From positions 124,001 through 188,000 of the forward strand of contig JACDOE010000004.1 in NCBI GenBank assembly GCA_017656255.1: 64,000 bases of DNA, in the 5' to 3' direction. This stretch comes from Bacillaceae bacterium. Its GTDB lineage: Bacteria; Bacillota; Bacilli; JACDOE01. How positions within the stretch are numbered: position 1 is the first letter of the stretch; each line of letters opens with the position of its first letter. Of the stretch, positions 1 through 64,000 are shown piece after piece. A program made the translations under genes and the position numbers. The notes under the pieces are model-generated. The model was not told the DNA's origin, made no database searches, and saw only the letters and a program-made list of their open reading frames with translations.

Positions 1-447
1 CAGCGAGGCGAATCCAAATCCCATGATGGCCAGTCCGGTAGCCAGCCCTCTTCGATCCGGAAACCATTTGACCAGTGTGGAAACCGGCGCAATATAGCCC
101 ACCCCGAGTCCGATTCCACCCAGTACGCCATAGAACAGGTATAACAAGATGAGTGATTCGGATTGAACAGCCAATCCAGAACCTGCAATCCCCACACCGA
201 AAAAGACGGCGGCCAGGGTTCCCGATTTCCTGGGACCATGTTTTTCGACAAAATGACCCAGAAAGGCTGCGGCCAGACCCAGAAACAGTATGGCCAGGCT
301 AAACGTAAACGTCACCTGTTGCAATTCCCAATTCATCTGGTTCATTAAAGGTTTGGTAAACACACTCCAGGCATAAACGGATCCGATGGAAATGTGGATC
401 CCCACTGCAGAAAGCGCAATAAGCCAGCGGTTTTTGATGTTTTCCAT
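1..447 (-). CDS. MFS transporter, OFA (oxalate/formate antiporter-like) family, partial
   Basis: This is the N-terminal 149 residues of a major facilitator transporter; the C-terminus lies beyond the left edge. The start is an ATG behind a GGAGGA ribosome binding site. Hydrophobic helices begin directly ([16 protein letters not shown]), and the loop after helix 2 has the family-typical pattern EKHGPRKSG, followed by a G-rich helix 4 ([20 protein letters not shown]) characteristic of the OFA branch. These proteins move small carboxylates across the cytoplasmic membrane, but the substrate cannot be told from this part. A structured leader ending in an intrinsic terminator precedes it, so expression is probably set by attenuation. 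Family assignment is good; oxalate, formate or lactate as substrate is open. Confidence 0.85.
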
Positions 448-480
448 GATACGTCCTCCTTCTACAAAATTTTTTGTGAC

Positions 481-550
481 AAAACAAAAACCGCCAACAT
501 TCAACTTTCTCAAAGGACAAAAAAATCCTCTTAAAGTTGAAAATTGGCGG
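481..550 (-). terminator. Intrinsic terminator inside the leader of the MFS gene
   Basis: On the minus strand the arms CCGCCAA...CAACTTT and AAAGTTG...TTGGCGG pair around a 24-nt loop and are followed by TTTTTGTTTT. It stands between the likely promoter and the MFS start codon, about 35 nt before the ATG, so it would stop transcription before the gene unless an upstream structure prevents it. Confidence 0.75.
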
Positions 551-648
551 TTAGCCTTTGGCAGGGTCGCTGCCAAGTACCAACCCGACCTTTTTTTGGG
601 GCAGGACATGTTTAACCGGTGACAGGTAGCCGCTGTCCCGTGTCAAAC
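549..648 (-). promoter_or_regulatory. Structured 5' leader, candidate riboswitch or attenuator of unknown class
   Basis: Reading on the minus strand there are two hairpins upstream of the terminator. The first pairs GUUUGAC with GUUAAAC and has an inner GACAG/CUGUC stem. The second has an outer GGUUGG/CUAACC stem, a small internal loop and an inner UUGGCAG/CUGCCAA stem with loop CGACC. The 3' strand of the second outer stem shares two bases with the first arm of the terminator, so the two folds compete slightly. I compared it from memory with the common riboswitch classes and recognise none. Confidence 0.5.
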
Positions 649-749
649 ATTAATTGTGTCATTTTTGTGAAAATTTAATATATATCGTAACATGAAACTC
701 CTACTTTTTCAATAGGATTAATATTATTCATAAGATAGATTCTGATCTA

Positions 750-812
750 TTAACTGTCCTGTACAAATCCCAGTTCATTTCCGTCCGGATCCCGTATTGT
801 AAATTTTCGGCT
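750..812 (-). pseudogene. Remnant of a glyoxalase/VOC-family gene (C-terminal end only)
   Basis: The 20 codons before a TAA stop translate to SRKFTIRDPDGNELGFVQDS. The pattern F-x-IRDPDGNxLGFVQ is the conserved last strand of glyoxalase/bleomycin-resistance (VOC) proteins. No start or upstream body is present; a terminator belonging to the next gene lies immediately upstream. It is the tail of a gene lost by deletion. Confidence 0.6.
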
Positions 813-819
813 TCCCTAT

Positions 820-850
820 AAAAAAGGCACCTGAACCGGAATCAGGTGCC
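820..850 (-). terminator. Intrinsic terminator of the DsrE-like gene
   Basis: GGCACCTGA and TCAGGTGCC form a 9-bp perfect stem with a 7-nt loop, followed on the minus strand by TTTTTTATAG. It lies 16 nt after the stop codon of the DsrE-like gene. Confidence 0.85.
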
Positions 851-865
851 CAATTGATCTCCGTA

Positions 866-1198
866 CTAGAATACCATCGGCGTATAACCTTCTCCGATAT
901 AATCCGATACCATTTTTCCCACATATTCCACTTCAATCCCCAGTGACGCCAGATTTTCCGAAATACCCTGATTGTCGGAGATAAACTTGCAGGCAACGGG
1001 TGTCTGATATTCCTTGATTTTCGCCGCCTGCTCCTGAAAATCCGGATCTTCCGCCAGTAACTTTTCACTCGGCCCAAAAAACATGATCTTCACATCATCC
1101 AGCCATCCGTTTTTCATCGCATTGACGCCATACAAAATGCCGGTCAACGCTTTTTCTTTTTCCGCCGTTGAAATGATGATCAAAACCTTTTTACTCAA
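866..1198 (-). CDS. DsrE/DsrF-like family protein
   Basis: A 110-residue cytosolic protein. It opens with a beta strand and loop typical of DsrE folds (KKVLIIISTAEKEKALTG), followed by VKIMFFGPSEKLL and a single cysteine (C70) in TPVACKF, where sulfur-carrying DsrE proteins often have their active cysteine. The family includes sulfur-relay subunits, but many single-gene members have no known role, so sulfur transfer is only an inference. The start codon is TTG, chosen because GGGGAGGGG lies five bases upstream and no ATG fits. It is a monocistronic gene with its own terminator. Confidence 0.7.
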   Translation of the reverse strand: MSKKVLIIISTAEKEKALTGILYGVNAMKNGWLDDVKIMFFGPSEKLLAEDPDFQEQAAKIKEYQTPVACKFISDNQGISENLASLGIEVEYVGKMVSDYIGEGYTPMVF

Positions 1199-1272
1199 GA
1201 TGACCCCTCCCCTTTATTTTAGCCAGATCAATCCAGTCATGATCTTATTCGGGATGACCGGACTTTATTCCT

Positions 1273-2388
1273 TTATTCCCATTTAAATGTATAACTGGCC
1301 ACCAGGAATGAAACGATCATCCATCCGAATAAAACAAGGGCCTGGGGCCAGAGTGCCACCAGATCCGCTCCGACATTCATCACCTGACGGAGAGCCGTTG
1401 ACAGGTGGGAGATGGGTAATGTTTTCACCATAGCCTGCAGAAACGACGGCATACTGGAAATCGGAAAAAACACCCCTCCCAGAAATAACATGGGAAACGA
1501 AATCATGCCCGCAATCGGGCCTGCACTTTCCGGCGTTCGCGCCAGTCCCGCTATGATGAATCCCATCGCAATAAATGTCAGTGTTCCCAAAATGACAAAT
1601 AACAATAATAACAACCATGAACCCCTGACCTGGGTATCAAAAAACAGAAAACCGATCAGCAGCACAATAACAGCCTGGAATCCGTTAAGTAACAGTCTGG
1701 CGGTAATCTGGGCGCTGATAAACGTAGACGCCCGAAGCGGCGTACTCTGCATCCGGCGGAGAATACCGCGTTCACGCCATGCCGCTATCTGTCCGGCCAC
1801 GCCGTTTAGATTATTGGACATAATCATCATGGCCACAATACCGGGAACCAGAAAATCAATGTACTGAAGACCCAATGATTCCACCGGTTTTTGCTCCATG
1901 ACCAGTGCCGGCTGATAATCGGTCAAATTTTTGCTGATGCCGTCGATAACCTGTCTAACCGCCACCAGTCCCAGCTGGGATGTGACCATGTTGGTTTCAT
2001 CATAATAAACCGTGAGCGAGGCCGGATCCGGCACTGGACCGGTTTCACCCTGCTTTTGCCAGGCCATTACCGTTTCGTCATAGTTATCCGGGATCACCAG
2101 CACAAATTGATGCTCCCCTTTTTCCAATAAATCCAGCGCCTCTTCAAGGTCAGCTGATTGCCCGACCTCTGCAATCCCCTGTTGCTCAAGGGAAGCGATT
2201 AACTGCCCGGAGGCTTGACTCTCATCTTGATCCACGATCAGACCACTTAACGACACCCCGCTGTCCCCCACAAATGAGCCCAGCATGACCATTAACAAAA
2301 CCGGAAACAGCAGTGAAAAAAAGATGACCTGCCGGTTTCTCATAAAAATGCGAAGCTGGGCCATTGTCAGTTGTATGTAGGCTTTCAT
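1273..2388 (-). CDS. ABC-2 type exporter permease
   Basis: A 371-residue membrane protein with one helix near the N-terminus (about residues 20-40), a long extracytoplasmic domain (about 45-190), then five helices to the C-terminus. This is the topology of the ABC2_membrane_3 group used by multidrug and polymer exporters. The stretch LGGVFFPISSMPSFLQ between the last helices is typical of the family. Its ATG overlaps the stop of the ATPase gene by four bases (ATGA), so the two are translationally coupled and form one exporter. The substrate is unknown. Confidence 0.85.
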   Translation of the reverse strand: MKAYIQLTMAQLRIFMRNRQVIFFSLLFPVLLMVMLGSFVGDSGVSLSGLIVDQDESQASGQLIASLEQQGIAEVGQSADLEEALDLLEKGEHQFVLVIPDNYDETVMAWQKQGETGPVPDPASLTVYYDETNMVTSQLGLVAVRQVIDGISKNLTDYQPALVMEQKPVESLGLQYIDFLVPGIVAMMIMSNNLNGVAGQIAAWRERGILRRMQSTPLRASTFISAQITARLLLNGFQAVIVLLIGFLFFDTQVRGSWLLLLLFVILGTLTFIAMGFIIAGLARTPESAGPIAGMISFPMLFLGGVFFPISSMPSFLQAMVKTLPISHLSTALRQVMNVGADLVALWPQALVLFGWMIVSFLVASYTFKWE

Positions 2389-3371
2389 TCCTCTCCCAAA
2401 CTCCTTCCTGTTCTGGCAATAAACACATCTTCCAGTGTCGCGGTCCGGGTCTGAAGATCCTGAAACGTGATCTGCTCTGTTTCAGCCAGCTCGACAAAGC
2501 GAACCAGAGCTTCCTGCAGGTGATCCGTGTATAAGGTGATGCGATCCCCCTGCACACTAACGTGTTTGACACCTTCCAGGCGGTTAAGCTGTTCAGTGAA
2601 TCGCTGCCGTCTGGCATCATCCACCTGCTCATGATGTTCAATGCGAAACTGTACGGCACTCTCTGACTGAAGGTTTCGAATTAAGTTCTCCGGTGTATCC
2701 AGCGCCACCACGCTTCCCTGATCCATCAGGCAGATCCGGTCACACAGAATGTTGGCCTCATCCATGTAATGCGTGGAGAGGACAATGGTTTTTCCCTTTT
2801 CTTTCATCTTCAGAATGATATCCCACAACATCCGCCGCTCCTGCGGATCCAATCCCGTGGTGGGCTCGTCCAGAAAAACGATCTTCGGATCATTCACCAG
2901 AGCCAGGGCGATGGCCAGGCGCTGTTTTTGTCCGCCGGACAGGCCTTTCACCCTGGCATGGATTTTTTCTTTCAACAGTATGTCTTCCAGAAGCGGTGCC
3001 ACCGGAACTGATTTTTTGTAAAAACTGGCGTACATGTTGACGATTTCTTCCACCGTTAACAATTCAAACAGGGACGTGGACTGCAATTGGACCCCGATCA
3101 CTTCTTTTACTTTATCCTGTGCTTTTCGGGTGTCATAACCGGCGACGATCGCTGTGCCGCCATCAGGGCGGCGCAATCCCTCAATCATCTCCATCGTTGT
3201 GGTTTTTCCGGCACCATTGGGGCCCAGCAGGCCGAAAATCTCCCCGCGCCGGACTTGAAAATCAATCCCCTTGACAACCGCTGTTTGATTATATTTTTTG
3301 ACCAGTCCTTTTACGTCGATCATGATCGCCTCGTGAGACTGAGTGGGTGTAGAATCAGGCATCGGTTTCAT
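2385..3371 (-). CDS. ABC transporter ATP-binding protein
   Basis: A 328-residue ATPase. Walker A is GPNGAGKT (about 50-57), the signature LSGGQKQ (about 144-150), Walker B IVFLDEP (about 164-170), followed by STHYMDEA with the switch histidine. The C-terminal 80 residues are an accessory domain as in DrrA/NatA-type exporters. The start chosen is the ATG (MKPMPDST) preceded by GGGGAGGAAGG; a longer open frame lacks a binding site. It energises the downstream permease. It follows nagB by 61 nt on the same strand and may be read from the nag promoter, which would be an odd partnership. Confidence 0.88.
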   Translation of the reverse strand: MKPMPDSTPTQSHEAIMIDVKGLVKKYNQTAVVKGIDFQVRRGEIFGLLGPNGAGKTTTMEMIEGLRRPDGGTAIVAGYDTRKAQDKVKEVIGVQLQSTSLFELLTVEEIVNMYASFYKKSVPVAPLLEDILLKEKIHARVKGLSGGQKQRLAIALALVNDPKIVFLDEPTTGLDPQERRMLWDIILKMKEKGKTIVLSTHYMDEANILCDRICLMDQGSVVALDTPENLIRNLQSESAVQFRIEHHEQVDDARRQRFTEQLNRLEGVKHVSVQGDRITLYTDHLQEALVRFVELAETEQITFQDLQTRTATLEDVFIARTGRSLGEE

Positions 3372-3432
3372 CCTTCCTCCCCTTTTTATCGATGCATGTC
3401 GGATTTCTCGATGTTTGCCAGCTCTAATCCTG

Positions 3433-4176
3433 TCACTTCTGGTAAAAAGAAGACATCGAAGCGGCATCCCGGTCCATGATTACCGTCACATCAGGATGAT
3501 GTTTCAATACCGTTACCGGCCATGCCTCCGTCGGTTCTATCGGATTGAGCAGCTGAGCCATCGGTTTTGCTTTTCTTATGCCACTTGCAAGCAACATGAT
3601 AGAACGGGCGTTCATGATGGTCGAGATCCCCATGGTAATGGCACGCTCCGGGACACGATCGACGGAACCGAAATCCTTTGCGTTGGCCTGTCGGGTGGAT
3701 GCGGTCAGCCGGACCACATGGGTTCGGGAATTAAATGGGGTTCCGGGTTCATTAAACCCGATATGACCGTTTTCGCCAACGCCGAGTATCTGTATATCAA
3801 TCCCGCCACTTTTCCGGATCAGGGATTCGTATCGCCGACACTCCTTCTGTAAATCGGCCGCCATGCCGTCCGGTAAATGTATACGATGACGGGGCACGGG
3901 AAGTTTCGAGAATAAGTGTTTGTTCATATAGGCATGAAAACTGTTCGGATTCTCCGTAGGGATCCCCACGTATTCATCAAGATTGAAAGTCATCACACCT
4001 GATAAAGGAAGCGGATCTTTCCGGTGATGGATCAGGATATCTCTGTACATGCCCAGGGGGGTCGATCCGGTGGCAAGCCCCAGGTTCACGGCCTTCCTGT
4101 CCCGAATCTCCTGAATTACACGGTCCGCCGCCTGTCTGCTCAATTCGTCATAGCTGCGGGTCATCACGACCTTCAT
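3433..4176 (-). CDS. nagB: Glucosamine-6-phosphate deaminase
   Basis: Converts glucosamine-6-phosphate to fructose-6-phosphate and ammonia, the last step of amino-sugar catabolism. The 247-residue protein has the N-terminal GLATGSTPLGMY phosphate-binding loop, the FNLDEYVGI motif with the proton-relay Asp, and the GVGENGHIGFNEPG active-site segment with the catalytic His. The start is ATG (MKVVMTRSY) six bases after AGAGGTG. The nagA stop codon lies 15 nt upstream, so nagA-nagB is an operon with the usual division of labour. Confidence 0.95.
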   Translation of the reverse strand: MKVVMTRSYDELSRQAADRVIQEIRDRKAVNLGLATGSTPLGMYRDILIHHRKDPLPLSGVMTFNLDEYVGIPTENPNSFHAYMNKHLFSKLPVPRHRIHLPDGMAADLQKECRRYESLIRKSGGIDIQILGVGENGHIGFNEPGTPFNSRTHVVRLTASTRQANAKDFGSVDRVPERAITMGISTIMNARSIMLLASGIRKAKPMAQLLNPIEPTEAWPVTVLKHHPDVTVIMDRDAASMSSFYQK

Positions 4177-4191
4177 CGCTGTCACCTCTTG

Positions 4192-5394
4192 TTAAGCCTG
4201 ATAAGCAAGCAACCCCCTGCAATAGGTTCGCTGGACCTGAAAATCCCGGTTCATAATGACCAGATCCGCATCTTTCCCTTTTTCAATCCTTCCTTTCCGA
4301 TCAAGAACCCCCAGTTCCAGAGCGGCATTATAGGAAGACATCCGCACCAGGTCGGTTAGTTGACACCCCTCCAGTGTTGCAGCATTTTTAACAGCTTCAT
4401 TCATCTTTAACACACTGCCGGCCAGCGTTCCGTCCGGCAACCGGGCTTCGCCGTCCCGCACATGGACGGATTGTCCGGCCAGTTCATACATCCCGTTATT
4501 CAAACACTTCGCCCGGATGGCGTCTGTAATCAATTCAAGCCCGCCGCTGCCTTTCAGGTTAAATGCCAGTTGAATCATGTCCTTTGCAACGTGAATCCCA
4601 TCAAAAATAATTTCTGCGGTGATCGCAGGATTTAGTAGAACCGCGCCAGTCAGGCCCGGTTCACGGTGATGCATGGGACCCATGGCATTGTAAAGGTGGG
4701 TGATATGGGTAAGTCCCTTATTCCAGGCCTGTTCCAGTTCTGCTAACGTGGCGTCGGAATGCCCGGCCGATACGATGACACCCTGTGCATGCAGATATCG
4801 AATCAGTTCCAGTGCATTTGGAATCTCCGGTGCCAGGGTCACCAGCCGGATGGTACCACCCGCCACCTGTTGCCATTGTTCAAACAGCGTCATGTCCGGT
4901 TCTGTAATATGATGAATCGGCTGGGCACCGGGATATTGTCGACTGATAAACGGGCCTTCCAGGTGAATTCCCAGAATTTCCGCTTCTGCCTCATCAGACT
5001 GCTGTTGCCGTCTCATATATTCCCCGACTATCCGAACCGCGCGTTCAATCCGGTCCGGATGCTGGGTGATGGTTGTAGCCAGAAAGGAAGTGGTCCCTTC
5101 ACGGGGAAGTGTTCGTGCCATCACGGAAAGAGCTTCTTCTTTGGCGTCCATCACATCTGCACCGGCTGCCCCGTGAATATGGACATCAATAAAACCGGGG
5201 AAAATGAGGTGGTCTTCTTTCACCTCAATGACCGGGATGTGCTGCGGTATGTCCGCTCCGTCACCTTTTTTAACATCGGTAATCATCCCGTTTTCTACAA
5301 AAACAGCCGCACGTCGGAGAACTCGATCGTAATTGACGACTGTACCTCCAGTCAGCACGAAGGATCGGGGATGGTTCAACGCCATGTCCAACAC
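4192..5394 (-). CDS. nagA: N-acetylglucosamine-6-phosphate deacetylase
   Basis: Removes the acetyl group from GlcNAc-6-phosphate to feed NagB. It is an amidohydrolase-fold metalloenzyme of about 400 residues. The metal-site motifs DVHIHGAAG, HLEGPF, AGHSDA and the catalytic Asp in LITDAI are all present in order, and the C-terminal KGKDADLVIM strand is typical. The start is uncertain: a GTG gives 400 residues and an ATG three codons later gives 397, both behind a weak AGGTG. It was probably acquired together with nagB as a cell-wall or chitin recycling unit. Confidence 0.95.
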   Translation of the reverse strand: MLDMALNHPRSFVLTGGTVVNYDRVLRRAAVFVENGMITDVKKGDGADIPQHIPVIEVKEDHLIFPGFIDVHIHGAAGADVMDAKEEALSVMARTLPREGTTSFLATTITQHPDRIERAVRIVGEYMRRQQQSDEAEAEILGIHLEGPFISRQYPGAQPIHHITEPDMTLFEQWQQVAGGTIRLVTLAPEIPNALELIRYLHAQGVIVSAGHSDATLAELEQAWNKGLTHITHLYNAMGPMHHREPGLTGAVLLNPAITAEIIFDGIHVAKDMIQLAFNLKGSGGLELITDAIRAKCLNNGMYELAGQSVHVRDGEARLPDGTLAGSVLKMNEAVKNAATLEGCQLTDLVRMSSYNAALELGVLDRKGRIEKGKDADLVIMNRDFQVQRTYCRGLLAYQA

Positions 5395-5482
5395 CTGTCT
5401 TTTCCGTATAGATGTTCAGGTTGCCTGCTTTTCCTGTTATTGTAACCCTTTTTTCTTTCATATACATCGGATACCCGTCCGG

Positions 5483-6901
5483 TTAGAAAGTGGAAATACC
5501 GCTCCATTCCTGAAAACGGTAGAGCCAGTATTTCCAGAAGGAGTCGTCCCGATAAGCCTCCAAATCCAGGGTATATTGCCCGTCCTGATTGCTGATAATC
5601 CTGTCAAAATATTGTGTCACCTCTTCGGCAATCGGGCTGTCAGGGGATGTGACGATTTGCAAATCGGTTTCCAGGTTATAGTCCCCGATATTGCGTCGGG
5701 TCAGGTTGGCGGACCCTCCGAAAATAACCACCTGCTTCGGTTGACGAATCAGGGCCATTTTGGTGTGAAACTGCTCGCCCCGGGTATCGTACCATCGGAT
5801 CTCGATTTCCCCTCCGGACTTGCTGTATAATTCATCCGCGACACTGCGGTTGGGAATTCCGTTTTTCTGCCTGCCGAAGGCATCCTTGTTGGGGTCCAAC
5901 ACCAGTTGTATCCGGACACCGCGTTCCGCTGCCTCCAACAGTTGATTAATAACCTGTCGGTCAGACAGATAAAACATGCCAATCCGAACTTCATCCCCGG
6001 CAGACGTTTGCTCGAGTGACTCCACCAGATAATCGCGAATTTTAGCTTCTGTCAGCAGCCGTACTTTCGTTCCCGTGTCCACTGCCTGATCCGTTACGTC
6101 AAATGCCGGCAGGGAGAGAGGCTCACCTGTAGAAAAACGGACCACGGCCTGTTCTGAAGCAAGCAGGTCACGAATCAGATCCCCTTTTACTGAAAAAGCG
6201 ATATTGGAATGATATCCGCTGGCATCATGCGGATTGGCCGATGTGACCAGTCCCTCTTTTTCCGTAATCACCACTTTCCGGTGATTGGCTTTAAAATTAA
6301 GAAGTTTCAGGTATCCTCTGAGTGTCACCTCGGGTGAATCGGGACTGAATGGATTGGGTAACCACCCGTTACCGGACGTGCCGAACCACTTGAGTGCCGT
6401 GCGCCATAATCCGGAATAAAAAGGATTGGAATCTCTTAACCGATTCAAATCCGTCAGGACCACATTGATGCCGTTCTGCTTTAACGCTTCCAGATACGGA
6501 GAGGGATAAACCCCGTAAAAGGTGTTCACTTCATCGGTGATAAACGTGATGTGCATGTCGGGATTCTGTTGCTTTTTCGACACCAGTGCCTCGGTCAGAC
6601 GCCGGGATAACGGGGGGAAGGAATACTGGTCATGATCATAATCATCGTTAAATAAGAACATGTCAATGACAATAAATTGATCCGCTTCCCGGATCATGTC
6701 TTCAATATGTTCAAAGATCTCCTGTTCGTAAATTCTTTGATCGCCCCGGGTGTAGGTGAGATCATAAAGAAATTGCACGTCAGCCTCGTGAAATTCCCCT
6801 GCTGTTGAGATGCCTTCAGGCAGGGGCTTGTTTGCCCCATACACGGATACGGCAAGGATGACGATCAAAAAAAGAATTACGATTATTTTTCTTTTTTTCA
6901 T
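5483..6901 (-). CDS. Phospholipase D-like domain protein, membrane-anchored
   Basis: A 472-residue protein with a lysine-rich start and one hydrophobic helix (about residues 6-22), so the body is probably outside the membrane. Two HxK motifs mark the PLD halves: NHRKVVITEKEG...SAN and FHTKMALI...GGSANLTRRN. In both, the Asp of the canonical HxKxxxxD is replaced (Glu in the first, Arg in the second), while the downstream GSxN remains in the second. Cardiolipin synthases and phospholipases share this fold; the altered Asp positions make a plain cardiolipin synthase call unsafe. It is a single gene facing the same way as its neighbours. Confidence 0.75.
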   Translation of the reverse strand: MKKRKIIVILFLIVILAVSVYGANKPLPEGISTAGEFHEADVQFLYDLTYTRGDQRIYEQEIFEHIEDMIREADQFIVIDMFLFNDDYDHDQYSFPPLSRRLTEALVSKKQQNPDMHITFITDEVNTFYGVYPSPYLEALKQNGINVVLTDLNRLRDSNPFYSGLWRTALKWFGTSGNGWLPNPFSPDSPEVTLRGYLKLLNFKANHRKVVITEKEGLVTSANPHDASGYHSNIAFSVKGDLIRDLLASEQAVVRFSTGEPLSLPAFDVTDQAVDTGTKVRLLTEAKIRDYLVESLEQTSAGDEVRIGMFYLSDRQVINQLLEAAERGVRIQLVLDPNKDAFGRQKNGIPNRSVADELYSKSGGEIEIRWYDTRGEQFHTKMALIRQPKQVVIFGGSANLTRRNIGDYNLETDLQIVTSPDSPIAEEVTQYFDRIISNQDGQYTLDLEAYRDDSFWKYWLYRFQEWSGISTF

Positions 6902-6980
6902 ACAAAAACTCCCATCTCTGGTTCATATGTTCTTTAGGTTAACTATCAATTCAACAAAGGATTCTAAAATCCTTTACATA

Positions 6981-7011
6981 AAAAATCACCGGGCCGTGAC
7001 GGCAACCGGTG
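6981..7011 (-). terminator. Intrinsic terminator of the aldo/keto reductase gene
   Basis: CACCGG and CCGGTG arms close a stem around a GC-rich loop and are followed on the minus strand by ATTTTTTATG, about 18 nt after the stop codon of the reductase gene. Confidence 0.7.
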
Positions 7012-7028
7012 TTATTTTAATAATGTAA

Positions 7029-7859
7029 TTAATAGTTAAAATGATCCGGATGCGGACCGACCCGTTCATCTTGATTTAACTGATCGATCTGCGCCATTTC
7101 CGCTTCACTCAGCTCAAAATCAAAAATATCGGCATTTTCCCGGATACGCTGTTCATGCACGGATTTGGGAATCGTGACGACGCCGTGTTGCAGATCCCAC
7201 CGCAGAACGACCTGTGCCGGTGTTTTCCCGTATTTGCGGCTGATTTCCAGGATGGTCGGGTGATCCAGTACTTTCCCCCGCATGAGAGGACTCCAGGCCT
7301 CCATCCGAATCTCGTGTTCCTGACAGAAAGCAAGCAGTTCTTTCTGTGTCAGACGGGGGTGAAATTCGACCTGATTCACCATCGGTTTGATTTCACAGTC
7401 TGCCAGCAAATCTCTGAGGTGATGGACCAGGAAATTGCTGACGCCGATGGCGCGAACGGCCCCGTCCCGATACAGTTTTTCCAGTGCCCGCCAGGTATCT
7501 TTGAATTTTCCGGGTACCGGCCAGTGTATCAGATACAAATCAATGTATTCCAGCCCCAGTTTGTGGCGGCTCTCCTCAAAAGCAGCCAGTGTGGCGTCAT
7601 ATCCCTGATCGGTATTCCAGACCTTGGTCGTGATAAAAATCTCTTCCCGGGGGATTCCGAATGTCTTCACCGCTTTTCCGACTCCCTGTTCATTCTGGTA
7701 ATACGCTGCGGTGTCAATACTGCGATAACCCGTTTTTAACGCGGCAGTTACCGCGTTTTCCACTTCTGTTCCTTCTTCCACTTTGTAAACGCCCAGACCC
7801 AGCCAGGGCATCTCCACGCCGTTATGTAGGGTAACCCGGTCTTCAATGCTTTTGACCAT
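7029..7859 (-). CDS. Aldo/keto reductase (YvgN/glyoxal reductase type)
   Basis: An NADPH-dependent cytosolic reductase of 276 residues that detoxifies aldehydes. The catalytic tetrad is visible: Asp and Tyr in RSIDTAAYYQNE, Lys in ITTKVWN, His in YLIHWPVPG. The segments GLGVYKVEEG and AIGVSNF and the C-terminal IPKSVHEQRIREN cofactor loop are typical of the glyoxal/methylglyoxal reductase branch in Bacillus. The ATG of MVKSIEDR is preferred, with AGGAGG eleven bases before it; a TTG three codons earlier sits too close to that site. It is probably monocistronic. Confidence 0.92.
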   Translation of the reverse strand: MVKSIEDRVTLHNGVEMPWLGLGVYKVEEGTEVENAVTAALKTGYRSIDTAAYYQNEQGVGKAVKTFGIPREEIFITTKVWNTDQGYDATLAAFEESRHKLGLEYIDLYLIHWPVPGKFKDTWRALEKLYRDGAVRAIGVSNFLVHHLRDLLADCEIKPMVNQVEFHPRLTQKELLAFCQEHEIRMEAWSPLMRGKVLDHPTILEISRKYGKTPAQVVLRWDLQHGVVTIPKSVHEQRIRENADIFDFELSEAEMAQIDQLNQDERVGPHPDHFNY

Positions 7860-7954
7860 CAGCAGCAAGCCCTCCTTTTTTATCAGTCATTCTCGTTGAC
7901 CTCACAATTTATTATATCGAGTCCGTGTCGACTGTAACAACCGTTCACACACCT

Positions 7955-7983
7955 GAAAAGACCGACACACAGGTGCCGGTCTT
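7955..7983 (-). terminator. Intrinsic terminator of the OsmC gene
   Basis: AAGACCG and CGGTCTT arms with a 12-nt loop, followed on the minus strand by TTTTCAGG. It lies 14 nt after the OsmC stop codon. Confidence 0.75.
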
Positions 7984-7997
7984 CGGAGTCCATTCTT

Positions 7998-8492
7998 TTA
8001 TTGTTCAATCACCAGTTTGACTTCCTCTTTGAGGCTGGCCAGTACCGGGGATTTCGCCAGTGCAGCCTCCGCGATCTCTCTGACCTGATCTTCGGAAGCC
8101 GAAGATTCCACCTTCAGTTTAATCACCGGATTGATAACGCCGCCGTAGCCCTCTTCAATCCCCAGAAAAACAGCTGCATTCAGGTCCGCTTCAATGTCCG
8201 CCTCCACATGTTTAAGTGTCACACCCTGTTGACTGGCCATCACTTCAAACGTGATCGCAAAGCAGCTGGCAGCCGCTCCAATCAAATATTCCACTGGATT
8301 CGGGGCGGTATCCGTTCCACCCAGTGTATCCGGTTCATCCACCTGAATCGTGGGGAATTCCCGGATATTGAGTTCGTTATGAACCCCGTCTTTCCAGGTT
8401 ACACGGGCGTTCCATTTTCTCATTTTGAGGGTGCGATCAGCCGTGATGGCTTCCGTTGTCTTATTTAATACGTCCAGTTTAATGTTGTTCAT
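7998..8492 (-). CDS. OsmC family protein (single-cysteine type)
   Basis: A 164-residue OsmC/Ohr-fold protein. The core helix has the peroxidatic cysteine in GAAASCFAITFEV. The second cysteine of true Ohr/OsmC peroxidases is missing: the corresponding segment reads AKSPVLASL, with Ser in place of Cys, and this is the only cysteine in the protein. It may therefore use an external thiol (bacillithiol is made by this organism) or do something other than peroxide reduction. The start is ATG (MNNIKLDV) behind AAGGAGGAG. A palindromic operator matching one beside the adjacent Crp/Fnr gene lies 58 nt upstream, so it is a probable regulon member. Confidence 0.85.
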   Translation of the reverse strand: MNNIKLDVLNKTTEAITADRTLKMRKWNARVTWKDGVHNELNIREFPTIQVDEPDTLGGTDTAPNPVEYLIGAAASCFAITFEVMASQQGVTLKHVEADIEADLNAAVFLGIEEGYGGVINPVIKLKVESSASEDQVREIAEAALAKSPVLASLKEEVKLVIEQ

Positions 8493-8549
8493 GGTTCTCT
8501 CCTCCTTGTCCTGAAGTTGCGCTTCTATCTTATCGCACCCTGACATGTC

Positions 8550-8573
8550 TGTATGTAAGCCTCATTACATAGG
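8550..8573. promoter_or_regulatory. Operator for the adjacent Crp/Fnr regulator, upstream of osmC
   Basis: The site reads TGTATGTAAG-N4-ATTACATAGG, an inverted repeat with core TGTAA-N6-TTACA. It matches the perfect palindrome at 9259-9282 in 17 of 20 arm positions. It lies upstream of osmC and also covers the last codons of the regulator gene. Confidence 0.65.
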
Positions 8574-9230
8574 GTCCGAATCCTTTCTAATCCAGATACA
8601 TCGGTCCAGCTGCCGGATTTCACCGGAATGGGTGAGTTTGTTCAGGAGGAACGTAACCGTTTCCCGGGTGGAGGCAATCATACCGGCCAGATCTTTATGG
8701 GTCACAAACGGCGGCAGCGGCAGCCACCCATTTTCTTCACGGGAAGGATCCGCCAGTTTTTTCAACTGGAAAAGTAATCGCTCTTCGACTTTTTCATAGG
8801 CCACCTGTTCCAGTACTTCGATGGTTTCTTCCAGCCGGTTGGACAGATAGTGCAACAGAGCCATGGACAACTCGGGAGTTTCCCTGACCGCCTGCTTGAC
8901 TTCACCACGGGAAAGCACGATTACCTCAACATCGGTCAATGCCCGTGCAAACAGACGGCTTTCCCGGTCGGTAAACACATGAAGCAGGTCGATAAAATCT
9001 CCTTCCTGGATGACACCCAGCACACACTCTTTTCCGTTGATATTCAGGTGAAAAATTCGGGCAAATCCTTCTACCATGAGAAAGACTTGATTCTCCTGTT
9101 TCCCGGGTACCTGAATATACTCCCCTTTTTTAAAATGTTGTTTTCGGCCATGCTGCATCCATTCACGGACACACTCTTCAGGAAAAAGATGCAGGAATCT
9201 TGCCGGATAAAAGTGATGTTGTTCTGTCAT
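8565..9230 (-). CDS. Crp/Fnr family transcriptional regulator
   Basis: A 221-residue regulator: N-terminal cyclic-nucleotide-binding-type beta barrel (about 20-130), dimer helix (about 130-150), C-terminal winged helix. The recognition helix is STRETVTFLLNKL, which keeps the Arg-Glu pair of Crp but has Phe where Crp has its second Arg. No N-terminal cysteine cluster is present, so it is not an iron-sulfur FNR. The start is ATG (MTEQHHFYP) behind AAAGGAG; a longer open frame upstream runs through the operator and is rejected. Identical-core palindromes lie upstream of its own gene and of osmC, which suggests that it controls itself, the divergent TusA-like gene and osmC. The signal is unknown. 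Confidence 0.88.
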   Translation of the reverse strand: MTEQHHFYPARFLHLFPEECVREWMQHGRKQHFKKGEYIQVPGKQENQVFLMVEGFARIFHLNINGKECVLGVIQEGDFIDLLHVFTDRESRLFARALTDVEVIVLSRGEVKQAVRETPELSMALLHYLSNRLEETIEVLEQVAYEKVEERLLFQLKKLADPSREENGWLPLPPFVTHKDLAGMIASTRETVTFLLNKLTHSGEIRQLDRCIWIRKDSDPM

Positions 9231-9258
9231 GACAAACTCCTTTATGTTGAATAATAGA

Positions 9259-9282
9259 TGTATGTAAGCATCCTTACATACA
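9259..9282. promoter_or_regulatory. Perfect palindromic operator between crp-like and tusA-like genes
   Basis: TGTATGTAAG-CATC-CTTACATACA is a perfect 10+10 inverted repeat. The core TGTAA-N6-TTACA has the geometry of Crp/Fnr sites (TGTGA-N6-TCACA). It sits in the divergent intergenic region, 29 nt from the regulator start and 62 nt from the TusA-like start, so it can control both. Confidence 0.8.
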
Positions 9283-9344
9283 GTTTCAGCTCGACATGCT
9301 ATTTTTATTTTAACCCCGCAACACTTAACCAAGGAGGCTCACAG

Positions 9345-9572
9345 ATGCAAGAAAATCATGTGCTCGATATCAAAGGTTTTTCCTGTACCATGTTAATCGT
9401 CAAAACAAAAAATGCGATAGACAAACTGAACCCGGGTGACGTGCTCGAGGTTCATACCACCGATAGGGGTGCCGTCAATGATTTGAAAGCATGGACCCGA
9501 TCAGTGGGGCATGAGATCATTGATTTTCAGGAAGAAGATGATGTGTTGAAATTCTGGATTAAAAAAGGGTAA
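9345..9572 (+). CDS. TusA-like sulfur carrier family protein
   Basis: A 75-residue protein with the TusA/SirA two-layer fold pattern: DIKGFSCTMLIVKTKNAIDKL, then GDVLEVHTTDRGAVNDLKAW, then an acidic C-terminus ending in KFWIKKG. The single cysteine stands where TusA has its persulfide-carrying cysteine, but the usual Cys-Pro-x-Pro is Cys-Thr-Met-Leu here, so it belongs to a side branch. It probably passes a sulfane sulfur to a partner such as an OsmC or DsrE-like protein; both kinds are encoded nearby. The start is ATG after AAGGAGG. It is divergent from the Crp/Fnr gene across a shared operator, and a strong terminator follows. Confidence 0.8.
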   Translation: MQENHVLDIKGFSCTMLIVKTKNAIDKLNPGDVLEVHTTDRGAVNDLKAWTRSVGHEIIDFQEEDDVLKFWIKKG

Positions 9573-9598
9573 ACCGCCCTAAAACCCGATTGTAAAAC

Positions 9599-9637
9599 GG
9601 ACATGCCGTCCTGATAAAACGGCATGTCCCTTTTTTT
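9599..9637 (+). terminator. Intrinsic terminator of the tusA-like gene
   Basis: GGACATGCCGT and ACGGCATGTCC form an 11-bp perfect stem with a 9-nt loop followed by CTTTTTTTG. The convergent nsrR gene ends nine bases further on and may use the same hairpin in reverse. Confidence 0.9.
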
Positions 9638-9645
9638 GTCCCGAT

Positions 9646-10092
9646 TCAACAGCGCTTTCCCTGATCGAACAGCCTTTTCAATTCATCCTGATTCTTCAGA
9701 AGGTCTGCCAGCGTATACGAATCCAGTACTTCCAGAAAGGCGGTCAGTGCCTGGTTCAATACATGTTTCAACCGGCAGGCAGGGCTGATGATACACTGAT
9801 TCGCATCAGCATTAAAACATTCCACGAAATTGACATTATCTTCGGTCTGTCGGACCACCCAGCCGATATTGATTTTTTCCGGAGAAAGGGCCAGGCGGAT
9901 CCCTCCGTTACGTCCCCGAATCGTTTGCAGCAGTCCCAGTTTGCCCAGGTGATGGACAATTTTACCCAGGTGGTGGGTAGAAACGCCATATGCACGTGAA
10001 ATTTCATTAATATTTGAGATGGTGCCTTCCGGTTGAGACCCCAGAAAAATCAGGACACGCAGCGAGTAGTCCGTATAACTGGTCAATTGCAT
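9646..10092 (-). CDS. nsrR: Rrf2-family nitric oxide-sensing repressor NsrR
   Basis: A 148-residue Rrf2-type repressor. The N-terminal winged helix (MQLTSYTDYSLRVLIFLG) is followed by three cysteines, C92, C100 and C106, in ECFNADANQC and ISPAC, the ligands of the NO-sensitive iron-sulfur cluster in NsrR. The match is close to NsrR and not IscR because of the NFVECF start of the cluster region. It faces away from a truncated haemoglobin gene, and the intergenic region holds a textbook NsrR palindrome, so it very likely represses the haemoglobin gene and itself until nitric oxide damages the cluster. Confidence 0.92.
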   Translation of the reverse strand: MQLTSYTDYSLRVLIFLGSQPEGTISNINEISRAYGVSTHHLGKIVHHLGKLGLLQTIRGRNGGIRLALSPEKINIGWVVRQTEDNVNFVECFNADANQCIISPACRLKHVLNQALTAFLEVLDSYTLADLLKNQDELKRLFDQGKRC

Positions 10093-10183
10093 CCGTATGC
10101 TCCCCCTTCAATCCACTAACAGATCCTTTATTCTGATTGTAAACAAAGTGCCGCAAAGAATAAATGTCATACAATTTTCATAA

Positions 10184-10206
10184 AACATGTATTTAAAATA
10201 CATCTT
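10184..10206. promoter_or_regulatory. NsrR operator
   Basis: The core ATGTATTTAAAATACAT is a perfect 8-1-8 palindrome, and flanking AAC/CTT bases extend the match to the known NsrR consensus (two ATGCATTT-like arms around one base). It overlaps the -35 region of the promoter for the haemoglobin gene. Confidence 0.88.
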
Positions 10207-10213
10207 TTAATTT

Positions 10214-10219
10214 TATAAT
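10214..10219 (+). promoter_or_regulatory. Promoter -10 element of the truncated haemoglobin gene
   Basis: TATAAT lies 51 nt before the start codon. The -35 position falls inside the NsrR palindrome, so bound NsrR would block RNA polymerase. Confidence 0.65.
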
Positions 10220-10270
10220 GGGACTGTATGGGGACCATTATGACATCTTTAGAAAAGAGGAGGATATCAC

Positions 10271-10645
10271 ATGGCAACATTGTATGAAAGACTGGGAGGA
10301 CAGGAAGCGATCGCAAAAGTGGTGGATTATTTTTATGATCGTATACTTGCCGATGATCAAGTGAATCATTATTTTAAAAACACGGATATGAACAAACAAC
10401 GGAGACATCAGGCCCTTTTTATCACCTATGCCACAGGTGGACCCAATCAATACCCGGGTCTGGACATGAAAAAAGCCCACGAAGGTATGGGCATTTCCGA
10501 TAAAGATTTCGATGCGATCGTCAATCATCTGGCAGCAGCCCTCAAGCATTTCGACGTGGATGATGAAACTATTCAGGAAGTAGCGGCCAGTCTGGAACCG
10601 TTAAGAAAAGACATTGTTGAAAAACCTTCTTATGCCACTTCTTAA
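10271..10645 (+). CDS. Group I truncated haemoglobin
   Basis: A 124-residue haem protein of the trHbN group. Expected residues are visible: the FY pair at the B helix (about 21-22) with the distal Tyr, the double glycine in YATGGPNQY, and the proximal His in KKAHEGMGI (H70). Group I truncated haemoglobins oxidise nitric oxide to nitrate with oxygen. The divergent nsrR and the operator between them show a nitric oxide defence role here. The start is ATG behind GAGGAGG. A bidirectional-looking terminator follows, so it is a single-gene unit. Confidence 0.95.
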   Translation: MATLYERLGGQEAIAKVVDYFYDRILADDQVNHYFKNTDMNKQRRHQALFITYATGGPNQYPGLDMKKAHEGMGISDKDFDAIVNHLAAALKHFDVDDETIQEVAASLEPLRKDIVEKPSYATS

Positions 10646-10657
10646 AGAAAAAAGAAC

Positions 10658-10690
10658 GGCTTCCGCTCCATCGGCGGAAGCCTTTTTGTT
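10658..10690 (+). terminator. Intrinsic terminator of the haemoglobin gene
   Basis: GGCTTCCGC and GCGGAAGCC form a 9-bp stem with a 7-nt loop followed by TTTTTGTT. The convergent permease gene ends inside it. Confidence 0.88.
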
Positions 10691-11690
10691 AATTCAACAT
10701 ATCCTGACGCGTAAAGACCATAAAGGCGACCACAAAAGAGGCCAGTGCCCAGGCGGCGAGGTTGATCAGGGAGAAACTCATCGTTAACCCTTCCAGAGGC
10801 GGCATCTGACCGGACAGATAATCCGTCAGATCCAGATTGACACTGTAAATATACTTGGCCTGTTCCCAGGCTGTGGCAAATTCACTCAGAATCCCGCCGG
10901 CGATCAGGCTGGCCAGCATAATCCCCATGGCAGCCGGCGTACTCCGGATCAGCACGGATACCATAAACGAGATGGTTCCCACTACAACACTGACAAACCA
11001 CCCCAGCCCGAAGGCCATCAGGATGTATTTCCACTGGGGAACCAGGTGAACGAATTCGGTGTTCAAACTGCCGTTCTCCACCACAAATCCGGTCAGGACC
11101 GGCATGTTCCAGCCGGAGTAGCCGAACACCACCCCGGCGATCAGATACGAAATGATCCCCACCAGCAGAATCAACAGGGATATATACAGCAACATCGTCA
11201 CATATTTGCTGAGTAAAATTTTCCACCGCCTGACCGGCCGGGTTAACAATAATTTGATCGTCCCTTCACTCCGTTCACCGGACACAATATCAATGGCAAC
11301 AATCATAACCAGCAGCGGAATAAAGAGGTTGATCCCCCGTTCCATAAACTCCCTGACAAACGTTGGTGCTCCCGGGGCATTGGGATTAATGTCATGTTCC
11401 AGATAATACTGTTGCTGCTCCATCCGTATTTTAAGCCAGTTCCGCCAGTCCTCCGGAATGCGGGAACTGTTAAGGCGGTTCTGGGTATCAATAATCTGTT
11501 GCTGCAGCGCGACCCGCCAGTCACTGGTCCCGAGCCGTTCGACCAGCGTCTGGACTTCTTTATACTGGGCATACACAAACATCGGGATTAAAACCAGCAA
11601 AATCAGGATAACAATCGCCAGTCTTTTTTTGCGATAAATCTTTTCGGCTTCATTCCAGACCAATCTGAGAAACTCACGCAATGCCTTCAC
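10689..11690 (-). CDS. ABC-2 family exporter permease
   Basis: A 333-residue membrane subunit with a basic N-terminal tail, one helix at about 25-43, a roughly 80-residue external segment, then five more helices. GERSEGTIKLLLTRPVRRWKILLSKY after the second helix is the characteristic cytoplasmic coupling loop of the bacitracin/lantibiotic-resistance (BcrB-like) permeases. It overlaps the ATPase gene by 17 nt, and together they form a second exporter in this region. The substrate is unknown; resistance to an envelope-active compound is the usual role for this group. Confidence 0.85.
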   Translation of the reverse strand: MKALREFLRLVWNEAEKIYRKKRLAIVILILLVLIPMFVYAQYKEVQTLVERLGTSDWRVALQQQIIDTQNRLNSSRIPEDWRNWLKIRMEQQQYYLEHDINPNAPGAPTFVREFMERGINLFIPLLVMIVAIDIVSGERSEGTIKLLLTRPVRRWKILLSKYVTMLLYISLLILLVGIISYLIAGVVFGYSGWNMPVLTGFVVENGSLNTEFVHLVPQWKYILMAFGLGWFVSVVVGTISFMVSVLIRSTPAAMGIMLASLIAGGILSEFATAWEQAKYIYSVNLDLTDYLSGQMPPLEGLTMSFSLINLAAWALASFVVAFMVFTRQDMLN

Positions 11691-12618
11691 CCCCGGTCAG
11701 TTCCATAAAGAGATCCTCCAGGGTCACCACGACGGGACGAACACCGTCAACCTCAATGTCCTGTTCGACAAGCTTGCTCACGATAAAGGAAATGCGATCC
11801 GGTGGCATCCGGCAGATTAATTTATCCTCTTCCTCCTGCCGAACCTCCCGGATATCCTCCTGTGATTCCAGGAACCGGCGGGCTTTGTCCGCCGGGCGAA
11901 CCGTCCACTCCACTTTATCGATGGCCGAGTTGACCAGTTCTTCGATGGTGGAAACGGTGATCATTTTGCCGTGCTGTATAATGGCGACACGATCACATAA
12001 CATCTGCACTTCACTTAAAAGATGGCTGGAGATAAAAACACTGATGTTCTCCTGCTCCACCAGGTTGCGAATAAATTCACGCATTTCACGGATTCCGGCA
12101 GGGTCCAGGCCATTGGTCGGCTCATCGAGAATCAGCAGGCGCGGCTTGCCCAGAAGCGCCTGGGCAATTCCGAGACGCTGCTTCATTCCCAGCGAATAGG
12201 TTTTCACCCTGTCATGGATCCGCTTTTCCAGATTGACCAGGCGCACCAGTTCATGAATTCGTTCCTCCGGTACATCCCCCAGCATTCGCGAGAATTGCTT
12301 CAAATTTTCCCAGCCGGTCATAAACGAATAAAGCTCGGGATTTTCCACGATGCTGCCGATCTCCCGCATCGCCTCGCGAAAAGAAGACCTCACATCGTAT
12401 CCCCCGATGGAGATCGTTCCACCGGTCGGCCGGATCAGACCAACCAACATGCGGATCGTTGTCGTCTTCCCCGCTCCGTTGGGCCCGAGAAAACCGAACA
12501 CTTCCCCCTGATACACATCAAAAGACAGATCTTCTACCAGTGTCTTTTTGCCGATCTTTTTGGTCAGATCCCGAACTGACAGTACCACATCTTGTGCCTG
12601 TTCACTCATCACGCTCAT
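11674..12618 (-). CDS. ABC transporter ATP-binding protein (BcrA-like)
   Basis: A 314-residue ATPase with GFLGPNGAGKTTTIRML (Walker A), YSLGMKQRLGIAQ (signature; the second residue is Leu not Gly, as is usual in BcrA-type proteins), LLILDEPTNGLDPAG (Walker B) and SSHLLSEV (switch). Two starts are possible, MSVMSEQ and MSEQ three codons later, both overlapping the end of the SGNH hydrolase gene. It pairs with the overlapping permease downstream, so SGNH hydrolase, ATPase and permease are one operon. Confidence 0.88.
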   Translation of the reverse strand: MSVMSEQAQDVVLSVRDLTKKIGKKTLVEDLSFDVYQGEVFGFLGPNGAGKTTTIRMLVGLIRPTGGTISIGGYDVRSSFREAMREIGSIVENPELYSFMTGWENLKQFSRMLGDVPEERIHELVRLVNLEKRIHDRVKTYSLGMKQRLGIAQALLGKPRLLILDEPTNGLDPAGIREMREFIRNLVEQENISVFISSHLLSEVQMLCDRVAIIQHGKMITVSTIEELVNSAIDKVEWTVRPADKARRFLESQEDIREVRQEEEDKLICRMPPDRISFIVSKLVEQDIEVDGVRPVVVTLEDLFMELTGGEGIA

Positions 12619-13426
12619 CCTCTCTCCGGTTCTGATCCAGATCAATCATGATTCTTTCAAGCACCCTGGTGGCGATAAGCTCATATCCTTCTGCACTGGG
12701 GTGAAAATGGTCCGTATAAAGCAACCGGTCGGTCTGCCCCCGAAACAGGTCAAATACCGGAACATAATAAACCCGGTCATGGCTCAGAACCATCTTTTCC
12801 AGATTGGCATTCCAGTTCTGCACGATCGCAGCAGAATTCGTCAGCTCCGGTATGTCTTCAAATGGATTATACAAACCGATCCAGTAAATCGGGCTGTCCG
12901 GATTGACGGCACGAATCAGGTCCAGAATCCGGGCTGCATTTTCAGAAAAACCCTCCACATCGCCCCGGTACTGCGAAAAGTCAATTGTATCCAGTTCGTC
13001 CCACCCGGGGTGCAGGTCATTTCCCCCGATGGTCAACACGATCACATCAGCCCGGCTGAGTGCATATTGAATGCCGTCCTGCTGAAGCTGATCTATCAAA
13101 TCCTCACTGGTGGCTCCACTGACCGCCAGATTATTGACAGAGAGACGCCATCCTTCTTCCTGCTCCAGTGCCTGCTTGACTCTGCCGACATAACCCATTC
13201 CTTCCCGATCACCCACTCCGCGGGTAATAGAATCTCCCAGAAAGACCATGTTCAATTTGTCATCCTCCGGGTTCAAAGGAGGTGTGTCTTCCTCCGGTTT
13301 AGCCATGTCTGACGATTGCGGGAATAATACATCGGCTACCCCGATGACAAAGCCGTATAGAAACAAACCCAGTGACATCACTGACAGGATGACAACGATG
13401 GATAATGTGATGCGATTTCTGTTCAT
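12602..13426 (-). CDS. SGNH/GDSL-type esterase, membrane-anchored
   Basis: A 274-residue hydrolase with one N-terminal helix (about 9-29), so the enzyme faces outward. Block I is FLGDSITRGVGD with the nucleophilic Ser, block III is IGGNDLHPG, and block V is DHFHPSAEGY with the catalytic Asp-x-x-His. This group acts on lipids or acetylated polysaccharides; the substrate is not evident. Its stop overlaps the ATPase start, so it is co-expressed with the exporter and may act on the exported product or on the envelope. Confidence 0.88.
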   Translation of the reverse strand: MNRNRITLSIVVILSVMSLGLFLYGFVIGVADVLFPQSSDMAKPEEDTPPLNPEDDKLNMVFLGDSITRGVGDREGMGYVGRVKQALEQEEGWRLSVNNLAVSGATSEDLIDQLQQDGIQYALSRADVIVLTIGGNDLHPGWDELDTIDFSQYRGDVEGFSENAARILDLIRAVNPDSPIYWIGLYNPFEDIPELTNSAAIVQNWNANLEKMVLSHDRVYYVPVFDLFRGQTDRLLYTDHFHPSAEGYELIATRVLERIMIDLDQNRREDERDE

Positions 13427-13471
13427 GCCTCACCCCTCCCATCCACGTTTAAATCTGCAAAAGATTCAGGG

Positions 13472-14032
13472 CTACTTCCTTTGCTCGTGTGATTGGGCTT
13501 CCTTTAACAGACGAATCATCTGATCCGGTTCCCGTTCCACCAGCACCCGATTCCGGACTTCACGGCGCAAAAAATCTTCCTCCACCATATGATCCAGTAA
13601 GTCCAGCAACTGACCGTAATAATCATGGACATTCAATAAGCCAAAGGGCTTTTGATGCTCGCCGATGGCATTCCAGGTATAGATTTCAAAGAACTCTTCC
13701 AGCGTTCCGATGCCGCCGGGCATGGCGATAAACCCGTCTGAGAGCTCATACATCAGGGCTTTGCGTTCATGCATGTTATGTACCACGTGAAGATCAGTCA
13801 GCTTCTGATGGGCAATTTCCCGCTCCATCAGAGACCGGGGAATCACCCCGATGACATCGCCCCCTCCCTCCAATACCGCCTCGGCCAGGATGCCCATCAA
13901 CCCGATGCCGGATCCACCGTAAACGAGACCGATATGTTGCCGTGCCAGCGCCTTTCCCATTTCTCTGGCTGCCTCTTGATAAACCGGTTTTACGCCACTT
14001 CTTGAACCGCAAAATATGCAAATTCGATTCAC
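13472..14032 (-). CDS. LOG family protein (TIGR00730 Rossmann fold)
   Basis: A 186-residue nucleotide-binding protein. FCGSRSG near the start, GGSGIGLMG, and the hallmark PGGIGTLEEFFE motif are all present. LOG proteins hydrolyse nucleoside 5'-monophosphates (AMP or cytokinin ribotides) to base and ribose phosphate; B. subtilis YvdD is a homologue. It lies 45 nt upstream of the SGNH hydrolase gene on the same strand and may be the first gene of that transcript. Confidence 0.9.
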   Translation of the reverse strand: MNRICIFCGSRSGVKPVYQEAAREMGKALARQHIGLVYGGSGIGLMGILAEAVLEGGGDVIGVIPRSLMEREIAHQKLTDLHVVHNMHERKALMYELSDGFIAMPGGIGTLEEFFEIYTWNAIGEHQKPFGLLNVHDYYGQLLDLLDHMVEEDFLRREVRNRVLVEREPDQMIRLLKEAQSHEQRK

Positions 14033-14216
14033 TTTAAGATTACCTCCGTGTTCGTCCTGAGTCAGTCCACATAAACTATTTTATCCAGAAATCTATCATA
14101 TCCTTCTTATAACAAAACTTGAAACAAGACAATTTCATGTCTTTTTAGTATCATTAAATATACAGTTTTTTGATTACGTTGCAACTGACGTCTGCACCTT
14201 TTAAGGAGGAATGACC

Positions 14217-14564
14217 ATGGATCCCATCGTTCCTGACCGTATCCAGAAGGAACTGGATCGATTCTCCAAACAGGATGTTTATATTCATCTTGAGACAACC
14301 AATGGCGCCTATGCCAGCCATCATGACGAAAAAGCGATCAATGTCGGGGCCTATATACGAAACGCCAGAATCCAATATAGTCGTGGAAAAATCAGAGGAG
14401 ACGGCCCCTACCGCGTCGGACTTAAAATGGAGTCCGGCTGGGTTTACGCGGAAGGGTTGACACACGGCGAAGTCGACCCGAAAGGTAGACTTCTGTTGGC
14501 GGGCCATAACCGGGAAGGAAAGTTGACAGTAGCCCTTCAGCTCAGTTTCGAGCCATTTGAATAA
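14217..14564 (+). CDS. yojF: YojF family protein (DUF1806)
   Basis: A 115-residue protein of the small YojF family, known in Bacillus from its constant pairing with bshB2. The conserved core EKAINVGAYIRNARIQYSRG and GPYRVGLKMESGWVYAEGLT is present. The biochemical role is not known to me; pairing with bshB2 suggests a part in bacillithiol metabolism. Two ATGs lie close together; the second is chosen because AAGGAGGA touches the first. The gene is 49 nt upstream of bshB2. Confidence 0.88.
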   Translation: MDPIVPDRIQKELDRFSKQDVYIHLETTNGAYASHHDEKAINVGAYIRNARIQYSRGKIRGDGPYRVGLKMESGWVYAEGLTHGEVDPKGRLLLAGHNREGKLTVALQLSFEPFE

Positions 14565-14613
14565 GCCGCTATTGAAACGAACAGGTCGATTAGGGGAAAG
14601 GAGTGTGCCCAAA

Positions 14614-15279
14614 ATGAACAAACATCTGCTGGTTATTTTTCCTCATCCCGATGATGAATCGTTCGGGGCGTCGGGTACCATTGCCCATTACCGCAGGGAA
14701 GGTATTCCGGTCACCTATGTATGCGCCACCCTGGGTGAAATGGGAAGGGGCATGGGCAATCCACCATTTGCCAATCGGGAAACCCTTCCGCAGATCAGAA
14801 AAAAAGAACTGGAAGAGGCATGTCGCGTTCTGGATATCCAGGACCTGCGACTGCTGGGCCTTCGCGATAAAACACTGGAATTTGAAGATCTGGATGAACT
14901 GGCCGATCGTATCGGGGCCATCATTCAAGAGATTGACCCGCATTTGATCATGACGTTTTATCCGGGATACAGCGTTCATCCCGACCATGACACCTGCGGC
15001 GCCGCCGTCATCCGCGCTGTGGAAAAGATGCCGGCAGACAAGCGGCCGACGGTTCACTGTGTGGCCTTCTCCAAAAACTGCGTCGATGAACTGGGAAAAG
15101 CCGATGTAGTCCGGGATGTTTCGGATGTCGAAGACAAAAAGGTAGCGGCAATCAAGGCACACCGTTCCCAGGTGGAAGGATATCGTGGCGGGCTGAAAGA
15201 AAAGCTGGACAACAAAGACCCGGAAACGATGCGGTGGTTATTGAAGGAACGGTTCTGGACGTATCGATTTGATCGTTAG
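14614..15279 (+). CDS. bshB2: Bacillithiol biosynthesis deacetylase BshB2
   Basis: A 221-residue zinc deacetylase of the LmbE/PIG-L family that removes acetyl from GlcNAc-malate (or from bacillithiol conjugates) in the bacillithiol pathway. The zinc and catalytic motifs PHPDDE (10-15) and HPDH (in YSVHPDHDTCG) are intact, and ATLGEMGRGMGNPP is the family-specific substrate loop. The start is ATG behind GGAAAGGAG. It shares a transcript with yojF. It implies that bacillithiol is the main low-molecular-weight thiol here. Confidence 0.93.
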   Translation: MNKHLLVIFPHPDDESFGASGTIAHYRREGIPVTYVCATLGEMGRGMGNPPFANRETLPQIRKKELEEACRVLDIQDLRLLGLRDKTLEFEDLDELADRIGAIIQEIDPHLIMTFYPGYSVHPDHDTCGAAVIRAVEKMPADKRPTVHCVAFSKNCVDELGKADVVRDVSDVEDKKVAAIKAHRSQVEGYRGGLKEKLDNKDPETMRWLLKERFWTYRFDR

Positions 15280-15291
15280 AGAAATAGTGAT

Positions 15292-15750
15292 TTAATCTGA
15301 GAGAGATTTTTGAAACAACGTCAGGGACAGTCCCGGTTTCACCTTTTTTTCTCCTGTATTTATAAATCCATGACGACGGTACAATTGTTTGGCCGGTTCA
15401 TTTCGGCTGCCTGTTGAAACGATGATTGTCCGGACCGCCGGGTTTGATTTCTCTACAAACTGAAGAAGTTCACCGGCAATTCCCCGGCGGAAATAATCGG
15501 GATGAACCATTAGCCGGTGAATGTCGAGAACAGACCCCTCCGCTTTGTAAGCCATGACGCCGACCAGTTTTTGTTCATCAAAATACCCGTAGAAAACCTC
15601 CCCGCTTGCCTGGAGGTCGTTTATTGATTCTTTCAGTGGAGGAATATCGTCCGTACCGAGCCATTTCGCTTCAATCCGATAAGCCAACCGCTGAAGGTGA
15701 AGCACTTCTTTGGCCCGGTCCGGGTGGTGGATGTCAATCTGACGAATCAT
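15292..15750 (-). CDS. GNAT family N-acetyltransferase
   Basis: A 152-residue acetyltransferase. The acetyl-CoA loop VHPDYFRRGIAGELL matches the GNAT motif A (RxxGxA variant), followed by motif B with QLYRRHGFINTGEK. The substrate is not predictable. The start is ATG (MIRQIDIHH) behind GGAAGGGAGG; the longer open frame upstream runs into the methyltransferase gene. It is convergent with bshB2, with only 12 nt between the stops. Confidence 0.85.
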   Translation of the reverse strand: MIRQIDIHHPDRAKEVLHLQRLAYRIEAKWLGTDDIPPLKESINDLQASGEVFYGYFDEQKLVGVMAYKAEGSVLDIHRLMVHPDYFRRGIAGELLQFVEKSNPAVRTIIVSTGSRNEPAKQLYRRHGFINTGEKKVKPGLSLTLFQKSLSD

Positions 15751-15790
15751 GATTTTTCCTCCCTTCCTCCACACAGTGCTTACCCACTGG

Positions 15791-16597
15791 CTACCGGAGT
15801 ATCGACCCTTCTTTCTCATCTTCAGATTGGATCTTTTCCCGTACTCGGGGCTTGAGATTGGTAAATACCCATTGCTGAAACAAATCTTTTTTCTCCTGCG
15901 GGGTCAGATAATAGTTATCCCCCGATTCAATTCGGGCACGCCGCGTGATCTCATAAAGCGTGACAGCGGCTGCTACAGATATATTGAGGCTCTGGACAAA
16001 CCCCCGCATGGGGATGATAAATTTCCCGTCCGCCAGCTCTGCCGCTTCGCTCGATATCCCGTTGTGTTCATTCCCGAACAGAAGTGCCGTGGGCTTCGAG
16101 AGATCTACATCATCAATCGACTCGGAATCATCCCCCAGATAGCTGGCCAGGACCTGATATCCCTCTGCTTTCAAATCTTTGACAGCCGTTTCGATGTCCG
16201 GCTTCCGGTCAATTGTCACCCATTTATGGGCACTCTGCGTGACTTTTTTGTTGGGTTGAAAAGGTGCTGACCCTACCACAACCGATATATTCTGAATCCC
16301 GAACGCTTCCGCAGACCTCAGGACCGCCGCCTGATTATGTCCGTCATCCACCGCTTCCAGTACGACGGACACATACCGGGTTCGCTCCTGCAATACCTGG
16401 TAAAGGCGTTTCAGGCGTTCGGGACGAATCATGCTCCAGACCGGTCGATCCTCTTCCCTGAGGTATCCTTCTTTAATCAATTGCTGGTAAAAGGCTTCAG
16501 CTTCTTCTTCCGACATTCTGGGAATCATCGGTTCACGCACGATGGGTTCCCCCTTTCCGTTCGATAACGGTTCCGATAATTTTAACATTTGCCTCAT
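15791..16597 (-). CDS. TrmH/SpoU family RNA 2'-O-methyltransferase
   Basis: A 268-residue SAM-dependent RNA methyltransferase with the trefoil-knot SPOUT fold. Motif 1 surrounds the Asn/Arg of GHNQAAVLRSAEAFG, motif 2 is LLFGNEHNGIS, and motif 3 is IPMRGFVQSLNISVAAAVTLYE. ERTRYVSVVLEAVDDGHN resembles the TrmH branch that makes Gm18 in tRNA, so TrmH is the likely activity; a 23S rRNA methyltransferase cannot be excluded. An ATG three codons downstream (MLKLSEP) is an equally possible start. Confidence 0.88.
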   Translation of the reverse strand: MRQMLKLSEPLSNGKGEPIVREPMIPRMSEEEAEAFYQQLIKEGYLREEDRPVWSMIRPERLKRLYQVLQERTRYVSVVLEAVDDGHNQAAVLRSAEAFGIQNISVVVGSAPFQPNKKVTQSAHKWVTIDRKPDIETAVKDLKAEGYQVLASYLGDDSESIDDVDLSKPTALLFGNEHNGISSEAAELADGKFIIPMRGFVQSLNISVAAAVTLYEITRRARIESGDNYYLTPQEKKDLFQQWVFTNLKPRVREKIQSEDEKEGSILR

Positions 16598-16656
16598 TCA
16601 AGATACAACGGTCTGGCAAAAAAATCAATTTTTTATCCGGAATACGTAGGATTGAA

Positions 16657-17706
16657 TCAGTATCGGTAAAAGATCACATCATGCCAGACGAAAGAAGGGA
16701 ACTCCTTCATCGGGGTAAAACCGGGGGTTTCCGGCTCCCCGCTTTTGAAATACCGAAGCGAGGTACAGGGTGAAACAAACCGCCCCGCATCACTCTGCCA
16801 CTGCAGTTGACATCCTTTAAGAGCACCGGGATCTTCCGCAGACAGAATGCGATAACCGCCTGCCTCATCACGGACGACAAAGTACGCCGTATCCCTCGAC
16901 TCCCCGTATTGAACCTCATCCGTATTTTGCCTGTCAATGTCATGTGTTGCCTGCCCGTATGGCAGAAGGACAAGCCATATATCCGATTTCTTCCCGCCTT
17001 TAATAAAATAGTATCCGTCTGCCCGGTAAACGGTGGTCCCTTCCGGAAAAGTCCCCGTCCGATCGGCCAGCAACACATCTATATCCTGCTGGTTTCGGTA
17101 TGATACGGGTTCAGTCAGTCTTTTTTCAATGGTAAAGGCTTTTTTAAGGAAAACCTTTTTGTCCAGGTCAACACCGGCTTTATGAGCAAAAAAGGGCTGT
17201 CCTTCAATCATCACCAGCTGTTTCCAGTCATCGAGCCAGATCTCAACCTCATCTGATGCCTGGTGGTATTCATTCAGTTCCATCCGTAACAGATTTTTAA
17301 TTCCGGGCGGGACCGTATAATGTTTGCGATCCGAAATCACCATGACCGCATTATCGGAAAAACCGCCTTTCCTACCAGAATAAATGTCGATCGCCATCTC
17401 CGTGAATTCCGCACGATTAACCCTTATATAATATGAATCTCCCTCAAGCATCTGCCGGTCCGGTGGAAATTGTTCCTTTATGAATGATGCTTCTTCAATC
17501 TCCTGCATGATTTTCTTAATCCAGTCCCGGTCACGAATACGGATGATCTCTTCTTGCAACAGGTTTCCGTTTCTTTTTACGATTTCAATTTCCGTCACCG
17601 GGCTGAACAGGTGCGATTGGTCCAGGTTCAGAAAGATTGCGATGAGTAATATGCCGATAATCAATATGATAAATGGCTTCCCCTGACGTAAAGACTCCAT
17701 TGGCAC
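16657..17706 (-). CDS. Unrecognised membrane-anchored protein with a degenerate Rieske-like C-terminus
   Basis: A 349-residue protein with one N-terminal helix (about 11-27) and an extracytoplasmic body; I do not recognise the body. Near the C-terminus, ALKGCQLQW...GRFVSPCTSLRYFKSGEP aligns with the two boxes of Rieske proteins (CTHLGC and CPCHGSxF). The two disulfide cysteines are kept, while all four iron-sulfur ligands are replaced (Gly, Leu, Ser, Thr). It would fold without a cluster. It follows an ECF sigma factor and a DUF4179 protein on the same strand, 41 nt after the latter, and is probably the third gene of that operon. Confidence 0.6.
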   Translation of the reverse strand: MPMESLRQGKPFIILIIGILLIAIFLNLDQSHLFSPVTEIEIVKRNGNLLQEEIIRIRDRDWIKKIMQEIEEASFIKEQFPPDRQMLEGDSYYIRVNRAEFTEMAIDIYSGRKGGFSDNAVMVISDRKHYTVPPGIKNLLRMELNEYHQASDEVEIWLDDWKQLVMIEGQPFFAHKAGVDLDKKVFLKKAFTIEKRLTEPVSYRNQQDIDVLLADRTGTFPEGTTVYRADGYYFIKGGKKSDIWLVLLPYGQATHDIDRQNTDEVQYGESRDTAYFVVRDEAGGYRILSAEDPGALKGCQLQWQSDAGRFVSPCTSLRYFKSGEPETPGFTPMKEFPSFVWHDVIFYRY

Positions 17707-17747
17707 AGCTCCTTTTCTTATGCTTCCTGACCCGCCGTAGTGAACAG

Positions 17748-19091
17748 TTACTTTACTTTTATTTTCGCCGGTTCACCCAGCAGATGCGGATAGTCATTCA
17801 ACCGGAAAGTCAATGGACTGGCGTATGATTCATTTGCCAGCATGATTCCTGATTCTTGCAGCCCGTCATCACTGCGGGTTGAGCCATAGAATGACCGGGT
17901 ATCATGTGTTCTCCCCTCTGCATCTTGAAACTGGTGTTCAAACATATTTAGTGTAAGGCTTTGAAATGACTCATCCATATCCACAAAGAACGTAAGGCCC
18001 ATACCGGTCATTACCACTTTTTTCATTCGCCCGTCTTCCGGGGCTTTTAAGATTTTTTCCTCTTCTAAATCAACCACCACGTCCAGTTGATCTTTCGGCA
18101 GGGCCCGAATCGCACTGAACTGGAGATACAGGGATTCCGGCTTTTTAAAATAATTGCTTTGAAAATAAATAATACGTCGGTGCTCATCCGGGTGGCTCGC
18201 CGTGATACCGTTAATAATCGTACCCCAGGTCTCCCCCGTTTCGTCCACCAGTTCCAGATCTTCAAACCCAAATATTTTATAGGTGTTTTCTTCAGGAAAC
18301 GCAATGTGAACCCCGATACGAGTCGGGAACACTTCCATTTTATCAAAAACAATTTTTTGATTTTCAATGTTGAGGGTCCGGTTCAACTCGTAGGTTTCTT
18401 TCTTCCCTTCAAATTTGGAGTGGTCGATGGTAATCGGAAACTCCCAGGTGGACGGAAGGGTTTCGGCACTCTTGTAGTTAGCCCCTTTCTTAACATGAGC
18501 CCGAAGGGTCATCTTCTCCGGCACAGGCTCGTCGTTAAAATAAAACCTCATTTCATTCGTCCAGCGACCGTTTTCTTTTTCTTGATCCCGAACGGGACGT
18601 GCATAGGACATACTGACCTGCATCTCTTTACCCTGTTCATTCAACAGATCGATCACATAGAGATCGAGATTACCATCGGAGTCATCCGTTTCAATCGTAT
18701 AAAAAACAACCATTTGTTCCTCGTCCACAATCGCCGAATCAAGCGTGATTTTGATGCCATCATGTTCATCTGATACACCGATGGGCTGGACAAATTCATT
18801 TTCGATGGCCGAGACCAGGCCTTTATCAAAACGGACCAGTTCGACAATCTTTTCCATGCCCGGAATGTTGCTGACATAAGCGGCAAAAACGGGAGATACC
18901 CGCACCAGCGTCAGAAACAATAACACCAGGACCGCTGCCGCCACTGTTCCGGTCCATTTCGGCGACACTCTGCGCCGGGATTTGGCCCGCCTCATGCCGT
19001 TTCGAATGGCCACATCAATGGTATCAGGCACTTCCACTGAATCATAGTGCTCTCGTAATCGGTTTAACTCATGGTCTATCCGGTCATTCAC
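17748..19091 (-). CDS. DUF4179 domain protein, probable anti-sigma factor
   Basis: A 447-residue single-pass membrane protein: about 43 cytosolic residues rich in Arg, a helix at about 46-66 (GTVAAAVLVLLFLTLVRV), then a large external beta-rich domain. The layout matches DUF4179 proteins, which are commonly encoded next to ECF sigma factors and are thought to hold them at the membrane. Its ATG overlaps the sigma gene by 8 nt, which is strong context for a sigma/anti-sigma pair. The signal sensed outside is unknown. Confidence 0.8.
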   Translation of the reverse strand: MNDRIDHELNRLREHYDSVEVPDTIDVAIRNGMRRAKSRRRVSPKWTGTVAAAVLVLLFLTLVRVSPVFAAYVSNIPGMEKIVELVRFDKGLVSAIENEFVQPIGVSDEHDGIKITLDSAIVDEEQMVVFYTIETDDSDGNLDLYVIDLLNEQGKEMQVSMSYARPVRDQEKENGRWTNEMRFYFNDEPVPEKMTLRAHVKKGANYKSAETLPSTWEFPITIDHSKFEGKKETYELNRTLNIENQKIVFDKMEVFPTRIGVHIAFPEENTYKIFGFEDLELVDETGETWGTIINGITASHPDEHRRIIYFQSNYFKKPESLYLQFSAIRALPKDQLDVVVDLEEEKILKAPEDGRMKKVVMTGMGLTFFVDMDESFQSLTLNMFEHQFQDAEGRTHDTRSFYGSTRSDDGLQESGIMLANESYASPLTFRLNDYPHLLGEPAKIKVK

Positions 19092-19611
19092 GTGGCGTTC
19101 CTCCTTTCTCGCCCAGTTCTCTTCTGAGAAACTGCAACCCTTTGTTCAGCCAGGTTTTGATCGTCCCCTCGGGGTGATCCAGCACCTGTGCGATCTCTTT
19201 AATTTTAAAATCCTGAAAATATTTGAGAATAATGACCTGTTTGACCTGTTCATCCAGTTGATCGACCGCCTGCTGTATCTCAATGATCTCAAAATCACCC
19301 TGGTTTCGTGGATGATCATTGTTTGTTATATCGGAAAGGGGGGTGACGTGTTTCCTTTTTCGAAGCTCATTGTTACAATAATTGATCATAATTCGGACCA
19401 GCCAGGTTCCGGCGTACTCGGGTTGTTTGACCCGCCGAATGTTTCGATAGGCCCGAAACGTCACTTCCTGAATGGCGTCCAGCGCATCCTGTTCGTTCTT
19501 GAAGTAGGCATACGCGATGCGGTACAGTTGTTCCCGGCGAGCGTGAACAAAGGAATAGAACGCCTGTTCATCCCCCTTTTTTGCCCTGATAACCAGCATT
19601 TCTTCATTCAC
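19084..19611 (-). CDS. ECF-type RNA polymerase sigma factor
   Basis: A roughly 175-residue sigma-70 family protein with only regions 2 and 4. Region 2 contains YRIAYAYFKNEQDALDAIQE, and region 4 ends in DHPEGTIKTWLNKGLQFL, the helix-turn-helix for the -35 element. The chosen start is GTG (VNEEMLVI), six bases after GGGAGAGG; an ATG ten codons upstream has no binding site and lies where an ECF-type promoter would place the transcript start. It overlaps the DUF4179 gene, its probable anti-sigma factor. Confidence 0.88.
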   Translation of the reverse strand: MNEEMLVIRAKKGDEQAFYSFVHARREQLYRIAYAYFKNEQDALDAIQEVTFRAYRNIRRVKQPEYAGTWLVRIMINYCNNELRKRKHVTPLSDITNNDHPRNQGDFEIIEIQQAVDQLDEQVKQVIILKYFQDFKIKEIAQVLDHPEGTIKTWLNKGLQFLRRELGEKGGTPRE

Positions 19612-19643
19612 ACGGATCCTCTCCCGTCTCTTTCTACCCATTA

Positions 19644-19669
19644 GACACGGGAAATCGTGAAAAAGTTTT
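19644..19669 (-). promoter_or_regulatory. ECF-type promoter, possibly autoregulatory
   Basis: On the minus strand AAAACTTTTT is followed 15 nt after its AAAAC by CGTGTC, close to the GAAAC/CGTC layout of ECF promoters. It would start transcription about 30 nt before the GTG start of the sigma gene. The -35 lacks the usual G, so this is tentative. Confidence 0.35.
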
Positions 19670-19764
19670 ATTTTTTTAAAATTAGATTATAGATTGAAAA
19701 TGGTATGTTACGATGTGAGCAGATGGGTATCGTGGTTATCTATTTTTTTATAGGAGGCATCATT

Positions 19765-20286
19765 ATGAAACGTGTTGTTATGATCTCTTTACTCCTGTTG
19801 CTTGCACTTTCACTGGTTACAGGCTGTATGAATCGTGTAGGGGATACAGCATACAGGGCGTTAACCCAGGAAGAAATTGACCGGTTTGTCCGGGAAGAGC
19901 ATATTGAACCACTGTCCATTGAAACCGCTGCTGATACAACTGTTATTTTGCATGACAGGGGGATCTATTACCTGTCCAAACATAATGATCAACTGATCAA
20001 AAACCATTCACAGTGGGGAAGTACCGGCAGAAAAGTCAAAACTGGGATGACCCGCACGGGTAGCCCTCATGTGTTTGTGATAATCAATGATGAAACTTTG
20101 TTAAAAGACGCCTATCTGGTGGAAGCGGTTTTTGGGGATGGAAACAGTGTATCCGAGTTGACGAAAGGGAATCGGGGATTTGTGTTGTTTTATGATAAGA
20201 ATCAAACAAATTTAAGTATACGCGGCAATTGGGAATTAAACATTTATGATGAGAAAGAAGAGGTTATTTATTATGACACATTTTAG
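19765..20286 (+). CDS. Putative lipoprotein
   Basis: A 173-residue protein with a clear type II signal peptide: MKRVV, a leucine-rich core, and lipobox LVTGC with the lipidated Cys21. The mature part is hydrophilic, beta-rich and has no further cysteine. I do not recognise a family. The start is ATG seven bases after AGGAGG. It lies divergently from the ECF sigma operon and could be a member of its regulon, but nothing in the sequence proves that. Confidence 0.7.
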   Translation: MKRVVMISLLLLLALSLVTGCMNRVGDTAYRALTQEEIDRFVREEHIEPLSIETAADTTVILHDRGIYYLSKHNDQLIKNHSQWGSTGRKVKTGMTRTGSPHVFVIINDETLLKDAYLVEAVFGDGNSVSELTKGNRGFVLFYDKNQTNLSIRGNWELNIYDEKEEVIYYDTF

Positions 20287-20393
20287 CTTTCTCAATGGAG
20301 GAACGATACCAGAGGCAGACAGGTTTGTTGAGTCTTGTTTATTGTCCATGTGTTAAAGTTGTCCCCATCTCGAACTCCGACAGCTTTTTGAGA

Positions 20394-20399
20394 TATAAT
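20394..20399 (+). promoter_or_regulatory. Possible -10 element for the selenoprotein gene
   Basis: TATAAT lies 40 nt before the ATG of the glutaredoxin-like gene. No good -35 is visible at 17 nt. The ten bases CATCCTTACA that follow in the 5' UTR (20411-20420) equal the right half of the Crp/Fnr operator at 9259, but the left half is absent. Confidence 0.35.
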
Positions 20400-20438
20400 G
20401 CAGACAAAGACATCCTTACAAAAAGGAGTGACATCGTG

Positions 20439-20711
20439 ATGGCCAAACCAAACGTCACCGTCTATACAAGGCCCACCTGAACAGACTGCCATGCGCTGAA
20501 AGAGTTTCTTTCACATCACCAGATAGAATTTCAAGAAATTGATCTCGGCACTCAACCTGAAAAAGAGGACGAATTGAAACAGAAAACCGGAACCCTTATT
20601 GTTCCGGCTATTGTGGTAGAGCAGCGTACATTTCTGGGACTTTTTAATAAAAGTAACGTTTTCATCGGCTTTGAACAGAACAGGTCTGAAATTGAAGCCC
20701 TGTTGCTGTAA
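20439..20711 (+). CDS. Glutaredoxin-like selenoprotein (in-frame TGA as selenocysteine)
   Basis: A 90-residue thioredoxin-fold protein if the TGA at 20478-20480 is read through. The sequence begins MAKPNVTVYTRPT-U-TDC: strand 1, then a U-x-x-C motif (U14, C17) at the exact place of the glutaredoxin CxxC. After it come HALKEFLSHHQIEFQEIDL, the cis-Pro in IVPAIVV, and FIGFEQNRSEIEALLL, the usual glutaredoxin end. The start is ATG behind AAGGAG. A SECIS-like hairpin begins 16 nt after the TGA. Conventional gene finders would miss it or call a 14-residue stub. It should be a thiol-disulfide reductase with high reactivity; the downstream neighbour is a YbaK-type deacylase. A TGT-to-TGA mutation or sequencing error is the alternative. 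Confidence 0.8.
20491..20516 (+). promoter_or_regulatory. Bacterial SECIS-like hairpin
   Basis: Upper stem UGAAAG/CUUUCA (6 bp) closes the 5-nt loop AGUUU; below it a 3-nt bulge (CGC) and a short AUG/CAU stem. The loop G is the second loop base and lies 23 nt after the UGA. This meets the published bacterial SECIS criteria: apical loop of 3-14 nt with a G in its first two bases, 16-37 nt from the UGA. Confidence 0.65.
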
Positions 20712-20748
20712 AGGAACGTTTATCCGATGAATGAAACGAGAGGTTCAT

Positions 20749-21195
20749 ATGATTCCAATAAAATCTTGTCTGGAAAACACTTCTTTCTCATACGAACTGA
20801 TTAACCATGACACTCCCATCCGCTCGGCTCAGGAAGGGGCGGACATCTTTGGGATTGAGATCGGCCAGACCGCCCCGGCACTCATCGTCAAAAAAGATAC
20901 CGAATTCTTGGGGCTCATCGTATCGGGAGGGCACCCGAAGACCGATTTTAAACAAGTAGCGGCACAACTGGGATGTTCAAGCCTGAAACTGGCAAATCCG
21001 AATGAAGTCAAACAGGTGACCGGTTTCGAGCCGGGAAATGTTCCCCTGATCGGGCTAACGATACCCTGTGCCGTTGATCAACGACTTCTGGCCTATTCGT
21101 TTGTCTACGGCGGAACCGGGAACCCAACCTGCACCTTAAAAATAGAGCCGAAGGCGTTGCTTGAACTGAATCAGGTGATCACCACGCTAAAATGA
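20749..21195 (+). CDS. YbaK/EbsC family aminoacyl-tRNA deacylase
   Basis: A 148-residue YbaK/ProX-type editing protein. Members hydrolyse mischarged tRNA, classically Cys-tRNA(Pro). Typical strands are seen: HDTPIRSAQEGADIFGIE, LIVSGGHPKTDFKQVAAQLG, and TGFEPGNVPLIGL. The start is ATG (MIPIKSCL) five bases after GAGAGG; a longer form begins six codons earlier. It starts 37 nt after the selenoprotein gene and overlaps the next gene by four bases, so the three are likely one transcript. Substrate specificity is not determined from sequence. Confidence 0.85.
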   Translation: MIPIKSCLENTSFSYELINHDTPIRSAQEGADIFGIEIGQTAPALIVKKDTEFLGLIVSGGHPKTDFKQVAAQLGCSSLKLANPNEVKQVTGFEPGNVPLIGLTIPCAVDQRLLAYSFVYGGTGNPTCTLKIEPKALLELNQVITTLK

Positions 21196-21911
21196 ACGCT
21201 ATTTCAAATTATCATGACACGACAGAGAGGCGAGTCGATATGACCCGAACATTAACCTTTCATCCGGAAGATAAACAACTGCAAACACTGATCACATCTG
21301 ATCCGCAACTGGGCAAGTTGATCACAACGGTGGGACCGTATTCCCTTACGCTGCAGCAGAACTATTTTGAAGAGTTGTGTAAAAAAATCATTGGTCAGCA
21401 ACTTTCGGTCAGAGCTGCAGGGACCATCTGGAGCCGGGTATCGAGCCTGTACACCAATTGTAATCCGGACGCCATCATGGCAGTGTCGGAAACGGATCTG
21501 AGAAAAGCCGGCGTATCCCGTCCGAAAATCGTATATCTGCGGGATCTGGCTGAGAAAGTTGCCGGAGGCGAACTGGAATTAGAAATACTGGATCAACTGG
21601 AGGATGAAAAGGTGATTGAGGTCCTGACCGGGGTCAAGGGAATCGGGCGCTGGACCGCAGAAATGTTTTTGATCTTTTCCCTTGGCAGACTCAATGTGTT
21701 CTCCCATGCCGATGTCGGATTACAGAGAGCGGTCAAATGGCTCTACCGCACGGAAACAATGGAACCTTCCCTTTGTGAAAATTGGTCGCCTTATAAAACG
21801 ATGGCTTCTTTATATTTGTGGGAAATTATCAACCGCGATTATATTCACCAGTATGCGGATATCGATGAATTGACCGGGGCGTCCCAGCGTAACATGAGAT
21901 CAAAATTTTGA
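21192..21911 (+). CDS. DNA-3-methyladenine glycosylase (AlkA/HhH-GPD type)
   Basis: A 239-residue base-excision glycosylase. The helix-hairpin-helix LTGVKGIGRWTAEMF is followed by the catalytic Asp in FSHADVGLQRAV; IIGQQLSVRAAGTI is the conserved helix before it. It removes alkylated purines from DNA. No iron-sulfur cysteines are present, so it is not an endonuclease III. The ATGA overlap with the YbaK-like gene supports the first ATG, though a second ATG 16 codons in has its own GAGAGG. Confidence 0.9.
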   Translation: MNAISNYHDTTERRVDMTRTLTFHPEDKQLQTLITSDPQLGKLITTVGPYSLTLQQNYFEELCKKIIGQQLSVRAAGTIWSRVSSLYTNCNPDAIMAVSETDLRKAGVSRPKIVYLRDLAEKVAGGELELEILDQLEDEKVIEVLTGVKGIGRWTAEMFLIFSLGRLNVFSHADVGLQRAVKWLYRTETMEPSLCENWSPYKTMASLYLWEIINRDYIHQYADIDELTGASQRNMRSKF

Positions 21912-21996
21912 TCTTCTTTATCGAACATATGTTTGTTATACTGTTCATAGACACTTGAACAGGGACGCCTGCATAGAGGCAGGAGTGGCGATAAAG

Positions 21997-23469
21997 ATGC
22001 TGACACAAAAAAGAGCACTGGGTAAATATGCAACACCGATTAAAACCGTCGATTATATGGTAGACAAAGTTCTTGAGCATATTGCCGACATCAACCATCC
22101 TGTTATTCTGGACCCGGCCGTGGGAGACGGTGTCTTTGTCGATCGTTTGATACATAAGGGCATTGATCCGTCTTTTATCCATGCCTTTGATATTGATCCT
22201 GAAGTAGTGGAAAAGAACCGGCACCGTTTACCCCTTATCACGATACAGGACTTTCTCCTCGCTGATGCATCTCAATATGATGTCATAATCGGAAACCCGC
22301 CCTATAAATCCAAAAGACAGAGTTCCTATATCAAAGCAAACAGACTGAGACTGGAAAAACAGTTTGCGGAGATCGGGGTACAAAACCTCTACGCCATGTT
22401 TATTTATCAGGCTTTTCAACAGTTAAAAGAAGGCGGTTTATTATGTTTTATCGTCCAGGACTCTTTCTTGACCAATGTCTATTACACAAAATTTCGCCGT
22501 TTTTTGCTGGATAACAGCCTGATCAAAGAAATCCTGCTTGCGCCGCGTGATCTGTTTCACCATACCGATGCTGATGTCCGAACCGCGATCCTGACGCTGG
22601 AGAAATGTACCGGCAAGGAAAACGAAGATATGAGAAGAAACAACGTGATGCGGCTGGTTGACCGTCTTCAGGATGAAGATGAATATGATCACCCGCCGGA
22701 TAACAAAGTCCAGCTTTGCCGGCAGAATTACTTTTGCCAGATGGAACATTACAATTTCTTTGTGAATGTTCCATTAAGCGTCATTCATACAACACTTGAA
22801 ACCCCGTTAAAACTGGGGGACGTGACGGAGGGTGGTACCGGTATTTCAACGGGACATGACGCCCGGTTTTTAAGGAAAGCGGATGACATACCGGAGAATG
22901 AACAGGGCAACTGGGTCCCTTTTTACAAGAATGGCGGCAAAAAGGATGCGTGGTATTACGAGACCCCTTATCGCATTCACAAAGACTGGCAAACACCGAG
23001 TACGATATATCGTGATTTTATGGCACGCAATGCGTCCTGCTATTTTCGAGAAGGTATTACCTGCTCGTCGATGGGAATCGAGTTCTCCGCTGCGTACCTG
23101 CCGGAAGGCTGTTTGTTCGGGGTTAACGCCAATCTGTTTACCAGAAATCGTGATGATCTGTTTTATATACTGGCCTTTTTAAACAGTCATCTGGCCAAAT
23201 ATATTCTGCGTGCCGTATTTAATCGGACCAATATGATAACGGCCGGTTATGTGAAACGGCTTCCGTATATTGAACCGGATCGGGTAATAAAACAGGAAGT
23301 GGTCCGGATCTCGAAGTATCTGGTGGAACAACGGATGAAGGACCGGGAGTTTCCCTATGCACGATACCAGAAGAAGATTGACCGGTTGTTTTATGAGATT
23401 TATCAGATTCCCGAGGAAGATCGACCGGTGATTGATGTGTTTTGTGAAGGGATGTTTGAGCGGTTATAG
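21997..23469 (+). CDS. Solitary type II-like adenine-N6 DNA methyltransferase
   Basis: A 490-residue N6-adenine methyltransferase of the TaqI/Eco57I kind. Motif I is DPAVGDGVF (39-47), the catalytic motif is NPPY (100-103, IIGNPPYKSK), and the C-terminal part (LAFLNSHLAKYIL) resembles the TaqI-like target-recognition domain. No restriction endonuclease gene is adjacent on either side, so it is an orphan methylase or a fused enzyme whose nuclease I cannot see. The start is the ATG of MLTQKRALG behind AGGAG; an earlier TTG frame is less likely. The two unrecognised membrane-protein genes follow. Confidence 0.8.
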   Translation: MLTQKRALGKYATPIKTVDYMVDKVLEHIADINHPVILDPAVGDGVFVDRLIHKGIDPSFIHAFDIDPEVVEKNRHRLPLITIQDFLLADASQYDVIIGNPPYKSKRQSSYIKANRLRLEKQFAEIGVQNLYAMFIYQAFQQLKEGGLLCFIVQDSFLTNVYYTKFRRFLLDNSLIKEILLAPRDLFHHTDADVRTAILTLEKCTGKENEDMRRNNVMRLVDRLQDEDEYDHPPDNKVQLCRQNYFCQMEHYNFFVNVPLSVIHTTLETPLKLGDVTEGGTGISTGHDARFLRKADDIPENEQGNWVPFYKNGGKKDAWYYETPYRIHKDWQTPSTIYRDFMARNASCYFREGITCSSMGIEFSAAYLPEGCLFGVNANLFTRNRDDLFYILAFLNSHLAKYILRAVFNRTNMITAGYVKRLPYIEPDRVIKQEVVRISKYLVEQRMKDREFPYARYQKKIDRLFYEIYQIPEEDRPVIDVFCEGMFERL

Positions 23470-23545
23470 GATTGGGAATCTAATAATCCGTATGTATCAT
23501 GAAACTTTTTCCTTTTTTATGACGTTTAATAAAATGGTGATCATA

Positions 23546-24358
23546 TTGAAAAAAACAACGCTTTATCTGGCAATAGCCGTTGTCCTGGCTATTCTGGCAG
23601 GAAATTTCATATATTTTCAGTCCCAGCAACTTTCTTCTCCCATTATGCTGAAGCATTACTATGATTTACCTTTGGATCCAGAGGTCCGGTTTGAACTCCA
23701 TTATCTTGTCAATCGTGATGAAGAAATGGATATTTCTTGGATCTCCATTCCGGGTTTAGACTATGTCCAAACCATAAATGACTATCAGGGATCCGGACAA
23801 TCCTTCCGCCATCACAAGCTTAAATCGGTGATGGTCGTGATTAATGGTGACTTGCTAAAACAAAACAACGGCAATCAGGATCAGTGGATTTTCACAGAGG
23901 TGACCGCCCATTTAACAAATGGTAATACCAAAACATTTCCAGTAGGAAAGGTTGTTATAACTGAATTCAAGGAAAGTCCACTAAAATTTAAAGCCACGGG
24001 AAGTTCAACGGATGGCACCGGTTTCAGAGTACTGGAAGCAGAAGAGGAGCTGGACATTCAACAGGTTGAGATCCCATTTTCAGAACAACTGCTTCCGGAT
24101 TTAAAGGTTCTCATTGATCAACAGCCTTACACAGAGGATTTACTGCCTATCAAACTTAAAAAAGGGGATCTAATAGAAGTTAATCATCAGTTTTCCTTTG
24201 ACGAGACCAATTCTAGCCGCCTCCATTATTATGATTCACACATTTATTTGATGGGTAGGACAGCAGGCGGTGAAGCGTTTAAAAGAGGTGCCAATATCCA
24301 TTTTAGACCGTATTTAAGTCAGAAGGATGTTAATCAATTGGTCGAACAGGCAAGGTGA
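23546..24358 (+). CDS. Unrecognised membrane-anchored extracytoplasmic protein
   Basis: A 270-residue protein with Lys-Lys, one helix (about 5-25, LYLAIAVVLAILAGNFIYF) and a hydrophilic beta-rich body of about 240 residues without cysteine. I do not recognise a family. The start is uncertain: TTG with GGTGA five bases upstream is preferred, while ATGs at 23519 and 23534 give 9 and 4 extra residues. It overlaps the next membrane protein's upstream region and is probably co-translated with it. The DNA is AT-richer than that of the core genes. Confidence 0.6.
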   Translation: MKKTTLYLAIAVVLAILAGNFIYFQSQQLSSPIMLKHYYDLPLDPEVRFELHYLVNRDEEMDISWISIPGLDYVQTINDYQGSGQSFRHHKLKSVMVVINGDLLKQNNGNQDQWIFTEVTAHLTNGNTKTFPVGKVVITEFKESPLKFKATGSSTDGTGFRVLEAEEELDIQQVEIPFSEQLLPDLKVLIDQQPYTEDLLPIKLKKGDLIEVNHQFSFDETNSSRLHYYDSHIYLMGRTAGGEAFKRGANIHFRPYLSQKDVNQLVEQAR

Positions 24359-24366
24359 GAATAAAA

Positions 24367-24960
24367 ATGTCCAATATGCCGAAAGCCTTTCATCAGCTCT
24401 TTTGGGGATTTCTGATGGTTCTTATCGATATTTTTCTCTTTCGCCTTGATTTGTTTCCGGATTTTGTCGGATTCCTTATTATTCATGCAGGTCTCAGGAA
24501 GTTGGAGCTTCGGGATCGGGAGTTTGTGATTGCGAAAAAATGGACCACGGCACTTGTGTTTTTATCTTTTCCGGCCCTCTATCAATTTTCACCCAATGTG
24601 TTAAATGGTATTGTTCTGTCTAATAGGCTCTGGTTAAGTATTACTTTTTCTATCGTTCTCGGGTTGATGCACCTAATTCTCGTTTATTATATCGTCAAGG
24701 GTATGATTCATCTGGTAGAAAGTGAGAAACAGACGCTGGCTAGAAAAAGCGAAAAGAGATTAAACTTTTATGTGGGTGGAATTCTAGTTTCACTTGTTAT
24801 TCTTACGTTTATATTTAATGTGCCGGAGCAAATTGGAGCTTTTCTTCTTATTGGATCTTCGGTGATCTCACTTATCGTGGAAATCAGCTTTCTTGTTTTA
24901 TTAAAGGAATATCAACGCCTGTATCAAGTAGAAAAGGCAGTTTCTAATATTCAGCAATAA
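24367..24960 (+). CDS. Unrecognised polytopic membrane protein
   Basis: A 197-residue protein with about five hydrophobic segments (near 10-40, 62-80, 88-115, 140-156, 165-185) and a basic cytosolic loop (KQTLARKSEKR). No family is recognised. The start is ATG (MSNMPKAF) seven bases after AGGTGAG, nine bases past the stop of the preceding anchored protein, so the two are probably one operon and may form a complex. A hairpin follows that ends transcription from the opposite strand. Confidence 0.6.
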   Translation: MSNMPKAFHQLFWGFLMVLIDIFLFRLDLFPDFVGFLIIHAGLRKLELRDREFVIAKKWTTALVFLSFPALYQFSPNVLNGIVLSNRLWLSITFSIVLGLMHLILVYYIVKGMIHLVESEKQTLARKSEKRLNFYVGGILVSLVILTFIFNVPEQIGAFLLIGSSVISLIVEISFLVLLKEYQRLYQVEKAVSNIQQ

Positions 24961-25001
24961 AAAAAGAACCTTCAATCCAGCGATAGATTAAAGGTTCTGT
25001 G
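24958..25001 (-). terminator. Intrinsic terminator of mqo
   Basis: AGAACCTT and AAGGTTCT arms, extended by AATC/GATT, form a long hairpin followed on the minus strand by TTTTTTTATTG. It lies 73 nt after the mqo stop and may also end the plus-strand membrane-protein operon. Confidence 0.75.
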
Positions 25002-25073
25002 TCATTCCCGATGCTAATCTATTATTCCTTCATTTAACTAAATTCAATTTAGTCACTGTTTTTTCACTCATGA

Positions 25074-26609
25074 TTAAGCTTCAGCCAATACCTTTTCTTC
25101 AACATCCAGCGTATCATCCTGTTTCGGCTCGTCCAGACCAAGAGCCTTAGCTGTCGAGGACAGAATGTCGCGATAAAGTTCCGGATTTTTCTCCAACGAC
25201 ACACCATAAGAAGGAATCATTTCTTTTATTTTCGGCTCCCACTCGCTTAGATGTTGCGGGAAGCATTTCTTAATGACTTCAAGCATGACGTGAACAGCCG
25301 TAGAAGCCCCCGGTGAAGCACCGAGCAAAGCAGCTATCGATCCATCAGCGGCACTGACCACTTCCGTACCAAATTGAAGGGTTCCTTTACCGCCTTCAAC
25401 CGTATCTTTTATAACCTGCACACGCTGCCCCGCCACTACTAAATCCCAGTCCTCACTTCTGGCATCCGGAATAAATTCACGCAATTCTTCCATCCGCTGT
25501 TCCTTCGATAACATAACCTGCTGAATCAGGTATTTTGTCAATGGAATATTCTTGGCACCCGACGCTAGCATCGTCAGGAGATTATGTGATTTAACGGAAG
25601 TTAACAAATCAAGATTTGAACCTGATTTTAAGAACTTGGGTGAGAAACCGGCAAACGGGCCAAATAGCAACGCTTTTTTATTATCGATGTATCTTGTATC
25701 AAGATGCGGCACAGACATTGGCGGAGCGCCAACCTTGGCTTTGCCGTATACTTTGGCATGATGCTTTTCTACAATTTCCGGGTTGTTACACACCATAAAC
25801 AGTCCGCTAACCGGGAATCCTCCAATATGTTTTCCTTCTGGAATTCCGGATTTTTGCAGCAGATGCAGGCTTCCGCCACCGGCTCCGATAAAGACGAATT
25901 TTGCCGTATAGTTTTCGATATTGCCGTTATCAATATTGTGCACTTTTACTTCCCAGGTGCCGTCGCCATTTCGTTTAATATCCTCAACGTTATGCTTATA
26001 GTTGATTTCAACGTTTTGACGTTTTAAATGGTCAAACAATATGCGTGTTAAAGCACCAAAATTGACATCCGTGCCCGAGTCGATTTTAGTTGCCGCTATT
26101 GGTTCATCCGATTTACGACCTTCCATGATAAGTGGAATCCATTCATTCAATTTTTCTGGATCATCGGAAAATTCCATTCCTTCAAACATGGGATTGTTTG
26201 ACAATGCCTCAAACCGTTTTTTCAAAAACGCAACATTCTGCTCGCCCTGCACGAGACTTAAATGAGGCAATGGTCGGATAAAATCCTGCGGATTACGAAT
26301 CAGATTGCTGTTTACAAGATAAGACCAGAACTGTCTTGAAATCTGAAACTGTTCATTAATTTTAATTGCTTTGCTGATATCGATCGATCCATCTGATTTT
26401 TCAGGTGTATAGTTAAGTTCGCACAATGCAGAATGGCCCGTACCGGCATTATTCCATTCGTTGGAGCTTTCCTCTCCTGCGTCTTCAAGTTTCTCAAACA
26501 CTGTTATGTCCCATTTCGGTACTAATTCTTTCAGTAGCGTCCCCAGAGTAGCACTCATTATACCGGCACCAATTAAAATAACGTCCGTTTTTGTTTGTTT
26601 GTTTCTCAT
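25074..26609 (-). CDS. mqo: Malate:quinone oxidoreductase
   Basis: A 511-residue FAD enzyme of the membrane face that oxidises malate to oxaloacetate and passes electrons to menaquinone, replacing or adding to malate dehydrogenase in the citric acid cycle. The N-terminal dinucleotide fold [19 protein letters not shown], the [19 protein letters not shown] signature and [20 protein letters not shown] are diagnostic. The start is the ATG of MRNKQTK. Codon choice is AT-richer than in neighbouring core genes, and the gene lies just outside an rlmH-end repeat, so it may have arrived with a mobile island. It is a single-gene unit with its own terminator. Confidence 0.95.
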
Positions 26610-27036
26610 TTTCACCCTATCCTTTTACTCTAAGATTTGTAGAGAGCAAGTAAGTGCTTAAATTCACAAGCATAGACCTATAAATCTTTTTGTATACAGG
26701 TCGCATTTGTAAAAATATTCTATTATTCTCTCTTGTTAATTAGAGCATTAAATAAACGATCAATTGGTGCTAACCAGTAAGCAAATCACAGCTGTAATAT
26801 AACACGATTCATCAAAATTTTCTACTATCATGTTTTATTATAATATATTTTTCTGATAACTTAAAAACCTGTGTTTATTACTTCTGACTTCAAATTCTTA
26901 TTATACCATTATTAATCTATCAATCAAACCAAACATAAAATGACACTTATATCCAGAGATAGACAAAGAAAAAACCGCACCTTTTACAGTACAGTTTTAT
27001 AAAAGATTTACCCTTATTAATTTCTTCCCTTTGCAT

Positions 27037-27053
27037 TACTTATGATACGGCTC
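27037..27053. repeat. Copy of the rlmH 3' end, SCC-like attachment site
   Basis: TACTTATGATACGGCTC is identical over 17 bases, in the same orientation, to the end of the real rlmH gene at 29315-29331; on the minus strand it encodes the end of GEPYHK plus stop. The same conserved 3' end of rlmH (orfX) is the attachment site of staphylococcal SCC elements. Confidence 0.65.
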
Positions 27054-27153
27054 TCCTCATTACACTCAACTCTAAACACACGATTATTAAATTTAATGTC
27101 ATCTTTCATAAAGGAAAAATCATTGATTTTGGAGAAAACGCTTTGATATTAAT

Positions 27154-27187
27154 AAGAAGATGGTTTTTGGGGCCATCTTCTTTATTT
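27154..27187 (+). terminator. Terminator-like hairpin without an assigned gene
   Basis: AAGAAGATGG and CCATCTTCTT form a 10-bp stem with an 8-9 nt loop followed by TATTTG. No gene ends upstream on this strand, so it may be left over from a deleted gene of the island. Confidence 0.6.
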
Positions 27188-27578
27188 GTAATATGTCTCA
27201 TTATGAATGAGGCGGAAAGTTCTAAACAGGTGTTCAAATATTAATGTAGTTTCCATACCTGCTAAGGCCTATGAAGGACATTTTTTGTATTTTCAACGCT
27301 GGATATGTCCTTCATGCCTGCTTTCAAAAAAATTCAATCTCATTTATAAACCGTTTTTTGTTCCCCCTACTAGAGTTCTTCGTGTATTCCCCTAGATAAG
27401 TATTTCAGACAATTTATAAAACTTTAACTGAACAACTGATCCATATGGAACAGTCTTTAGAAGCCTCTTTTACTTATTAAATACCTGGTTTTGATAATTG
27501 ATTAGAGTGATTAGTTTTACCACCTCCGGCAATAATACCAAATGACCACAAATGTGAACTTGACTTGAGGTGACTCCA

Positions 27579-28886
27579 ATGCATACAGGGCTAAAATATA
27601 AAAATTTTTTTTCAGTTCTGGGTCAATGGATTATCTTCGGAAGCATCGTAGGTATAATTGTTGGCACAGTTACAACGTTCCTCTTAGAAACAAATGATTA
27701 TCTGGGAAAAGTTCGGGAAAAAAGGGACTGGCTGATCTTCCTCCTTCCTCTGGGAGGACTAATCGTGGGATACATATATATGAACTATGGGAAGGTGTTT
27801 CTGAACAATACGTTACATAACACTGCTGAATTAAATAATTTAGTGATTGATGCGGTTCATGGAAAAAAAACGGTGCCACTGAGAATGGGGCCTATCGTCT
27901 ACTTTGGAACTTTTATTACCGTCCTCTTTGGCGGTTCCACAGGCAGAGAAGGTGCTGCAATCCAGATGGGAGGCAGTGTAGCCTCAGCTGTCAACAAATT
28001 TTTTAAGATAAACATTTTCGACGCGAAAATTATACTTATGAGCGGGATTAGTGCTGGTTTTAGTTCTGCCTTTGGAGCACCTATAGCTGGTACCGTTTTT
28101 GGAATGGAAATGGCTGCGTTAGGAAAACTGAAGTTTGAAGCACTCGTTCCCTGTCTTGTGTCCAGCTTTGTCAGCCATTATGTAACAACAGCAGCCTGGG
28201 GACATAAACACGAAGAGTTTCTGATCCAGAACATACCTGAAATATCTGTTGATACGTTTGCAACCGTCATTATTATTTCTGTAATTTTCAGTCTGGTGAG
28301 CCTTTTATACTGTCAGTTGAGACATGGAATCCAGAACTTCTCTGAGAAGCTTTTCAATAAAAACCATATGAAGAGAGCCTTTGTTGGTGGGTTAATCATT
28401 GTTGCTTTAACATTAATAGTGGGTTCACAGGATTACAATGGCCGAGGCTTAGAGATGTTAGAACATTCTTTTAAAGGAGATGTTTCTGACTTTGCATTCC
28501 TGGCCAAATTAGTATTTACAGCAGTAACTCTTGGTACTGGTTTTGTTGGCGGTGAGGCCATACCGTTGTTTTTTATAGGGGCAACATTAGGAAATACCTT
28601 ATATGCATTTTTCGATTTACCTTTATCATTTCTCGCGGCATTAGGATTAATCGCTGTTTTTAGCGGTGGTGCAAACACACCTATTACCGCTTTCCTGCTG
28701 GCAATGGAGATGTTTGACGGGAAAGGAATCGAGTACTTTTTCGTTGCCTGTTTAGTCAGTTATTTGTTTTCAGGACATCATGGACTATGGCCTTCCCAAA
28801 AAATATATGATCCAAAGAGCAGGCTATACCATATCACTTACGCAGAAACCATCGAAAACGTTGAAAAAATGAAGAAGCAAAAATAA
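27579..28886 (+). CDS. CLC-type chloride channel/antiporter
   Basis: A 435-residue membrane protein of the CLC family without C-terminal CBS domains. The ion-pathway motif GSTGREGAAIQMGG corresponds to the GxxGREGP motif, and GTGFVGGEAIPLFFIGATLGN to the GGxxxP region near the second half; SGISAGFSSAFGAPIAGTVFGMEMA is the glutamate-bearing helix pair. It moves chloride or fluoride; which one is not decided here. The start is ATG (MHTGLKY) behind TTGAGGTGA. It is the only intact gene between the two rlmH-end repeats and is AT-rich, so it looks like cargo of a mobile island. Confidence 0.85.
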   Translation: MHTGLKYKNFFSVLGQWIIFGSIVGIIVGTVTTFLLETNDYLGKVREKRDWLIFLLPLGGLIVGYIYMNYGKVFLNNTLHNTAELNNLVIDAVHGKKTVPLRMGPIVYFGTFITVLFGGSTGREGAAIQMGGSVASAVNKFFKINIFDAKIILMSGISAGFSSAFGAPIAGTVFGMEMAALGKLKFEALVPCLVSSFVSHYVTTAAWGHKHEEFLIQNIPEISVDTFATVIIISVIFSLVSLLYCQLRHGIQNFSEKLFNKNHMKRAFVGGLIIVALTLIVGSQDYNGRGLEMLEHSFKGDVSDFAFLAKLVFTAVTLGTGFVGGEAIPLFFIGATLGNTLYAFFDLPLSFLAALGLIAVFSGGANTPITAFLLAMEMFDGKGIEYFFVACLVSYLFSGHHGLWPSQKIYDPKSRLYHITYAETIENVEKMKKQK

Positions 28887-29217
28887 AATATTTTTGGATA
28901 TACAGTTCATAAAGAAAAAACATCACAGGTATTTCAGGACACCTTGTTGATCAATCAAACGAATAACCAACAGTTAGAAATGCGGATCCGTATTCATGAT
29001 TCAGAGGAGGATCTTCGTGAAATCGTTTTTATCGATCGTGATATTGCTGCGGAGATGAAGGCGATTCAAATCATGCAAATGATTTCGGTTGCTTGAGTAT
29101 TTCTCATTTTTGCATTGCTTTATGTTTCACTCGCAAAAAAAGGAAGAGAAACACCAAGTGCCGAAAAGGAATCGTATATTTTAAACTATAAAATAGGTTT
29201 AGAATTATATTTCTGAG
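28887..29217 (+). pseudogene. Decayed reading frame directly after the CLC gene
   Basis: After the CLC stop, the same frame stays open for about 67 codons (FGYTVHKEKTSQVFQDTLL ... IMQMISVA), meets a TGA at 29096, then continues through a hydrophobic segment (VFLIFALLYVSLAKKG) to a second TGA at 29215. There is no start codon with a ribosome binding site. It looks like the C-terminal part of a lost single-pass membrane protein with one nonsense change. I do not recognise the family. Confidence 0.4.
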
Positions 29218-29313
29218 CGTTTTATCATGCTACAAAATATGGGATAATAAGTATGTGTTTAATTCCATAGTTAGCATATTCTCTCCTAAAAGCCTGCCCG
29301 TTACATCATCTTT

Positions 29314-29793
29314 CTACTTATGATACGGCTCCCCCCGAATAATCTTAAACGCCCGATATACCTGTTCCAGTAAAATCAAACGCATCAACTGATGGGGAAA
29401 CGTCATCTTGGAAAAAGACAACTTCATATCCGCCCGCTGCATCACCTCATCCGACAAACCCAGTGAACCCCCGATCACAAAAGCTACCGAACTTTTTCCA
29501 TAAGTCGCCCATGCGTCCAGTTCTTGAGCCAGCTTTTCCGAAGACCACATCTCACCATCAATCGCCAGCGCCACCACGTGCTGATCCGGCTTCAGCTGTT
29601 GAAGGATACGTTCCCCTTCCCGCTGTTTAACCTGTTCCTCCTCCGCTTCACTCAAATGTTCCGGAGCCTTCTCATCCGGGACTTCAATCAGGCGCACCCT
29701 GGCATAAGCAGACAGCCTTTTCGAATACTCCTCAATTCCCTGCTTCAAATATTTTTCCTTCAATTTACCAACCGAAACGATTGTGATATTCAT
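29314..29793 (-). CDS. rlmH: 23S rRNA (pseudouridine1915-N3)-methyltransferase
   Basis: A 159-residue SPOUT-fold enzyme that methylates pseudouridine 1915 of 23S rRNA at the subunit interface. [18 protein letters not shown] (SAM-binding knot) and the invariant tail [23 protein letters not shown] are present; the last residues contact the substrate. The start is ATG (MNITIVSVG) after AGGGA. The 3' end is the classic SCC integration site in staphylococci, and a second copy of those 17 bases lies 2.3 kb away. The gene follows the Wal operon and yyzF as in B. subtilis (where it is yydA). Confidence 0.96.
29315..29331. repeat. rlmH 3' end, partner of the repeat at 27037
   Basis: TACTTATGATACGGCTC, the last codons of rlmH. 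This copy is the chromosomal junction of the proposed SCC-like island. Confidence 0.65.
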
Positions 29794-29856
29794 CAATTTC
29801 CCTGCCTTCCTACCAATACCCTGCTACCAGTATCCCGGCTGATCACCAGCCGTCAC

Positions 29857-30067
29857 TTATCCACACTATTATCCACAATTTCTGTGGATAACCACTCGTT
29901 ATCCACTAATACCATCCACAAATTGTGGATAAATCTGTGGGTAATGTGAATAACTCTGCATATTTTTGCAATAAAAATGCCGTTTTCGGGGTTCTTATAC
30001 ATTCACCTAAAAATTTCCTTTCAACAAAAATCCCCTTTAAACATGGCAAAAATATCTCTTATCCACA
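29857..30067. promoter_or_regulatory. DnaA-box cluster
   Basis: Five perfect DnaA boxes (TTATCCACA or its complement) at 29857, 29869, 29883 (minus), 29924 (minus) and 30059, with single-mismatch boxes at 29899, 29936 and 29946. It lies upstream of rlmH, between rlmH and yyzF. In B. subtilis the homologous yydA region carries one of the origin-proximal DnaA-box clusters that titrate DnaA and hold back initiation. Confidence 0.8.
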
Positions 30068-30077
30068 TTCATTTTCA

Positions 30078-30284
30078 TCAACCATCTGAATAATTTTTGC
30101 GACAGCTTTTGACAAAAACAATAGCTTTTCGACCACAATATCGACACGTTGCTTCGATCACTTCATTCTCCTCAGCAGGCATGTCTTCCAGACGTACGAC
30201 ATCCGGTGCCTCTTCAAATTCATCGACAAAATCATCCAAAATCTGTTCCAAATGTGATTGACAACTGGCCAGCATCTTTTCCAT
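30078..30284 (-). CDS. yyzF: CxxH/CxxC protein YyzF
   Basis: A 68-residue protein. CQSH (8-11) and CRYC (47-50) form the CxxH/CxxC pattern of the family, probably one zinc site, with an acidic middle. The family is conserved beside rlmH and htrA in Bacillales but has no known function. The start is ATG behind AAGGAGGGG. It lies 77 nt downstream of htrA on the same strand. Confidence 0.85.
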   Translation of the reverse strand: MEKMLASCQSHLEQILDDFVDEFEEAPDVVRLEDMPAEENEVIEATCRYCGRKAIVFVKSCRKNYSDG

Positions 30285-30319
30285 ACCTCTCCCCTCCTTA
30301 AGGAAACATCAATGAAAGA

Positions 30320-30351
30320 GCAGTCCGTACTAACCAGTTGAACCGGACTGC
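30320..30351 (-). terminator. Hairpin after htrA, possible weak terminator
   Basis: GCAGTCCG and CGGACTGC arms form an 8-bp stem with a 16-nt loop just after the htrA stop. The following minus-strand bases (CTCTTTCATT) have only a short T run, so termination is likely partial. Confidence 0.4.
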
Positions 30352-30361
30352 CCTGATACCA

Positions 30362-31609
30362 TTATTCACTTTGCGGGCTTCGTTCGACAAGCTGAACCGT
30401 CAGCGTCATTTTTTCACCCTGCCGGTAAACTGTTACCTCAACTGTATCCCCTTCATCCTTCTGGCTGTACATATATTTGCGGAGATCCGCTGAGGATGCA
30501 ATCGGTTGACCATCCATCGCCACAATCACATCATATTTTTTAATGCCACCCTTGTCAGCCGGGCTGAAACGTTCTACATTATATACCACAACACCCTGGT
30601 GAACATTTTCCGGAATTTGCAGCGGATCTTTCCAGTAACGGCTCGGAACCTGACGCAGATCCAGAGGTTCAATGCCCAGGAACGGTCGTATCACTTCACC
30701 GTAGCGCGTCAAATCTTCAATAATCTGCACCACATCGTCACTGGGAATGGCAAAACCCAGTCCCTCGACCCCGGTTTGTGAAATTTTCAGACTGTTGATC
30801 CCGATCACCTGTCCGGAAATATTAATCAGCGCACCGCCACTGTTACCCGGATTTATCGCGGCATCTGTCTGAATCACATCCAGCTCCCATTCCGGAGAAC
30901 CGTCCTTGTTCAAATCAACCGGTACCGTTCGATCCAGAGAACTGATAATTCCCTGCGTAACCGTACGTGAAAATTCAAGCCCCAGCGGATTTCCAATGGC
31001 GATAGCCGGTTCCCCGACCTTTAAACTGGATGAAGTACCAAACTCAGCCACCGTGTCCACACCGTCATCTTCAATGGCAATCACCGCCAGATCGGTCAGC
31101 ACATCCGTTCCGATCACTTCCGCCGGTACCCGATCCCCATTGGGAAGCGAAACTTCCACACTGGTCGCACCGTCAATCACATGATAATTGGTCACAATAT
31201 AGGCCTTTCCCTTCTCTTTCTTAAAAATGACCCCCGATCCGGTTCCCTGTTCAACGGTTCGGGAACGATTGGAGAAGAAATCAACCTGTTCGCCCATTTT
31301 GATGACGCCTACAACCGCATTTTCCACTTTCTCAACCGCTTCCGTAATCGCTGTATTGACGGAGACATTCATATTCTGATTCACAACCTGATCAGAAGGA
31401 GAATCCATCGCCTGTTCATCCTGTTGAACGGCAGGAGGAACACTCGTTTCATATCCCGGCAGGATTCCGCTCCTGATTAAACTGGGAACCAGAAGCAGGA
31501 CAATTATCCCACCGATAATCGCAGAAACGACCGAAATGAAGAAGACAGAGCCGAGACCACGCTGACGCCGTGGCTGCGTGTATCCGTCAAAATCATCATA
31601 ATAGCCCAT
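30362..31609 (-). CDS. htrA: HtrA-like serine protease
   Basis: A 415-residue membrane-anchored quality-control protease. After about 20 cytosolic residues comes one helix (22-43), a Ser/Asn-rich linker, then the trypsin domain with His in VTNYHVIDGA, Asp in DLAVIAI and Ser in NPGNSGGALI, and a C-terminal PDZ domain (about 300-405, GVVVYNVERFSPADKGGIKK). It degrades misfolded exported proteins. It is the last gene of the wal operon, as B. subtilis YycK/HtrC is, downstream of walJ, with a small plus-strand gene between them. Confidence 0.93.
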   Translation of the reverse strand: MGYYDDFDGYTQPRRQRGLGSVFFISVVSAIIGGIIVLLLVPSLIRSGILPGYETSVPPAVQQDEQAMDSPSDQVVNQNMNVSVNTAITEAVEKVENAVVGVIKMGEQVDFFSNRSRTVEQGTGSGVIFKKEKGKAYIVTNYHVIDGATSVEVSLPNGDRVPAEVIGTDVLTDLAVIAIEDDGVDTVAEFGTSSSLKVGEPAIAIGNPLGLEFSRTVTQGIISSLDRTVPVDLNKDGSPEWELDVIQTDAAINPGNSGGALINISGQVIGINSLKISQTGVEGLGFAIPSDDVVQIIEDLTRYGEVIRPFLGIEPLDLRQVPSRYWKDPLQIPENVHQGVVVYNVERFSPADKGGIKKYDVIVAMDGQPIASSADLRKYMYSQKDEGDTVEVTVYRQGEKMTLTVQLVERSPQSE

Positions 31610-31771
31610 ATTGCCAGCTCCTTTCCGATCCTGTATTCCACTATGTTTATTCCCTGTTCTATCAAGTTTTAATCAAAAACATACCATTATCTATTATAAC
31701 AAGTTTTAACTGTGATCCATGATGGCAATAATAGAAAATATCCGAAAACCTGTCAACAGGAGTGATTTTGC

Positions 31772-32005
31772 GTGAACAATAATGGCAGCATCATGGATCA
31801 ACTCAATCTGGTAGCCAGCCTGTCCGATGTCAAACACGATCTGTATCAAAACACGCTGCTACTAACTACTTTAATCGACGTTCTAGCCGAAAAAAACATC
31901 ATCGAACAACAACAACTGGTGGATAAAATGGCCCGTTTGGAATCTCAACTGGACCAGTCCCTGAAACAACTTGAAAAGATGACGGCCCAACTGACACAGA
32001 AATAA
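31772..32005 (+). CDS. Small coiled-coil protein of unknown function
   Basis: A 77-residue protein. The second half (IIEQQQLVDKMARLESQLDQSLKQLEK) has heptad spacing and is probably a coiled coil. There is no signal peptide or cysteine. The start is GTG ten bases after AGGAG. It is read opposite to the Wal operon and sits between walJ and htrA, an unusual insertion in that conserved order. I do not recognise it. Confidence 0.6.
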   Translation: MNNNGSIMDQLNLVASLSDVKHDLYQNTLLLTTLIDVLAEKNIIEQQQLVDKMARLESQLDQSLKQLEKMTAQLTQK

Positions 32006-32018
32006 TGGAAAACCATCT

Positions 32019-32050
32019 GTTACAACCATACCCGCGGGTATGTCTGTAAC
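32019..32050. repeat. Inverted repeat between convergent genes
   Basis: GTTACA-acc-ATACCCGCGGGTAT-gtc-TGTAAC is a nearly perfect palindrome with a self-complementary GC core. It lacks a T run in either direction, so it is either an unusual terminator or a protein-binding site. Confidence 0.55.
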
Positions 32051-32070
32051 AAAAAATGTTTCCTTAAGAC

Positions 32071-32859
32071 TTACAGTGTGTCCATACGAGTGGGTTCATA
32101 AGGGTGTGTATCATACAATTTGACATCCTTACCCGTTTCAAAACCCGCCTCTTCCAGGATATTCTGTACCGTTAACCGGGCCAGGTCCGTCATATTATTG
32201 TCCAGGCTAAGATGAGCGAGATACACTTTTTCTCCCTGTCCTTTCAGGATCTCAGACAGGGATTCCCCCGCCAGTTCATTGGACAGGTGGCCCACATCAC
32301 TTAAGATCCGTCTTTTGACATTCCATGGATAAGATCCCATGCGAAGCATTTCCACATCATGATTGGTTTCAAATACATAGGCATGAGAATCCCGAACCTT
32401 GTCCTTGATCCGCTTGCTGACATACCCGAGATCCGTCACCAGACTGATTTTTTTGTCACCATGATAAAAACAGAATCCCATCGGTTCCGCGGCATCATGA
32501 GAGATGCCAAATGTCTCCACGGTTAAATCACCGAAATCCTGCACGTGTCCCGTTTCCAGTAGACATTTTTGTTGTTCCTTGAGACTGCCGATCTGACCGT
32601 CCAGGGCATCCCATGTTGCGGAATTGGTGTAAATGGGCAGATCATACCGGCGGGCCAGTACCCCTACCCCTTTTATATGGTCACTGTGTTCATGCGAAAC
32701 CAGCAGGGCATCCAGTGAAGAAGGGGCAACCCCGATTTTCTTCAGCCCCGCTTCAATCTGTTTCCCACTTAATCCTGCATCCACCAGAATTTTTGTTTGA
32801 TCTGTTTCCAGATAAAAACTGTTTCCCGTACTTCCACTGGCAAGAATACTAAACCGCAT
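32071..32859 (-). CDS. walJ: Metallo-beta-lactamase fold hydrolase WalJ (YycJ)
   Basis: A 262-residue zinc hydrolase with the metal motif SHEHSDHIKG, LVDAGLSGKQIEAG and ETNHDVEMLRMGSYPW. It is the YycJ family member of the wal operon, thought to act as an exonuclease-type MBL enzyme linked to DNA replication and cell-wall homeostasis. The start is ATG (MRFSILASG) six bases after GGGAGAG. It lies 35 nt after walI. Confidence 0.93.
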   Translation of the reverse strand: MRFSILASGSTGNSFYLETDQTKILVDAGLSGKQIEAGLKKIGVAPSSLDALLVSHEHSDHIKGVGVLARRYDLPIYTNSATWDALDGQIGSLKEQQKCLLETGHVQDFGDLTVETFGISHDAAEPMGFCFYHGDKKISLVTDLGYVSKRIKDKVRDSHAYVFETNHDVEMLRMGSYPWNVKRRILSDVGHLSNELAGESLSEILKGQGEKVYLAHLSLDNNMTDLARLTVQNILEEAGFETGKDVKLYDTHPYEPTRMDTL

Positions 32860-32894
32860 TTCCATCTCTCCCATAAATAACAACCCGAGTTATG

Positions 32895-33686
32895 TTAATT
32901 ATTATCAGATACCGGGTTTAATTTTTCAAGGGAAGGGAGTTTCTCCACCACCCCGGTAATCCCGTTGACATAATGAATGGTTTTGTTGTGAACAATTCGC
33001 CACACCGGTGACAGCACCTGAATTTCTGCATTATAAGTGGGGCTGTAATATCCCAGTTGGATGGATTCGATATTTTCTCCCCGTCGGATCAAACCGTTTT
33101 CCACCAGTCCTCTCAAAGCAATGGAAGCCGAAATCACCTTCCGCCCCGAGCCCCGGTTGACCACCTGAAAATAAGTTTGCTCATAGCCCCTGACCGTCCC
33201 GTTCACCCAGTCCAGTTGAAGCACGGCATTAAACATCGGAAGCCCGTCATAAACCTGAATAAAGGTGAAACGGTCTCTCTGATAAGGATCATACCGGTAC
33301 TGATCAAAGTCATAAATTCTGTTTTTCAGATCAACCGGCCAGTCATCGGGGCTGGCTGGTTTTTCCACCGCGATCGGCTCATTGAACTCAGATTCAACAA
33401 CCCCTTCTTTTAACTCAATGGACTGCCCCTGCCGGTTCATTTGCTGTGTCAGTTGATGAGCACCGTATCGAACATGAAGGTAATACATATCCGGCGTATC
33501 TGTAGGAATATCCGTTTTTAGAATAATGTCGTGTTTTTGCAAAAAATCCTCGAAACGGGCATCACCTCCCAGGTTTTGCTCCATCACCTGTAAATCTCCA
33601 CGGTTCACCCACAATTGCCAGCCCAGAAAAAAGTCCAGGAACAGGAAAGATAAAATCAGCAGTGTTTTGGCGCGGCTCCAATCCAT
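32895..33686 (-). CDS. walI: WalK regulator WalI (YycI)
   Basis: A 263-residue bitopic membrane protein: a short cytosolic N-terminus, one helix (about 8-24, TLLILSFLFLDFFLGWQLW), and an external YycI domain made of repeated cystatin-like strands. WalI and WalH bind WalK in the membrane and hold its activity down. The stop of walH and the start of walI share a base, so the two are translated together. Confidence 0.93.
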   Translation of the reverse strand: MDWSRAKTLLILSFLFLDFFLGWQLWVNRGDLQVMEQNLGGDARFEDFLQKHDIILKTDIPTDTPDMYYLHVRYGAHQLTQQMNRQGQSIELKEGVVESEFNEPIAVEKPASPDDWPVDLKNRIYDFDQYRYDPYQRDRFTFIQVYDGLPMFNAVLQLDWVNGTVRGYEQTYFQVVNRGSGRKVISASIALRGLVENGLIRRGENIESIQLGYYSPTYNAEIQVLSPVWRIVHNKTIHYVNGITGVVEKLPSLEKLNPVSDNN

Positions 33687-35095
33687 TATTCTCCCTCCTT
33701 TTCCGTTTGAGAGGAAGAATCCGTCGCACGTTCCGGCAATTGTGGCGGAACGGTCTCTTCGATAAATACCTTCCCGGTATCCTCTGTGTCAATGACCCAG
33801 ACCGGGATTAGATCCAGGTAATCATGGCCGATTTCCATCCGGTAACCCGGATACATGTTGCGAACCTGGTTGAAGTCAATCCCCTTCACAGGTAACATGT
33901 CCATGATTTCCGGACCGGACCAGAGTGTCTTCGTTTCGTAATTCATAAATCGGTCAATCTGAAACAAAGGACGTTGAAATTCCGTTATGAATGTGCCCTG
34001 GGTGGTCAATTCCATCTTTCCATACTCACGCAAAGGCGTTCCGAAAATCGGATAGGACCCTTCATACTGGCGAAAATGATAGGTTGCTGTATCCTCGTCT
34101 GTTTCGGATAAATCGATGCCTTCCAGCAAATACTGGCCGGTCCAGCCACCATTGCGATTTACGAAGTCGACCACGGCATTCAACTGGGTCGCCACGTTGA
34201 TATCATAAAGATCTGTTGCATCCATTCGTGGTTCATGATACATCATCGTTCTGCGGTTGGGTGGAACCTGAACACCGCGGCTACCATCGGTATAGATGAT
34301 GGTCCCGTCCCGTTCTGTAATTTGCCGGGTAGCCGTAGGATCAACAAATAACAGGCGTACCATCTGCTCCTCGGTTATGGGCTGGTAAAAATACCGGAAC
34401 TGACGCATCTCCACCCTGTGTTCCGGAACATAAACCACTCTCAAAAACGTCTGTTCCCGCTGATCCGGTAACGGATCCTCTTGTTGGAGCGGGATTTGGG
34501 TAGGCAACACATTTCCCAGTGATAACAGATTTTCGAGTTCACTCAACGTGATGGCCGTTAGGCCCCGCAGCAGTTTTTCATTTTCATCCGAGATTAACAA
34601 AACCTCCGCCAGTGCTTCAGCCTCATTTTCATAAATCCATATTTTATTCACCGTCTCCATCTGATTTTCAATTCTGCCCTGCAGTTCATAATATTGTTGA
34701 AGAACAGTAACAGGAATTTCATCGGGAAAAATAATCTCGATCCCTTTGGTCTCGTTAAGCAACCGGTTCCACTCTTCTCCGGTCAACCGGGCCGGTTTCA
34801 AGTCATAGAAATACCATTTTTCACTTTCAGTTTTCACATATCCGAAATGAACGACACCCGGGAGCGCCCTGGTGTGTAACTGGTTTCCATAATGAAATAC
34901 GATCCCGGCAGGTTGCAGGATTTCTTCCACCTTTTTTTCTTCTCCGAAGGGCTGGGGTTCCACATATTGTGAAGGGTGAATATATTCATAATCAGGTTCT
35001 GAATTCCATAACATCCAGGACAGTATAAGGCTGACGGCTATTAATAAAATCAGCAGGATGGTCTTTATTGGTTCTAAAGCCGTTCTATTCGACAT
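33686..35095 (-). CDS. walH: WalK regulator WalH (YycH)
   Basis: A 469-residue bitopic protein with one helix (about 10-30, IKTILLILLIAVSLILSWML) and a large external YycH domain, which in B. subtilis sits with WalI on WalK and tunes the kinase. The C-terminus is rich in Glu and Ser. It overlaps walK by 11 nt upstream, as expected in the operon walR-walK-walH-walI-walJ. Confidence 0.94.
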   Translation of the reverse strand: MSNRTALEPIKTILLILLIAVSLILSWMLWNSEPDYEYIHPSQYVEPQPFGEEKKVEEILQPAGIVFHYGNQLHTRALPGVVHFGYVKTESEKWYFYDLKPARLTGEEWNRLLNETKGIEIIFPDEIPVTVLQQYYELQGRIENQMETVNKIWIYENEAEALAEVLLISDENEKLLRGLTAITLSELENLLSLGNVLPTQIPLQQEDPLPDQREQTFLRVVYVPEHRVEMRQFRYFYQPITEEQMVRLLFVDPTATRQITERDGTIIYTDGSRGVQVPPNRRTMMYHEPRMDATDLYDINVATQLNAVVDFVNRNGGWTGQYLLEGIDLSETDEDTATYHFRQYEGSYPIFGTPLREYGKMELTTQGTFITEFQRPLFQIDRFMNYETKTLWSGPEIMDMLPVKGIDFNQVRNMYPGYRMEIGHDYLDLIPVWVIDTEDTGKVFIEETVPPQLPERATDSSSQTEKEGE

Positions 35096-36932
35096 CGTTA
35101 TTCCCCCTGTAAACAGGCAGGGTAAACATTACACGGGTTCCCTTGTTTTCTTTACTGTCGATCTGAATGTTTCCCCCGTGCTGTTTGACAATTTCCCGGG
35201 CAATGGAAAGTCCCAGCCCCGTTCCTCCCATTTTTCTGGAGCGGGCCTTGTCTACCCTGTAGAAACGTTCAAAAATACGGGACAGATCACGACGGGGAAT
35301 GCCGACACCTTCATCTTCGACCTCAACTTTAAGCCAGTTTCGGTTCATTTTGACGGTACGAACCCGGATGTTCCCTTTGTTATTGGAATATTTAACCGCA
35401 TTGGACAATAAGTTGTCCAGTACCTGAATAATGCTGTCCTGATCCACAAAAACACGTGTATCGCCATCTTTTAATATTTTTTCAATATGAAGTCCCTGCT
35501 GTTGCGATTGCATGGCAAACCGTTCCACAACCTGATTTACAATCTTTTTAATGGGCACCGGTTTTTTGACAAAGCGGGCTTCCCTCGAATCAAGGCGTGA
35601 CAGTTGAAGCAGATCATGAACCAGTCGAATCATCCGATCCGTTTCATTCATGATTACTTTGACGAATCTGGGGGCGATTTCTTTGTCTTCCAGTGCCCCT
35701 TCGTCCAGGGCTTCCAGATAACTTTTCATGGTGGTGAGCGGCGTTCTTAATTCATGGGAGACATTGGCCACAAATTCTTTACGCTCGTTCTCCAGTTTTT
35801 CCTGTTCCGTAACATCCTGAAGAACCGCTATGATGCCTTTTCCTTTACCATCTTTACCCTGAACAGTCGTAAAGACGACGCGCACCAGAGACTTTTCATT
35901 TTCCGCTTCCTCGTCACCGGGGACCTCGATCAACAGGGTCCCTTCTCCCTGAAACGATGGGGACCATGCCCTTTTTTCATCGGAAAGAGGTAATACCTCC
36001 CCCAGCGTTTTTCTTTCATCATCTTCATTCAGGTTGAGTAACTGTCGGGCACGCTGGTTAATCAGCATAATGTTGCCGTCACGATCCGTTGCAATAACAC
36101 CATCGCTCATATTAGACAGGACTGAAGACAACTTTTTTCGCTCTTCCTCATTTTGTGAAAGGGCCTGTTTCAGGCGCCTTGTTAAGTAATTGAAGGCCTG
36201 CCCCAGTTTACCGATCTCATCCTCACTGTAAATATGAACCTGCCGGTTAAAATCCCCTTCCGCCATTGCGGCAGCCTGCCGGGTGATTTCCACAACCGGA
36301 CGGGTAATGGTTCGGGACAGGGCCACACCCAGTGTCCCGGTCAGTAATAATGCGATCGCAGTACCGGTGGCGAGAATACTTTTTAATTCCCCCATGATTT
36401 CATACATACCCTCCATGGAGGCTTCCATATAAATGGCTCCCAGTACCTGTCCCCCTTTTTTGACAGGTACGGCAAGCACTTTAACCCGACGGGTCGTTTC
36501 CGGGTCCAGTTTGATGGATTCATTCCGGGTACCAAGCAGGGCCATGTTCACTTCAGTACGTGTGTTTTTCTGCCCGACAATCCCTTTCTCCTCTTCATTC
36601 GTCGAGATCACGATTCCATTCTGGTCAATAACCTGAACAACTGCTCCCTGAAATGAAACCAGATTGTTTACCAGATAGTCGATATCACGACGAAAGTCGG
36701 TGGTTCCTCCTTCCTCTTCTGCCTTCTGCGTACTGGCAGCCAAATACCGTTCAAGATTGACGGCCAATAAATTGGCATGAGAGTGCAGCGTATCGGAGAA
36801 ATTGCTCACGTAAAACCGTTCCATTTCCCTGATAAAATAGGCACTGATCACCTGCATCGCAATCAGAATGAGCAGGAGGTAGATAATCACCACTTTCCAC
36901 TGAACCGTCTGAAAGATCTTCAGCTTTTTCAT
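35085..36932 (-). CDS. walK: Sensor histidine kinase WalK
   Basis: A 615-residue kinase that senses cell-wall status and phosphorylates WalR. Order of domains: helix 1 (about 14-34), external sensor (about 35-180), helix 2 (about 183-203), HAMP, PAS (about 260-370), HisKA with [20 protein letters not shown] (phosphorylated His), and ATPase with [20 protein letters not shown] and [13 protein letters not shown]. It overlaps walR by four bases and is translationally coupled. A sequence one base from the Noc-binding consensus lies within it. Confidence 0.97.
35191..35204. promoter_or_regulatory. Noc-binding-site-like sequence
   Basis: ATTTCCCGGGCAAT differs in one base from the B. subtilis Noc consensus ATTTCCCGGGAAAT. 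noc itself is encoded in this window. It is inside walK, where coding constraint also acts. Confidence 0.35.
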
Positions 36933-37648
36933 CCTGAGGATCCTCCAGAACCCGGATCACGCATGGAATAACCCAGTCCGCGCCGGGTAATAATATATTC
37001 CGGCCGGCTGGGGTCATCTTCAATTTTTTCACGTAGCCGCCTTACCGTCACATCGACGGTCCGAACATCTCCAAAATAGTCAAACCCCCAGACGGCTTCC
37101 AGTAAATGTTCACGTGTGAGAACCTGCCCCACATGACGGGCCAGATAATACAATAACTCAAATTCCCGGTAAGTTAATTCCACAGGCGTGTCAGCCTTGT
37201 ATACCTGATAGGAGTTGAGATCGATCACCAGTTCATGGATCCGAATTTGATTGTTGGGACGGGACGGTTGTTGTTCTTTCTGGTGCCGCCGCAGATGCGC
37301 CTTGACCCGTGCCAGGAGTTCACGTGAACTGTAGGGCTTGGTCACATAATCATCGGCTCCCAGTTCAAGTCCAACGACTTTATCGACTTCCGAGTCCTTG
37401 GCTGTCAACATGATAATCGGCATATCAGCTTTTTCACGTATCGTGCGGCAAACTTCCATACCATCTTTTTTAGGAAGCATGATGTCAAGTAAAATCAGAT
37501 CCGGATTTTCGGACAGAGCAAGTTGAACCGCTTCGTCACCATCATAAGCGACAATCACCTGGTAACCTTCTTTTTCCAGTGTGAATTTTAATATATCCGC
37601 TATAGGCTGTTCATCATCAACCACCAGTATTTTTGCACTCACGGGCAC
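36929..37648 (-). CDS. walR: Response regulator WalR
   Basis: A 239-residue OmpR-type regulator that is normally essential and controls autolysins and wall synthesis. The receiver domain has DDEQPI, the phosphorylated Asp in [15 protein letters not shown], Thr in [13 protein letters not shown] and Lys in [10 protein letters not shown]; the C-terminal winged helix ends in [28 protein letters not shown]. It is the first gene of the operon. Confidence 0.97.
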
Positions 37649-37794
37649 TTCCCCCCTCCGACTTCCTACTGCTTTTTTTCTTTAATTTGACCAAAAATCC
37701 TGCCATTCTTTTTCTTACATGATACCATGCTCGCCACAGAAAAAGGATGGTAAGTTGCAGAAATCAACGTACATCGCGCACGCAAAGAAAAATT

Positions 37795-37823
37795 AAAAAA
37801 CCCCAATGTGCCTGACATTGGGG
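37795..37823 (-). terminator. Intrinsic terminator of the LysM/G5/M23 gene
   Basis: CCCCAATGT and ACATTGGGG form a 9-bp stem with a 5-nt loop followed on the minus strand by TTTTTTAATTTTTC. It begins 20 nt after the stop codon of the peptidase gene. Confidence 0.88.
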
Positions 37824-37842
37824 TAATGTTCATTAGATTTAA

Positions 37843-39345
37843 TTATCTGAGATATGTCAACGGATTAACTTTGGATCCATTGTGAATGATCTCAAAGTGC
37901 AGGTGGACACCGGTGGAATGACCGGTTGTACCCATTATTCCGATGGCCTGTCCTTTCCCGACTTTTTGGCCCCGGGATACCTTAATGGAACTGAGATGTC
38001 CATATAATGTTTTAAAGCCATTATTGTGGTTGATGATGATACAGTTACCATATCCGCCTTTCCATCCGGCAAATTCAACTGTCCCGGCATCCGCCGCCAT
38101 AATCGTCCGATTGGAAACACCGGCAATATCAATGGCTGCGTGCATTTTTCCCCAGCGATAACCGTATCCGCTGGTCACACGCCCTCCGTGTGTCGGCCAC
38201 TGGAATCTGCCGCTGCCACGGGAAGGAACAATTTTGGTTCCAACCGCTACAATTCTGGTGACAGGCTCAGCAACCACTTCTTCATCCAGCTTGATTCTTT
38301 CCTGCTCAACTCCATTTTCCTTCATAACTTTATATGTAACTTTCTTTTTTCCTTCTTTTCCGTTTTGGATGACTTTACGTTCACCGGCAAACATGGACGA
38401 ATCTTTGCGGGTCTCTGTCTCATAATCGATCGATTCTTCCTTGACCAGTTTTTCCGTTGTTTCAACATGAATTTTCGGTTCATATCCGGAGACCACGATC
38501 TCCTGTCCGATTTGCAAAACGGTATCTTCTGTCAGGCCCGGATTTAAGGCTTTCAAGTCAGCTGTAGCCATATCAAATTTGGCAGCGATGCAGGAAAGAC
38601 AGTCACCCGACTGGACATGATAAATTTTCTGTTCCACGTCGCCTTTTACAAGCAGTTCTTTCAGTTCATCCGGTGATAAGACTTTATCCGGAGAAACTTC
38701 TTCCTGCTCACTTTTAATCTCATCTTTAATCGCCACATTCATGACTTCAACATTATCAGCGTCTTCTTTATCACTTCCGTTATCCGATTCACTGTTATAT
38801 TCAGCTGATTGGACCAGCTTGATGTCTTTTTCAGAAATTCCGCTGAATTGTGATTTAATGGAGGACAAGATATTTTCCAGTGTTTCAGCATCTTCCACAT
38901 AACCGACGGTTTCACCATTAACAACCAGTTTGAGCGCTTCCGCTTTTACCTTCACTTCCCGGCGAAGAAGAGACAACACTTGCTTATCCTCAGTTTTCCC
39001 TCTATAGACACTTTCCGCTTCAAATTCAATCTTGTCGTCAATCTTTAATGTCAGTGTCGGATATTCTTCTTTCTTTTCAGACAGGTATTCCTCAATCCAG
39101 TCATTGACCACTTCAGGATCCGACACGACCCCAATTTCATTGCCGTTCAGCTTTACATGGTATAGAGTGCTTACATTTGAATCATAATAATGATATGTAA
39201 AGATGGTACCAATAGCGAGGACAAGGGTAGCCAACAGTGAGATAATTGTCGCTTTCCTGTGAGATCGGAAAAAATTGAGGGAGGTTGATCCAGTATCTTT
39301 CAACCATCGAAGAAACGACGACCACCATTTATGTAAAAAAGACAT
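37843..39345 (-). CDS. Cell-wall endopeptidase with LysM, G5 and M23 domains
   Basis: A 500-residue membrane-anchored peptidase. One helix (about 33-53) is followed by a stalk, LysM (about 240-288, YHVQSGDCLSCIAAKFDM), G5 (about 292-370) and M23 (about 385-500) with zinc ligands in GKMHAAIDIAG and GVHLHFEI. It should cut peptide bridges of peptidoglycan, a likely target of the neighbouring WalRK system. The C-terminal NPLTYLR is typical of active lysostaphin-type enzymes. It is read as a single gene with its own terminator. Confidence 0.93.
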   Translation of the reverse strand: MSFLHKWWSSFLRWLKDTGSTSLNFFRSHRKATIISLLATLVLAIGTIFTYHYYDSNVSTLYHVKLNGNEIGVVSDPEVVNDWIEEYLSEKKEEYPTLTLKIDDKIEFEAESVYRGKTEDKQVLSLLRREVKVKAEALKLVVNGETVGYVEDAETLENILSSIKSQFSGISEKDIKLVQSAEYNSESDNGSDKEDADNVEVMNVAIKDEIKSEQEEVSPDKVLSPDELKELLVKGDVEQKIYHVQSGDCLSCIAAKFDMATADLKALNPGLTEDTVLQIGQEIVVSGYEPKIHVETTEKLVKEESIDYETETRKDSSMFAGERKVIQNGKEGKKKVTYKVMKENGVEQERIKLDEEVVAEPVTRIVAVGTKIVPSRGSGRFQWPTHGGRVTSGYGYRWGKMHAAIDIAGVSNRTIMAADAGTVEFAGWKGGYGNCIIINHNNGFKTLYGHLSSIKVSRGQKVGKGQAIGIMGTTGHSTGVHLHFEIIHNGSKVNPLTYLR

Positions 39346-39581
39346 AATAACCTCCTGAAAATTTCCTGATTGTTAGAAAAGCCCGGCTTATCGTCAGGCA
39401 AATTGTAAAAAAACATAAAAATATCTATATTTATCCTATTCTTTTATTCTCGTAATCTACCACGCAAATTAACTTTATCATAAATAATAGATTCGATTCA
39501 AGGAAAAATCGTGTCGAATTTGTTCACAATGCATGGTGAGGGAAAAAACGTATCGAAATAAAAGAGATTGAGGTGAACGTC

Positions 39582-39968
39582 ATGTCAGAACGTCATTTAC
39601 TCGCTTCATTCAGATCGGTTGATCACGCTATTCAGGCAGAACGCGCTCTTCAAAATGAAGGTTTTCATGAAGTTCAGGTCGACCGGGTCAGTCCTTATCC
39701 CGGAGAAGGGACCCAGGAATTAAGAAATCCGATTACAGGCAATATTTCCAGTCTGGCCGATTTAACCCTTGATGCCGATATTACCAACAAGTCTGCGGGA
39801 ATCCTGACAGCGGCTGATGTAAGTGCGAGCGGGATGGCGGATGGTTTCAACATGGACCAGGGCAATGAGCAAGATGCGGGGCGCAATATTCTGCTTACGG
39901 TGGTCACGAGTCAAAAGCGGGCTGAAGAGGCCGAGAATATAATTAAAAAATATGGCGGGGAAATCTGA
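39582..39968 (+). CDS. Hypothetical small soluble protein
   Basis: A 128-residue protein beginning MSERHLLASFRSVDHAIQAE. The first half has strand-helix-strand spacing like the short stress-protein/ferredoxin-like folds seen in Firmicutes spore-associated proteins; LLTVVTSQKRAEEAENIIKKYGG ends it. I do not recognise a named family. The start is ATG eight bases after AGGTGA. It stands alone and has its own terminator. Confidence 0.55.
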   Translation: MSERHLLASFRSVDHAIQAERALQNEGFHEVQVDRVSPYPGEGTQELRNPITGNISSLADLTLDADITNKSAGILTAADVSASGMADGFNMDQGNEQDAGRNILLTVVTSQKRAEEAENIIKKYGGEI

Positions 39969-40004
39969 TTACGGAGGTCGGAGGACGGAAGTCAGATGTT
40001 TGTT

Positions 40005-40035
40005 GAAATGGGCTTTGCCCATTTCTTCTTGTTTT
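40005..40035 (+). terminator. Intrinsic terminator of the small gene at 39582
   Basis: GAAATGGGC and GCCCATTTC form a 9-bp stem closed by a 3-nt loop, followed by TTCTTGTTTT. Confidence 0.75.
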
Positions 40036-40087
40036 ACCGGTAAACGAATTAAAAAAAATCCCCTGCAGGGATTATTCCTGATATTTA

Positions 40088-40163
<76 letters not shown>

Positions 40164-40175
40164 ATAATAAAAAAA

Positions 40176-40252
40176 TGGCGGAGCTGACGGGACTCGAACC
40201 CGCGACCTCCGGTGTGACAGACCGGCGTGAACTCCAGCTTCACCACAGCTCC
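40176..40252 (-). tRNA. tRNA-Asp (GTC)
   Basis: Acceptor GGAGCTG/CAGCTCC, anticodon loop CTGTCAC with GTC between CCGGT/ACCGG, T-arm GGGTTCGAGTCCC, discriminator G and encoded CCA. All arms pair. Confidence 0.93.
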
Positions 40253-40261
40253 AGTTTAGAT

Positions 40262-40360
40262 GTGGGAGGTGTGAGGTGCGATGTGAGATGAGTCGTTGAA
40301 ATCGACGAAGTCGATTTTTTCATCTGTTCCCACTTCTCACTTCCCCATTTCTCATTTCTA
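40262..40360. other. Spacer in the tRNA cluster with a hairpin and purine/pyrimidine-rich tracts
   Basis: AATCGAC-GAA-GTCGATT followed by TTTTC is a terminator-like hairpin on the plus strand. Around it lie a G/A-rich tract and a complementary C/T-rich tract of similar wording (GTGGGAGGTGTGAGG versus CACTTCTCACTTCCCC). A related G/A-rich tract occurs at 39971. It may be a small dispersed repeat. Confidence 0.4.
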
Positions 40361-40366
40361 AAAAAA

Positions 40367-40443
40367 TGGTGACCCGTAGGGGATTCGAACCCCTGCATGC
40401 CAGCGTGAAAGGCTGGTGTGTTAAACCGCTTCACCAACGGGCC
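40367..40443 (-). tRNA. tRNA-Glu (TTC)
   Basis: Acceptor GGCCCGT/ACGGGTC with one G-U pair, anticodon loop CTTTCAC with TTC between CCAGC/GCTGG, T-arm GGGGTTCGAATCCCC, encoded CCA. Confidence 0.94.
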
Positions 40444-40452
40444 ACATAAAAA

Positions 40453-40528
40453 TGGTGAGCCATGCAGGATTCGAACCTGCGACACCCTGATTAAAAGTCA
40501 GGTGCTCTACCAACTGAGCTAATGGCTC
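40453..40528 (-). tRNA. tRNA-Lys (TTT)
   Basis: Acceptor GAGCCAT/ATGGCTC, D-arm GCTCAGTTGGTAGAGC, anticodon loop CTTTTAA with TTT between CCTGA/TCAGG, T-arm GCAGGTTCGAATCCTGC, encoded CCA. First gene of the cluster. Confidence 0.95.
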
Positions 40529-40660
40529 ATAAAGGTTTACCTCCAAAACACAATAGCTATCCTAACACAAGTTTTTTCTATTTGCAATAGAAAAATTGTA
40601 TTTAAAAAATTTAAGAATATACTGCCTTTTAAAGCGATTGTCAGTAGCTAAAAAAACATC

Positions 40661-40705
40661 AAAAAAACCGACCCGGAGTTGATGCACAATGCCCCGGATC
40701 GGTTT
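40661..40705 (-). terminator. Intrinsic terminator of purA
   Basis: AAACCGATCCGGGG and CTCCGGGTCGGTTT arms form a strong stem followed on the minus strand by TTTTGATG. It starts 18 nt after the purA stop. Confidence 0.8.
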
Positions 40706-40722
40706 CCATCTCTCTGTTACAA

Positions 40723-42045
<1,323 letters not shown>

Positions 42046-42114
42046 TTAGCAACAAAGGCGAGGACTGTCAATCTAAACACGAACAATGATAACGTATTTA
42101 TCCTGTTTTGTTCG

Positions 42115-42163
42115 TAAAAAAATGGACACAAACTTTCCATAAAATGATAAAGTTCGTGTCCAT
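42115..42163 (-). terminator. Intrinsic terminator of the dnaB transcript
   Basis: ATGGACACGAACTTT and AAAGTTTGTGTCCAT pair with one mismatch around a 12-nt loop and are followed by TTTTTTT on the minus strand. It lies 16 nt after the dnaB stop. Confidence 0.9.
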
Positions 42164-42179
42164 CGTTATTTTGCACACA

Positions 42180-43541
42180 TCATGCGCTGACGGGAGGCTC
42201 TTCTTCATAATTCTTCTCAAGATTTACAAATTTATTATATTCCTTCAAAAACATCAATTCGACTTTGCCGACCGGGCCGTTACGCTGTTTGGCAATGATA
42301 ATTTCGATGATGTTCTGACGCTCTGATTCCTGGTCATAGTAGTCATCCCGGTACAAAAACGATACAATATCAGCATCCTGCTCGATCGAACCCGACTCCC
42401 GCAAATCAGACATCATCGGCCTTTTGTCCTGACGCTGTTCGACGGCCCGGCTCAACTGGGAAAGTGCAATGACCGGCACGTTAAATTCACGGGCAATCCC
42501 TTTCAACGTACGGGAGATTTCCGAGATCTCCTGCTGGCGGTTATCTCCCCGGCCCCGTCCGTGAATCAGTTGAAGATAGTCAATCACAATCATGCCCAGA
42601 TCATGTTCTGCTTTTAAACGGCGGCATTTGGCCCGGATTTCTCCGACGGTAATGCCAGGAGAATCATCGATATAGATCGGCGCTCTCGATAGCGTACCGA
42701 TCGCCATCGTCAGTTTTTGCCAGTCTTCTTCGGTCATGTTTTTACCCGTTCTCAATTTGTTGGCATCAATATTTCCTTCGGCACACAACATACGCTGAAC
42801 CAGTTGCTGGGCTGACATCTCCAGGCTGAAGATCGCAACCGGACAACCGGCTCTGGCTGCTGCATTCTGGGCAATATTGAGGGCAAATGCCGTTTTCCCC
42901 ACGGAAGGACGGGCGGCTACAATGATCAGATCAGAATTCTGAAAGCCCGATGTCATTTTATCCAGATCAATATAACCGGTAGGAACACCGGTAATGTCTT
43001 CTTCCCGGCTACTTAATTGCTCAATATGTTCATAGGTTTCCATCAGGACATCTTTGATGGCTTTAAAGGTCTGCGTGGAACGCCTTTGCGACACTTCCAG
43101 GATACTTCTCTCGGCATCTGACAGCAGTAAAGTCAGATCCTCGGGCTGGGAATAGCCGTCGCTCACGATTTTGGTTGCCGCACGGATCAAACGCCTCAGA
43201 ATCGCCTTTTCCTCGACAAGTTGGGCATAATATTCCACATTGGCCGCTGTGGGCACCGAATTGGCCAGATCCGTCAGATAGGATACGCCACCCACTTCCT
43301 CAAGCAGTTTGCGGTCCTCCAGTTCGGTGGTTACAGTCACCAGATCCACCGGTTCGCCCTTTTCCGAGAGTTCAATCATCACCTGAAAAATGCGTTGATG
43401 AGATGATCGATAAAAATCTTCCGGCTGTAGGATTTCGGTGGCTGTCACCAGCGCTTCCTGTTCCAGAAAAACAGCTCCCAGAACAGCCTGTTCGGCTTCA
43501 ATGTTCTGAGGAGGTGTTCGATCCACAAATAAATCACTCAC
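42180..43541 (-). CDS. dnaB: Replicative DNA helicase DnaB
   Basis: A 453-residue hexameric helicase (called DnaC in B. subtilis) that unwinds DNA at the fork. The N-terminal DnaB domain (PQNIEAEQAVLGAVFLEQEA) is followed by the RecA-type domain with Walker A ARPSVGKTAFAL, MIVIDYLQLI (Walker B) and SLEMSAQQLVQRMLCAEG. No intein is present. The start is GTG. It is the last gene of the yybS-gdpP-rplI-dnaB operon. Confidence 0.97.
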   Translation of the reverse strand: MSDLFVDRTPPQNIEAEQAVLGAVFLEQEALVTATEILQPEDFYRSSHQRIFQVMIELSEKGEPVDLVTVTTELEDRKLLEEVGGVSYLTDLANSVPTAANVEYYAQLVEEKAILRRLIRAATKIVSDGYSQPEDLTLLLSDAERSILEVSQRRSTQTFKAIKDVLMETYEHIEQLSSREEDITGVPTGYIDLDKMTSGFQNSDLIIVAARPSVGKTAFALNIAQNAAARAGCPVAIFSLEMSAQQLVQRMLCAEGNIDANKLRTGKNMTEEDWQKLTMAIGTLSRAPIYIDDSPGITVGEIRAKCRRLKAEHDLGMIVIDYLQLIHGRGRGDNRQQEISEISRTLKGIAREFNVPVIALSQLSRAVEQRQDKRPMMSDLRESGSIEQDADIVSFLYRDDYYDQESERQNIIEIIIAKQRNGPVGKVELMFLKEYNKFVNLEKNYEEEPPVSA

Positions 43542-43557
43542 ACGACATCTCTCCGTT

Positions 43558-44004
43558 CTATTGTTCAGTCACCTGTACATCCAGCGTTGCTGTCACTTCC
43601 GGATGAACCTTGACCGGAACTTTGGTCACCCCCAGCGTTCTGATCGGGTCATCCAGTTCGATTTTTCGCTTATCTACCTTAATTTTGTGCTGTTTCTTCA
43701 ACTCTTCAGCAATCTGCTTTGACGTAACAGAACCAAACAACTTTCCGCCCTCACCCGACTTAGCTTTTATGTTAACGGTGATTTTTTCAAGTTTATCCGC
43801 CAGTTCAATCGCTTTTTGTTTCTCCTCTTCCTTCCGTTTCTGTTCACTCTTTTTCTTTTGCTGAAGGGTTTTCAGATTTCCGGATGATGCAGGGACAGCC
43901 AGCCCATTCGGAATTAAATAATTGCGTGCATAACCTTCGGCTACTTCTTTAACTTCCCCTTTTCTTCCTTTTCCCTTCACATCCTGCTGGAAAATGACTT
44001 TCAT
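43558..44004 (-). CDS. rplI: 50S ribosomal protein L9
   Basis: A 148-residue two-domain protein: the N-terminal rRNA-binding domain ([36 protein letters not shown]), a long helix rich in Lys and Glu, and the C-terminal domain ending [10 protein letters not shown]. It binds 23S rRNA near the L1 stalk. Its ATG overlaps the gdpP stop, and dnaB follows after 16 nt. Confidence 0.98.
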
Positions 44005-45965
44005 GATGAAAATCCCCCTTCATTTTGTATTTCATCAAGTACGTGTTTAAGCCTCTCGACCGCTTCATCAATCGATATGTCACCAAGCTGTGTGGCAGCG
44101 TTGGTCAGATGTCCGCCGCCCCCGAGCTGTTCCATGATCGTCTGCACATTCACCTCTCCAAATGAACGGGCACTGATCGATACCAGGTCGTCCGGCCGAC
44201 GACAGATGACAAACGAAGCCTTGATCCCTGACATGGTCAACAGCGTGTCAGCAGCCTGGGCGATCTGAACCTGGTCGTAGGTGACATCCGGGTCCCCTTT
44301 TGCAATCGCGATCTGGTCATACAATACTTCGGCGTTCTGTACGATACCGATTTTTTTCTTGTAATCTTCCAGATTTTCTTTCAGCAACTGTTGAACCTGT
44401 GAAATATCTGCGCCGTTTCTACGGAGAAACGATGCCGCTTCAAATGTCCGGGAACCGGTACGGTAAGCGAAGCTTCGTGTATCCACCATTATCCCGGCCA
44501 GCAGGGCCGTCGCTTCCAGCGGATCCATCTCCAGATTCTCTTTATGATACTGGAGCAGTTCTGTAACCAGTTCACAGGTTGATGACGCATAAGGTTCGAG
44601 ATAGATCAGAACCGGATCCTGTACGAATTCTTCCGCTCTTCTGTGATGATCCACCACCACAATCCGGCTGGTCGTATTCAATAGCTTCGGTTCGATCGTC
44701 ATCGACGGACGATGGGTATCTACCATGACAACCAGTGAATGTTCCGATACGAGTTGAACGGCTTCTTCCGGAGTGATAAAGAAAGAAGGCAGTGTCTCAT
44801 GCTTTTCAATTTCATTCATTAACCGTTCAATCGAAGCATTGGTTTCATCCAGCACGATATAGCCTTCTTTGTCATTGCTTCGGACGGCACGGAGTACCCC
44901 GATCGCGGCTCCGATAGCGTCCATATCCGCTCCTTTATGTCCCATGATCAATACATTTTCACTTTCCTGAATCAAGTCACGCAGGGCATGAGAGATGACA
45001 CGGGCACGGACACGTGTCCGTTTTTCTACGGCATTGGACTTTCCACCGTAAAAACGGATTTTACCGCCTGTTTTGACGGCCGCCTGGTCACCACCGCGTC
45101 CCAGGGCAATATCGAGTGATGATTGAGCCAGTTCCCCCAGCTCAATAAGAGAGTTTTCACCGGCTCCCACCCCGATACTGAGCGTAACCGGAATCTTGTT
45201 ATCCGCCGTCATTTCCCTGACCACATCGAGAATATCAAAACGGGTCTGTTCCAGTTCATCAAGGGTGGCCTGATCCATCACAACAAAAAATTTATCCGAA
45301 GCATAACGCTTCATATACATCTGATGTTCCTGAGCCCAGTTGGTCAATGCTCCGGTCACTTCCGTCAACATCAGTGTCCGGTTCTGTTCATCCATTCCCT
45401 GTGCCACTTCATCCAGGTTATCCAGATGAACAATGGCAAAAACCACTTTTTCCTGATTGTAGAGCAACTTCAGCTCTTTTAATTCCGTCACATCTGTAAA
45501 ATAAAGCAATCTCTCTTCGGGGCGATGCAGAACATGATAAATTCTTTCGTCGAAGACAATATCCGCTTCGTTCGCCTCATCATCCAGTTCCGCCAGCTGC
45601 GGAATCACATCATAGAGCGAAGATCCAATCACGGAGTCCTTTTCGGTCATCCGGTTCATAAACGGATTGCTCCACTCAATGATGCGGTCTTCATTATAGA
45701 GAATAATCCCGATCGGCAATTCCTGCAGCACTTCGTCGCCCACTTTTTTGACCCTGTGAGACAAAGTTGCCACATATCGCTGCAGATCCCGGCGAAATTT
45801 CTGTTCCGCTTTAAAAGTATAATACGCGACAACACCTGTCAGAGCAAATCCGATCACACCATAACCCCAGTTGAACGTCGTCAGAATGACGGCCAGGATC
45901 ACACAGGTGAAAAGCGCCAGAATCATATGCAAGCCATGCCATCGTTTTAAAAGAAACTTCGGCAT
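44001..45965 (-). CDS. gdpP: Cyclic-di-AMP phosphodiesterase GdpP
   Basis: A 654-residue membrane enzyme that hydrolyses c-di-AMP. Two N-terminal helices (about 12-50), a PAS-like haem domain (about 80-150), a degenerate GGDEF domain (about 175-300; [10 protein letters not shown] instead of GGDEF), and DHH-DHHA1 with [23 protein letters not shown] and [12 protein letters not shown], whose Asp and His bind the two Mn ions. It is the second gene of the operon after yybS, as in B. subtilis (YybT). Confidence 0.96.
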
Positions 45966-45979
45966 TGTTTATTCAGCCC

Positions 45980-46996
45980 CTACTTGTCAAAAAGTCTTTT
46001 TCTGAAATCAAGCCCTAAATCCAATATCCCCAGAAGGTTTAACAAAAATGACACCGGCCACAACACCACAACCAGAATCAATACCACGACCGGCAGCACT
46101 TTACTTATTTTCCTGTAGTCGGCAAACCAGAACACAAGACTGATCCCCTGTAGGGTGATCATGGCAGACAAAACAGGGATCAGATTGAGCAAAACAGACA
46201 TCACATATTGATCTTCACCCAGTTCCGGCACCCAGGAAATCAGCCACATCACCCCGATGGCTCCCAGATAATAATATAAAATGGATCTGGGCCATCTCCA
46301 GTTTTTAAAAGGGGGAAGCGTCGGAATTTGATATCCCCTTTGATTCAAAAGTTTGACCGATACCAGGTGATGGGCAAGAATGGTGGCAGCAGCCGAAAAT
46401 ATTAAAATAGATACAAACGTATTTTTCAGGATAAAAATCAGAACAGAGGACTGTTCATCGACAAATTCCTGAAATTGGGCCGACTGTTCCATCAGTGCGG
46501 CATCCAGCCGAAAATCTTTGATCTGCTCCTCAAGCAGACTGAAAAACGATGTATCCAGTGCCGACTGAAGCAGGGCGATCCCCAGGACCGCCTGAAAAAT
46601 AAACAGACCTATTCCACTCAACACCACATAAATAGCTGGTTTCTTTAGATGGTACAACAAACCCATCGTGATGCCAATAGATATGTAAAAAAAGGATATG
46701 AATAGTATAATGGCATTTCCGATGATGAGACTGATCCACAATGCGGCGAATCCCGCGATCAGTGCATGCTTCCAGGAATATCTTACCGTATATATAATAA
46801 ACGGGACTCCGAGAAATAACATAAACCCGAACCCAAACGGAACAAACAGAGCCATAAAAAGCATGAAAAAATAGATACTGATCAGGAAAAAAGACTTGAT
46901 GAACGACGGATTGTTCCTGCCCAACATACCACCCCATCCCGGCTTCCGCCCATTTCCTGCCACACTGGGAAGCCTGGTTCCCTTTTCAAGCATCAC
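45980..46996 (-). CDS. yybS: YybS family membrane protein (DUF2232)
   Basis: A 338-residue protein with about eight hydrophobic helices, of the DUF2232 family, which includes transporters related to the ECF-type substrate-binding group. The conserved position directly before gdpP supports the assignment, and FLNLLGILDLGLDFRKR at the end is typical. The function is not known. The start lies near MLEKGTRLPS; the exact codon is uncertain. Confidence 0.85.
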   Translation of the reverse strand: MMLEKGTRLPSVAGNGRKPGWGGMLGRNNPSFIKSFFLISIYFFMLFMALFVPFGFGFMLFLGVPFIIYTVRYSWKHALIAGFAALWISLIIGNAIILFISFFYISIGITMGLLYHLKKPAIYVVLSGIGLFIFQAVLGIALLQSALDTSFFSLLEEQIKDFRLDAALMEQSAQFQEFVDEQSSVLIFILKNTFVSILIFSAAATILAHHLVSVKLLNQRGYQIPTLPPFKNWRWPRSILYYYLGAIGVMWLISWVPELGEDQYVMSVLLNLIPVLSAMITLQGISLVFWFADYRKISKVLPVVVLILVVVLWPVSFLLNLLGILDLGLDFRKRLFDK

Positions 46997-47058
46997 ATTA
47001 ATATTATATACTCTTTGCGCATTGAAGGAAAACCGGACTGACTGAAATCAGCAATAAA

Positions 47059-47090
47059 AAGAAAAAAGACAGAAGATGATATCTTCTGTC
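47059..47090 (-). terminator. Intrinsic terminator of rpsF-ssb-rpsR
   Basis: AGACAGAAG and CTTCTGTCT form a 9-bp stem with a short loop followed on the minus strand by TTTTTCTTTTT. It is 25 nt after the rpsR stop. Confidence 0.88.
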
Positions 47091-47116
47091 TCCCTGTATT
47101 TACCCGTTTGTGACAA

Positions 47117-47344
47117 TTAATCAACGGTGTACGGAAGCAATGCCATTTGACGGGCACGCTTGATTGCCCTGGTCAACTGGCGCTGGTACTTGGCGGAAGT
47201 ACCGGTTACACGCCTCGGCAGGATTTTTCCGCGTTCGCTGATGAACTTCTTAAGCAGATCTACGTCTTTGTAATCGATTTTCTCGATTTTGTTAACGGTA
47301 AAGTAACACACCTTGCGACGTTTTCCACGACGTCCACGAGCCAT
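47117..47344 (-). CDS. rpsR: 30S ribosomal protein S18
   Basis: A 75-residue basic protein. The core [23 protein letters not shown] and [25 protein letters not shown] are diagnostic. It binds 16S rRNA together with S6. The start is ATG (MARGRRGKR) behind AAAGGAGGG. It lies 65 nt after ssb. Confidence 0.98.
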
Positions 47345-47409
47345 GATCAATCCCTCCTTTTTGAATGTTTTGATCGATCACCGTTCGTCATGTTTGTCTA
47401 CATGTTTAT

Positions 47410-47844
47410 TTAGAAGGGCAAATCATCTTCAGAAATATCGACGGTCGTTCCGTCATCTGCAAATGGGTCATCGTTTGATCCGGGGTTGTTTTCCTTGAAC
47501 CCTTGATTCTGATTCGTGGATTGTCCGGGACCATTGAGGAATTGAACATTATCAGCCACGACTTCTGTTACATAAACCCTGCGACCTTCATTATTCTCAT
47601 ATGACCGGGTCTGTAACCGCCCTTCTACAGCTGCCTGTTGCCCCTTCTTCAAGTAGTTGGCACACAATTCCGCTAATTGTCTCCACACCACGATGTTAAT
47701 GAAATCTGTTTCACGCTCTCCCTGCTGATTGGTAAATCGTCTGTCTACGGCGAGAGAAAAGGTAGCCACCGCTACGCCACTCTGCGTATACCTTAATTCA
47801 GGATCACGTGTCAGGCGTCCAAGTAAAACAACTCGATTAATCAC
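47410..47844 (-). CDS. ssb: Single-stranded DNA-binding protein
   Basis: A 144-residue SSB. The OB-fold (residues 1-105) begins [20 protein letters not shown] with FSLAVDRRF and [13 protein letters not shown]; a flexible Asn/Gly-rich linker leads to the acidic tail EDDLPF that binds partner proteins. It forms a tetramer and coats single strands during replication and repair. Placement between rpsF and rpsR is the Firmicutes pattern. Confidence 0.98.
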
Positions 47845-47872
47845 AATAAAAGCCTCCCCGAATCATTCCCGT

Positions 47873-48160
47873 TTACTCGTCTTCTTTCACGAACATATAA
47901 CGGATAACATCGTCTGAAATACGCATCAAGCGTTCCATTTCATCTACTACGTCGGAGTTGGACTTGAAATTCATCACAACGTAGTAACCCTCACGAAATT
48001 TGTCAATTTCGTAAGCCAGACGACGCATCCCCCACTCATCAAGCTTGGTTACTTCGCCACCATTATCTGTTACAACTCCCTGGTAACGTTCAACCTGAGA
48101 CTTGATCGCCTCTTCTTCAAGAGTGGGCTTCAAGATATACATAACTTCGTATTCGCGCAT
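47873..48160 (-). CDS. rpsF: 30S ribosomal protein S6
   Basis: A 95-residue protein with the ferredoxin-like fold, starting [20 protein letters not shown] and containing [24 protein letters not shown]. It pairs with S18 on the platform of the small subunit. The ATG is eight bases after AAGGAGGTG; a longer frame three codons earlier overlaps that site. A leader that resembles the S6:S18-binding hairpin precedes it. Confidence 0.98.
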
Positions 48161-48205
48161 ATCTTTCACCTCCTTCTGGACTAAAACGGCCCCTCTCAGG
48201 GCAAG

Positions 48206-48253
48206 GAGTGAACCGGAAATATCCCGGCATCTGCCTGTATGCAGTCATCACTC
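48206..48253 (-). promoter_or_regulatory. S6:S18-binding leader hairpin of the rpsF operon
   Basis: On the minus strand GAGUGA and UCACUC close a stem that holds an inner CCGG-GAUAUUU-CCGG hairpin with flanking GCCG bases. The known autoregulatory leader for S6:S18 presents CCG to the protein pair. A TATAAT box (48264-48269, minus) lies just upstream. Confidence 0.6.
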
Positions 48254-48263
48254 ACAACTTTTG

Positions 48264-48269
48264 ATTATA
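48264..48269 (-). promoter_or_regulatory. Promoter -10 element of the rpsF operon
   Basis: TATAAT in the context TGGTATAATCAAAAG, 11 nt upstream of the leader hairpin. The TG one base before the box makes it an extended -10. Confidence 0.65.
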
Positions 48270-48390
48270 CCAGACTACTGGAAAGAAGACAATAAAAGGA
48301 ACAGATTTTTTAACCGGGACAGGTAAGGTTGTCCTCTCCCGGTTGTCAACATTCTATCACGCCAAGATCCTGCAAGCCAGTTCAAAATTT

Positions 48391-49494
48391 TTATACATTA
48401 AATCGGAAGTGAATGATGTCACCATCCTGTACGACATAATCTTTTCCTTCCAGTCTCAATTTCCCGTTTTCTCTGGCCTGTCCCATGGTCCCGGCCTCAA
48501 TCAGATCCTGATAAGCGACTACTTCCGCCCGGATAAATCCCCTTTCAAAATCAGAATGGATCACACCTGCTGCCTGAGGGGCACGGGTACCCTCTCTGAT
48601 CGTCCATGCACGAACTTCTTTTTCACCTGCTGTAAAATACGTAATGAGCCCGAGTAAGCGATAGGCCGCTTTAATCAATCGGTCCAGACCGGATTCCGTC
48701 AATCCCAATTCTTCAAGAAACAGTTCCCGGTCTTCGCCTTCCAGTTCGGCGATCTCCGATTCAACTTTTGCACTGATGATGACCACTTCAGCCCCTTCTT
48801 TTGAAGCCAGCTCCTTAACCGTCTGTACATGGGGATTTGCGTCAGCCTTACCCACTTCATCTTCACCTACATTAGCCACATACAGAACGGGTTTGATCGT
48901 CAAAAGATTGAGTTCACGCAGAATTTTGTGTTCTTCAGTACTCCAGTCGAGACTTCGGGCCGGCTGTTCCTGTTCAAAGGCATCCCTCAGTTTCTCCAGG
49001 ACTTCCACTTCCGCCTTAATCTCTTTATCACCGCTTTTCAGACGCTTCTGTGTACGTTCCAGTCGCTTGCTGACCGTTTCCAGATCGGCCAGGATCAATT
49101 CCAGATTAATGGTTTCGATATCTTCAACCGGATCAACTTTACCGGAGACATGCGTGATGTTTCCGTCTTCAAAACAACGCACCACATGGGCAATGGCATC
49201 CACTTCCCGGATGTGTGACAGGAATTGATTTCCCAACCCTTCCCCTTTACTTGCACCTTTGACCAGTCCCGCAATATCTACAAATTCAAACGTGGTGGGT
49301 ACTGTATTCTGCGGTTTGACCAGTTCAGTCAATCTGTCCAGACGCGGATCGGGTACTTCCACCACCCCTACATTGGGATCAATCGTACAAAAGGGGTAAT
49401 TGGCCGACTCCGCTCCGGCCCGGGTAATCGCATTGAATAAAGTAGATTTTCCAACATTGGGCAGTCCGACAATTCCACAGGTTTTTTTACTCAT
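48391..49494 (-). CDS. ychF: Redox-sensitive ribosome-associated ATPase YchF (Obg family)
   Basis: A 367-residue P-loop protein that prefers ATP to GTP and binds ribosomes. G1 is [10 protein letters not shown]3 is [20 protein letters not shown], and the altered G4 NVGEDE (instead of NKxD) explains ATP preference. The C-terminal TGS domain ends [13 protein letters not shown]. The start is ATG (MSKKTCGI), nine bases after GGGAG. It lies upstream of rpsF as in B. subtilis (yyaF). Confidence 0.97.
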
Positions 49495-49695
49495 GTATGG
49501 CATCTCCCTTACCTTTCATTCATATCCGTTAACGCATTCAGTTTACCAGAAGACTTTTACCGTAAACAATATCTCCTGTTCCGCAGGCGGTTCTCAAGTG
49601 CGGCGAACAACCTGATTGTACCACAATCCATACATAAATGAATCCGAATTGAAAAAAATAACAAAGGTATGAATAAGAACCTTCAGGGGGATGTT

Positions 49696-50796
49696 ATGAA
49701 TCAACCAGAGAGATCCATTTCGCTATTACAAACTTCTTTATTAATTATCGCCGGAATCGGCATCCTGAATCACGTGACGCTCATTCCACCCTTACTGGAG
49801 TCAGCCGGACGTGATTCCTGGATGTCAGTCCTTGTTTCATTCATGATTTACTTGATCTGGATCCTGCTGATCCTGTATATCATGAAAATAATCCGTCGGC
49901 AGTCCGTTTATTTATGGTTAAAGCAGAAAATCGGGGCAATCCCGACGGTTATCTACATGACTTTGTTCAGTATTCATTTGTTTTTTTTAGCTGTCGTCTC
50001 GATCAAAGAGATGATTATATGGACCAATATTACCTATTTGCCAAATACCCCTCAATTGGTCCTTTCCCTGTTGTTTTTGTCCATTTGTTTTTATGTTGCC
50101 TGGTCTGGCCTGCTATCTCTGGCTATTGTCAATGGTATTTTGCTCCCTTTTGTCATCATGTTCGGTTTTTTTGTCGGCTGGGGTAATATGCCGAACAAAG
50201 ACCATACTTTGTTATTTCCGGTTCTTGAAAACGGTTTTTCACCTGTTATTAAGGGGGCTCTCTATTCCGGCACCGGTCTGGTTGAAGTATTTATATTGAT
50301 TTTCCTTCAACACAAGATCAAAAAGAAATTAACTTATCGCTTTTTTGCAATAAACGGTTTGATTCTTATGTTTTTAACTCTCGGTCCGTTGACTGGAGCC
50401 ATCATGGAGTTCGGACCCTATGAAGCGAGCGCCCAGCGATTTCCCGCATATGAAGAATGGAGCCTGTTATCACTGGGAAGATTTGTTGAGCACGTTGACT
50501 TCCTATCTATTTATCAGTGGTTGACCGGTGCCTTTGTACGAACGTCGCTGATCATGCTTCTGATTCCTGAACTTTTTCACCTGTCACGGGGTAAAAAAAG
50601 AAACGTCTTTTTATTGACCCTGTTTGCTGCTCTACTCGTCATGATACAGTTGCCGATCAGCGGCCAGGATTTCGAACGGCTGATATTTCGTTACTTTTTG
50701 CCGATGTCACTTTTGTCCTTCATTTTTCTGACATTGACTTTATTTGTGATTGCCTATATCTCTAATCTGACTGAAAGGATGAAAACGAAAAAATGA
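49696..50796 (+). CDS. Spore germination receptor B subunit (GerAB-like permease)
   Basis: A 366-residue integral membrane protein with about ten helices of the spore-germination APC transporter family. SISLLQTSLLIIAGIGILNH is the usual N-terminus. It forms the ligand-binding subunit of the nutrient receptor in the inner spore membrane. The start is ATG after AGGGGGAT. The order in this operon is B-A-C, and each stop overlaps the next start by four bases. Confidence 0.9.
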   Translation: MNQPERSISLLQTSLLIIAGIGILNHVTLIPPLLESAGRDSWMSVLVSFMIYLIWILLILYIMKIIRRQSVYLWLKQKIGAIPTVIYMTLFSIHLFFLAVVSIKEMIIWTNITYLPNTPQLVLSLLFLSICFYVAWSGLLSLAIVNGILLPFVIMFGFFVGWGNMPNKDHTLLFPVLENGFSPVIKGALYSGTGLVEVFILIFLQHKIKKKLTYRFFAINGLILMFLTLGPLTGAIMEFGPYEASAQRFPAYEEWSLLSLGRFVEHVDFLSIYQWLTGAFVRTSLIMLLIPELFHLSRGKKRNVFLLTLFAALLVMIQLPISGQDFERLIFRYFLPMSLLSFIFLTLTLFVIAYISNLTERMKTKK

Positions 50797-52331
50797 ACTT
50801 TCGTTTTTTTAAAAAAAAGAAAAAGCAGAGTCCCTATACCCTTTCTGAACCCAGTCCCCAAAAAATGAAAAAAACGATTATTGAGAGTAAACAACAGATC
50901 ATCGACCTGTTCGTTTCCTGTGATGATATTAAATACGAAGAAATCCCCTTTTCTCATCAAAAAGGGCAAATTAAGGTCCTTTTTGTCTACAGTGAAGGTC
51001 TCAGTGACACAGATCAATTAAATGAAATCATTATACCCAATCTGGAACAGTCCCTTCGCAAACTGGGAAATCAACCTCTTAATCGGGAGTACCTTGAAAA
51101 GTCATGGGTAAAATCAACGCTGACCCGTGTTCATCATGCTGATTTAACGGTCGACAAAGTGCTGGACGGCGAACTTCTTCTTTACTTTGATGATCTGAAG
51201 GCCGCTTACACAATAGACATTTCCAAACATCCGCAACGGAAACCCGAAGAAGCAAGTACAGAAGCCATCATCAAAGGACCGCGCGACAATTTTGTAGAAG
51301 AACTTTCGGTCAACATCGGACTTATTCGCAAACGATATCGTTCAAACAGACTCAAATGCAGGCAGTACACGCTGGGAAAACGAACCAAAACCAAAATTGC
51401 CGTCATGTATGATGAAGATATTATCGACCTGGAAATCATAAGTAAACTGGATAAAAAAATAAAACAAATCCAGGTGGACGGCCTGATCAGTTCCAATCAA
51501 TTAAAGGAATATTTGACAGATACCCGATTTCCAATTTTTCCAGAATACGATTATACCTCACGGGCCGATTATGTCGCGGATTGCATACTTCGCGGCCGAT
51601 TTACCATATTGGTTGACGGGACCCCCATTGCCATACTCGCTCCGGTTAATATGTATTTCTTACTGAAGAGTCCGGAGGACACCGAATACTTTTTCCTCTA
51701 TAACTCCTTTGAAAGAATCCTGCGGTGGGTCGGAATTTCCATCGCCACATTTTTACCCGGTTTCTGGATTGCTCTGGTATCCTTTCACCAGGAACAATTA
51801 CCCCTCACCCTGATTGCGACACTGGTTACGGCGAGAGAGGGCGTGCCCCTCCCATCCGGTCTGGAAGCGCTGATCATGCTGACCCTGTTTGAACTTTTTC
51901 GAGAAGCCGGCCTTCGCCTACCTATGTCCATCGGGCAAACCCTGACCGTTGTTGGAGGCCTGATCATCGGTGATGCCGCGATCCGCTCTGGCCTGACCAG
52001 TCCAGCGATGATTGTTGTCATTGCCACTTCACTGGTAGCTTCTTTTACGCTGAGAAATCAGTCTCTGATTGGAACGATCAGTGTATTAAGGATCCTGGTT
52101 CTCATCATTTGCAGTTTTTTTGGTTTGTTCGGCCTATTCGTATCCATTGTCTGTATCCTGATCTATCTGTCCAATTTAAGACCTTTCGGTATCCCCTATC
52201 TGGTACCGATGTCTCCTTTTAATTTTCGAGAATTCACCAATTCTTTTGTTCGAAAACCCTGGTCCCAAATACGAAAACGTCCCGGATTTCTGGATCCACA
52301 GGACCCGTCCCGACGGGGGGATAATTCATGA
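50793..52331 (+). CDS. Spore germination receptor A subunit (GerAA family)
   Basis: A 512-residue protein with a large N-terminal cytosolic domain (about 1-300), then about five helices, and a soluble tail. KGPRDNFVEELSVNIGLIRKR is the family signature before the membrane part, and FTILVDGTPIAILAPVNMYF and YSFERILRW-like (YNSFERILRWVGIS) segments also match. It oligomerises into the ion-conducting channel of the germinosome. The Lys-rich start is typical. Confidence 0.93.
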   Translation: MNFRFFKKKKKQSPYTLSEPSPQKMKKTIIESKQQIIDLFVSCDDIKYEEIPFSHQKGQIKVLFVYSEGLSDTDQLNEIIIPNLEQSLRKLGNQPLNREYLEKSWVKSTLTRVHHADLTVDKVLDGELLLYFDDLKAAYTIDISKHPQRKPEEASTEAIIKGPRDNFVEELSVNIGLIRKRYRSNRLKCRQYTLGKRTKTKIAVMYDEDIIDLEIISKLDKKIKQIQVDGLISSNQLKEYLTDTRFPIFPEYDYTSRADYVADCILRGRFTILVDGTPIAILAPVNMYFLLKSPEDTEYFFLYNSFERILRWVGISIATFLPGFWIALVSFHQEQLPLTLIATLVTAREGVPLPSGLEALIMLTLFELFREAGLRLPMSIGQTLTVVGGLIIGDAAIRSGLTSPAMIVVIATSLVASFTLRNQSLIGTISVLRILVLIICSFFGLFGLFVSIVCILIYLSNLRPFGIPYLVPMSPFNFREFTNSFVRKPWSQIRKRPGFLDPQDPSRRGDNS

Positions 52332-53506
52332 GAATGAAACGAACGCTTCTTCTCATAATGCTGGTTGGAACGATTCCTCTGTTAACTTCCTGCTGGAACG
52401 CCCGGGAAATAGACAAAATATTCTTTGCCCATGCCGTCGGCGTGGATTATAAGGATGGCCAATATATCATTTACACCCAGCTTGCCAATTTCCAGGGGCT
52501 GAGTCGAGAAGGTGCTCAGACAGGAAAACCTACGGCCCAGGTGGGGAAAGGAACGGGTGAAACCATTGATACCGCCTTTCACGATATGTACCGTTCCACA
52601 CAGCGACGGATTTTCTGGGGCCATTTATCTGCGGTCGTTTTTTCGGAAGCGGCTCTCGAACACGCCTTTCAGGATACCCTGGATTTGTTTACCCGCTTCC
52701 GGGAAACCCGGTATACGATGTGGGTGTTTGGTACCGATCAACCCTTGATTGAACTTTTGTCCACTTTCCCTATCCAGGAGCCGACCAATGCCTTTTCACG
52801 TCTGGGTGATCCTTCCGATATCTATCGGCAAAGCTCCTATGTTGAACCGATGCGGTTGTTCCAGTTGATCCGGGACTACTATGAACCCGGTAAAACGGTA
52901 TTGCTTCCCCAGATTACAGTAGACCGTCGCCGCTGGCGTGAAGGAGGAAGTCAACGGCCACAGCTGGCCATTCAAGCAGTGGGGTTGATTAAGGATAAAA
53001 ATTTTAAAGGGTGGCTGAATAGAGAACAACTGCGGGGATCTCGCTGGATGAATCCCGCAACACAGAGAGCCCCCCTGGTCCTGAAAGAAAAAGATAAAAC
53101 TGTCGCCGTTGTTATTTCCCAGAAGCCAGATGTGAAAATCGAACCACAGGTTAAAGGAGGCCGTGCTTACTTTCGTATCCAGGTAAAATTGAAAGGGACT
53201 GTCATTCAACTCAACCAGCATTCTACCGAAGAAAAATTGGCCAGTCTCGCGGAAGAGGAAATTAAAAAACAGATCTTAAAAACCTACCGGCTTGCACTGG
53301 AAAAGAAAGCTGACATCTATCAACTGTCCCAGGTTCTATATCGCAAAAATCCTGATCAATGGCACCAACTGACTGAAAAAGGAGTACTTCAACTGGATCA
53401 GGATTCGATTCAATCCATTCAGGTTGACATGAAAATTAGGCACACAGGAAAAAATGAGCTGGTACCGGAATTAGAGAAACGGGACCGGCTGGACTGGACC
53501 CGGTAA
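52328..53506 (+). CDS. Spore germination receptor C subunit (GerAC lipoprotein)
   Basis: A 392-residue lipoprotein. The signal peptide MRMKRTLLLIMLVGTIPLL ends in lipobox LTSC, followed by WNAREIDKIFFAHAVGVD, the GerAC-family start. The body has the three-domain all-beta/alpha GerC pattern with the C-terminal segment EEEIKKQILKTYRLALEKKADIYQ. It completes a full A-B-C receptor and shows that the organism forms spores. It is convergent with the yyzM gene, with four bases between the stops. Confidence 0.93.
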   Translation: MRMKRTLLLIMLVGTIPLLTSCWNAREIDKIFFAHAVGVDYKDGQYIIYTQLANFQGLSREGAQTGKPTAQVGKGTGETIDTAFHDMYRSTQRRIFWGHLSAVVFSEAALEHAFQDTLDLFTRFRETRYTMWVFGTDQPLIELLSTFPIQEPTNAFSRLGDPSDIYRQSSYVEPMRLFQLIRDYYEPGKTVLLPQITVDRRRWREGGSQRPQLAIQAVGLIKDKNFKGWLNREQLRGSRWMNPATQRAPLVLKEKDKTVAVVISQKPDVKIEPQVKGGRAYFRIQVKLKGTVIQLNQHSTEEKLASLAEEEIKKQILKTYRLALEKKADIYQLSQVLYRKNPDQWHQLTEKGVLQLDQDSIQSIQVDMKIRHTGKNELVPELEKRDRLDWTR

Positions 53507-53509
53507 CCC

Positions 53510-53722
53510 TTATTTTGTATCTTCCTGTTCAGAAGCGGGGATCAGTACTCGCTTCATTTTTTTCTCAAATTTCATCCGCGGAATCAACACGCTGTGCTGA
53601 CACCCGGTACATTTGATCCGGACATCCATCCCCATGCGGATCACTTTCCAGGCATTGGTGCCGCATGGGTGCGGTTTTTTCATTTCCACAACATCTCCCA
53701 GGTTAAATTGTTTCCGTTCCAT
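53510..53722 (-). CDS. yyzM: DUF951 family protein
   Basis: A 70-residue protein with LGDVVEMKKPHPCGTNAWKVIRMGMDVRIKCTGC at its heart; the cysteines (HPCG, KCTGC) probably hold one metal ion. The DUF951 family, YyzM in B. subtilis, is usually encoded near ychF and has no known function. The start is ATG eight nt after GAAAGAGG. Confidence 0.88.
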   Translation of the reverse strand: MERKQFNLGDVVEMKKPHPCGTNAWKVIRMGMDVRIKCTGCQHSVLIPRMKFEKKMKRVLIPASEQEDTK

Positions 53723-53789
53723 CCTCTTTCCTCCTCCAAATAACTTTTCATCTGATGAGATAAGGAGATCCTTTTATTATAAAACATTA

Positions 53790-54833
53790 TCATGATTTTT
53801 TTCCGTCTGACAAAAACGGATACAGGACAAGACAGACCAGCACGAACAAATTAATCATACCATACAGGGGATAAAGCAATTTGACCAGCGTTGAAAAGCC
53901 AAAATAACTGAGTGGGATAATCCCGATAATAAGTACCAGGGAAATCACCCAGAGTGGCAGTCGTATCAATCCGTGTAATCGAAACACAATCCCGTAAATG
54001 CCACTGATCACCGTCGTAAAAATAGCAATCCAGAGAACAAAACTGACCACCAGAATCATCTCAACGGGGTAATCTTTCAGCAGTGAAAACAGGGGGATCT
54101 CATAAAGATTCACGTCATTTCCCACTTTTAAAAGTGAATGATTCAGCAAATAAGCGATGGAACCCAGTCCCAGTGTGCTGACGCCACCGGCGATATAAAT
54201 TTCAGATGCCGATTTCATCTCTCTTCCCATTGTGGAAAGCACCGCCAGCAGAGGGGTAATATTAAGGGCCGCATATATAATACCTGATGGCCATGCCGGC
54301 TGCCACTTCAACTGACCGGCGAATAACTCACCTTCACTGCCCCGAATAAACTGAAGTGTGACAAACAGCAGGATAGCGATCAGTACCGGTATAACCAGGG
54401 TATTGATCGACATTAACCCCTTCACATCAAAAAGTACCACGATATACACGGTGATGGCAATAACCATTACACCGGCGAGATACGGTATGCCCCATTGGGA
54501 AAAAGTCGCTCCGCTTCCTGCAAACATCACCACAGACATGGAAAGCAGATAGACCAGGATCAGCACATCGAACAGCCGACCCAGTCTGCTCCCCATTAAA
54601 TGCTCAAGCAATTCATAGTAGTTATCCGTACGCCGTTTATGACTGATCCATAATATCACAATACTCGTAACCGCAAAAAGAATCATAGCGATCATCAGAC
54701 TGTACATGCTCCGAGGCCCATAAGAACCGAAGAATTCCCAGATTTCTCTACCCGACGCAAACCCGGCTCCAATCGTGGTTCCAATAATCGTAAAACCTAC
54801 TTTGATACCTCTCCATATACCATGACCTTTCAT
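53790..54833 (-). CDS. YkvI-like membrane protein (LeuT-fold family)
   Basis: A 347-residue protein with ten or so helices. The opening GFTIIGTTIGAGFASGREIWEFFGSYGP is characteristic of the YkvI family of Bacillus, which belongs to the APC/LeuT-fold transporters. The substrate is unknown. The start is ATG (MKGHGIWRG) nine bases after GGGGAGGA; the longer frame is preceded by no binding site. It is transcribed on its own, opposite to yyaC. Confidence 0.75.
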   Translation of the reverse strand: MKGHGIWRGIKVGFTIIGTTIGAGFASGREIWEFFGSYGPRSMYSLMIAMILFAVTSIVILWISHKRRTDNYYELLEHLMGSRLGRLFDVLILVYLLSMSVVMFAGSGATFSQWGIPYLAGVMVIAITVYIVVLFDVKGLMSINTLVIPVLIAILLFVTLQFIRGSEGELFAGQLKWQPAWPSGIIYAALNITPLLAVLSTMGREMKSASEIYIAGGVSTLGLGSIAYLLNHSLLKVGNDVNLYEIPLFSLLKDYPVEMILVVSFVLWIAIFTTVISGIYGIVFRLHGLIRLPLWVISLVLIIGIIPLSYFGFSTLVKLLYPLYGMINLFVLVCLVLYPFLSDGKKS

Positions 54834-54961
54834 CCACTCATCCTCCCCGGCCTGACCCATCCATTCCTTTCTTCAGGTCACCGAAAAATCTTGTCCCACA
54901 ACAGGTATATTCATTTACCAATTCACATATACTGGTAATACTATTTTTGTTGGAGGTTCAT

Positions 54962-55582
54962 ATGGACGATTACATGGATCCTGTTGATGCTTTTCCTTCT
55001 ATAAAAATAAGTTATTCAGATGATCAAGCTGTAGAAGTCCTGACTGAAAATTTACAGAAGCGATTTCAGTTTTACCAGCCGTATTCCGATATTATCGCAC
55101 TTTGTATCGGAACCGATCGTTCCACAGGGGATTCCCTGGGCCCTCTCGTCGGAACAAACCTGAAAAAAATTCATCTCCCCAACTTTCATGTTTACGGCAC
55201 ACTGGATCATCCGGTTCACGCCGTCAATTTACAGGAAACTATGGACCTGATTCAGTCGGAATATGATAGACCTCTCGTCCTCGCAGTTGATGCCTGTCTT
55301 GGAAAATACAGCAATGTGGGGAAAATCAGTATTCATTCCGGACCCCTGAAGCCGGGTGCCGGTGTGAACAAGCAGTTGCCGGAAGTCGGCGTTTTTCACA
55401 TCGTGGGGATTGTCAACGTAGGGGGGTTTATGGAGTATTTTGTATTGCAAAATACGCGTTTAAGTCTGGTCATGAAAATGGCTGATGTCATCGCTCATTC
55501 CATCCAACAGGCTGGTACCGATCACTTTAGAAAAAAAAGACATACCTTTACATCAATCAAAACAAAACTCACCCGTTCATAG
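54962..55582 (+). CDS. yyaC: YyaC, spore-specific GPR-like putative protease
   Basis: A 206-residue protein of the YyaC/GPR fold. The motif IIALCIGTDRSTGDSLGPLVGT has the paired acidic residues of the GPR-type active site, and LAVDACLGKYSNVGKI and GVNKQLPEVGVFHIVGIVNVGG are family-typical. It is conserved near parB and expressed in sporulating cells of Bacillus. The start is ATG (MDDYMDPV) eight bases after TTGGAGG; an upstream TTG is not needed. Confidence 0.9.
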   Translation: MDDYMDPVDAFPSIKISYSDDQAVEVLTENLQKRFQFYQPYSDIIALCIGTDRSTGDSLGPLVGTNLKKIHLPNFHVYGTLDHPVHAVNLQETMDLIQSEYDRPLVLAVDACLGKYSNVGKISIHSGPLKPGAGVNKQLPEVGVFHIVGIVNVGGFMEYFVLQNTRLSLVMKMADVIAHSIQQAGTDHFRKKRHTFTSIKTKLTRS

Positions 55583-55593
55583 GGTGAGTTTTT
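55565..55593 (+). terminator. Intrinsic terminator of yyaC
   Basis: AAACTCACCC and GGGTGAGTTT form a 10-bp stem with a 7-nt loop followed by TT. The convergent lipid kinase gene ends at its edge and probably shares it. Confidence 0.85.
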
Positions 55594-56509
55594 AACATCT
55601 TATACGCAGTGCCTGATGTAAACAATTCAGTTCCAGAGGTGTTTGTCCCAGAATTTCACCATCTCCATGAATGGCGACCGGATGACTGGTTTTAATGGAA
55701 ACATGTTTTCCACTCAATACGCTGACATACGGATGATGGATATGCCTTCCGGCAAATACACTGGGAAACAGTAACAGTAGTTTCAATCTGGAAATACCAT
55801 GTACCATGCAGATTTGAAACATGCCGTCCGTATTATCCGCCCCTGGACAGATATGCATACCTCCACCGTAATAGGGAATGTTGGCGACGGCAATCAACCA
55901 GACCCCGTCATACTGATGTTTGTTCCCATCGATATGTATCTCAGCTGAAACCGTTCGGTAATTGAATAAAACCTGCAGAAAACCAAATACATAAGAAAGC
56001 TTGCCCAGCCCGATCAAGTTCAACCATTTCTTGTAACGAGATTGGTTGACAGCTGAAGCAACCTCACCATCAAAACCTATGCCCAGTGCATTGACGGCAT
56101 AACTCAGACGATGGTCCACCTTAACACGGGCAACGTCAATCTGCCTTTCCTGCCCTGAAAGAAATTGATGCAAAGCTTCATTGGGATCACGGGATATGCC
56201 CATGGCCTTTCCATAGTCATTACCGGAGCCCGCAGGGATAAATCCCAGCGTGATAGAATGGTCTTTATACGGCATGATTCCCTGTGCAACGTTCTGAATC
56301 GTACCGTCACCGCCGACGACGACAATATCCGCATCAACCTGTTCAGATATGATCTGTTGTGCAATGCCAGCGGCATGCCCCTCCCGTTCTGTAAAAAAAC
56401 AGGTGTACGGGATTTGTTTGGCATCTAGATGCCGTTGAAGTTGATCCCATGTTTTTTTCCCTTTCCCGTTTCCGGATATGGGGTTAATGATAAACCAGAG
56501 ATGCTGCAT
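55592..56509 (-). CDS. Diacylglycerol kinase-like lipid kinase (YegS/DagK family)
   Basis: A 305-residue lipid kinase. WFIINPISGNGKGKKTW, the nucleotide-binding GGDGTIQNV and PAGSGNDYGKAMG are the diagnostic loops. The conserved Asp in GIGFDGEVA and the C-terminal HPVAIHGDGEILG complete it. It phosphorylates diacylglycerol or a related lipid. It starts 17 nt after the bactofilin gene's stop, on the same strand, so these are likely one operon. Confidence 0.9.
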   Translation of the reverse strand: MQHLWFIINPISGNGKGKKTWDQLQRHLDAKQIPYTCFFTEREGHAAGIAQQIISEQVDADIVVVGGDGTIQNVAQGIMPYKDHSITLGFIPAGSGNDYGKAMGISRDPNEALHQFLSGQERQIDVARVKVDHRLSYAVNALGIGFDGEVASAVNQSRYKKWLNLIGLGKLSYVFGFLQVLFNYRTVSAEIHIDGNKHQYDGVWLIAVANIPYYGGGMHICPGADNTDGMFQICMVHGISRLKLLLLFPSVFAGRHIHHPYVSVLSGKHVSIKTSHPVAIHGDGEILGQTPLELNCLHQALRIRC

Positions 56510-56526
56510 CGTGTTTTATAATCCTT

Positions 56527-56967
56527 TTATTTGGAATCTTTGTCATTCGACTGGTCTTTTTCGTTTTTATTATCCTTGTTTTTATCTTTGTTTTTCTTGT
56601 TTTTGCCTTTCCCTTTTGCATCATCGTCTTTCATATTGCATTCACCGTAATATTTTGAGCCCTCATCCACGATAAGGGTCTTAATGTCGATATCTCCCTC
56701 TATGACTCCAGTTGAGAGCAAATGCAGTTTCTCGTCTGAGATAACGTTACCTGTAATCCTTCCGGCTACCGTCACATTACGTCCCTTAACAGAACCTTCT
56801 ACTTCTCCTTTTTCTCCAACAATAATATCTCCCTGCGTTTCAAGTTCCCCTTCCAGCTTACCATCTACCCTGACAATACCGGTAGCCTGTATATTTCCAA
56901 CAAACGTTGTCCCATCTCCCACGACAGTATCCACTTTTTCTATTTTCGCATTTTTTCCGTTGAACAT
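56527..56967 (-). CDS. Bactofilin
   Basis: A 146-residue polymer-forming cytoskeletal protein. The middle is a short-repeat beta-helix (VRVDGKLEGELETQGDIIVG, EVEGSVKGRNVTVAGRITGN), and the tail is Lys/Asp/Asn-rich and disordered. Bactofilins form filaments that organise the cell envelope, often together with an M23 peptidase. Such a peptidase gene stands directly upstream, 15 nt away. Confidence 0.92.
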   Translation of the reverse strand: MFNGKNAKIEKVDTVVGDGTTFVGNIQATGIVRVDGKLEGELETQGDIIVGEKGEVEGSVKGRNVTVAGRITGNVISDEKLHLLSTGVIEGDIDIKTLIVDEGSKYYGECNMKDDDAKGKGKNKKNKDKNKDNKNEKDQSNDKDSK

Positions 56968-56982
56968 GACTGCATCTCCCCT

Positions 56983-57909
56983 CTAGCGTGTCAAATATTT
57001 CATTGGGTTAACAGGTTCTCCGTTCTCGTAGACCATATAATGCAAATGAGGACCGGTACTTCTGCCCGTACTTCCCATATAGCCGATGACCTGTCCCTTT
57101 TTCACTTTGCTGCCCGGTGACACGACCATTCTGGCAAGGTGTGAATAGGATGTGGAAATACCATAGCCGTGATAAATTTTTATCTGATTTCCATAGCCTG
57201 ATTTTCTCTGAGCCAGTATGACGGTTCCATCAGCGGTTGCATAAATCGGCGTATTATAATGGTTCGCAATATCGATGCCATCATGAAAACTTGCCCGGCC
57301 GTTAAATGGATCTCTTCGATATCCGAAAGAGGACGTGAACCGTCCGTATGCCGGATAAATAGACGGTGTATGTGCCAGCCTGTGCTGCTTTTCTTCCACC
57401 TCATTGATCAGGCTCTGGGCGCTTTCTTTGCGATGCGGAACGGCTTCATTCATCTTGTCCAGTGATTGTTCCGTTTCATTTAAAACCAGTGAAGCTGCAC
57501 TCGGAAGATATTTTCCTCCCGATGAACGACTCGCCATCACAACTCTTTTATCTTTCTCTTCGTTAAAAAAGGATTCGCTCGGTGCCAATCCATTTTGTTC
57601 CCGGATTTTACTTTCCAGTTGTTCCAGTTCAATCACGGATGACTCCATCGTTTCGACTCTGTATGCGACATCATTCAATTTATTTTTTACGGCTTCCATC
57701 TCCAGACGTGTCGCCTGAAGATACTCGTTCTCATTTTTCAGGTTGATATAGTTTTTAACCCCGACAAAAAAAAGAATGATTCCGATAATGACCAGGACCG
57801 TCAAAAACTGCATGACGATCACAGGGATGTTAAGGGTTACGGTATGCTTTTCAGAGTGAGGAATAATCATGATCGTATATTTGTTCTTTTTCTCGCCCAC
57901 GCTTCTCAC
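56983..57909 (-). CDS. M23 family metallopeptidase, membrane-anchored
   Basis: A 308-residue protein with one helix (about 29-50, IVMQFLTVLVIIGIILFFVG), a coiled-coil stalk (about 55-125) and a C-terminal LytM domain (about 200-308). Zinc ligands are in RASFHDGIDIAN and GPHLHYMV; the whole His-Asp-His set is kept, so it should be active on peptidoglycan. Together with the following bactofilin gene it forms a pair known from other bacteria to control cell shape. The organisation resembles SpoIIQ/YgeR-type proteins. Confidence 0.9.
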   Translation of the reverse strand: MRSVGEKKNKYTIMIIPHSEKHTVTLNIPVIVMQFLTVLVIIGIILFFVGVKNYINLKNENEYLQATRLEMEAVKNKLNDVAYRVETMESSVIELEQLESKIREQNGLAPSESFFNEEKDKRVVMASRSSGGKYLPSAASLVLNETEQSLDKMNEAVPHRKESAQSLINEVEEKQHRLAHTPSIYPAYGRFTSSFGYRRDPFNGRASFHDGIDIANHYNTPIYATADGTVILAQRKSGYGNQIKIYHGYGISTSYSHLARMVVSPGSKVKKGQVIGYMGSTGRSTGPHLHYMVYENGEPVNPMKYLTR

Positions 57910-57992
57910 CTCTTCCCCAATACCTTATTCGCCCTCTTTTACAAAAAACCTTCTTTTCATGACAATAATCTTAAAATTTCATCTTATTCAAA

Positions 57993-58739
57993 CTAAAAAA
58001 ATGAAGAACCTGCAGATAACAGTTGCGTCCACCAGGATTGAATATATTCAATCAGAGGAACGCCGAGGGCTACGATGAGGATGGCCGGAAGCATATTTGC
58101 AACTCTGATCTGTTTTAACTCAAGTAAATTAAATGCAATGGCAATAATCAAAATACCACCAACGGCCGTAATTTCCTGGATCATTTGCTGGAGCATGTCC
58201 TCACTCAAAAAACGAACGATCACAGTTGCGGACAGAGCAATGGCTCCCTGATACAAAAAAACAGGAACTGCAGAAAAAATGACACCCATCCCCAGTGTGG
58301 ATGCAAAAATGATGGCTGTAAAACCATCCAACATGGCTTTGGTATAGAGAATATCATGATTGAGTCGCAATCCGCTGTCCAGGGCACCAAGGATCGCCAT
58401 AGCCCCAATGCAATAAACAAGGGTAGCCGTTACAAAAGCCGTTGCCACACTTCCTTTTTTCTGTCCGCCGATTTTCTTTTCCAGCCATTTTCCTGCCTGA
58501 TTGAGACGATCATCAATCTTCATCCATTCACCCAGAAGCGAACCGATTACAAGACTGAATATAACCAGCAAAAAGTTATTCGTTTTAAACGCCATCATCA
58601 CACCGAGAACCACGACCGACAAACCGATCGCCTGCATGACAGTCTGACGTACGTTCTCTTTTATTGGAGGAAAAATCCCGCCGACAAATCCGCCGACGAT
58701 AATTGCAATCGTGTTGATAATCGTACCGAGCAGTACCAT
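57993..58739 (-). CDS. DUF554 family membrane protein (YqgA-like)
   Basis: A 248-residue protein with about seven helices. MVLLGTIINTIAIIVGGFVGG and the middle YCIGAMAILGALDSGLR, AMLDGFTAIIFASTLGMGVIFS are the conserved motifs of DUF554. The family has no established function. It lies between the cysteine desulfurase and the M23 gene on the same strand. Confidence 0.88.
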   Translation of the reverse strand: MVLLGTIINTIAIIVGGFVGGIFPPIKENVRQTVMQAIGLSVVVLGVMMAFKTNNFLLVIFSLVIGSLLGEWMKIDDRLNQAGKWLEKKIGGQKKGSVATAFVTATLVYCIGAMAILGALDSGLRLNHDILYTKAMLDGFTAIIFASTLGMGVIFSAVPVFLYQGAIALSATVIVRFLSEDMLQQMIQEITAVGGILIIAIAFNLLELKQIRVANMLPAILIVALGVPLIEYIQSWWTQLLSAGSSFF

Positions 58740-58756
58740 ATTTATCGATCTCCATT

Positions 58757-59914
58757 CTATATAAATGCTTCTTTTATTTCCTTGACAGCTTCCACGAGCG
58801 CTTCTACATCCGGTTCACTGTTGAAATAGCCGAAGCTTGCCCGTATCGAACCCCCTGTTTCCATTGTCCCAAAACATTGATGAGCCAGAGGTGTACAATG
58901 ATAGCCGGCACGAACGGCAATCTGATAATGTTGGTCCAGTATGGATGCAACCTCCTGGCAGTGTATGCCCTCTATATTAAAAGATACCACCCCCACCCTT
59001 TCCAGATCGATATGCGGTCCATAAACATGAACGCCATCCAGAGCCATTAATTTTTCCATTAATAGCTTCGTAAGGGTTTGTTCTTTTTGTCGGATTTCAT
59101 CGACCCCTTTTTCAAGAACAAAATCTACTCCCCTGGAGAGTCCTGCTATCCCAACTGTATTAAGCGTGCCGCTTTCATAGCGATCCGGTCTTTCTTCGGG
59201 TTGTTCAATATTTTCCGACTTACTTCCTGTACCCCCGTGCATAAGCGGGATCAAGTCGATATCCGGAGACAGATACAACCCTCCCGTTCCCTGCGGCCCA
59301 TATAATCCTTTATGACCGGGAAATGCAAGCATGTCAATTTTCTGCTTTTCGACATCAATCGGGAGAATCCCTGCCGTCTGTGAGGCGTCAACTAAGAAAA
59401 TAATCCCCTTTTCCCGGGCTAAATGTCCTATTTGTTCTACAGGTATAATCATCCCGGTTAAATTAGAAGCATGGGAAACAACAATCAGTTTTGTTTCAGG
59501 TTGAATCGCTTTTTCAAAGGCTTCAATTTTAAATGTATCATTCGTTTCCGGTGATACATAACTGATAGAAATACCCCGTTCTTTTCTTAAAAACTCTAGC
59601 GGTCTCCTGACTGAATTGTGTTCGATCATCGTGGTAACAACATGGTCGCCATTCTTCAGCAGACCTTTGATCGCCTGATTAAGTGCAGCAGTTGCATTGG
59701 AGAAAAAGATGATGTTCCGAGAATCGGTGACATTAAACAACCTGGCCAGTTTTGACCGGGTTTCCTGAATGGTTTTCCCTGCAGTAACCGCCAGTTGATG
59801 TCCACCTCGGCCCGGGTTGGCTGCAAAATGATCGATATTTTCGATCATGGCTTTTCGAACTTCTGGAGGTTTTGGCCAGGTGGACGCTGCATTATCCAGA
59901 TATATAATACTCAT
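58757..59914 (-). CDS. Cysteine desulfurase-like class V aminotransferase
   Basis: A 385-residue PLP enzyme. The lysine that binds PLP is in FPGHKGLYGPQGTGGL, the preceding His in SHASNLTG, and the catalytic Cys in RAGYHCTPLAHQ, a SufS-like Cys environment and not IscS-like. It belongs to the group close to E. faecalis EF2568, which in some genomes is linked to selenium-dependent enzymes; here it could supply sulfur or selenium. The start is ATG (MSIIYLDNAAST) behind GAAGGGAGAG. A terminator separates it from parB. Confidence 0.88.
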   Translation of the reverse strand: MSIIYLDNAASTWPKPPEVRKAMIENIDHFAANPGRGGHQLAVTAGKTIQETRSKLARLFNVTDSRNIIFFSNATAALNQAIKGLLKNGDHVVTTMIEHNSVRRPLEFLRKERGISISYVSPETNDTFKIEAFEKAIQPETKLIVVSHASNLTGMIIPVEQIGHLAREKGIIFLVDASQTAGILPIDVEKQKIDMLAFPGHKGLYGPQGTGGLYLSPDIDLIPLMHGGTGSKSENIEQPEERPDRYESGTLNTVGIAGLSRGVDFVLEKGVDEIRQKEQTLTKLLMEKLMALDGVHVYGPHIDLERVGVVSFNIEGIHCQEVASILDQHYQIAVRAGYHCTPLAHQCFGTMETGGSIRASFGYFNSEPDVEALVEAVKEIKEAFI

Positions 59915-59940
59915 CTTACTCTCCCTTCCTGATTGATGAA

Positions 59941-59970
59941 GATAAAAGACAACCGTTAACAGGTTGTCTT
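59941..59970 (-). terminator. Intrinsic terminator of parA-parB
   Basis: AAGACAACC and GGTTGTCTT form a 9-bp stem with a 7-nt loop followed on the minus strand by TTATC. It lies between the parB stop and the desulfurase start. Confidence 0.75.
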
Positions 59971-60021
59971 TAATGTACCAGAAAAATAAGGGCTGTTCAT
60001 GTTGACTCGTTTTATTAATCA

Positions 60022-60879
60022 TTATACCTTATCCTGTTGCAACAATTGAAGAATACGGTCCAAATCTTCCCGGGAGTAATATTCGATTTCTATTTTCCCT
60101 TTCTTCCTCCCATGTTTCACCTGTACTGATGTTCCAAAGAAAGTTCGAAGTTGTTCTTCCAGTTGTTTGATGATGGGATCCGTTTTTGCTTTTTTTCGTT
60201 TTGTTTCACGTGGAACATTTTCCTGAAGTTTTTGAACCAGTTCTTCCAGTTGTCTGACGCTTAATGCTTTATCTATCGTTTGTTTGGCCAATTTTGTCTT
60301 GAGTTGGTCGTCTTCTACGCCAAGAAGGGTTCTGGCATGTCCCATGGACAGTTTACCCTGAGAAACATATTGTTGAACCTCAGGAGGCAGATGCAGGAGT
60401 CGTAAGAAATTGGCAACATGGGGACGACTCTTTCCTACCCTCTTGGCCAGCTCTTCCTGTGTTAAGGAAAAACGTTCCATCAGTTTCTCATAAGCCTGGG
60501 CTTCTTCAATCGCATTCAAATTTTCCCGTTGCAGATTTTCAATCAATCCGATCTCCATCAGTTGTTCATCGGTAAACTCCCTCAGCACCACCGGAACTTT
60601 GTCAAGTTCCGCCATTTTGGCTGCTCGCAAACGTCTTTCCCCTGCAACCAGTTCATACCCTTTAATGCTTTTCCTGGCGATCAAAGGTTGGATAATGCCG
60701 TGTTCCTTAATAGACTGGCACAATTCCTCCAGAGATTTTTTATCAAATTTCTTGCGGGGCTGATAGGGGTTCGGGCGAATCTCAGCTATGCCAACCTCTA
60801 TAATATGATCATCATCTTTAACATCAAGAGAAGGAATCAGGGCATCCAGACCTCTTCCCAGTCGTTGTTGTTTACTCAA
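60022..60879 (-). CDS. parB: Chromosome-partitioning protein ParB (Spo0J)
   Basis: A 285-residue CTPase clamp that binds parS and loads [20 protein letters not shown], the CTP motif [22 protein letters not shown], and the DNA-binding HTH around [21 protein letters not shown] are present; the C-terminal dimer domain follows. The start is TTG, overlapping parA by 8 nt. One perfect parS lies inside the gene, as in B. subtilis. Confidence 0.97.
60202..60217. promoter_or_regulatory. parS centromere site inside parB
   Basis: TGTTTCACGTGGAACA is the exact consensus parS (complement of TGTTCCACGTGAAACA). It encodes part of ENVPRETK in parB. Confidence 0.92.
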
Positions 60880-61633
60880 CTCCCATCACCTCTTTGGCCA
60901 ATTCCATATAAACATCAGCCCCTCTAGATTTGGGGTCATACGTGATAATGGCTTGTCCGTAACTTGGAGCCTCACTTAAACGTACGTTGCGAGGAATGAT
61001 AGATTTATAAACCTTGTCCTGAAAATATTTTTTAACTTCATCAATAACCTGAATCCCTAAATTGGTTCTGGCATCCAGCATGGTCAGAAGTACCCCTTCA
61101 ATTTGAAGGGACGTATTCAAATGCTTTTGAACCAGTCGTACCGTGTTTAGCAACTGGCTCAATCCCTCCAGTGCATAATATTCACACTGGATTGGGATTA
61201 AAACGGAATCCGCGGCTGTCAGAGAATTAATTGTCAGTATACCGAGTGATGGCGGGCAATCAATCAGAATATAATCATAACGTTCTTTCAATACATCAAT
61301 TTGTTTTTTCAGTCTGACTTCTCTTGATATGGTCGGTACCAGTTCAATTTCTGCACCGGCCAGTTGAATGGTTGCTGGAATCACATGAAGATTATCAATA
61401 GCTGTGGGCACGGCAGCATCCAGTGGATTGATTTCATTAATAATCACATCGTAAATACAATACTTCACATCTGCCTTGTTGATCCCGATTCCACTGGTGG
61501 CGTTACCCTGCGGGTCTATATCAATTAAAAGCACTTTATTATTCAGGGAAGCCAGACAGGCACTCAAGTTTACCGCTGTTGTTGTTTTGCCTACTCCGCC
61601 TTTCTGATTGGCCACCGCAATCACTTTCCCCAT
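60872..61633 (-). CDS. parA: Chromosome-partitioning ATPase ParA (Soj)
   Basis: A 253-residue deviant Walker ATPase. [17 protein letters not shown] is the signature P-loop, [13 protein letters not shown] the A' motif and [15 protein letters not shown] the Walker B. The C-terminal DNA-binding residues (around [12 protein letters not shown]) are kept. It acts with ParB in origin segregation and control of DnaA. It is 60-180 nt from noc with a terminator between, so it has its own promoter. Confidence 0.97.
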
Positions 61634-61744
61634 AAGTTCACCTCATTTAATCTTTGCATTTCTAATAAAAAGACAAGTTTTATTTTATCTTATTTCTTTA
61701 TTAATGAATAGAGTTAACCGGTAGATTTCAATTATTTGAAAGTC

Positions 61745-61769
61745 AAAATAAAGCGGCTGAATCAGCCGC
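61745..61769 (-). terminator. Intrinsic terminator of noc
   Basis: GCGGCTG and CAGCCGC form a 7-bp stem around AAT/ATT, followed on the minus strand by TTTATTTTGAC. It starts 45 nt after the noc stop. Confidence 0.75.
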
Positions 61770-61813
61770 TGTAAAGGTTCAATGATAAGCGAATGAAATG
61801 ATGATGCCTGCCA

Positions 61814-62635
61814 TTATTTTTTCTTCGGTATCTTAATTACAAATTGATAATAATCTTCATGATCTTCTTCATCCGTTTCAATGGATAACCCACTCTTCAT
61901 GACCATGTCTACGGACTGACGAAATGTGTTAATGGCAATTCGCATGTCTTTTGAAAGAGAGATGCGTTTTGGTTTTTTCTTCTTTTTCTTCCCGACAGAC
62001 AATTGCTCGATACGTTCTTCTGTCTGTTTAACATTCAAACCTTTTTCTTTGATTTCATTTAACAGTTTGAGTTGTAACGCTTCATCTTTCAGGCCGAGCA
62101 ATGCACGTGCATGCCTTTCCGTAATTTCACGATTTCGAAGCGCATTCTGGACTTCCTCCGGTAGGTGCAACAACCTGATTTTATTGGCAATGGTTGATTG
62201 ACTTTTACCCAGCCGCTGTGCCAGACTTTCCTGAGTCAATTGATGAAGATCAATCAGCTTCTGATAGGCGATCGCTTCTTCGATTGCAGTCAACTCTTCT
62301 CGCTGCAGATTTTCAATCAACGCAACCGAAGCGGTTTGTGAATCATTAAAATTCTTAATGATAGCCGGGATATTCTCCATATTTAATTTTTGTGCAGCCC
62401 GCCAGCGGCGTTCACCGGCGATCAATTCATACTGATTATCTTTCTGTCTCACGACAATTGGTTGGATGATTCCATGTGTTTTAATCGTTTGACTTAATTC
62501 ATCTATTTTGTCGTCATCAAAAACCGTTCGTGGTTGATATGGATTCGGTACAATTTGTGAGACGGGAATTTGTACGATCTGTTCCTGTTCATCTTTGTCC
62601 GATAATCCAAATAACCGAGTAAATGAATCCCGCAT
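61814..62635 (-). CDS. noc: Nucleoid occlusion protein Noc
   Basis: A 273-residue ParB paralogue that binds its own sites and keeps FtsZ off the chromosome. It starts [18 protein letters not shown], the amphipathic membrane-binding helix of Noc. [35 protein letters not shown] and the HTH around [21 protein letters not shown] follow. Placement between rsmG and parA is the Bacillus order. A parS lies upstream, between noc and rsmG. Confidence 0.95.
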
Positions 62636-62732
62636 ACGTTACACCACCTGCTCTATTCTCTCCTTGATATTTATTTCTCTAAATCAGGTGAATTTCCTTC
62701 ATGTTCATCATCTTTTTCTCAAACAACATCGA

Positions 62733-62748
62733 TGTTCCACGTGAAACA
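62733..62748. promoter_or_regulatory. parS centromere site between rsmG and noc
   Basis: TGTTCCACGTGAAACA, exact consensus, in the noncoding stretch after rsmG and 98 nt before the noc start. Confidence 0.92.
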
Positions 62749-62764
62749 AATTTAACAATATCGA

Positions 62765-63481
62765 TTATACAATCGGCCGTTTGGATGGAACACCAGCTTT
62801 TCTCGGATATTTCGATGGCGTTCTCTCCCTTTTTTCAACCACAATAACATGACGTTCCGATTTTTCAATCGGCAGGTTGAAAGAATGTACCTGTTTCGTT
62901 TTCCCTCCCAGCAACTGAATGGCGTTTTTAGCTTCTGAAAGCTCAACCGTAACCTGTGCTCCTTTCATCGCCAAAAAAGAACCTCCCACTTTAACAAATG
63001 GAAGGCAATATTCAGACAAAACGCTGAGTTTCGCAACTGCGCGTGCGACAGATACATCATATTGTTCACGATGCCGGGGGTTCTGACCCATATCTTCTGC
63101 TCTTCCATGTATAAAATGGACATCTTCCAGGCCGAGTTGATCGGTTACCGTTTCGAGAAATTGAAGCCGTTTTTTTAATGAATCCAAAAATGATATGTGC
63201 AAATGAGGAAAACATATTTTTAAAGGAATACCGGGAAAACCGGCACCTGACCCCACATCAATAACTGTTTCGATCTGTTGAAAGTCCACGAACTGTGCAG
63301 GGGTCAGGGAATCGAAAAAATGTTTTTCATAGACCTCATTTTGATCGGTTATCGCGGTCAAATTCATTTTCTGATTCCATTGAATTAAAAGCCTGTAATA
63401 GGTATCAAATTGTTTCAGTTGTGTTTCTGTCAACGAAATACCCAGATCGGAGACGTGTTGCCTGAACGTTTTTACATCCAT
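62765..63481 (-). CDS. rsmG: 16S rRNA (guanine527-N7)-methyltransferase
   Basis: A 238-residue SAM enzyme that makes m7G527 in 16S rRNA. The fold starts with helices, then VIDVGSGAGFPGIPLKICFP (SAM-binding), ISFLDSLKKRLQFLE and VSVARAVAKLSVLSEYCLPFVKVGG. The Lys-rich C-terminus is usual for Bacillus. It is directly downstream of mnmG. Mutation of this gene gives low-level streptomycin resistance in known species. Confidence 0.96.
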   Translation of the reverse strand: MDVKTFRQHVSDLGISLTETQLKQFDTYYRLLIQWNQKMNLTAITDQNEVYEKHFFDSLTPAQFVDFQQIETVIDVGSGAGFPGIPLKICFPHLHISFLDSLKKRLQFLETVTDQLGLEDVHFIHGRAEDMGQNPRHREQYDVSVARAVAKLSVLSEYCLPFVKVGGSFLAMKGAQVTVELSEAKNAIQLLGGKTKQVHSFNLPIEKSERHVIVVEKRERTPSKYPRKAGVPSKRPIV

Positions 63482-63510
63482 AATATTATCCCTTCTTATT
63501 TCTATGAATT

Positions 63511-64000
63511 TCAGGAAGCAGAGGAACCTGCTTTTTTTCGCTGTTCAAGATAGACCAGAAGGACGGAAATATCGGCCGGTGTGACACCAGAAATTCGGGA
63601 TGCCTGACCGATCGAGATCGGTTTTACCTTATCCAGTTTTTCTCTGGCCTCCATCGCCAGCCCCTGAATATCAAAATAGTTCAGATCTGCCGGCAATTTC
63701 TTACCATCAAGTTTCTTTAAACGTTCCACATCCTGAAGCTGTTTGCGAATATAACCTTCATATTTAATCTGGATTTCTACCTGTTCTTTGACATCCTGAG
63801 CCAGTGATTGTTCCGGTGGACTAATCATTTCAATATGTTTATAAGTCACTTCCGGACGCCGTAATAACGCAGCCAGTTCGATGGCATTGTCCAGTTCTTT
63901 TGATCCCAGTTCTCTAAGGATTTGCTGGGTTTTTTCATCAGGACGCGCTTTGGTATTGTACAACCGATCCTTCTCGTGTTCAATCTGCTCTTTTTTCAGT
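63511..64000 (-). CDS. mnmG: tRNA uridine-5-carboxymethylaminomethyl modification enzyme MnmG, partial
   Basis: The C-terminal 162 residues of MnmG; the N-terminus with the FAD fold lies beyond the right edge. The end domain is recognisable: EIQIKYEGYIRKQLQDVERLKKLDGKKLP and GLAMEAREKLDKVKPISIGQASRISGVTPADISVLLVYL, which bind MnmE and tRNA. MnmG with MnmE modifies wobble U34. The open frame runs through the edge of the window without a stop. rsmG begins 30 nt later, so the two are an operon, as in Bacillus. Confidence 0.96.
   Translation of the reverse strand, partial: LKKEQIEHEKDRLYNTKARPDEKTQQILRELGSKELDNAIELAALLRRPEVTYKHIEMISPPEQSLAQDVKEQVEIQIKYEGYIRKQLQDVERLKKLDGKKLPADLNYFDIQGLAMEAREKLDKVKPISIGQASRISGVTPADISVLLVYLEQRKKAGSSAS

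Follow-up and report, generated by a model that had tools for sequence, protein, structure and literature searches.

The logic of class II activation by Crp-type proteins is textbook knowledge. The site of Escherichia coli CRP carries TGTGA, residues E72, R82 and S128 of CRP are cAMP contacts, and the hallmark of FNR is an N-terminal cluster of Fe-S cysteines. At NtcA class II promoters, the site GTAN8TAC is centred at -41.5 and is accompanied by a -10 element of the form TAN3T (PMC3898017). Concerning the OsmC family, YhfA is presented as an uncharacterised member in which an Arg and a Glu adjacent to the cysteine are missing, and what YhfA-type OsmC proteins do, and with which properties, is described as still to be investigated (PMC8945050).

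The locus analysed here joins these two families. It probably encodes a regulator dedicated to OsmC, which would act as a class II activator of one or two genes and not of a wide regulon. A circuit formed by such a regulator and its private OsmC, as well as the signal behind it, seem to be undescribed. No description of an OsmC-linked Crp/Fnr activator was found in open-access literature listings, a search that does not show its absence from print, and the family library searched held no name for the regulator subfamily or its OsmC circuit.

The window, that is, the whole 64-kb stretch of DNA analysed, is part of a genome of 3.41 Mb in 36 contigs. The features of the module are the following:

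7998..8492, minus strand: osmC, 164 aa, PF02566, with one invariant cysteine (C77), Ser148 and no resolving cysteine
8527..8532, minus strand: -10 hexamer of osmC (TAAGAT), 17 bases beyond the operator, with a predicted transcription start at about 8520
8550..8573, minus strand: osmC operator, CCTATGTAATGAGGCTTACATACA on the minus strand, found at this position in each of the 21 distinct loci
8565..9230, minus strand: Crp/Fnr-family regulator, 221 aa, ATG at 9230, PF00027 and PF13545, with Cys69 in GKEC and the recognition helix STRETVTFLLNK, both conserved among orthologues
9259..9282, plus strand: tusA-like operator, a perfect palindrome, with the same arrangement in loci L049 and L051
9300..9305, plus strand: -10 hexamer of the tusA-like gene (TATTTT), 17 bases beyond the operator, with a predicted transcription start at about 9312
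9345..9572, plus strand: TusA-like protein, 75 aa, PF01206, with CTML instead of CPxP

An earlier note on this DNA had assigned the three genes to a Crp/Fnr regulator, a one-cysteine OsmC and a TusA-like protein, and the Pfam matches agree with it. It had also proposed that a palindrome between the regulator and the tusA-like gene, with a near copy before osmC, links the three genes, and the site was indeed found at both promoters. The perfect 10+10 palindrome, TGTATGTAAG-CATC-CTTACATACA, lies at 9259-9282, and the copy at 8550-8573, between the regulator and osmC, differs in 3 of 20 bases. Two matches at up to three mismatches were not obtained in any of 100 shuffles of the window. When the whole genome was searched with an 18-base form at the same tolerance, four places appeared versus one for the reversed control pattern. 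The operator pair accounted for two of them, at 0 and 2 mismatches, and the remaining two stood at 3; one of these falls within an open reading frame, and a -10 element at the right distance is missing from both. Hence, the two operators are not due to chance, as the shuffles gave none and only these two places fall below three mismatches genome-wide.

Orthologues of the regulator were collected by several searches. A search of 61 genomes gave three clear ones (50-64% identity), and 6 of the 398 genomes of the class, including the window's own, carried the regulator. Searching genome contigs with a single protein gave no match, and the alignment as query found 18 loci in named genomes of Bacillaceae and relatives, Hazenella and Desulfosporosinus. 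The orthologues are 45-66% identical. The resulting 24 loci correspond to 21 distinct ones after removal of L035 and L042, which come from the same genomes as L046 and L058, respectively, and of L047. The latter is the second copy in Cytobacillus citreus, whose proteins are identical to those of L048, which was kept. These two regulator-osmC copies stand on different contigs, and the identity of both the regulator and OsmC proteins points to a recent duplication or a mobile copy.

The pairing of both genes is obligate in the sequences compared. osmC is located directly downstream of the regulator in 24/24 loci, its products being 57-65% identical to that of the window, and the site stands between both genes in all 21 distinct loci. 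Moreover, this OsmC subfamily is confined to exactly the 6 of 398 class genomes that carry the regulator. The divergent tusA gene is present in only three of the 21 loci, namely the window, L049 (a Bacillaceae metagenome-assembled genome) and L051 (Alkalihalobacterium elongatum), which means that the module can do without sulfur trafficking. The second site, upstream of the regulator, is found only in these three, and no further recurrent neighbours were found among the loci. Regarding the controls, none of 26 other Crp/Fnr loci (L009-L034) had an OsmC match or a site at up to three mismatches, and two of them had one at four. Six more distant relatives within the phylum lacked OsmC and any site at up to four mismatches, and present GKEQ, GKEK, GKEI, GREV or GRRV in place of GKEC.

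The regulator belongs to the Crp/Fnr superfamily (PF00027, 56 bits; PF13545, 31.7 bits; both above cut-off) and to none of its named groups. Its score is 63.5 bits for the CRP family (cut-off 266) and 55.4 bits for the NtcA equivalog (cut-off 244.95). The window protein is far below the cut-off of every named Crp/Fnr subfamily, and the other 17 orthologues match the same family set. These proteins carry one to four cysteines each and no N-terminal cluster, which separates them from FNR. When the 18 orthologues were aligned to E. coli CRP, the recognition helix was found to keep R180 and E181 in all of them and to replace R185 by Phe or Leu in all of them. The earlier note had read the window protein in this way, with Arg-Glu kept and Phe at the residue that contacts the central G in Crp, in keeping with TGTAA instead of TGTGA, and this reading fits all 18 aligned orthologues.

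The best solved-structure and sequence matches of the regulator are CRP, GlxR and NtcA, which bind cAMP or 2-oxoglutarate. Whole-model superposition was poor for both the regulator and OsmC models (Foldseek rmsd mostly around 10 or more), either because domains move or because confidence is low, so the models are used as fold support only. These matches and the fold itself suggest a ligand-binding activator, responding to a nucleotide, a 2-oxoglutarate-like acid or another metabolite, in which C69 would be only structural. The position of this residue agrees with such a role, since it is part of the beta-roll and aligns with Crp Met59, on the strand 68-75 of the sensor domain in the predicted model (mean pLDDT 87.7). 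However, E72 is replaced by Leu or Ile and S128 by Ile or Val in 18/18 orthologues, and R82 is Arg in just 3/18. In addition, a cysteine at this position occurs strictly in the OsmC-linked clade, and the target is a thiol protein. A ligand-binding activator is a real possibility that falls short of being probable.

The reading that we prefer is a reactive species acting on the cysteine. C69 is invariant in 18/18 regulators and is the only cysteine in six of them (five full-length proteins and the truncated L052 frame). Together with a one-cysteine OsmC and a TusA-like partner, it makes the sensing of sulfane sulfur or an electrophile plausible. A Crp-type sensor domain that has lost the cAMP contacts would read the signal, and the likeliest trigger would be the modification of Cys69 by sulfane sulfur, a persulfide or an electrophile. 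The full proposal, a Crp-fold single-cysteine sensor of reactive sulfur or electrophiles that exists only to switch on a one-cysteine OsmC, with a specialised TusA lacking CPxP captured in some lineages, is tentative and, taken in all its parts, rather doubtful.

A peroxide response, with a regulator sensing hydroperoxides and an OsmC working as a canonical thiol peroxidase, was also considered. The OsmC protein of the window has the OsmC domain (PF02566, 68.6 bits) and the fold of the OsmC/Ohr family (model mean pLDDT 76), of which known members reduce organic hydroperoxides (PMC8945050). Nevertheless, it is not a two-cysteine protein. Its single cysteine, C77, is invariant, and the resolving cysteine of E. 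coli OsmC (AGCPV) is a serine here (AKSPV), Ser148, invariant in 18/18 as well. Furthermore, the glutamate located ten residues before the active cysteine in E. coli OsmC (NPEE) is replaced by valine (NPVE), this position being methionine in YhfA. The canonical two-cysteine peroxidase cycle is unlikely with both replacements. The protein also falls far below the cut-offs of the OsmC/Ohr NCBIfam models, and the other 17 reach no better than similar E-values. Regarding these data, a peroxide response is clearly improbable. C77, and the TusA-like protein where present, could instead bind the reactive species that would modify Cys69, or hand it on.

The TusA-like protein carries the TusA domain (PF01206, 71.7 bits) and does not present the CPxP motif. 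By a loose pattern search in which some loci are copies of one genome, C-P-x-P was found in 61 of 64 motif occurrences (59 loci), and CTML only in the three TusA proteins adjoining the regulator. These three form one clade with a support of 0.98. Four further TusA-domain matches of the window genome are grouped within 8 kb (contig 1, 557688-565241), which is probably a sulfur-metabolism cluster, and the genome-wide pattern searches gave no operator there.

The operator was defined from 24 promoter sites (21 osmC and 3 tusA), which are not independent, since several loci are close relatives and grouping leaves about 16 lineages. Their consensus, (A)TGTAA(G)-N4-CTTACATacA, is asymmetric. Positions 6-8 (GTA) and 16-21 (TTACAT) are invariant in 24/24; CTTACAT, the half next to the promoter, occurs unaltered in 23/24, and the far half, ATGTAAG, in 15/24, being weak in the site of L058. 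The outer ACA of the proximal side is kept in 16/24 sites, and the distal TGT in one, the tusA site of the window itself. The 10+10 palindrome of the earlier note is thus perfect at that site, but overstated as a description of the operator, and its perfection owes something to chance in this genome. Read from these alignments, the element is a 7+7 core with a promoter-side extension. This extension (CATACA) takes up the place where a -35 hexamer would be expected, which may explain the asymmetry of the operator.

The position of the site relative to the promoter points to activation. All 24 sites are followed by a TAnnnT -10 hexamer, which begins 17 bases after the 24-base site in 71% of cases and 18 bases after it in 29%; at each of the other spacings scanned, from 5 to 44, such a hexamer appears in no more than 17% of the sites. 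With this spacing, the site centre comes to lie at -41.5 or -42.5. As for the -35 region, no hexamer matches more than 3 of 6 positions in 23/24 promoters. A site near -41.5, a -10 element and a poor -35 are the features of a class II activator-dependent promoter, as predicted from the sequences. The regulator dimer would bind (A)TGTAA(G)-N4-CTTACATacA and bring RNA polymerase to promoters lacking a good -35, so that transcription of the neighbouring osmC, together with that of the divergent tusA-like gene in three lineages, would be switched on. Where tusA is present, 20-29 bases separate the end of the upstream site from the start codon of the regulator. A dimer bound there would block its own gene, and the site could serve for negative autoregulation. 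As a general mode of action, repression is very unlikely, since the osmC and tusA sites are centred at -41.5, clear of the -10, in promoters that lack a good -35.

The earlier note had expected a wider regulon, an idea that the genome-wide site searches did not support, since among the places inspected only those at osmC and tusA had the promoter geometry. The pattern ATGTAAG-N4-CTTACATACA, allowing two mismatches, gave 47 rows over 22 genome entries, of which G108 and G410 are one genome. Of these, 28 were osmC or tusA sites and 19 were elsewhere (16 distinct places), versus 12 for the reversed control. A -10 element at 16 to 19 bases was found in none of the 14 off-locus places inspected, which comprise all of the 16 but one in G011 contig 4 and one in G012 contig 6. 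Since the off-locus matches inspected have no -10, the circuit is local, comprising osmC plus tusA in three lineages. In the genome of the window, the only two good sites are both at the module, and on this sequence evidence the circuit is local there too.

A half copy of the site in the 5' untranslated region of a selenoprotein gene, at 20411-20420, had been put forward as a further member. It was rejected as an operator: it is an exact 10-mer only, of which 0.18 matches are expected per window by chance, and it has no match to TGTAAG-N4-CTTACA even at two mismatches. As a separate observation, the frame at 20439-20711 belongs to the glutaredoxin family (PF00462), and its in-frame TGA would give the U-x-x-C motif PTUTDC. 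The genome has a SelB match above its cut-off, and the 55 bases from this TGA fold no better than shuffled sequences.

Next to tusA, an Rrf2/NsrR-like gene (9646-10092) and a truncated globin gene (10271-10645) are divergently oriented, with a near-perfect palindrome between them (AACATGTATTTAAAATACATCTT, 10184-10206) whose shape we take to be that of an NsrR site; the stretch 9646-10645 looks like a nitric oxide-responsive NsrR-globin pair. Their adjacency to tusA would suggest that the module belongs to a nitric oxide defence unit, but this is highly improbable, because both genes are absent near the module in every other locus and the pair has its own, different palindrome.

The module offers a clean and testable circuit, in which a single regulator and a single type of site serve one or two promoters, and one invariant cysteine, the putative sensor, is paired with one cysteine in the target. 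Moreover, the inducer of a dedicated activator would point to the substrate of the one-cysteine OsmC.

Compared with known systems, the OsmC protein shares the fold and the active-site cysteine with the OsmC/Ohr thiol peroxidases, its nearest solved structure being 2opl (GSU2788, Geobacter), and differs from E. coli OsmC in the missing resolving cysteine and in the valine ten residues before the active one. The TusA-like protein shares the domain and the cysteine of TusA sulfur carriers, but has CTML for CPxP and forms a separate clade. Regarding E. coli CRP, the likeness includes the Crp fold, the Arg-Glu of the recognition helix and an OsmC-family gene beside the regulator, since in E. coli K-12 yhfA directly adjoins crp (3485414-3486752). 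However, yhfA is divergent from crp, whereas osmC is downstream of the regulator here; the cAMP contacts are lost, and the site has TGTAA instead of TGTGA. YhfA itself is similar to the window OsmC only over a short stretch and has further cysteines. This adjacency is a suggestive parallel only, which, if the single-cysteine sensor reading were true, would be a remote trace of an ancient functional link. With NtcA, which is among the best solved-structure matches, the regulator shares the Crp fold, an operator of the form TGTA-N8-TACA and a centre at -41.5 with a TAN3T -10 element (PMC3898017). It differs in scoring below the NtcA cut-off and in having one local target, where the NtcA regulon is global. 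In its promoter layout the regulator would work like NtcA without being a member of that family, and the invariant GKEC cysteine is a feature of its own.

What the first reader, a model, noticed from the sequence alone, without database searches (positions are those of the whole stretch)
20439..20711. Unannotated glutaredoxin-like selenoprotein with a SECIS-like element
An in-frame TGA occupies exactly the first Cys position of a thioredoxin-fold CxxC (T-U-T-D-C). The frame on both sides reads as one coherent glutaredoxin, with the cis-Pro and C-terminal features in place and an AAGGAG start. The hairpin after the TGA (6-bp stem, loop AGUUU with G second, 23 nt from the UGA) meets the bacterial SECIS rules. 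Gene callers would stop at residue 13. Selenocysteine is uncommon in aerobic Bacillales. A random nonsense mutation would have to hit the one codon where Sec is functionally expected. No sel genes are in the window.
Basis: partly seen in the sequence, partly recalled or inferred. Interest (0 to 1): 0.92.

Follow-up and report, generated by a model that had tools for sequence, protein, structure and literature searches.

The report
Hidden selenium glutaredoxin missed by annotation
A small redox protein gene that looks cut short by a stop codon is almost certainly full length, because the bacterium reads that codon as the selenium amino acid selenocysteine; relatives elsewhere often sit beside copper-export pumps, which hints at a role in handling metals.

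Summary
Confirmed. Window 20439-20711 (+) encodes a 90-residue glutaredoxin whose active site reads T-U-T-D-C, with TGA at 20478-20480. The genome holds the full selenocysteine machinery: tRNA-Sec (anticodon TCA), SelA, SelB, SelD (itself with an in-frame TGA), plus MnmH and a putative selenate transporter. Homologues carry TGA at the same codon in nine further distinct Bacilli loci and 13 Nitrospirota genomes, and Cys in over two dozen others. All 10 TGA genomes tested have SelB and tRNA-Sec; 16 of 19 Cys genomes have neither. The hairpin after the TGA is conserved at silent sites with compensatory changes, so it is very likely a real bacterial SECIS; judged on its own it would not be significant. 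Public annotation misses or truncates the gene in named Mesobacillus and Cytobacillus plasmids. The subfamily passes no NCBIfam cut-off. New observation: relatives sit beside CopA-type copper ATPase genes, abutting them in several Nitrospirota genomes, and near copA/csoR in many Bacilli. The window's own copy is not next to copA, so a copper role there is only inferred. Seleno-glutaredoxins as such are known (cGrx1). Protein-level proof (75Se, mass spectrometry) is lacking.

The parts
20423..20428 (+). Shine-Dalgarno AAGGAG, 10 nt upstream of the ATG
   Evidence: sequence
20439..20711 (+). Selenoprotein glutaredoxin gene, 90 aa with Sec14; stop TAA 20709-20711
   Evidence: translation; Pfam Glutaredoxin across the TGA; homologues; predicted glutaredoxin fold, pLDDT 84
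20478..20480 (+). Sec codon TGA at the first position of the U-T-D-C active site
   Evidence: TGA or Cys at this codon in the homologues read; TGA only in genomes with SelB and tRNA-Sec among those tested
20497..20513 (+). SECIS hairpin: stem 20497-20502 with 20508-20513, loop AGUUU 20503-20507, G at 20504
   Evidence: 13 TGA genes with invariant GAG-TTT-CTT codons; pair counts
20731..21195 (+). Downstream co-directional YbaK/ProX-like aminoacyl-tRNA editing domain protein (PF04073), possibly co-transcribed; not part of a conserved neighbourhood
   Evidence: no relative in the neighbourhoods of homologues read

Best explanation
A functional selenoprotein gene. SelB brings Sec-tRNA(Sec) to the UGA, directed by the hairpin that starts 16 nt after it, and the ribosome makes a 90-residue dithiol-type (UxxC) glutaredoxin. 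The selenolate of Sec14 attacks a disulfide or mixed disulfide on a target, and Cys17 resolves the selenenyl-sulfide, which is then re-reduced by a small thiol or a thioredoxin reductase. The recoding step is strongly supported by comparative evidence; the chemistry is inferred from the fold, the motif and the characterised seleno-glutaredoxin cGrx1. For the subfamily as a whole, a likely job is to keep thiols of copper or heavy-metal handling proteins (CopA/CopZ CxxC sites) reduced, or to protect the cell during metal stress. That is inferred from gene neighbourhood and is weaker for the window's copy, which has no copper gene beside it. The confidence given is for the selenoprotein claim; the copper role is put at about 0.45 for the group.
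For: Machinery: SelB 379 bits against cut-off 242; tRNA-Sec 68.8 bits, anticodon TCA; SelA 595 bits, SelD 417 bits with an in-frame TGA in SKSGUGCK, MnmH, putative selenate-binding protein TIGR04553, all above cut-off. TGA homologues at 49-62% identity in the same class, in Nitrospirota and on named plasmids. SelB and tRNA-Sec in 10/10 TGA genomes and 3/19 Cys genomes, Fisher p 1.4e-5 without correction for kinship. SECIS: in 13 TGA genes GAG-TTT-CTT is invariant while silent sites of other conserved codons vary; over 23 TGA genes 93.8% of stem cells pair, 4 of 7 pairs have double changes, and 0/500 shuffles reach the observed paired fraction, number of such pairs, or covariation score. Sec/Cys swap between close relatives L032 and L034, with a relic hairpin sequence in the Cys gene. 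Copper link: CopA 1-550 nt downstream, same strand, in 12 of 13 Nitrospirota TGA loci; CopA within 5 kb in 3 of 10 Bacilli TGA loci and near 21 of 28 Cys loci; 0 of 28 control loci. Precedents: cGrx1 is a native selenoprotein with U(C)PxC (PMC7642778); human Grx1 speeds reduction of Atox1 and may modulate ATP7A (PMC5039574).
Against: No protein-level evidence. The single-sequence hairpin is not significant. Three TGA genes (L094, L102, L104) have no G in the first two loop positions and one (L101) lacks the hairpin. The window copy, L027, L029, L031, L033 and the Cytobacillus plasmid copies have no CopA within the flanks read, so copper is not a universal partner. The copper controls are partly from one genome.
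Confidence: 0.96

Rival explanations
1. The TGA is a nonsense mutation or sequencing error in a Cys glutaredoxin; the gene is a pseudogene.
For: The codon differs from TGT/TGC by one base and Cys homologues exist.
Against: The same TGA is in many independent genomes and plasmids with intact downstream frames; it co-occurs with SelB/tRNA-Sec; the hairpin is under RNA-level constraint.
Confidence: 0.01
2. A real selenoprotein, but a general thiol reductant (for example for methionine sulfoxide reductase or peroxiredoxins) with no special tie to copper.
For: The closest solved relative cGrx1 is proposed to reduce MsrA (PMC7642778); the window copy lies between unrelated genes and there is no CopA or CsoR in the 64 kb window.
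Against: CopA/CsoR neighbourhood in two phyla and on plasmids, for both Sec and Cys forms.
Confidence: 0.45
3. UGA is read through with Cys or Trp, or translation restarts after it, rather than Sec being inserted.
For: In-frame downstream starts exist, and annotation pipelines use them for relatives.
Against: A restart would lose the first strand and the catalytic residue; conservation spans the TGA; the genome has Sec machinery and the gene has a SECIS.
Confidence: 0.02

Closest known systems
Selenoprotein glutaredoxin cGrx1 of Clostridium (Alkaliphilus) oremlandii, PDB 7C10
   Same: UxxC glutaredoxin with Sec at the first active-site position; best hit by sequence (E 1.2e-9) and by fold (TM 0.74/0.88, 36% identity)
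   Different: Motif UPxC rather than UTDC; lacks the extra segment near residues 64-73; proposed partner is MsrA, no copper link in the passages read
UXX-star glutaredoxin-like (seleno)protein families (NCBIfam NF041212, NF041211, NF047338, NF041114)
   Same: Small glutaredoxin-like selenoproteins; 15-50 bits
   Different: All below curated cut-offs (66-100 bits); other active-site motifs, e.g. UxxT for family 1 (PMC13188914)
Glutaredoxin-like YruB (TIGR02196) and NrdH (TIGR02194)
   Same: Best-scoring NCBIfam models, 57 and 53 bits
   Different: Below cut-offs of 88.6 and 85.8 bits
Glutaredoxin (grxC) of staphylococcal csoR-copZ-copA plasmids
   Same: Cys member of the same broader family (34-35% identity), next to copZ-copA-csoR; grxC is listed with csoR, copZ and copA among genes enriched in commensal S. 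haemolyticus (PMC6747052)
   Different: Cys instead of Sec; no SECIS

Membership tests
Bacterial selenoprotein | In-frame TGA aligned with Cys of homologues | tested here: met
Bacterial selenoprotein | Genome encodes SelA, SelB, SelD, tRNA-Sec | tested here: met
Bacterial selenoprotein | bSECIS: 3-9 nt loop, 4-16 bp stem, G in first two loop positions, 16-37 nt from UGA (PMC13188914) | tested here: met
   6 bp, loop AGUUU, 22 nt; comparative support
Bacterial selenoprotein | Selenium shown in the protein | not testable with these tools
   needs 75Se labelling or mass spectrometry
Glutaredoxin (PF00462) | Above Pfam gathering score; thioredoxin fold; cis-Pro | tested here: met
   58 bits against 22.9; AF2 model and PDB matches; invariant V55-P56
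Glutaredoxin (PF00462) | Glutathione-dependent reductase activity | not testable with these tools
   enzymology needed; the organism's low-molecular-weight thiol was not checked
UXX-star (NF041212 and relatives) | Score above curated cut-off | tested here: not met
   50.2 against 66 bits and lower for the others
CopA-linked glutaredoxin group (proposed here) | copA/csoR adjacent | tested here: not met
   met for 12 of 13 Nitrospirota TGA loci and many Bacilli loci, not for the window's own copy

The most novel reading that the evidence does not exclude
A distinct, so far unnamed group of seleno-glutaredoxins is a dedicated partner of CopA-type copper exporters in Nitrospirota and Bacilli, keeping the CxxC metal sites of CopA/CopZ reduced or passing copper, with Sec and Cys versions exchanged between lineages and carried on plasmids; the window gene is a member that no longer sits in a copper operon.
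Probability: 0.45. Interest if true: 0.65.

Novelty: new variant of a known kind. Interest (0 to 1): 0.52.

Why it matters
It adds an overlooked selenoprotein to Bacillota and Nitrospirota, shows that standard pipelines drop or truncate it (the annotated CDS starts after the TGA in Mesobacillus and Cytobacillus records), and gives a concrete lead tying selenium to bacterial copper export, which parallels the reported action of human Grx1 on Atox1 and possibly ATP7A.

Tried and rejected
Pseudogene or sequencing error: rejected by the recurrent TGA. Filing under UXX-star, YruB or NrdH families: scores below cut-offs. Hairpin energy as evidence: rejected, z = +0.64. Phage origin: two viral-contig scans found none, and the phage hits are NrdH-like with under 45% identity. 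Other selenoproteins in the window: none credible. A functional tie to the downstream YbaK-like and HhH-GPD genes: not conserved in the neighbourhoods read. The promoter/terminator scan gave only chance-level hits.

Full report
Observation. The frame 20439-20711 (+) is open except for TGA 20478-20480 at codon 14, preceded by AAGGAG 10 nt upstream of the ATG. With the TGA read as Cys, Pfam Glutaredoxin covers residues 6-63 at 58 bits, so the similarity runs through the TGA on both sides. It fits the published bacterial SECIS rules (PMC13188914), but on this single sequence it is not more stable than shuffles.

Machinery. The genome (3.41 Mb, 36 contigs; the window is on contig C4) carries on contig C8 mnmH, selD, a TIGR04553-type putative selenate transporter, selA, tRNA-Sec and selB in one cluster. 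ARAGORN calls the tRNA as Sec with anticodon TCA. selD itself has an in-frame TGA in its SKSG-U-GCK motif, so the genome has at least one other likely selenoprotein gene.

Homologues. No other genome of the same genus, family or order is held. In 399 genomes of the class, 28 (own included) have matches at E <= 1e-10. Six besides the window's own have TGA at this codon with an intact frame to the C-terminus; the rest have TGT or TGC there. Three Nitrospirota MAGs found by peptide pattern and 10 further Nitrospirota genomes in a sample of 296 also have TGA; one there has Cys. Named records: Mesobacillus foraminis NZ_CP033045 and several Cytobacillus plasmids have TGA (near-identical copies counted once below), and their annotated coding sequences begin after it, are called hypothetical, or are absent.

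Co-occurrence. Of 29 genomes tested, all 10 with the TGA form have SelB and tRNA-Sec; 16 of the 19 Cys-form genomes have neither, and three Cys-form genomes have both. Fisher p = 1.4e-5, not corrected for kinship. In the tree the closest Sec/Cys pair is L032 (TGA) and L034 (Cys), support 95/86. Most other branching is weakly supported, so the number and direction of Sec/Cys changes is not claimed.

SECIS. In 13 TGA genes (10 Bacilli including the window, 3 Nitrospirota) the codons GAG-TTT-CTT (loop and stem) are invariant, whereas other conserved Leu, Pro and Gly codons vary at silent sites. Cys genes do not keep this sequence, except L034 and L080, which look like relics. Over 23 TGA genes the 7-pair helix is formed in 93.8% of cells; four pairs show changes on both sides; no shuffle of 500 reached the observed paired fraction, number of doubly changed pairs, or covariation score, and all slid versions score far lower. 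The shuffle control does not remove relatedness, but the slid control does keep it. Exceptions: L101 lacks the hairpin; L094, L102 and L104 lack G in the first two loop positions.

Protein. The AlphaFold2 model (pLDDT 84, shallow alignment of four) has the glutaredoxin order of strands and helices. The best PDB match by sequence and by fold is 7C10, cGrx1 of Clostridium oremlandii, which the authors state is a native selenoprotein with a U(or C)PxC motif (PMC7642778). The window protein differs by the UTDC motif and by an extra segment around residues 64-73, which the Nitrospirota members also lack. No NCBIfam model reaches its cut-off for the window protein, so the group appears unnamed there; the other 11 aligned members match the same models.

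Neighbourhood. CopA-type copper ATPase genes (TIGR01511 above cut-off for the three examples scanned) lie 1 to about 550 nt downstream on the same strand in 12 of 13 Nitrospirota TGA loci, and beside the single Cys locus there; the thirteenth, L100, is on a 2.2 kb stretch. In Bacilli, CopA is within 5 kb for 3 of 10 distinct TGA loci (L030 with CsoR and CopA at under 0.4 kb; L032 and L078 at 3.5-3.8 kb). No CopA or CsoR gene was found in the 64 kb window. The window copy is followed by a tRNA-editing domain protein and an HhH-GPD DNA glycosylase.

Mechanism. Shown by comparison: the UGA is used as a sense codon for Sec with a SECIS. Inferred from fold and precedent: Sec14 is the attacking and Cys17 the resolving residue. 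Inferred from neighbourhood only: a role in copper or heavy-metal handling, parallel to human Grx1, which speeds reduction of Atox1 and may modulate ATP7A (PMC5039574). I put the selenoprotein claim at 0.96 and the copper role at about 0.45 for the group, lower for this copy.

Novelty. Seleno-glutaredoxins have been known since at least 2006 (PMC1794560). The new parts are this unannotated subfamily, its presence in Bacilli and Nitrospirota with a near-identical SECIS core, and its copper-operon association, which none of the papers found here reports. The library searched holds only open-licence papers, so prior description elsewhere cannot be excluded.

Noticed in passing
L017:8170-17513 (own genome C8): Compact selenium cluster: mnmH, selD with an in-frame TGA, putative selenate ABC transporter, selA, tRNA-Sec on the opposite strand, selB.
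   Followed up: partly
L034 and L080: Cys-form genes that keep most of the SECIS core sequence (AAAGAGTTTCTT), apparent relics of a Sec ancestor.
   Followed up: partly
L094, L102, L104, L101 (Nitrospirota): TGA-form genes whose hairpin loop lacks the usual G in its first two positions, or (L101) that lack the hairpin altogether.
   Followed up: no
L067:5331-5945, L068:5351-5965, L091:2190-2828: A class I SAM-dependent methyltransferase gene lies next to or near the TGA glutaredoxin in loci without copA nearby.
   Followed up: partly
NZ_CP085391, NZ_CP085393, NZ_CP107028, NZ_CP097350, NZ_CP033045: Nearly the same selenoprotein gene is annotated in different wrong ways: start after the TGA, short hypothetical protein, or no gene.
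   Followed up: yes
window 20731-21195: A YbaK/ProX-like aminoacyl-tRNA editing domain protein follows the selenoprotein gene by about 20 nt.
   Followed up: partly
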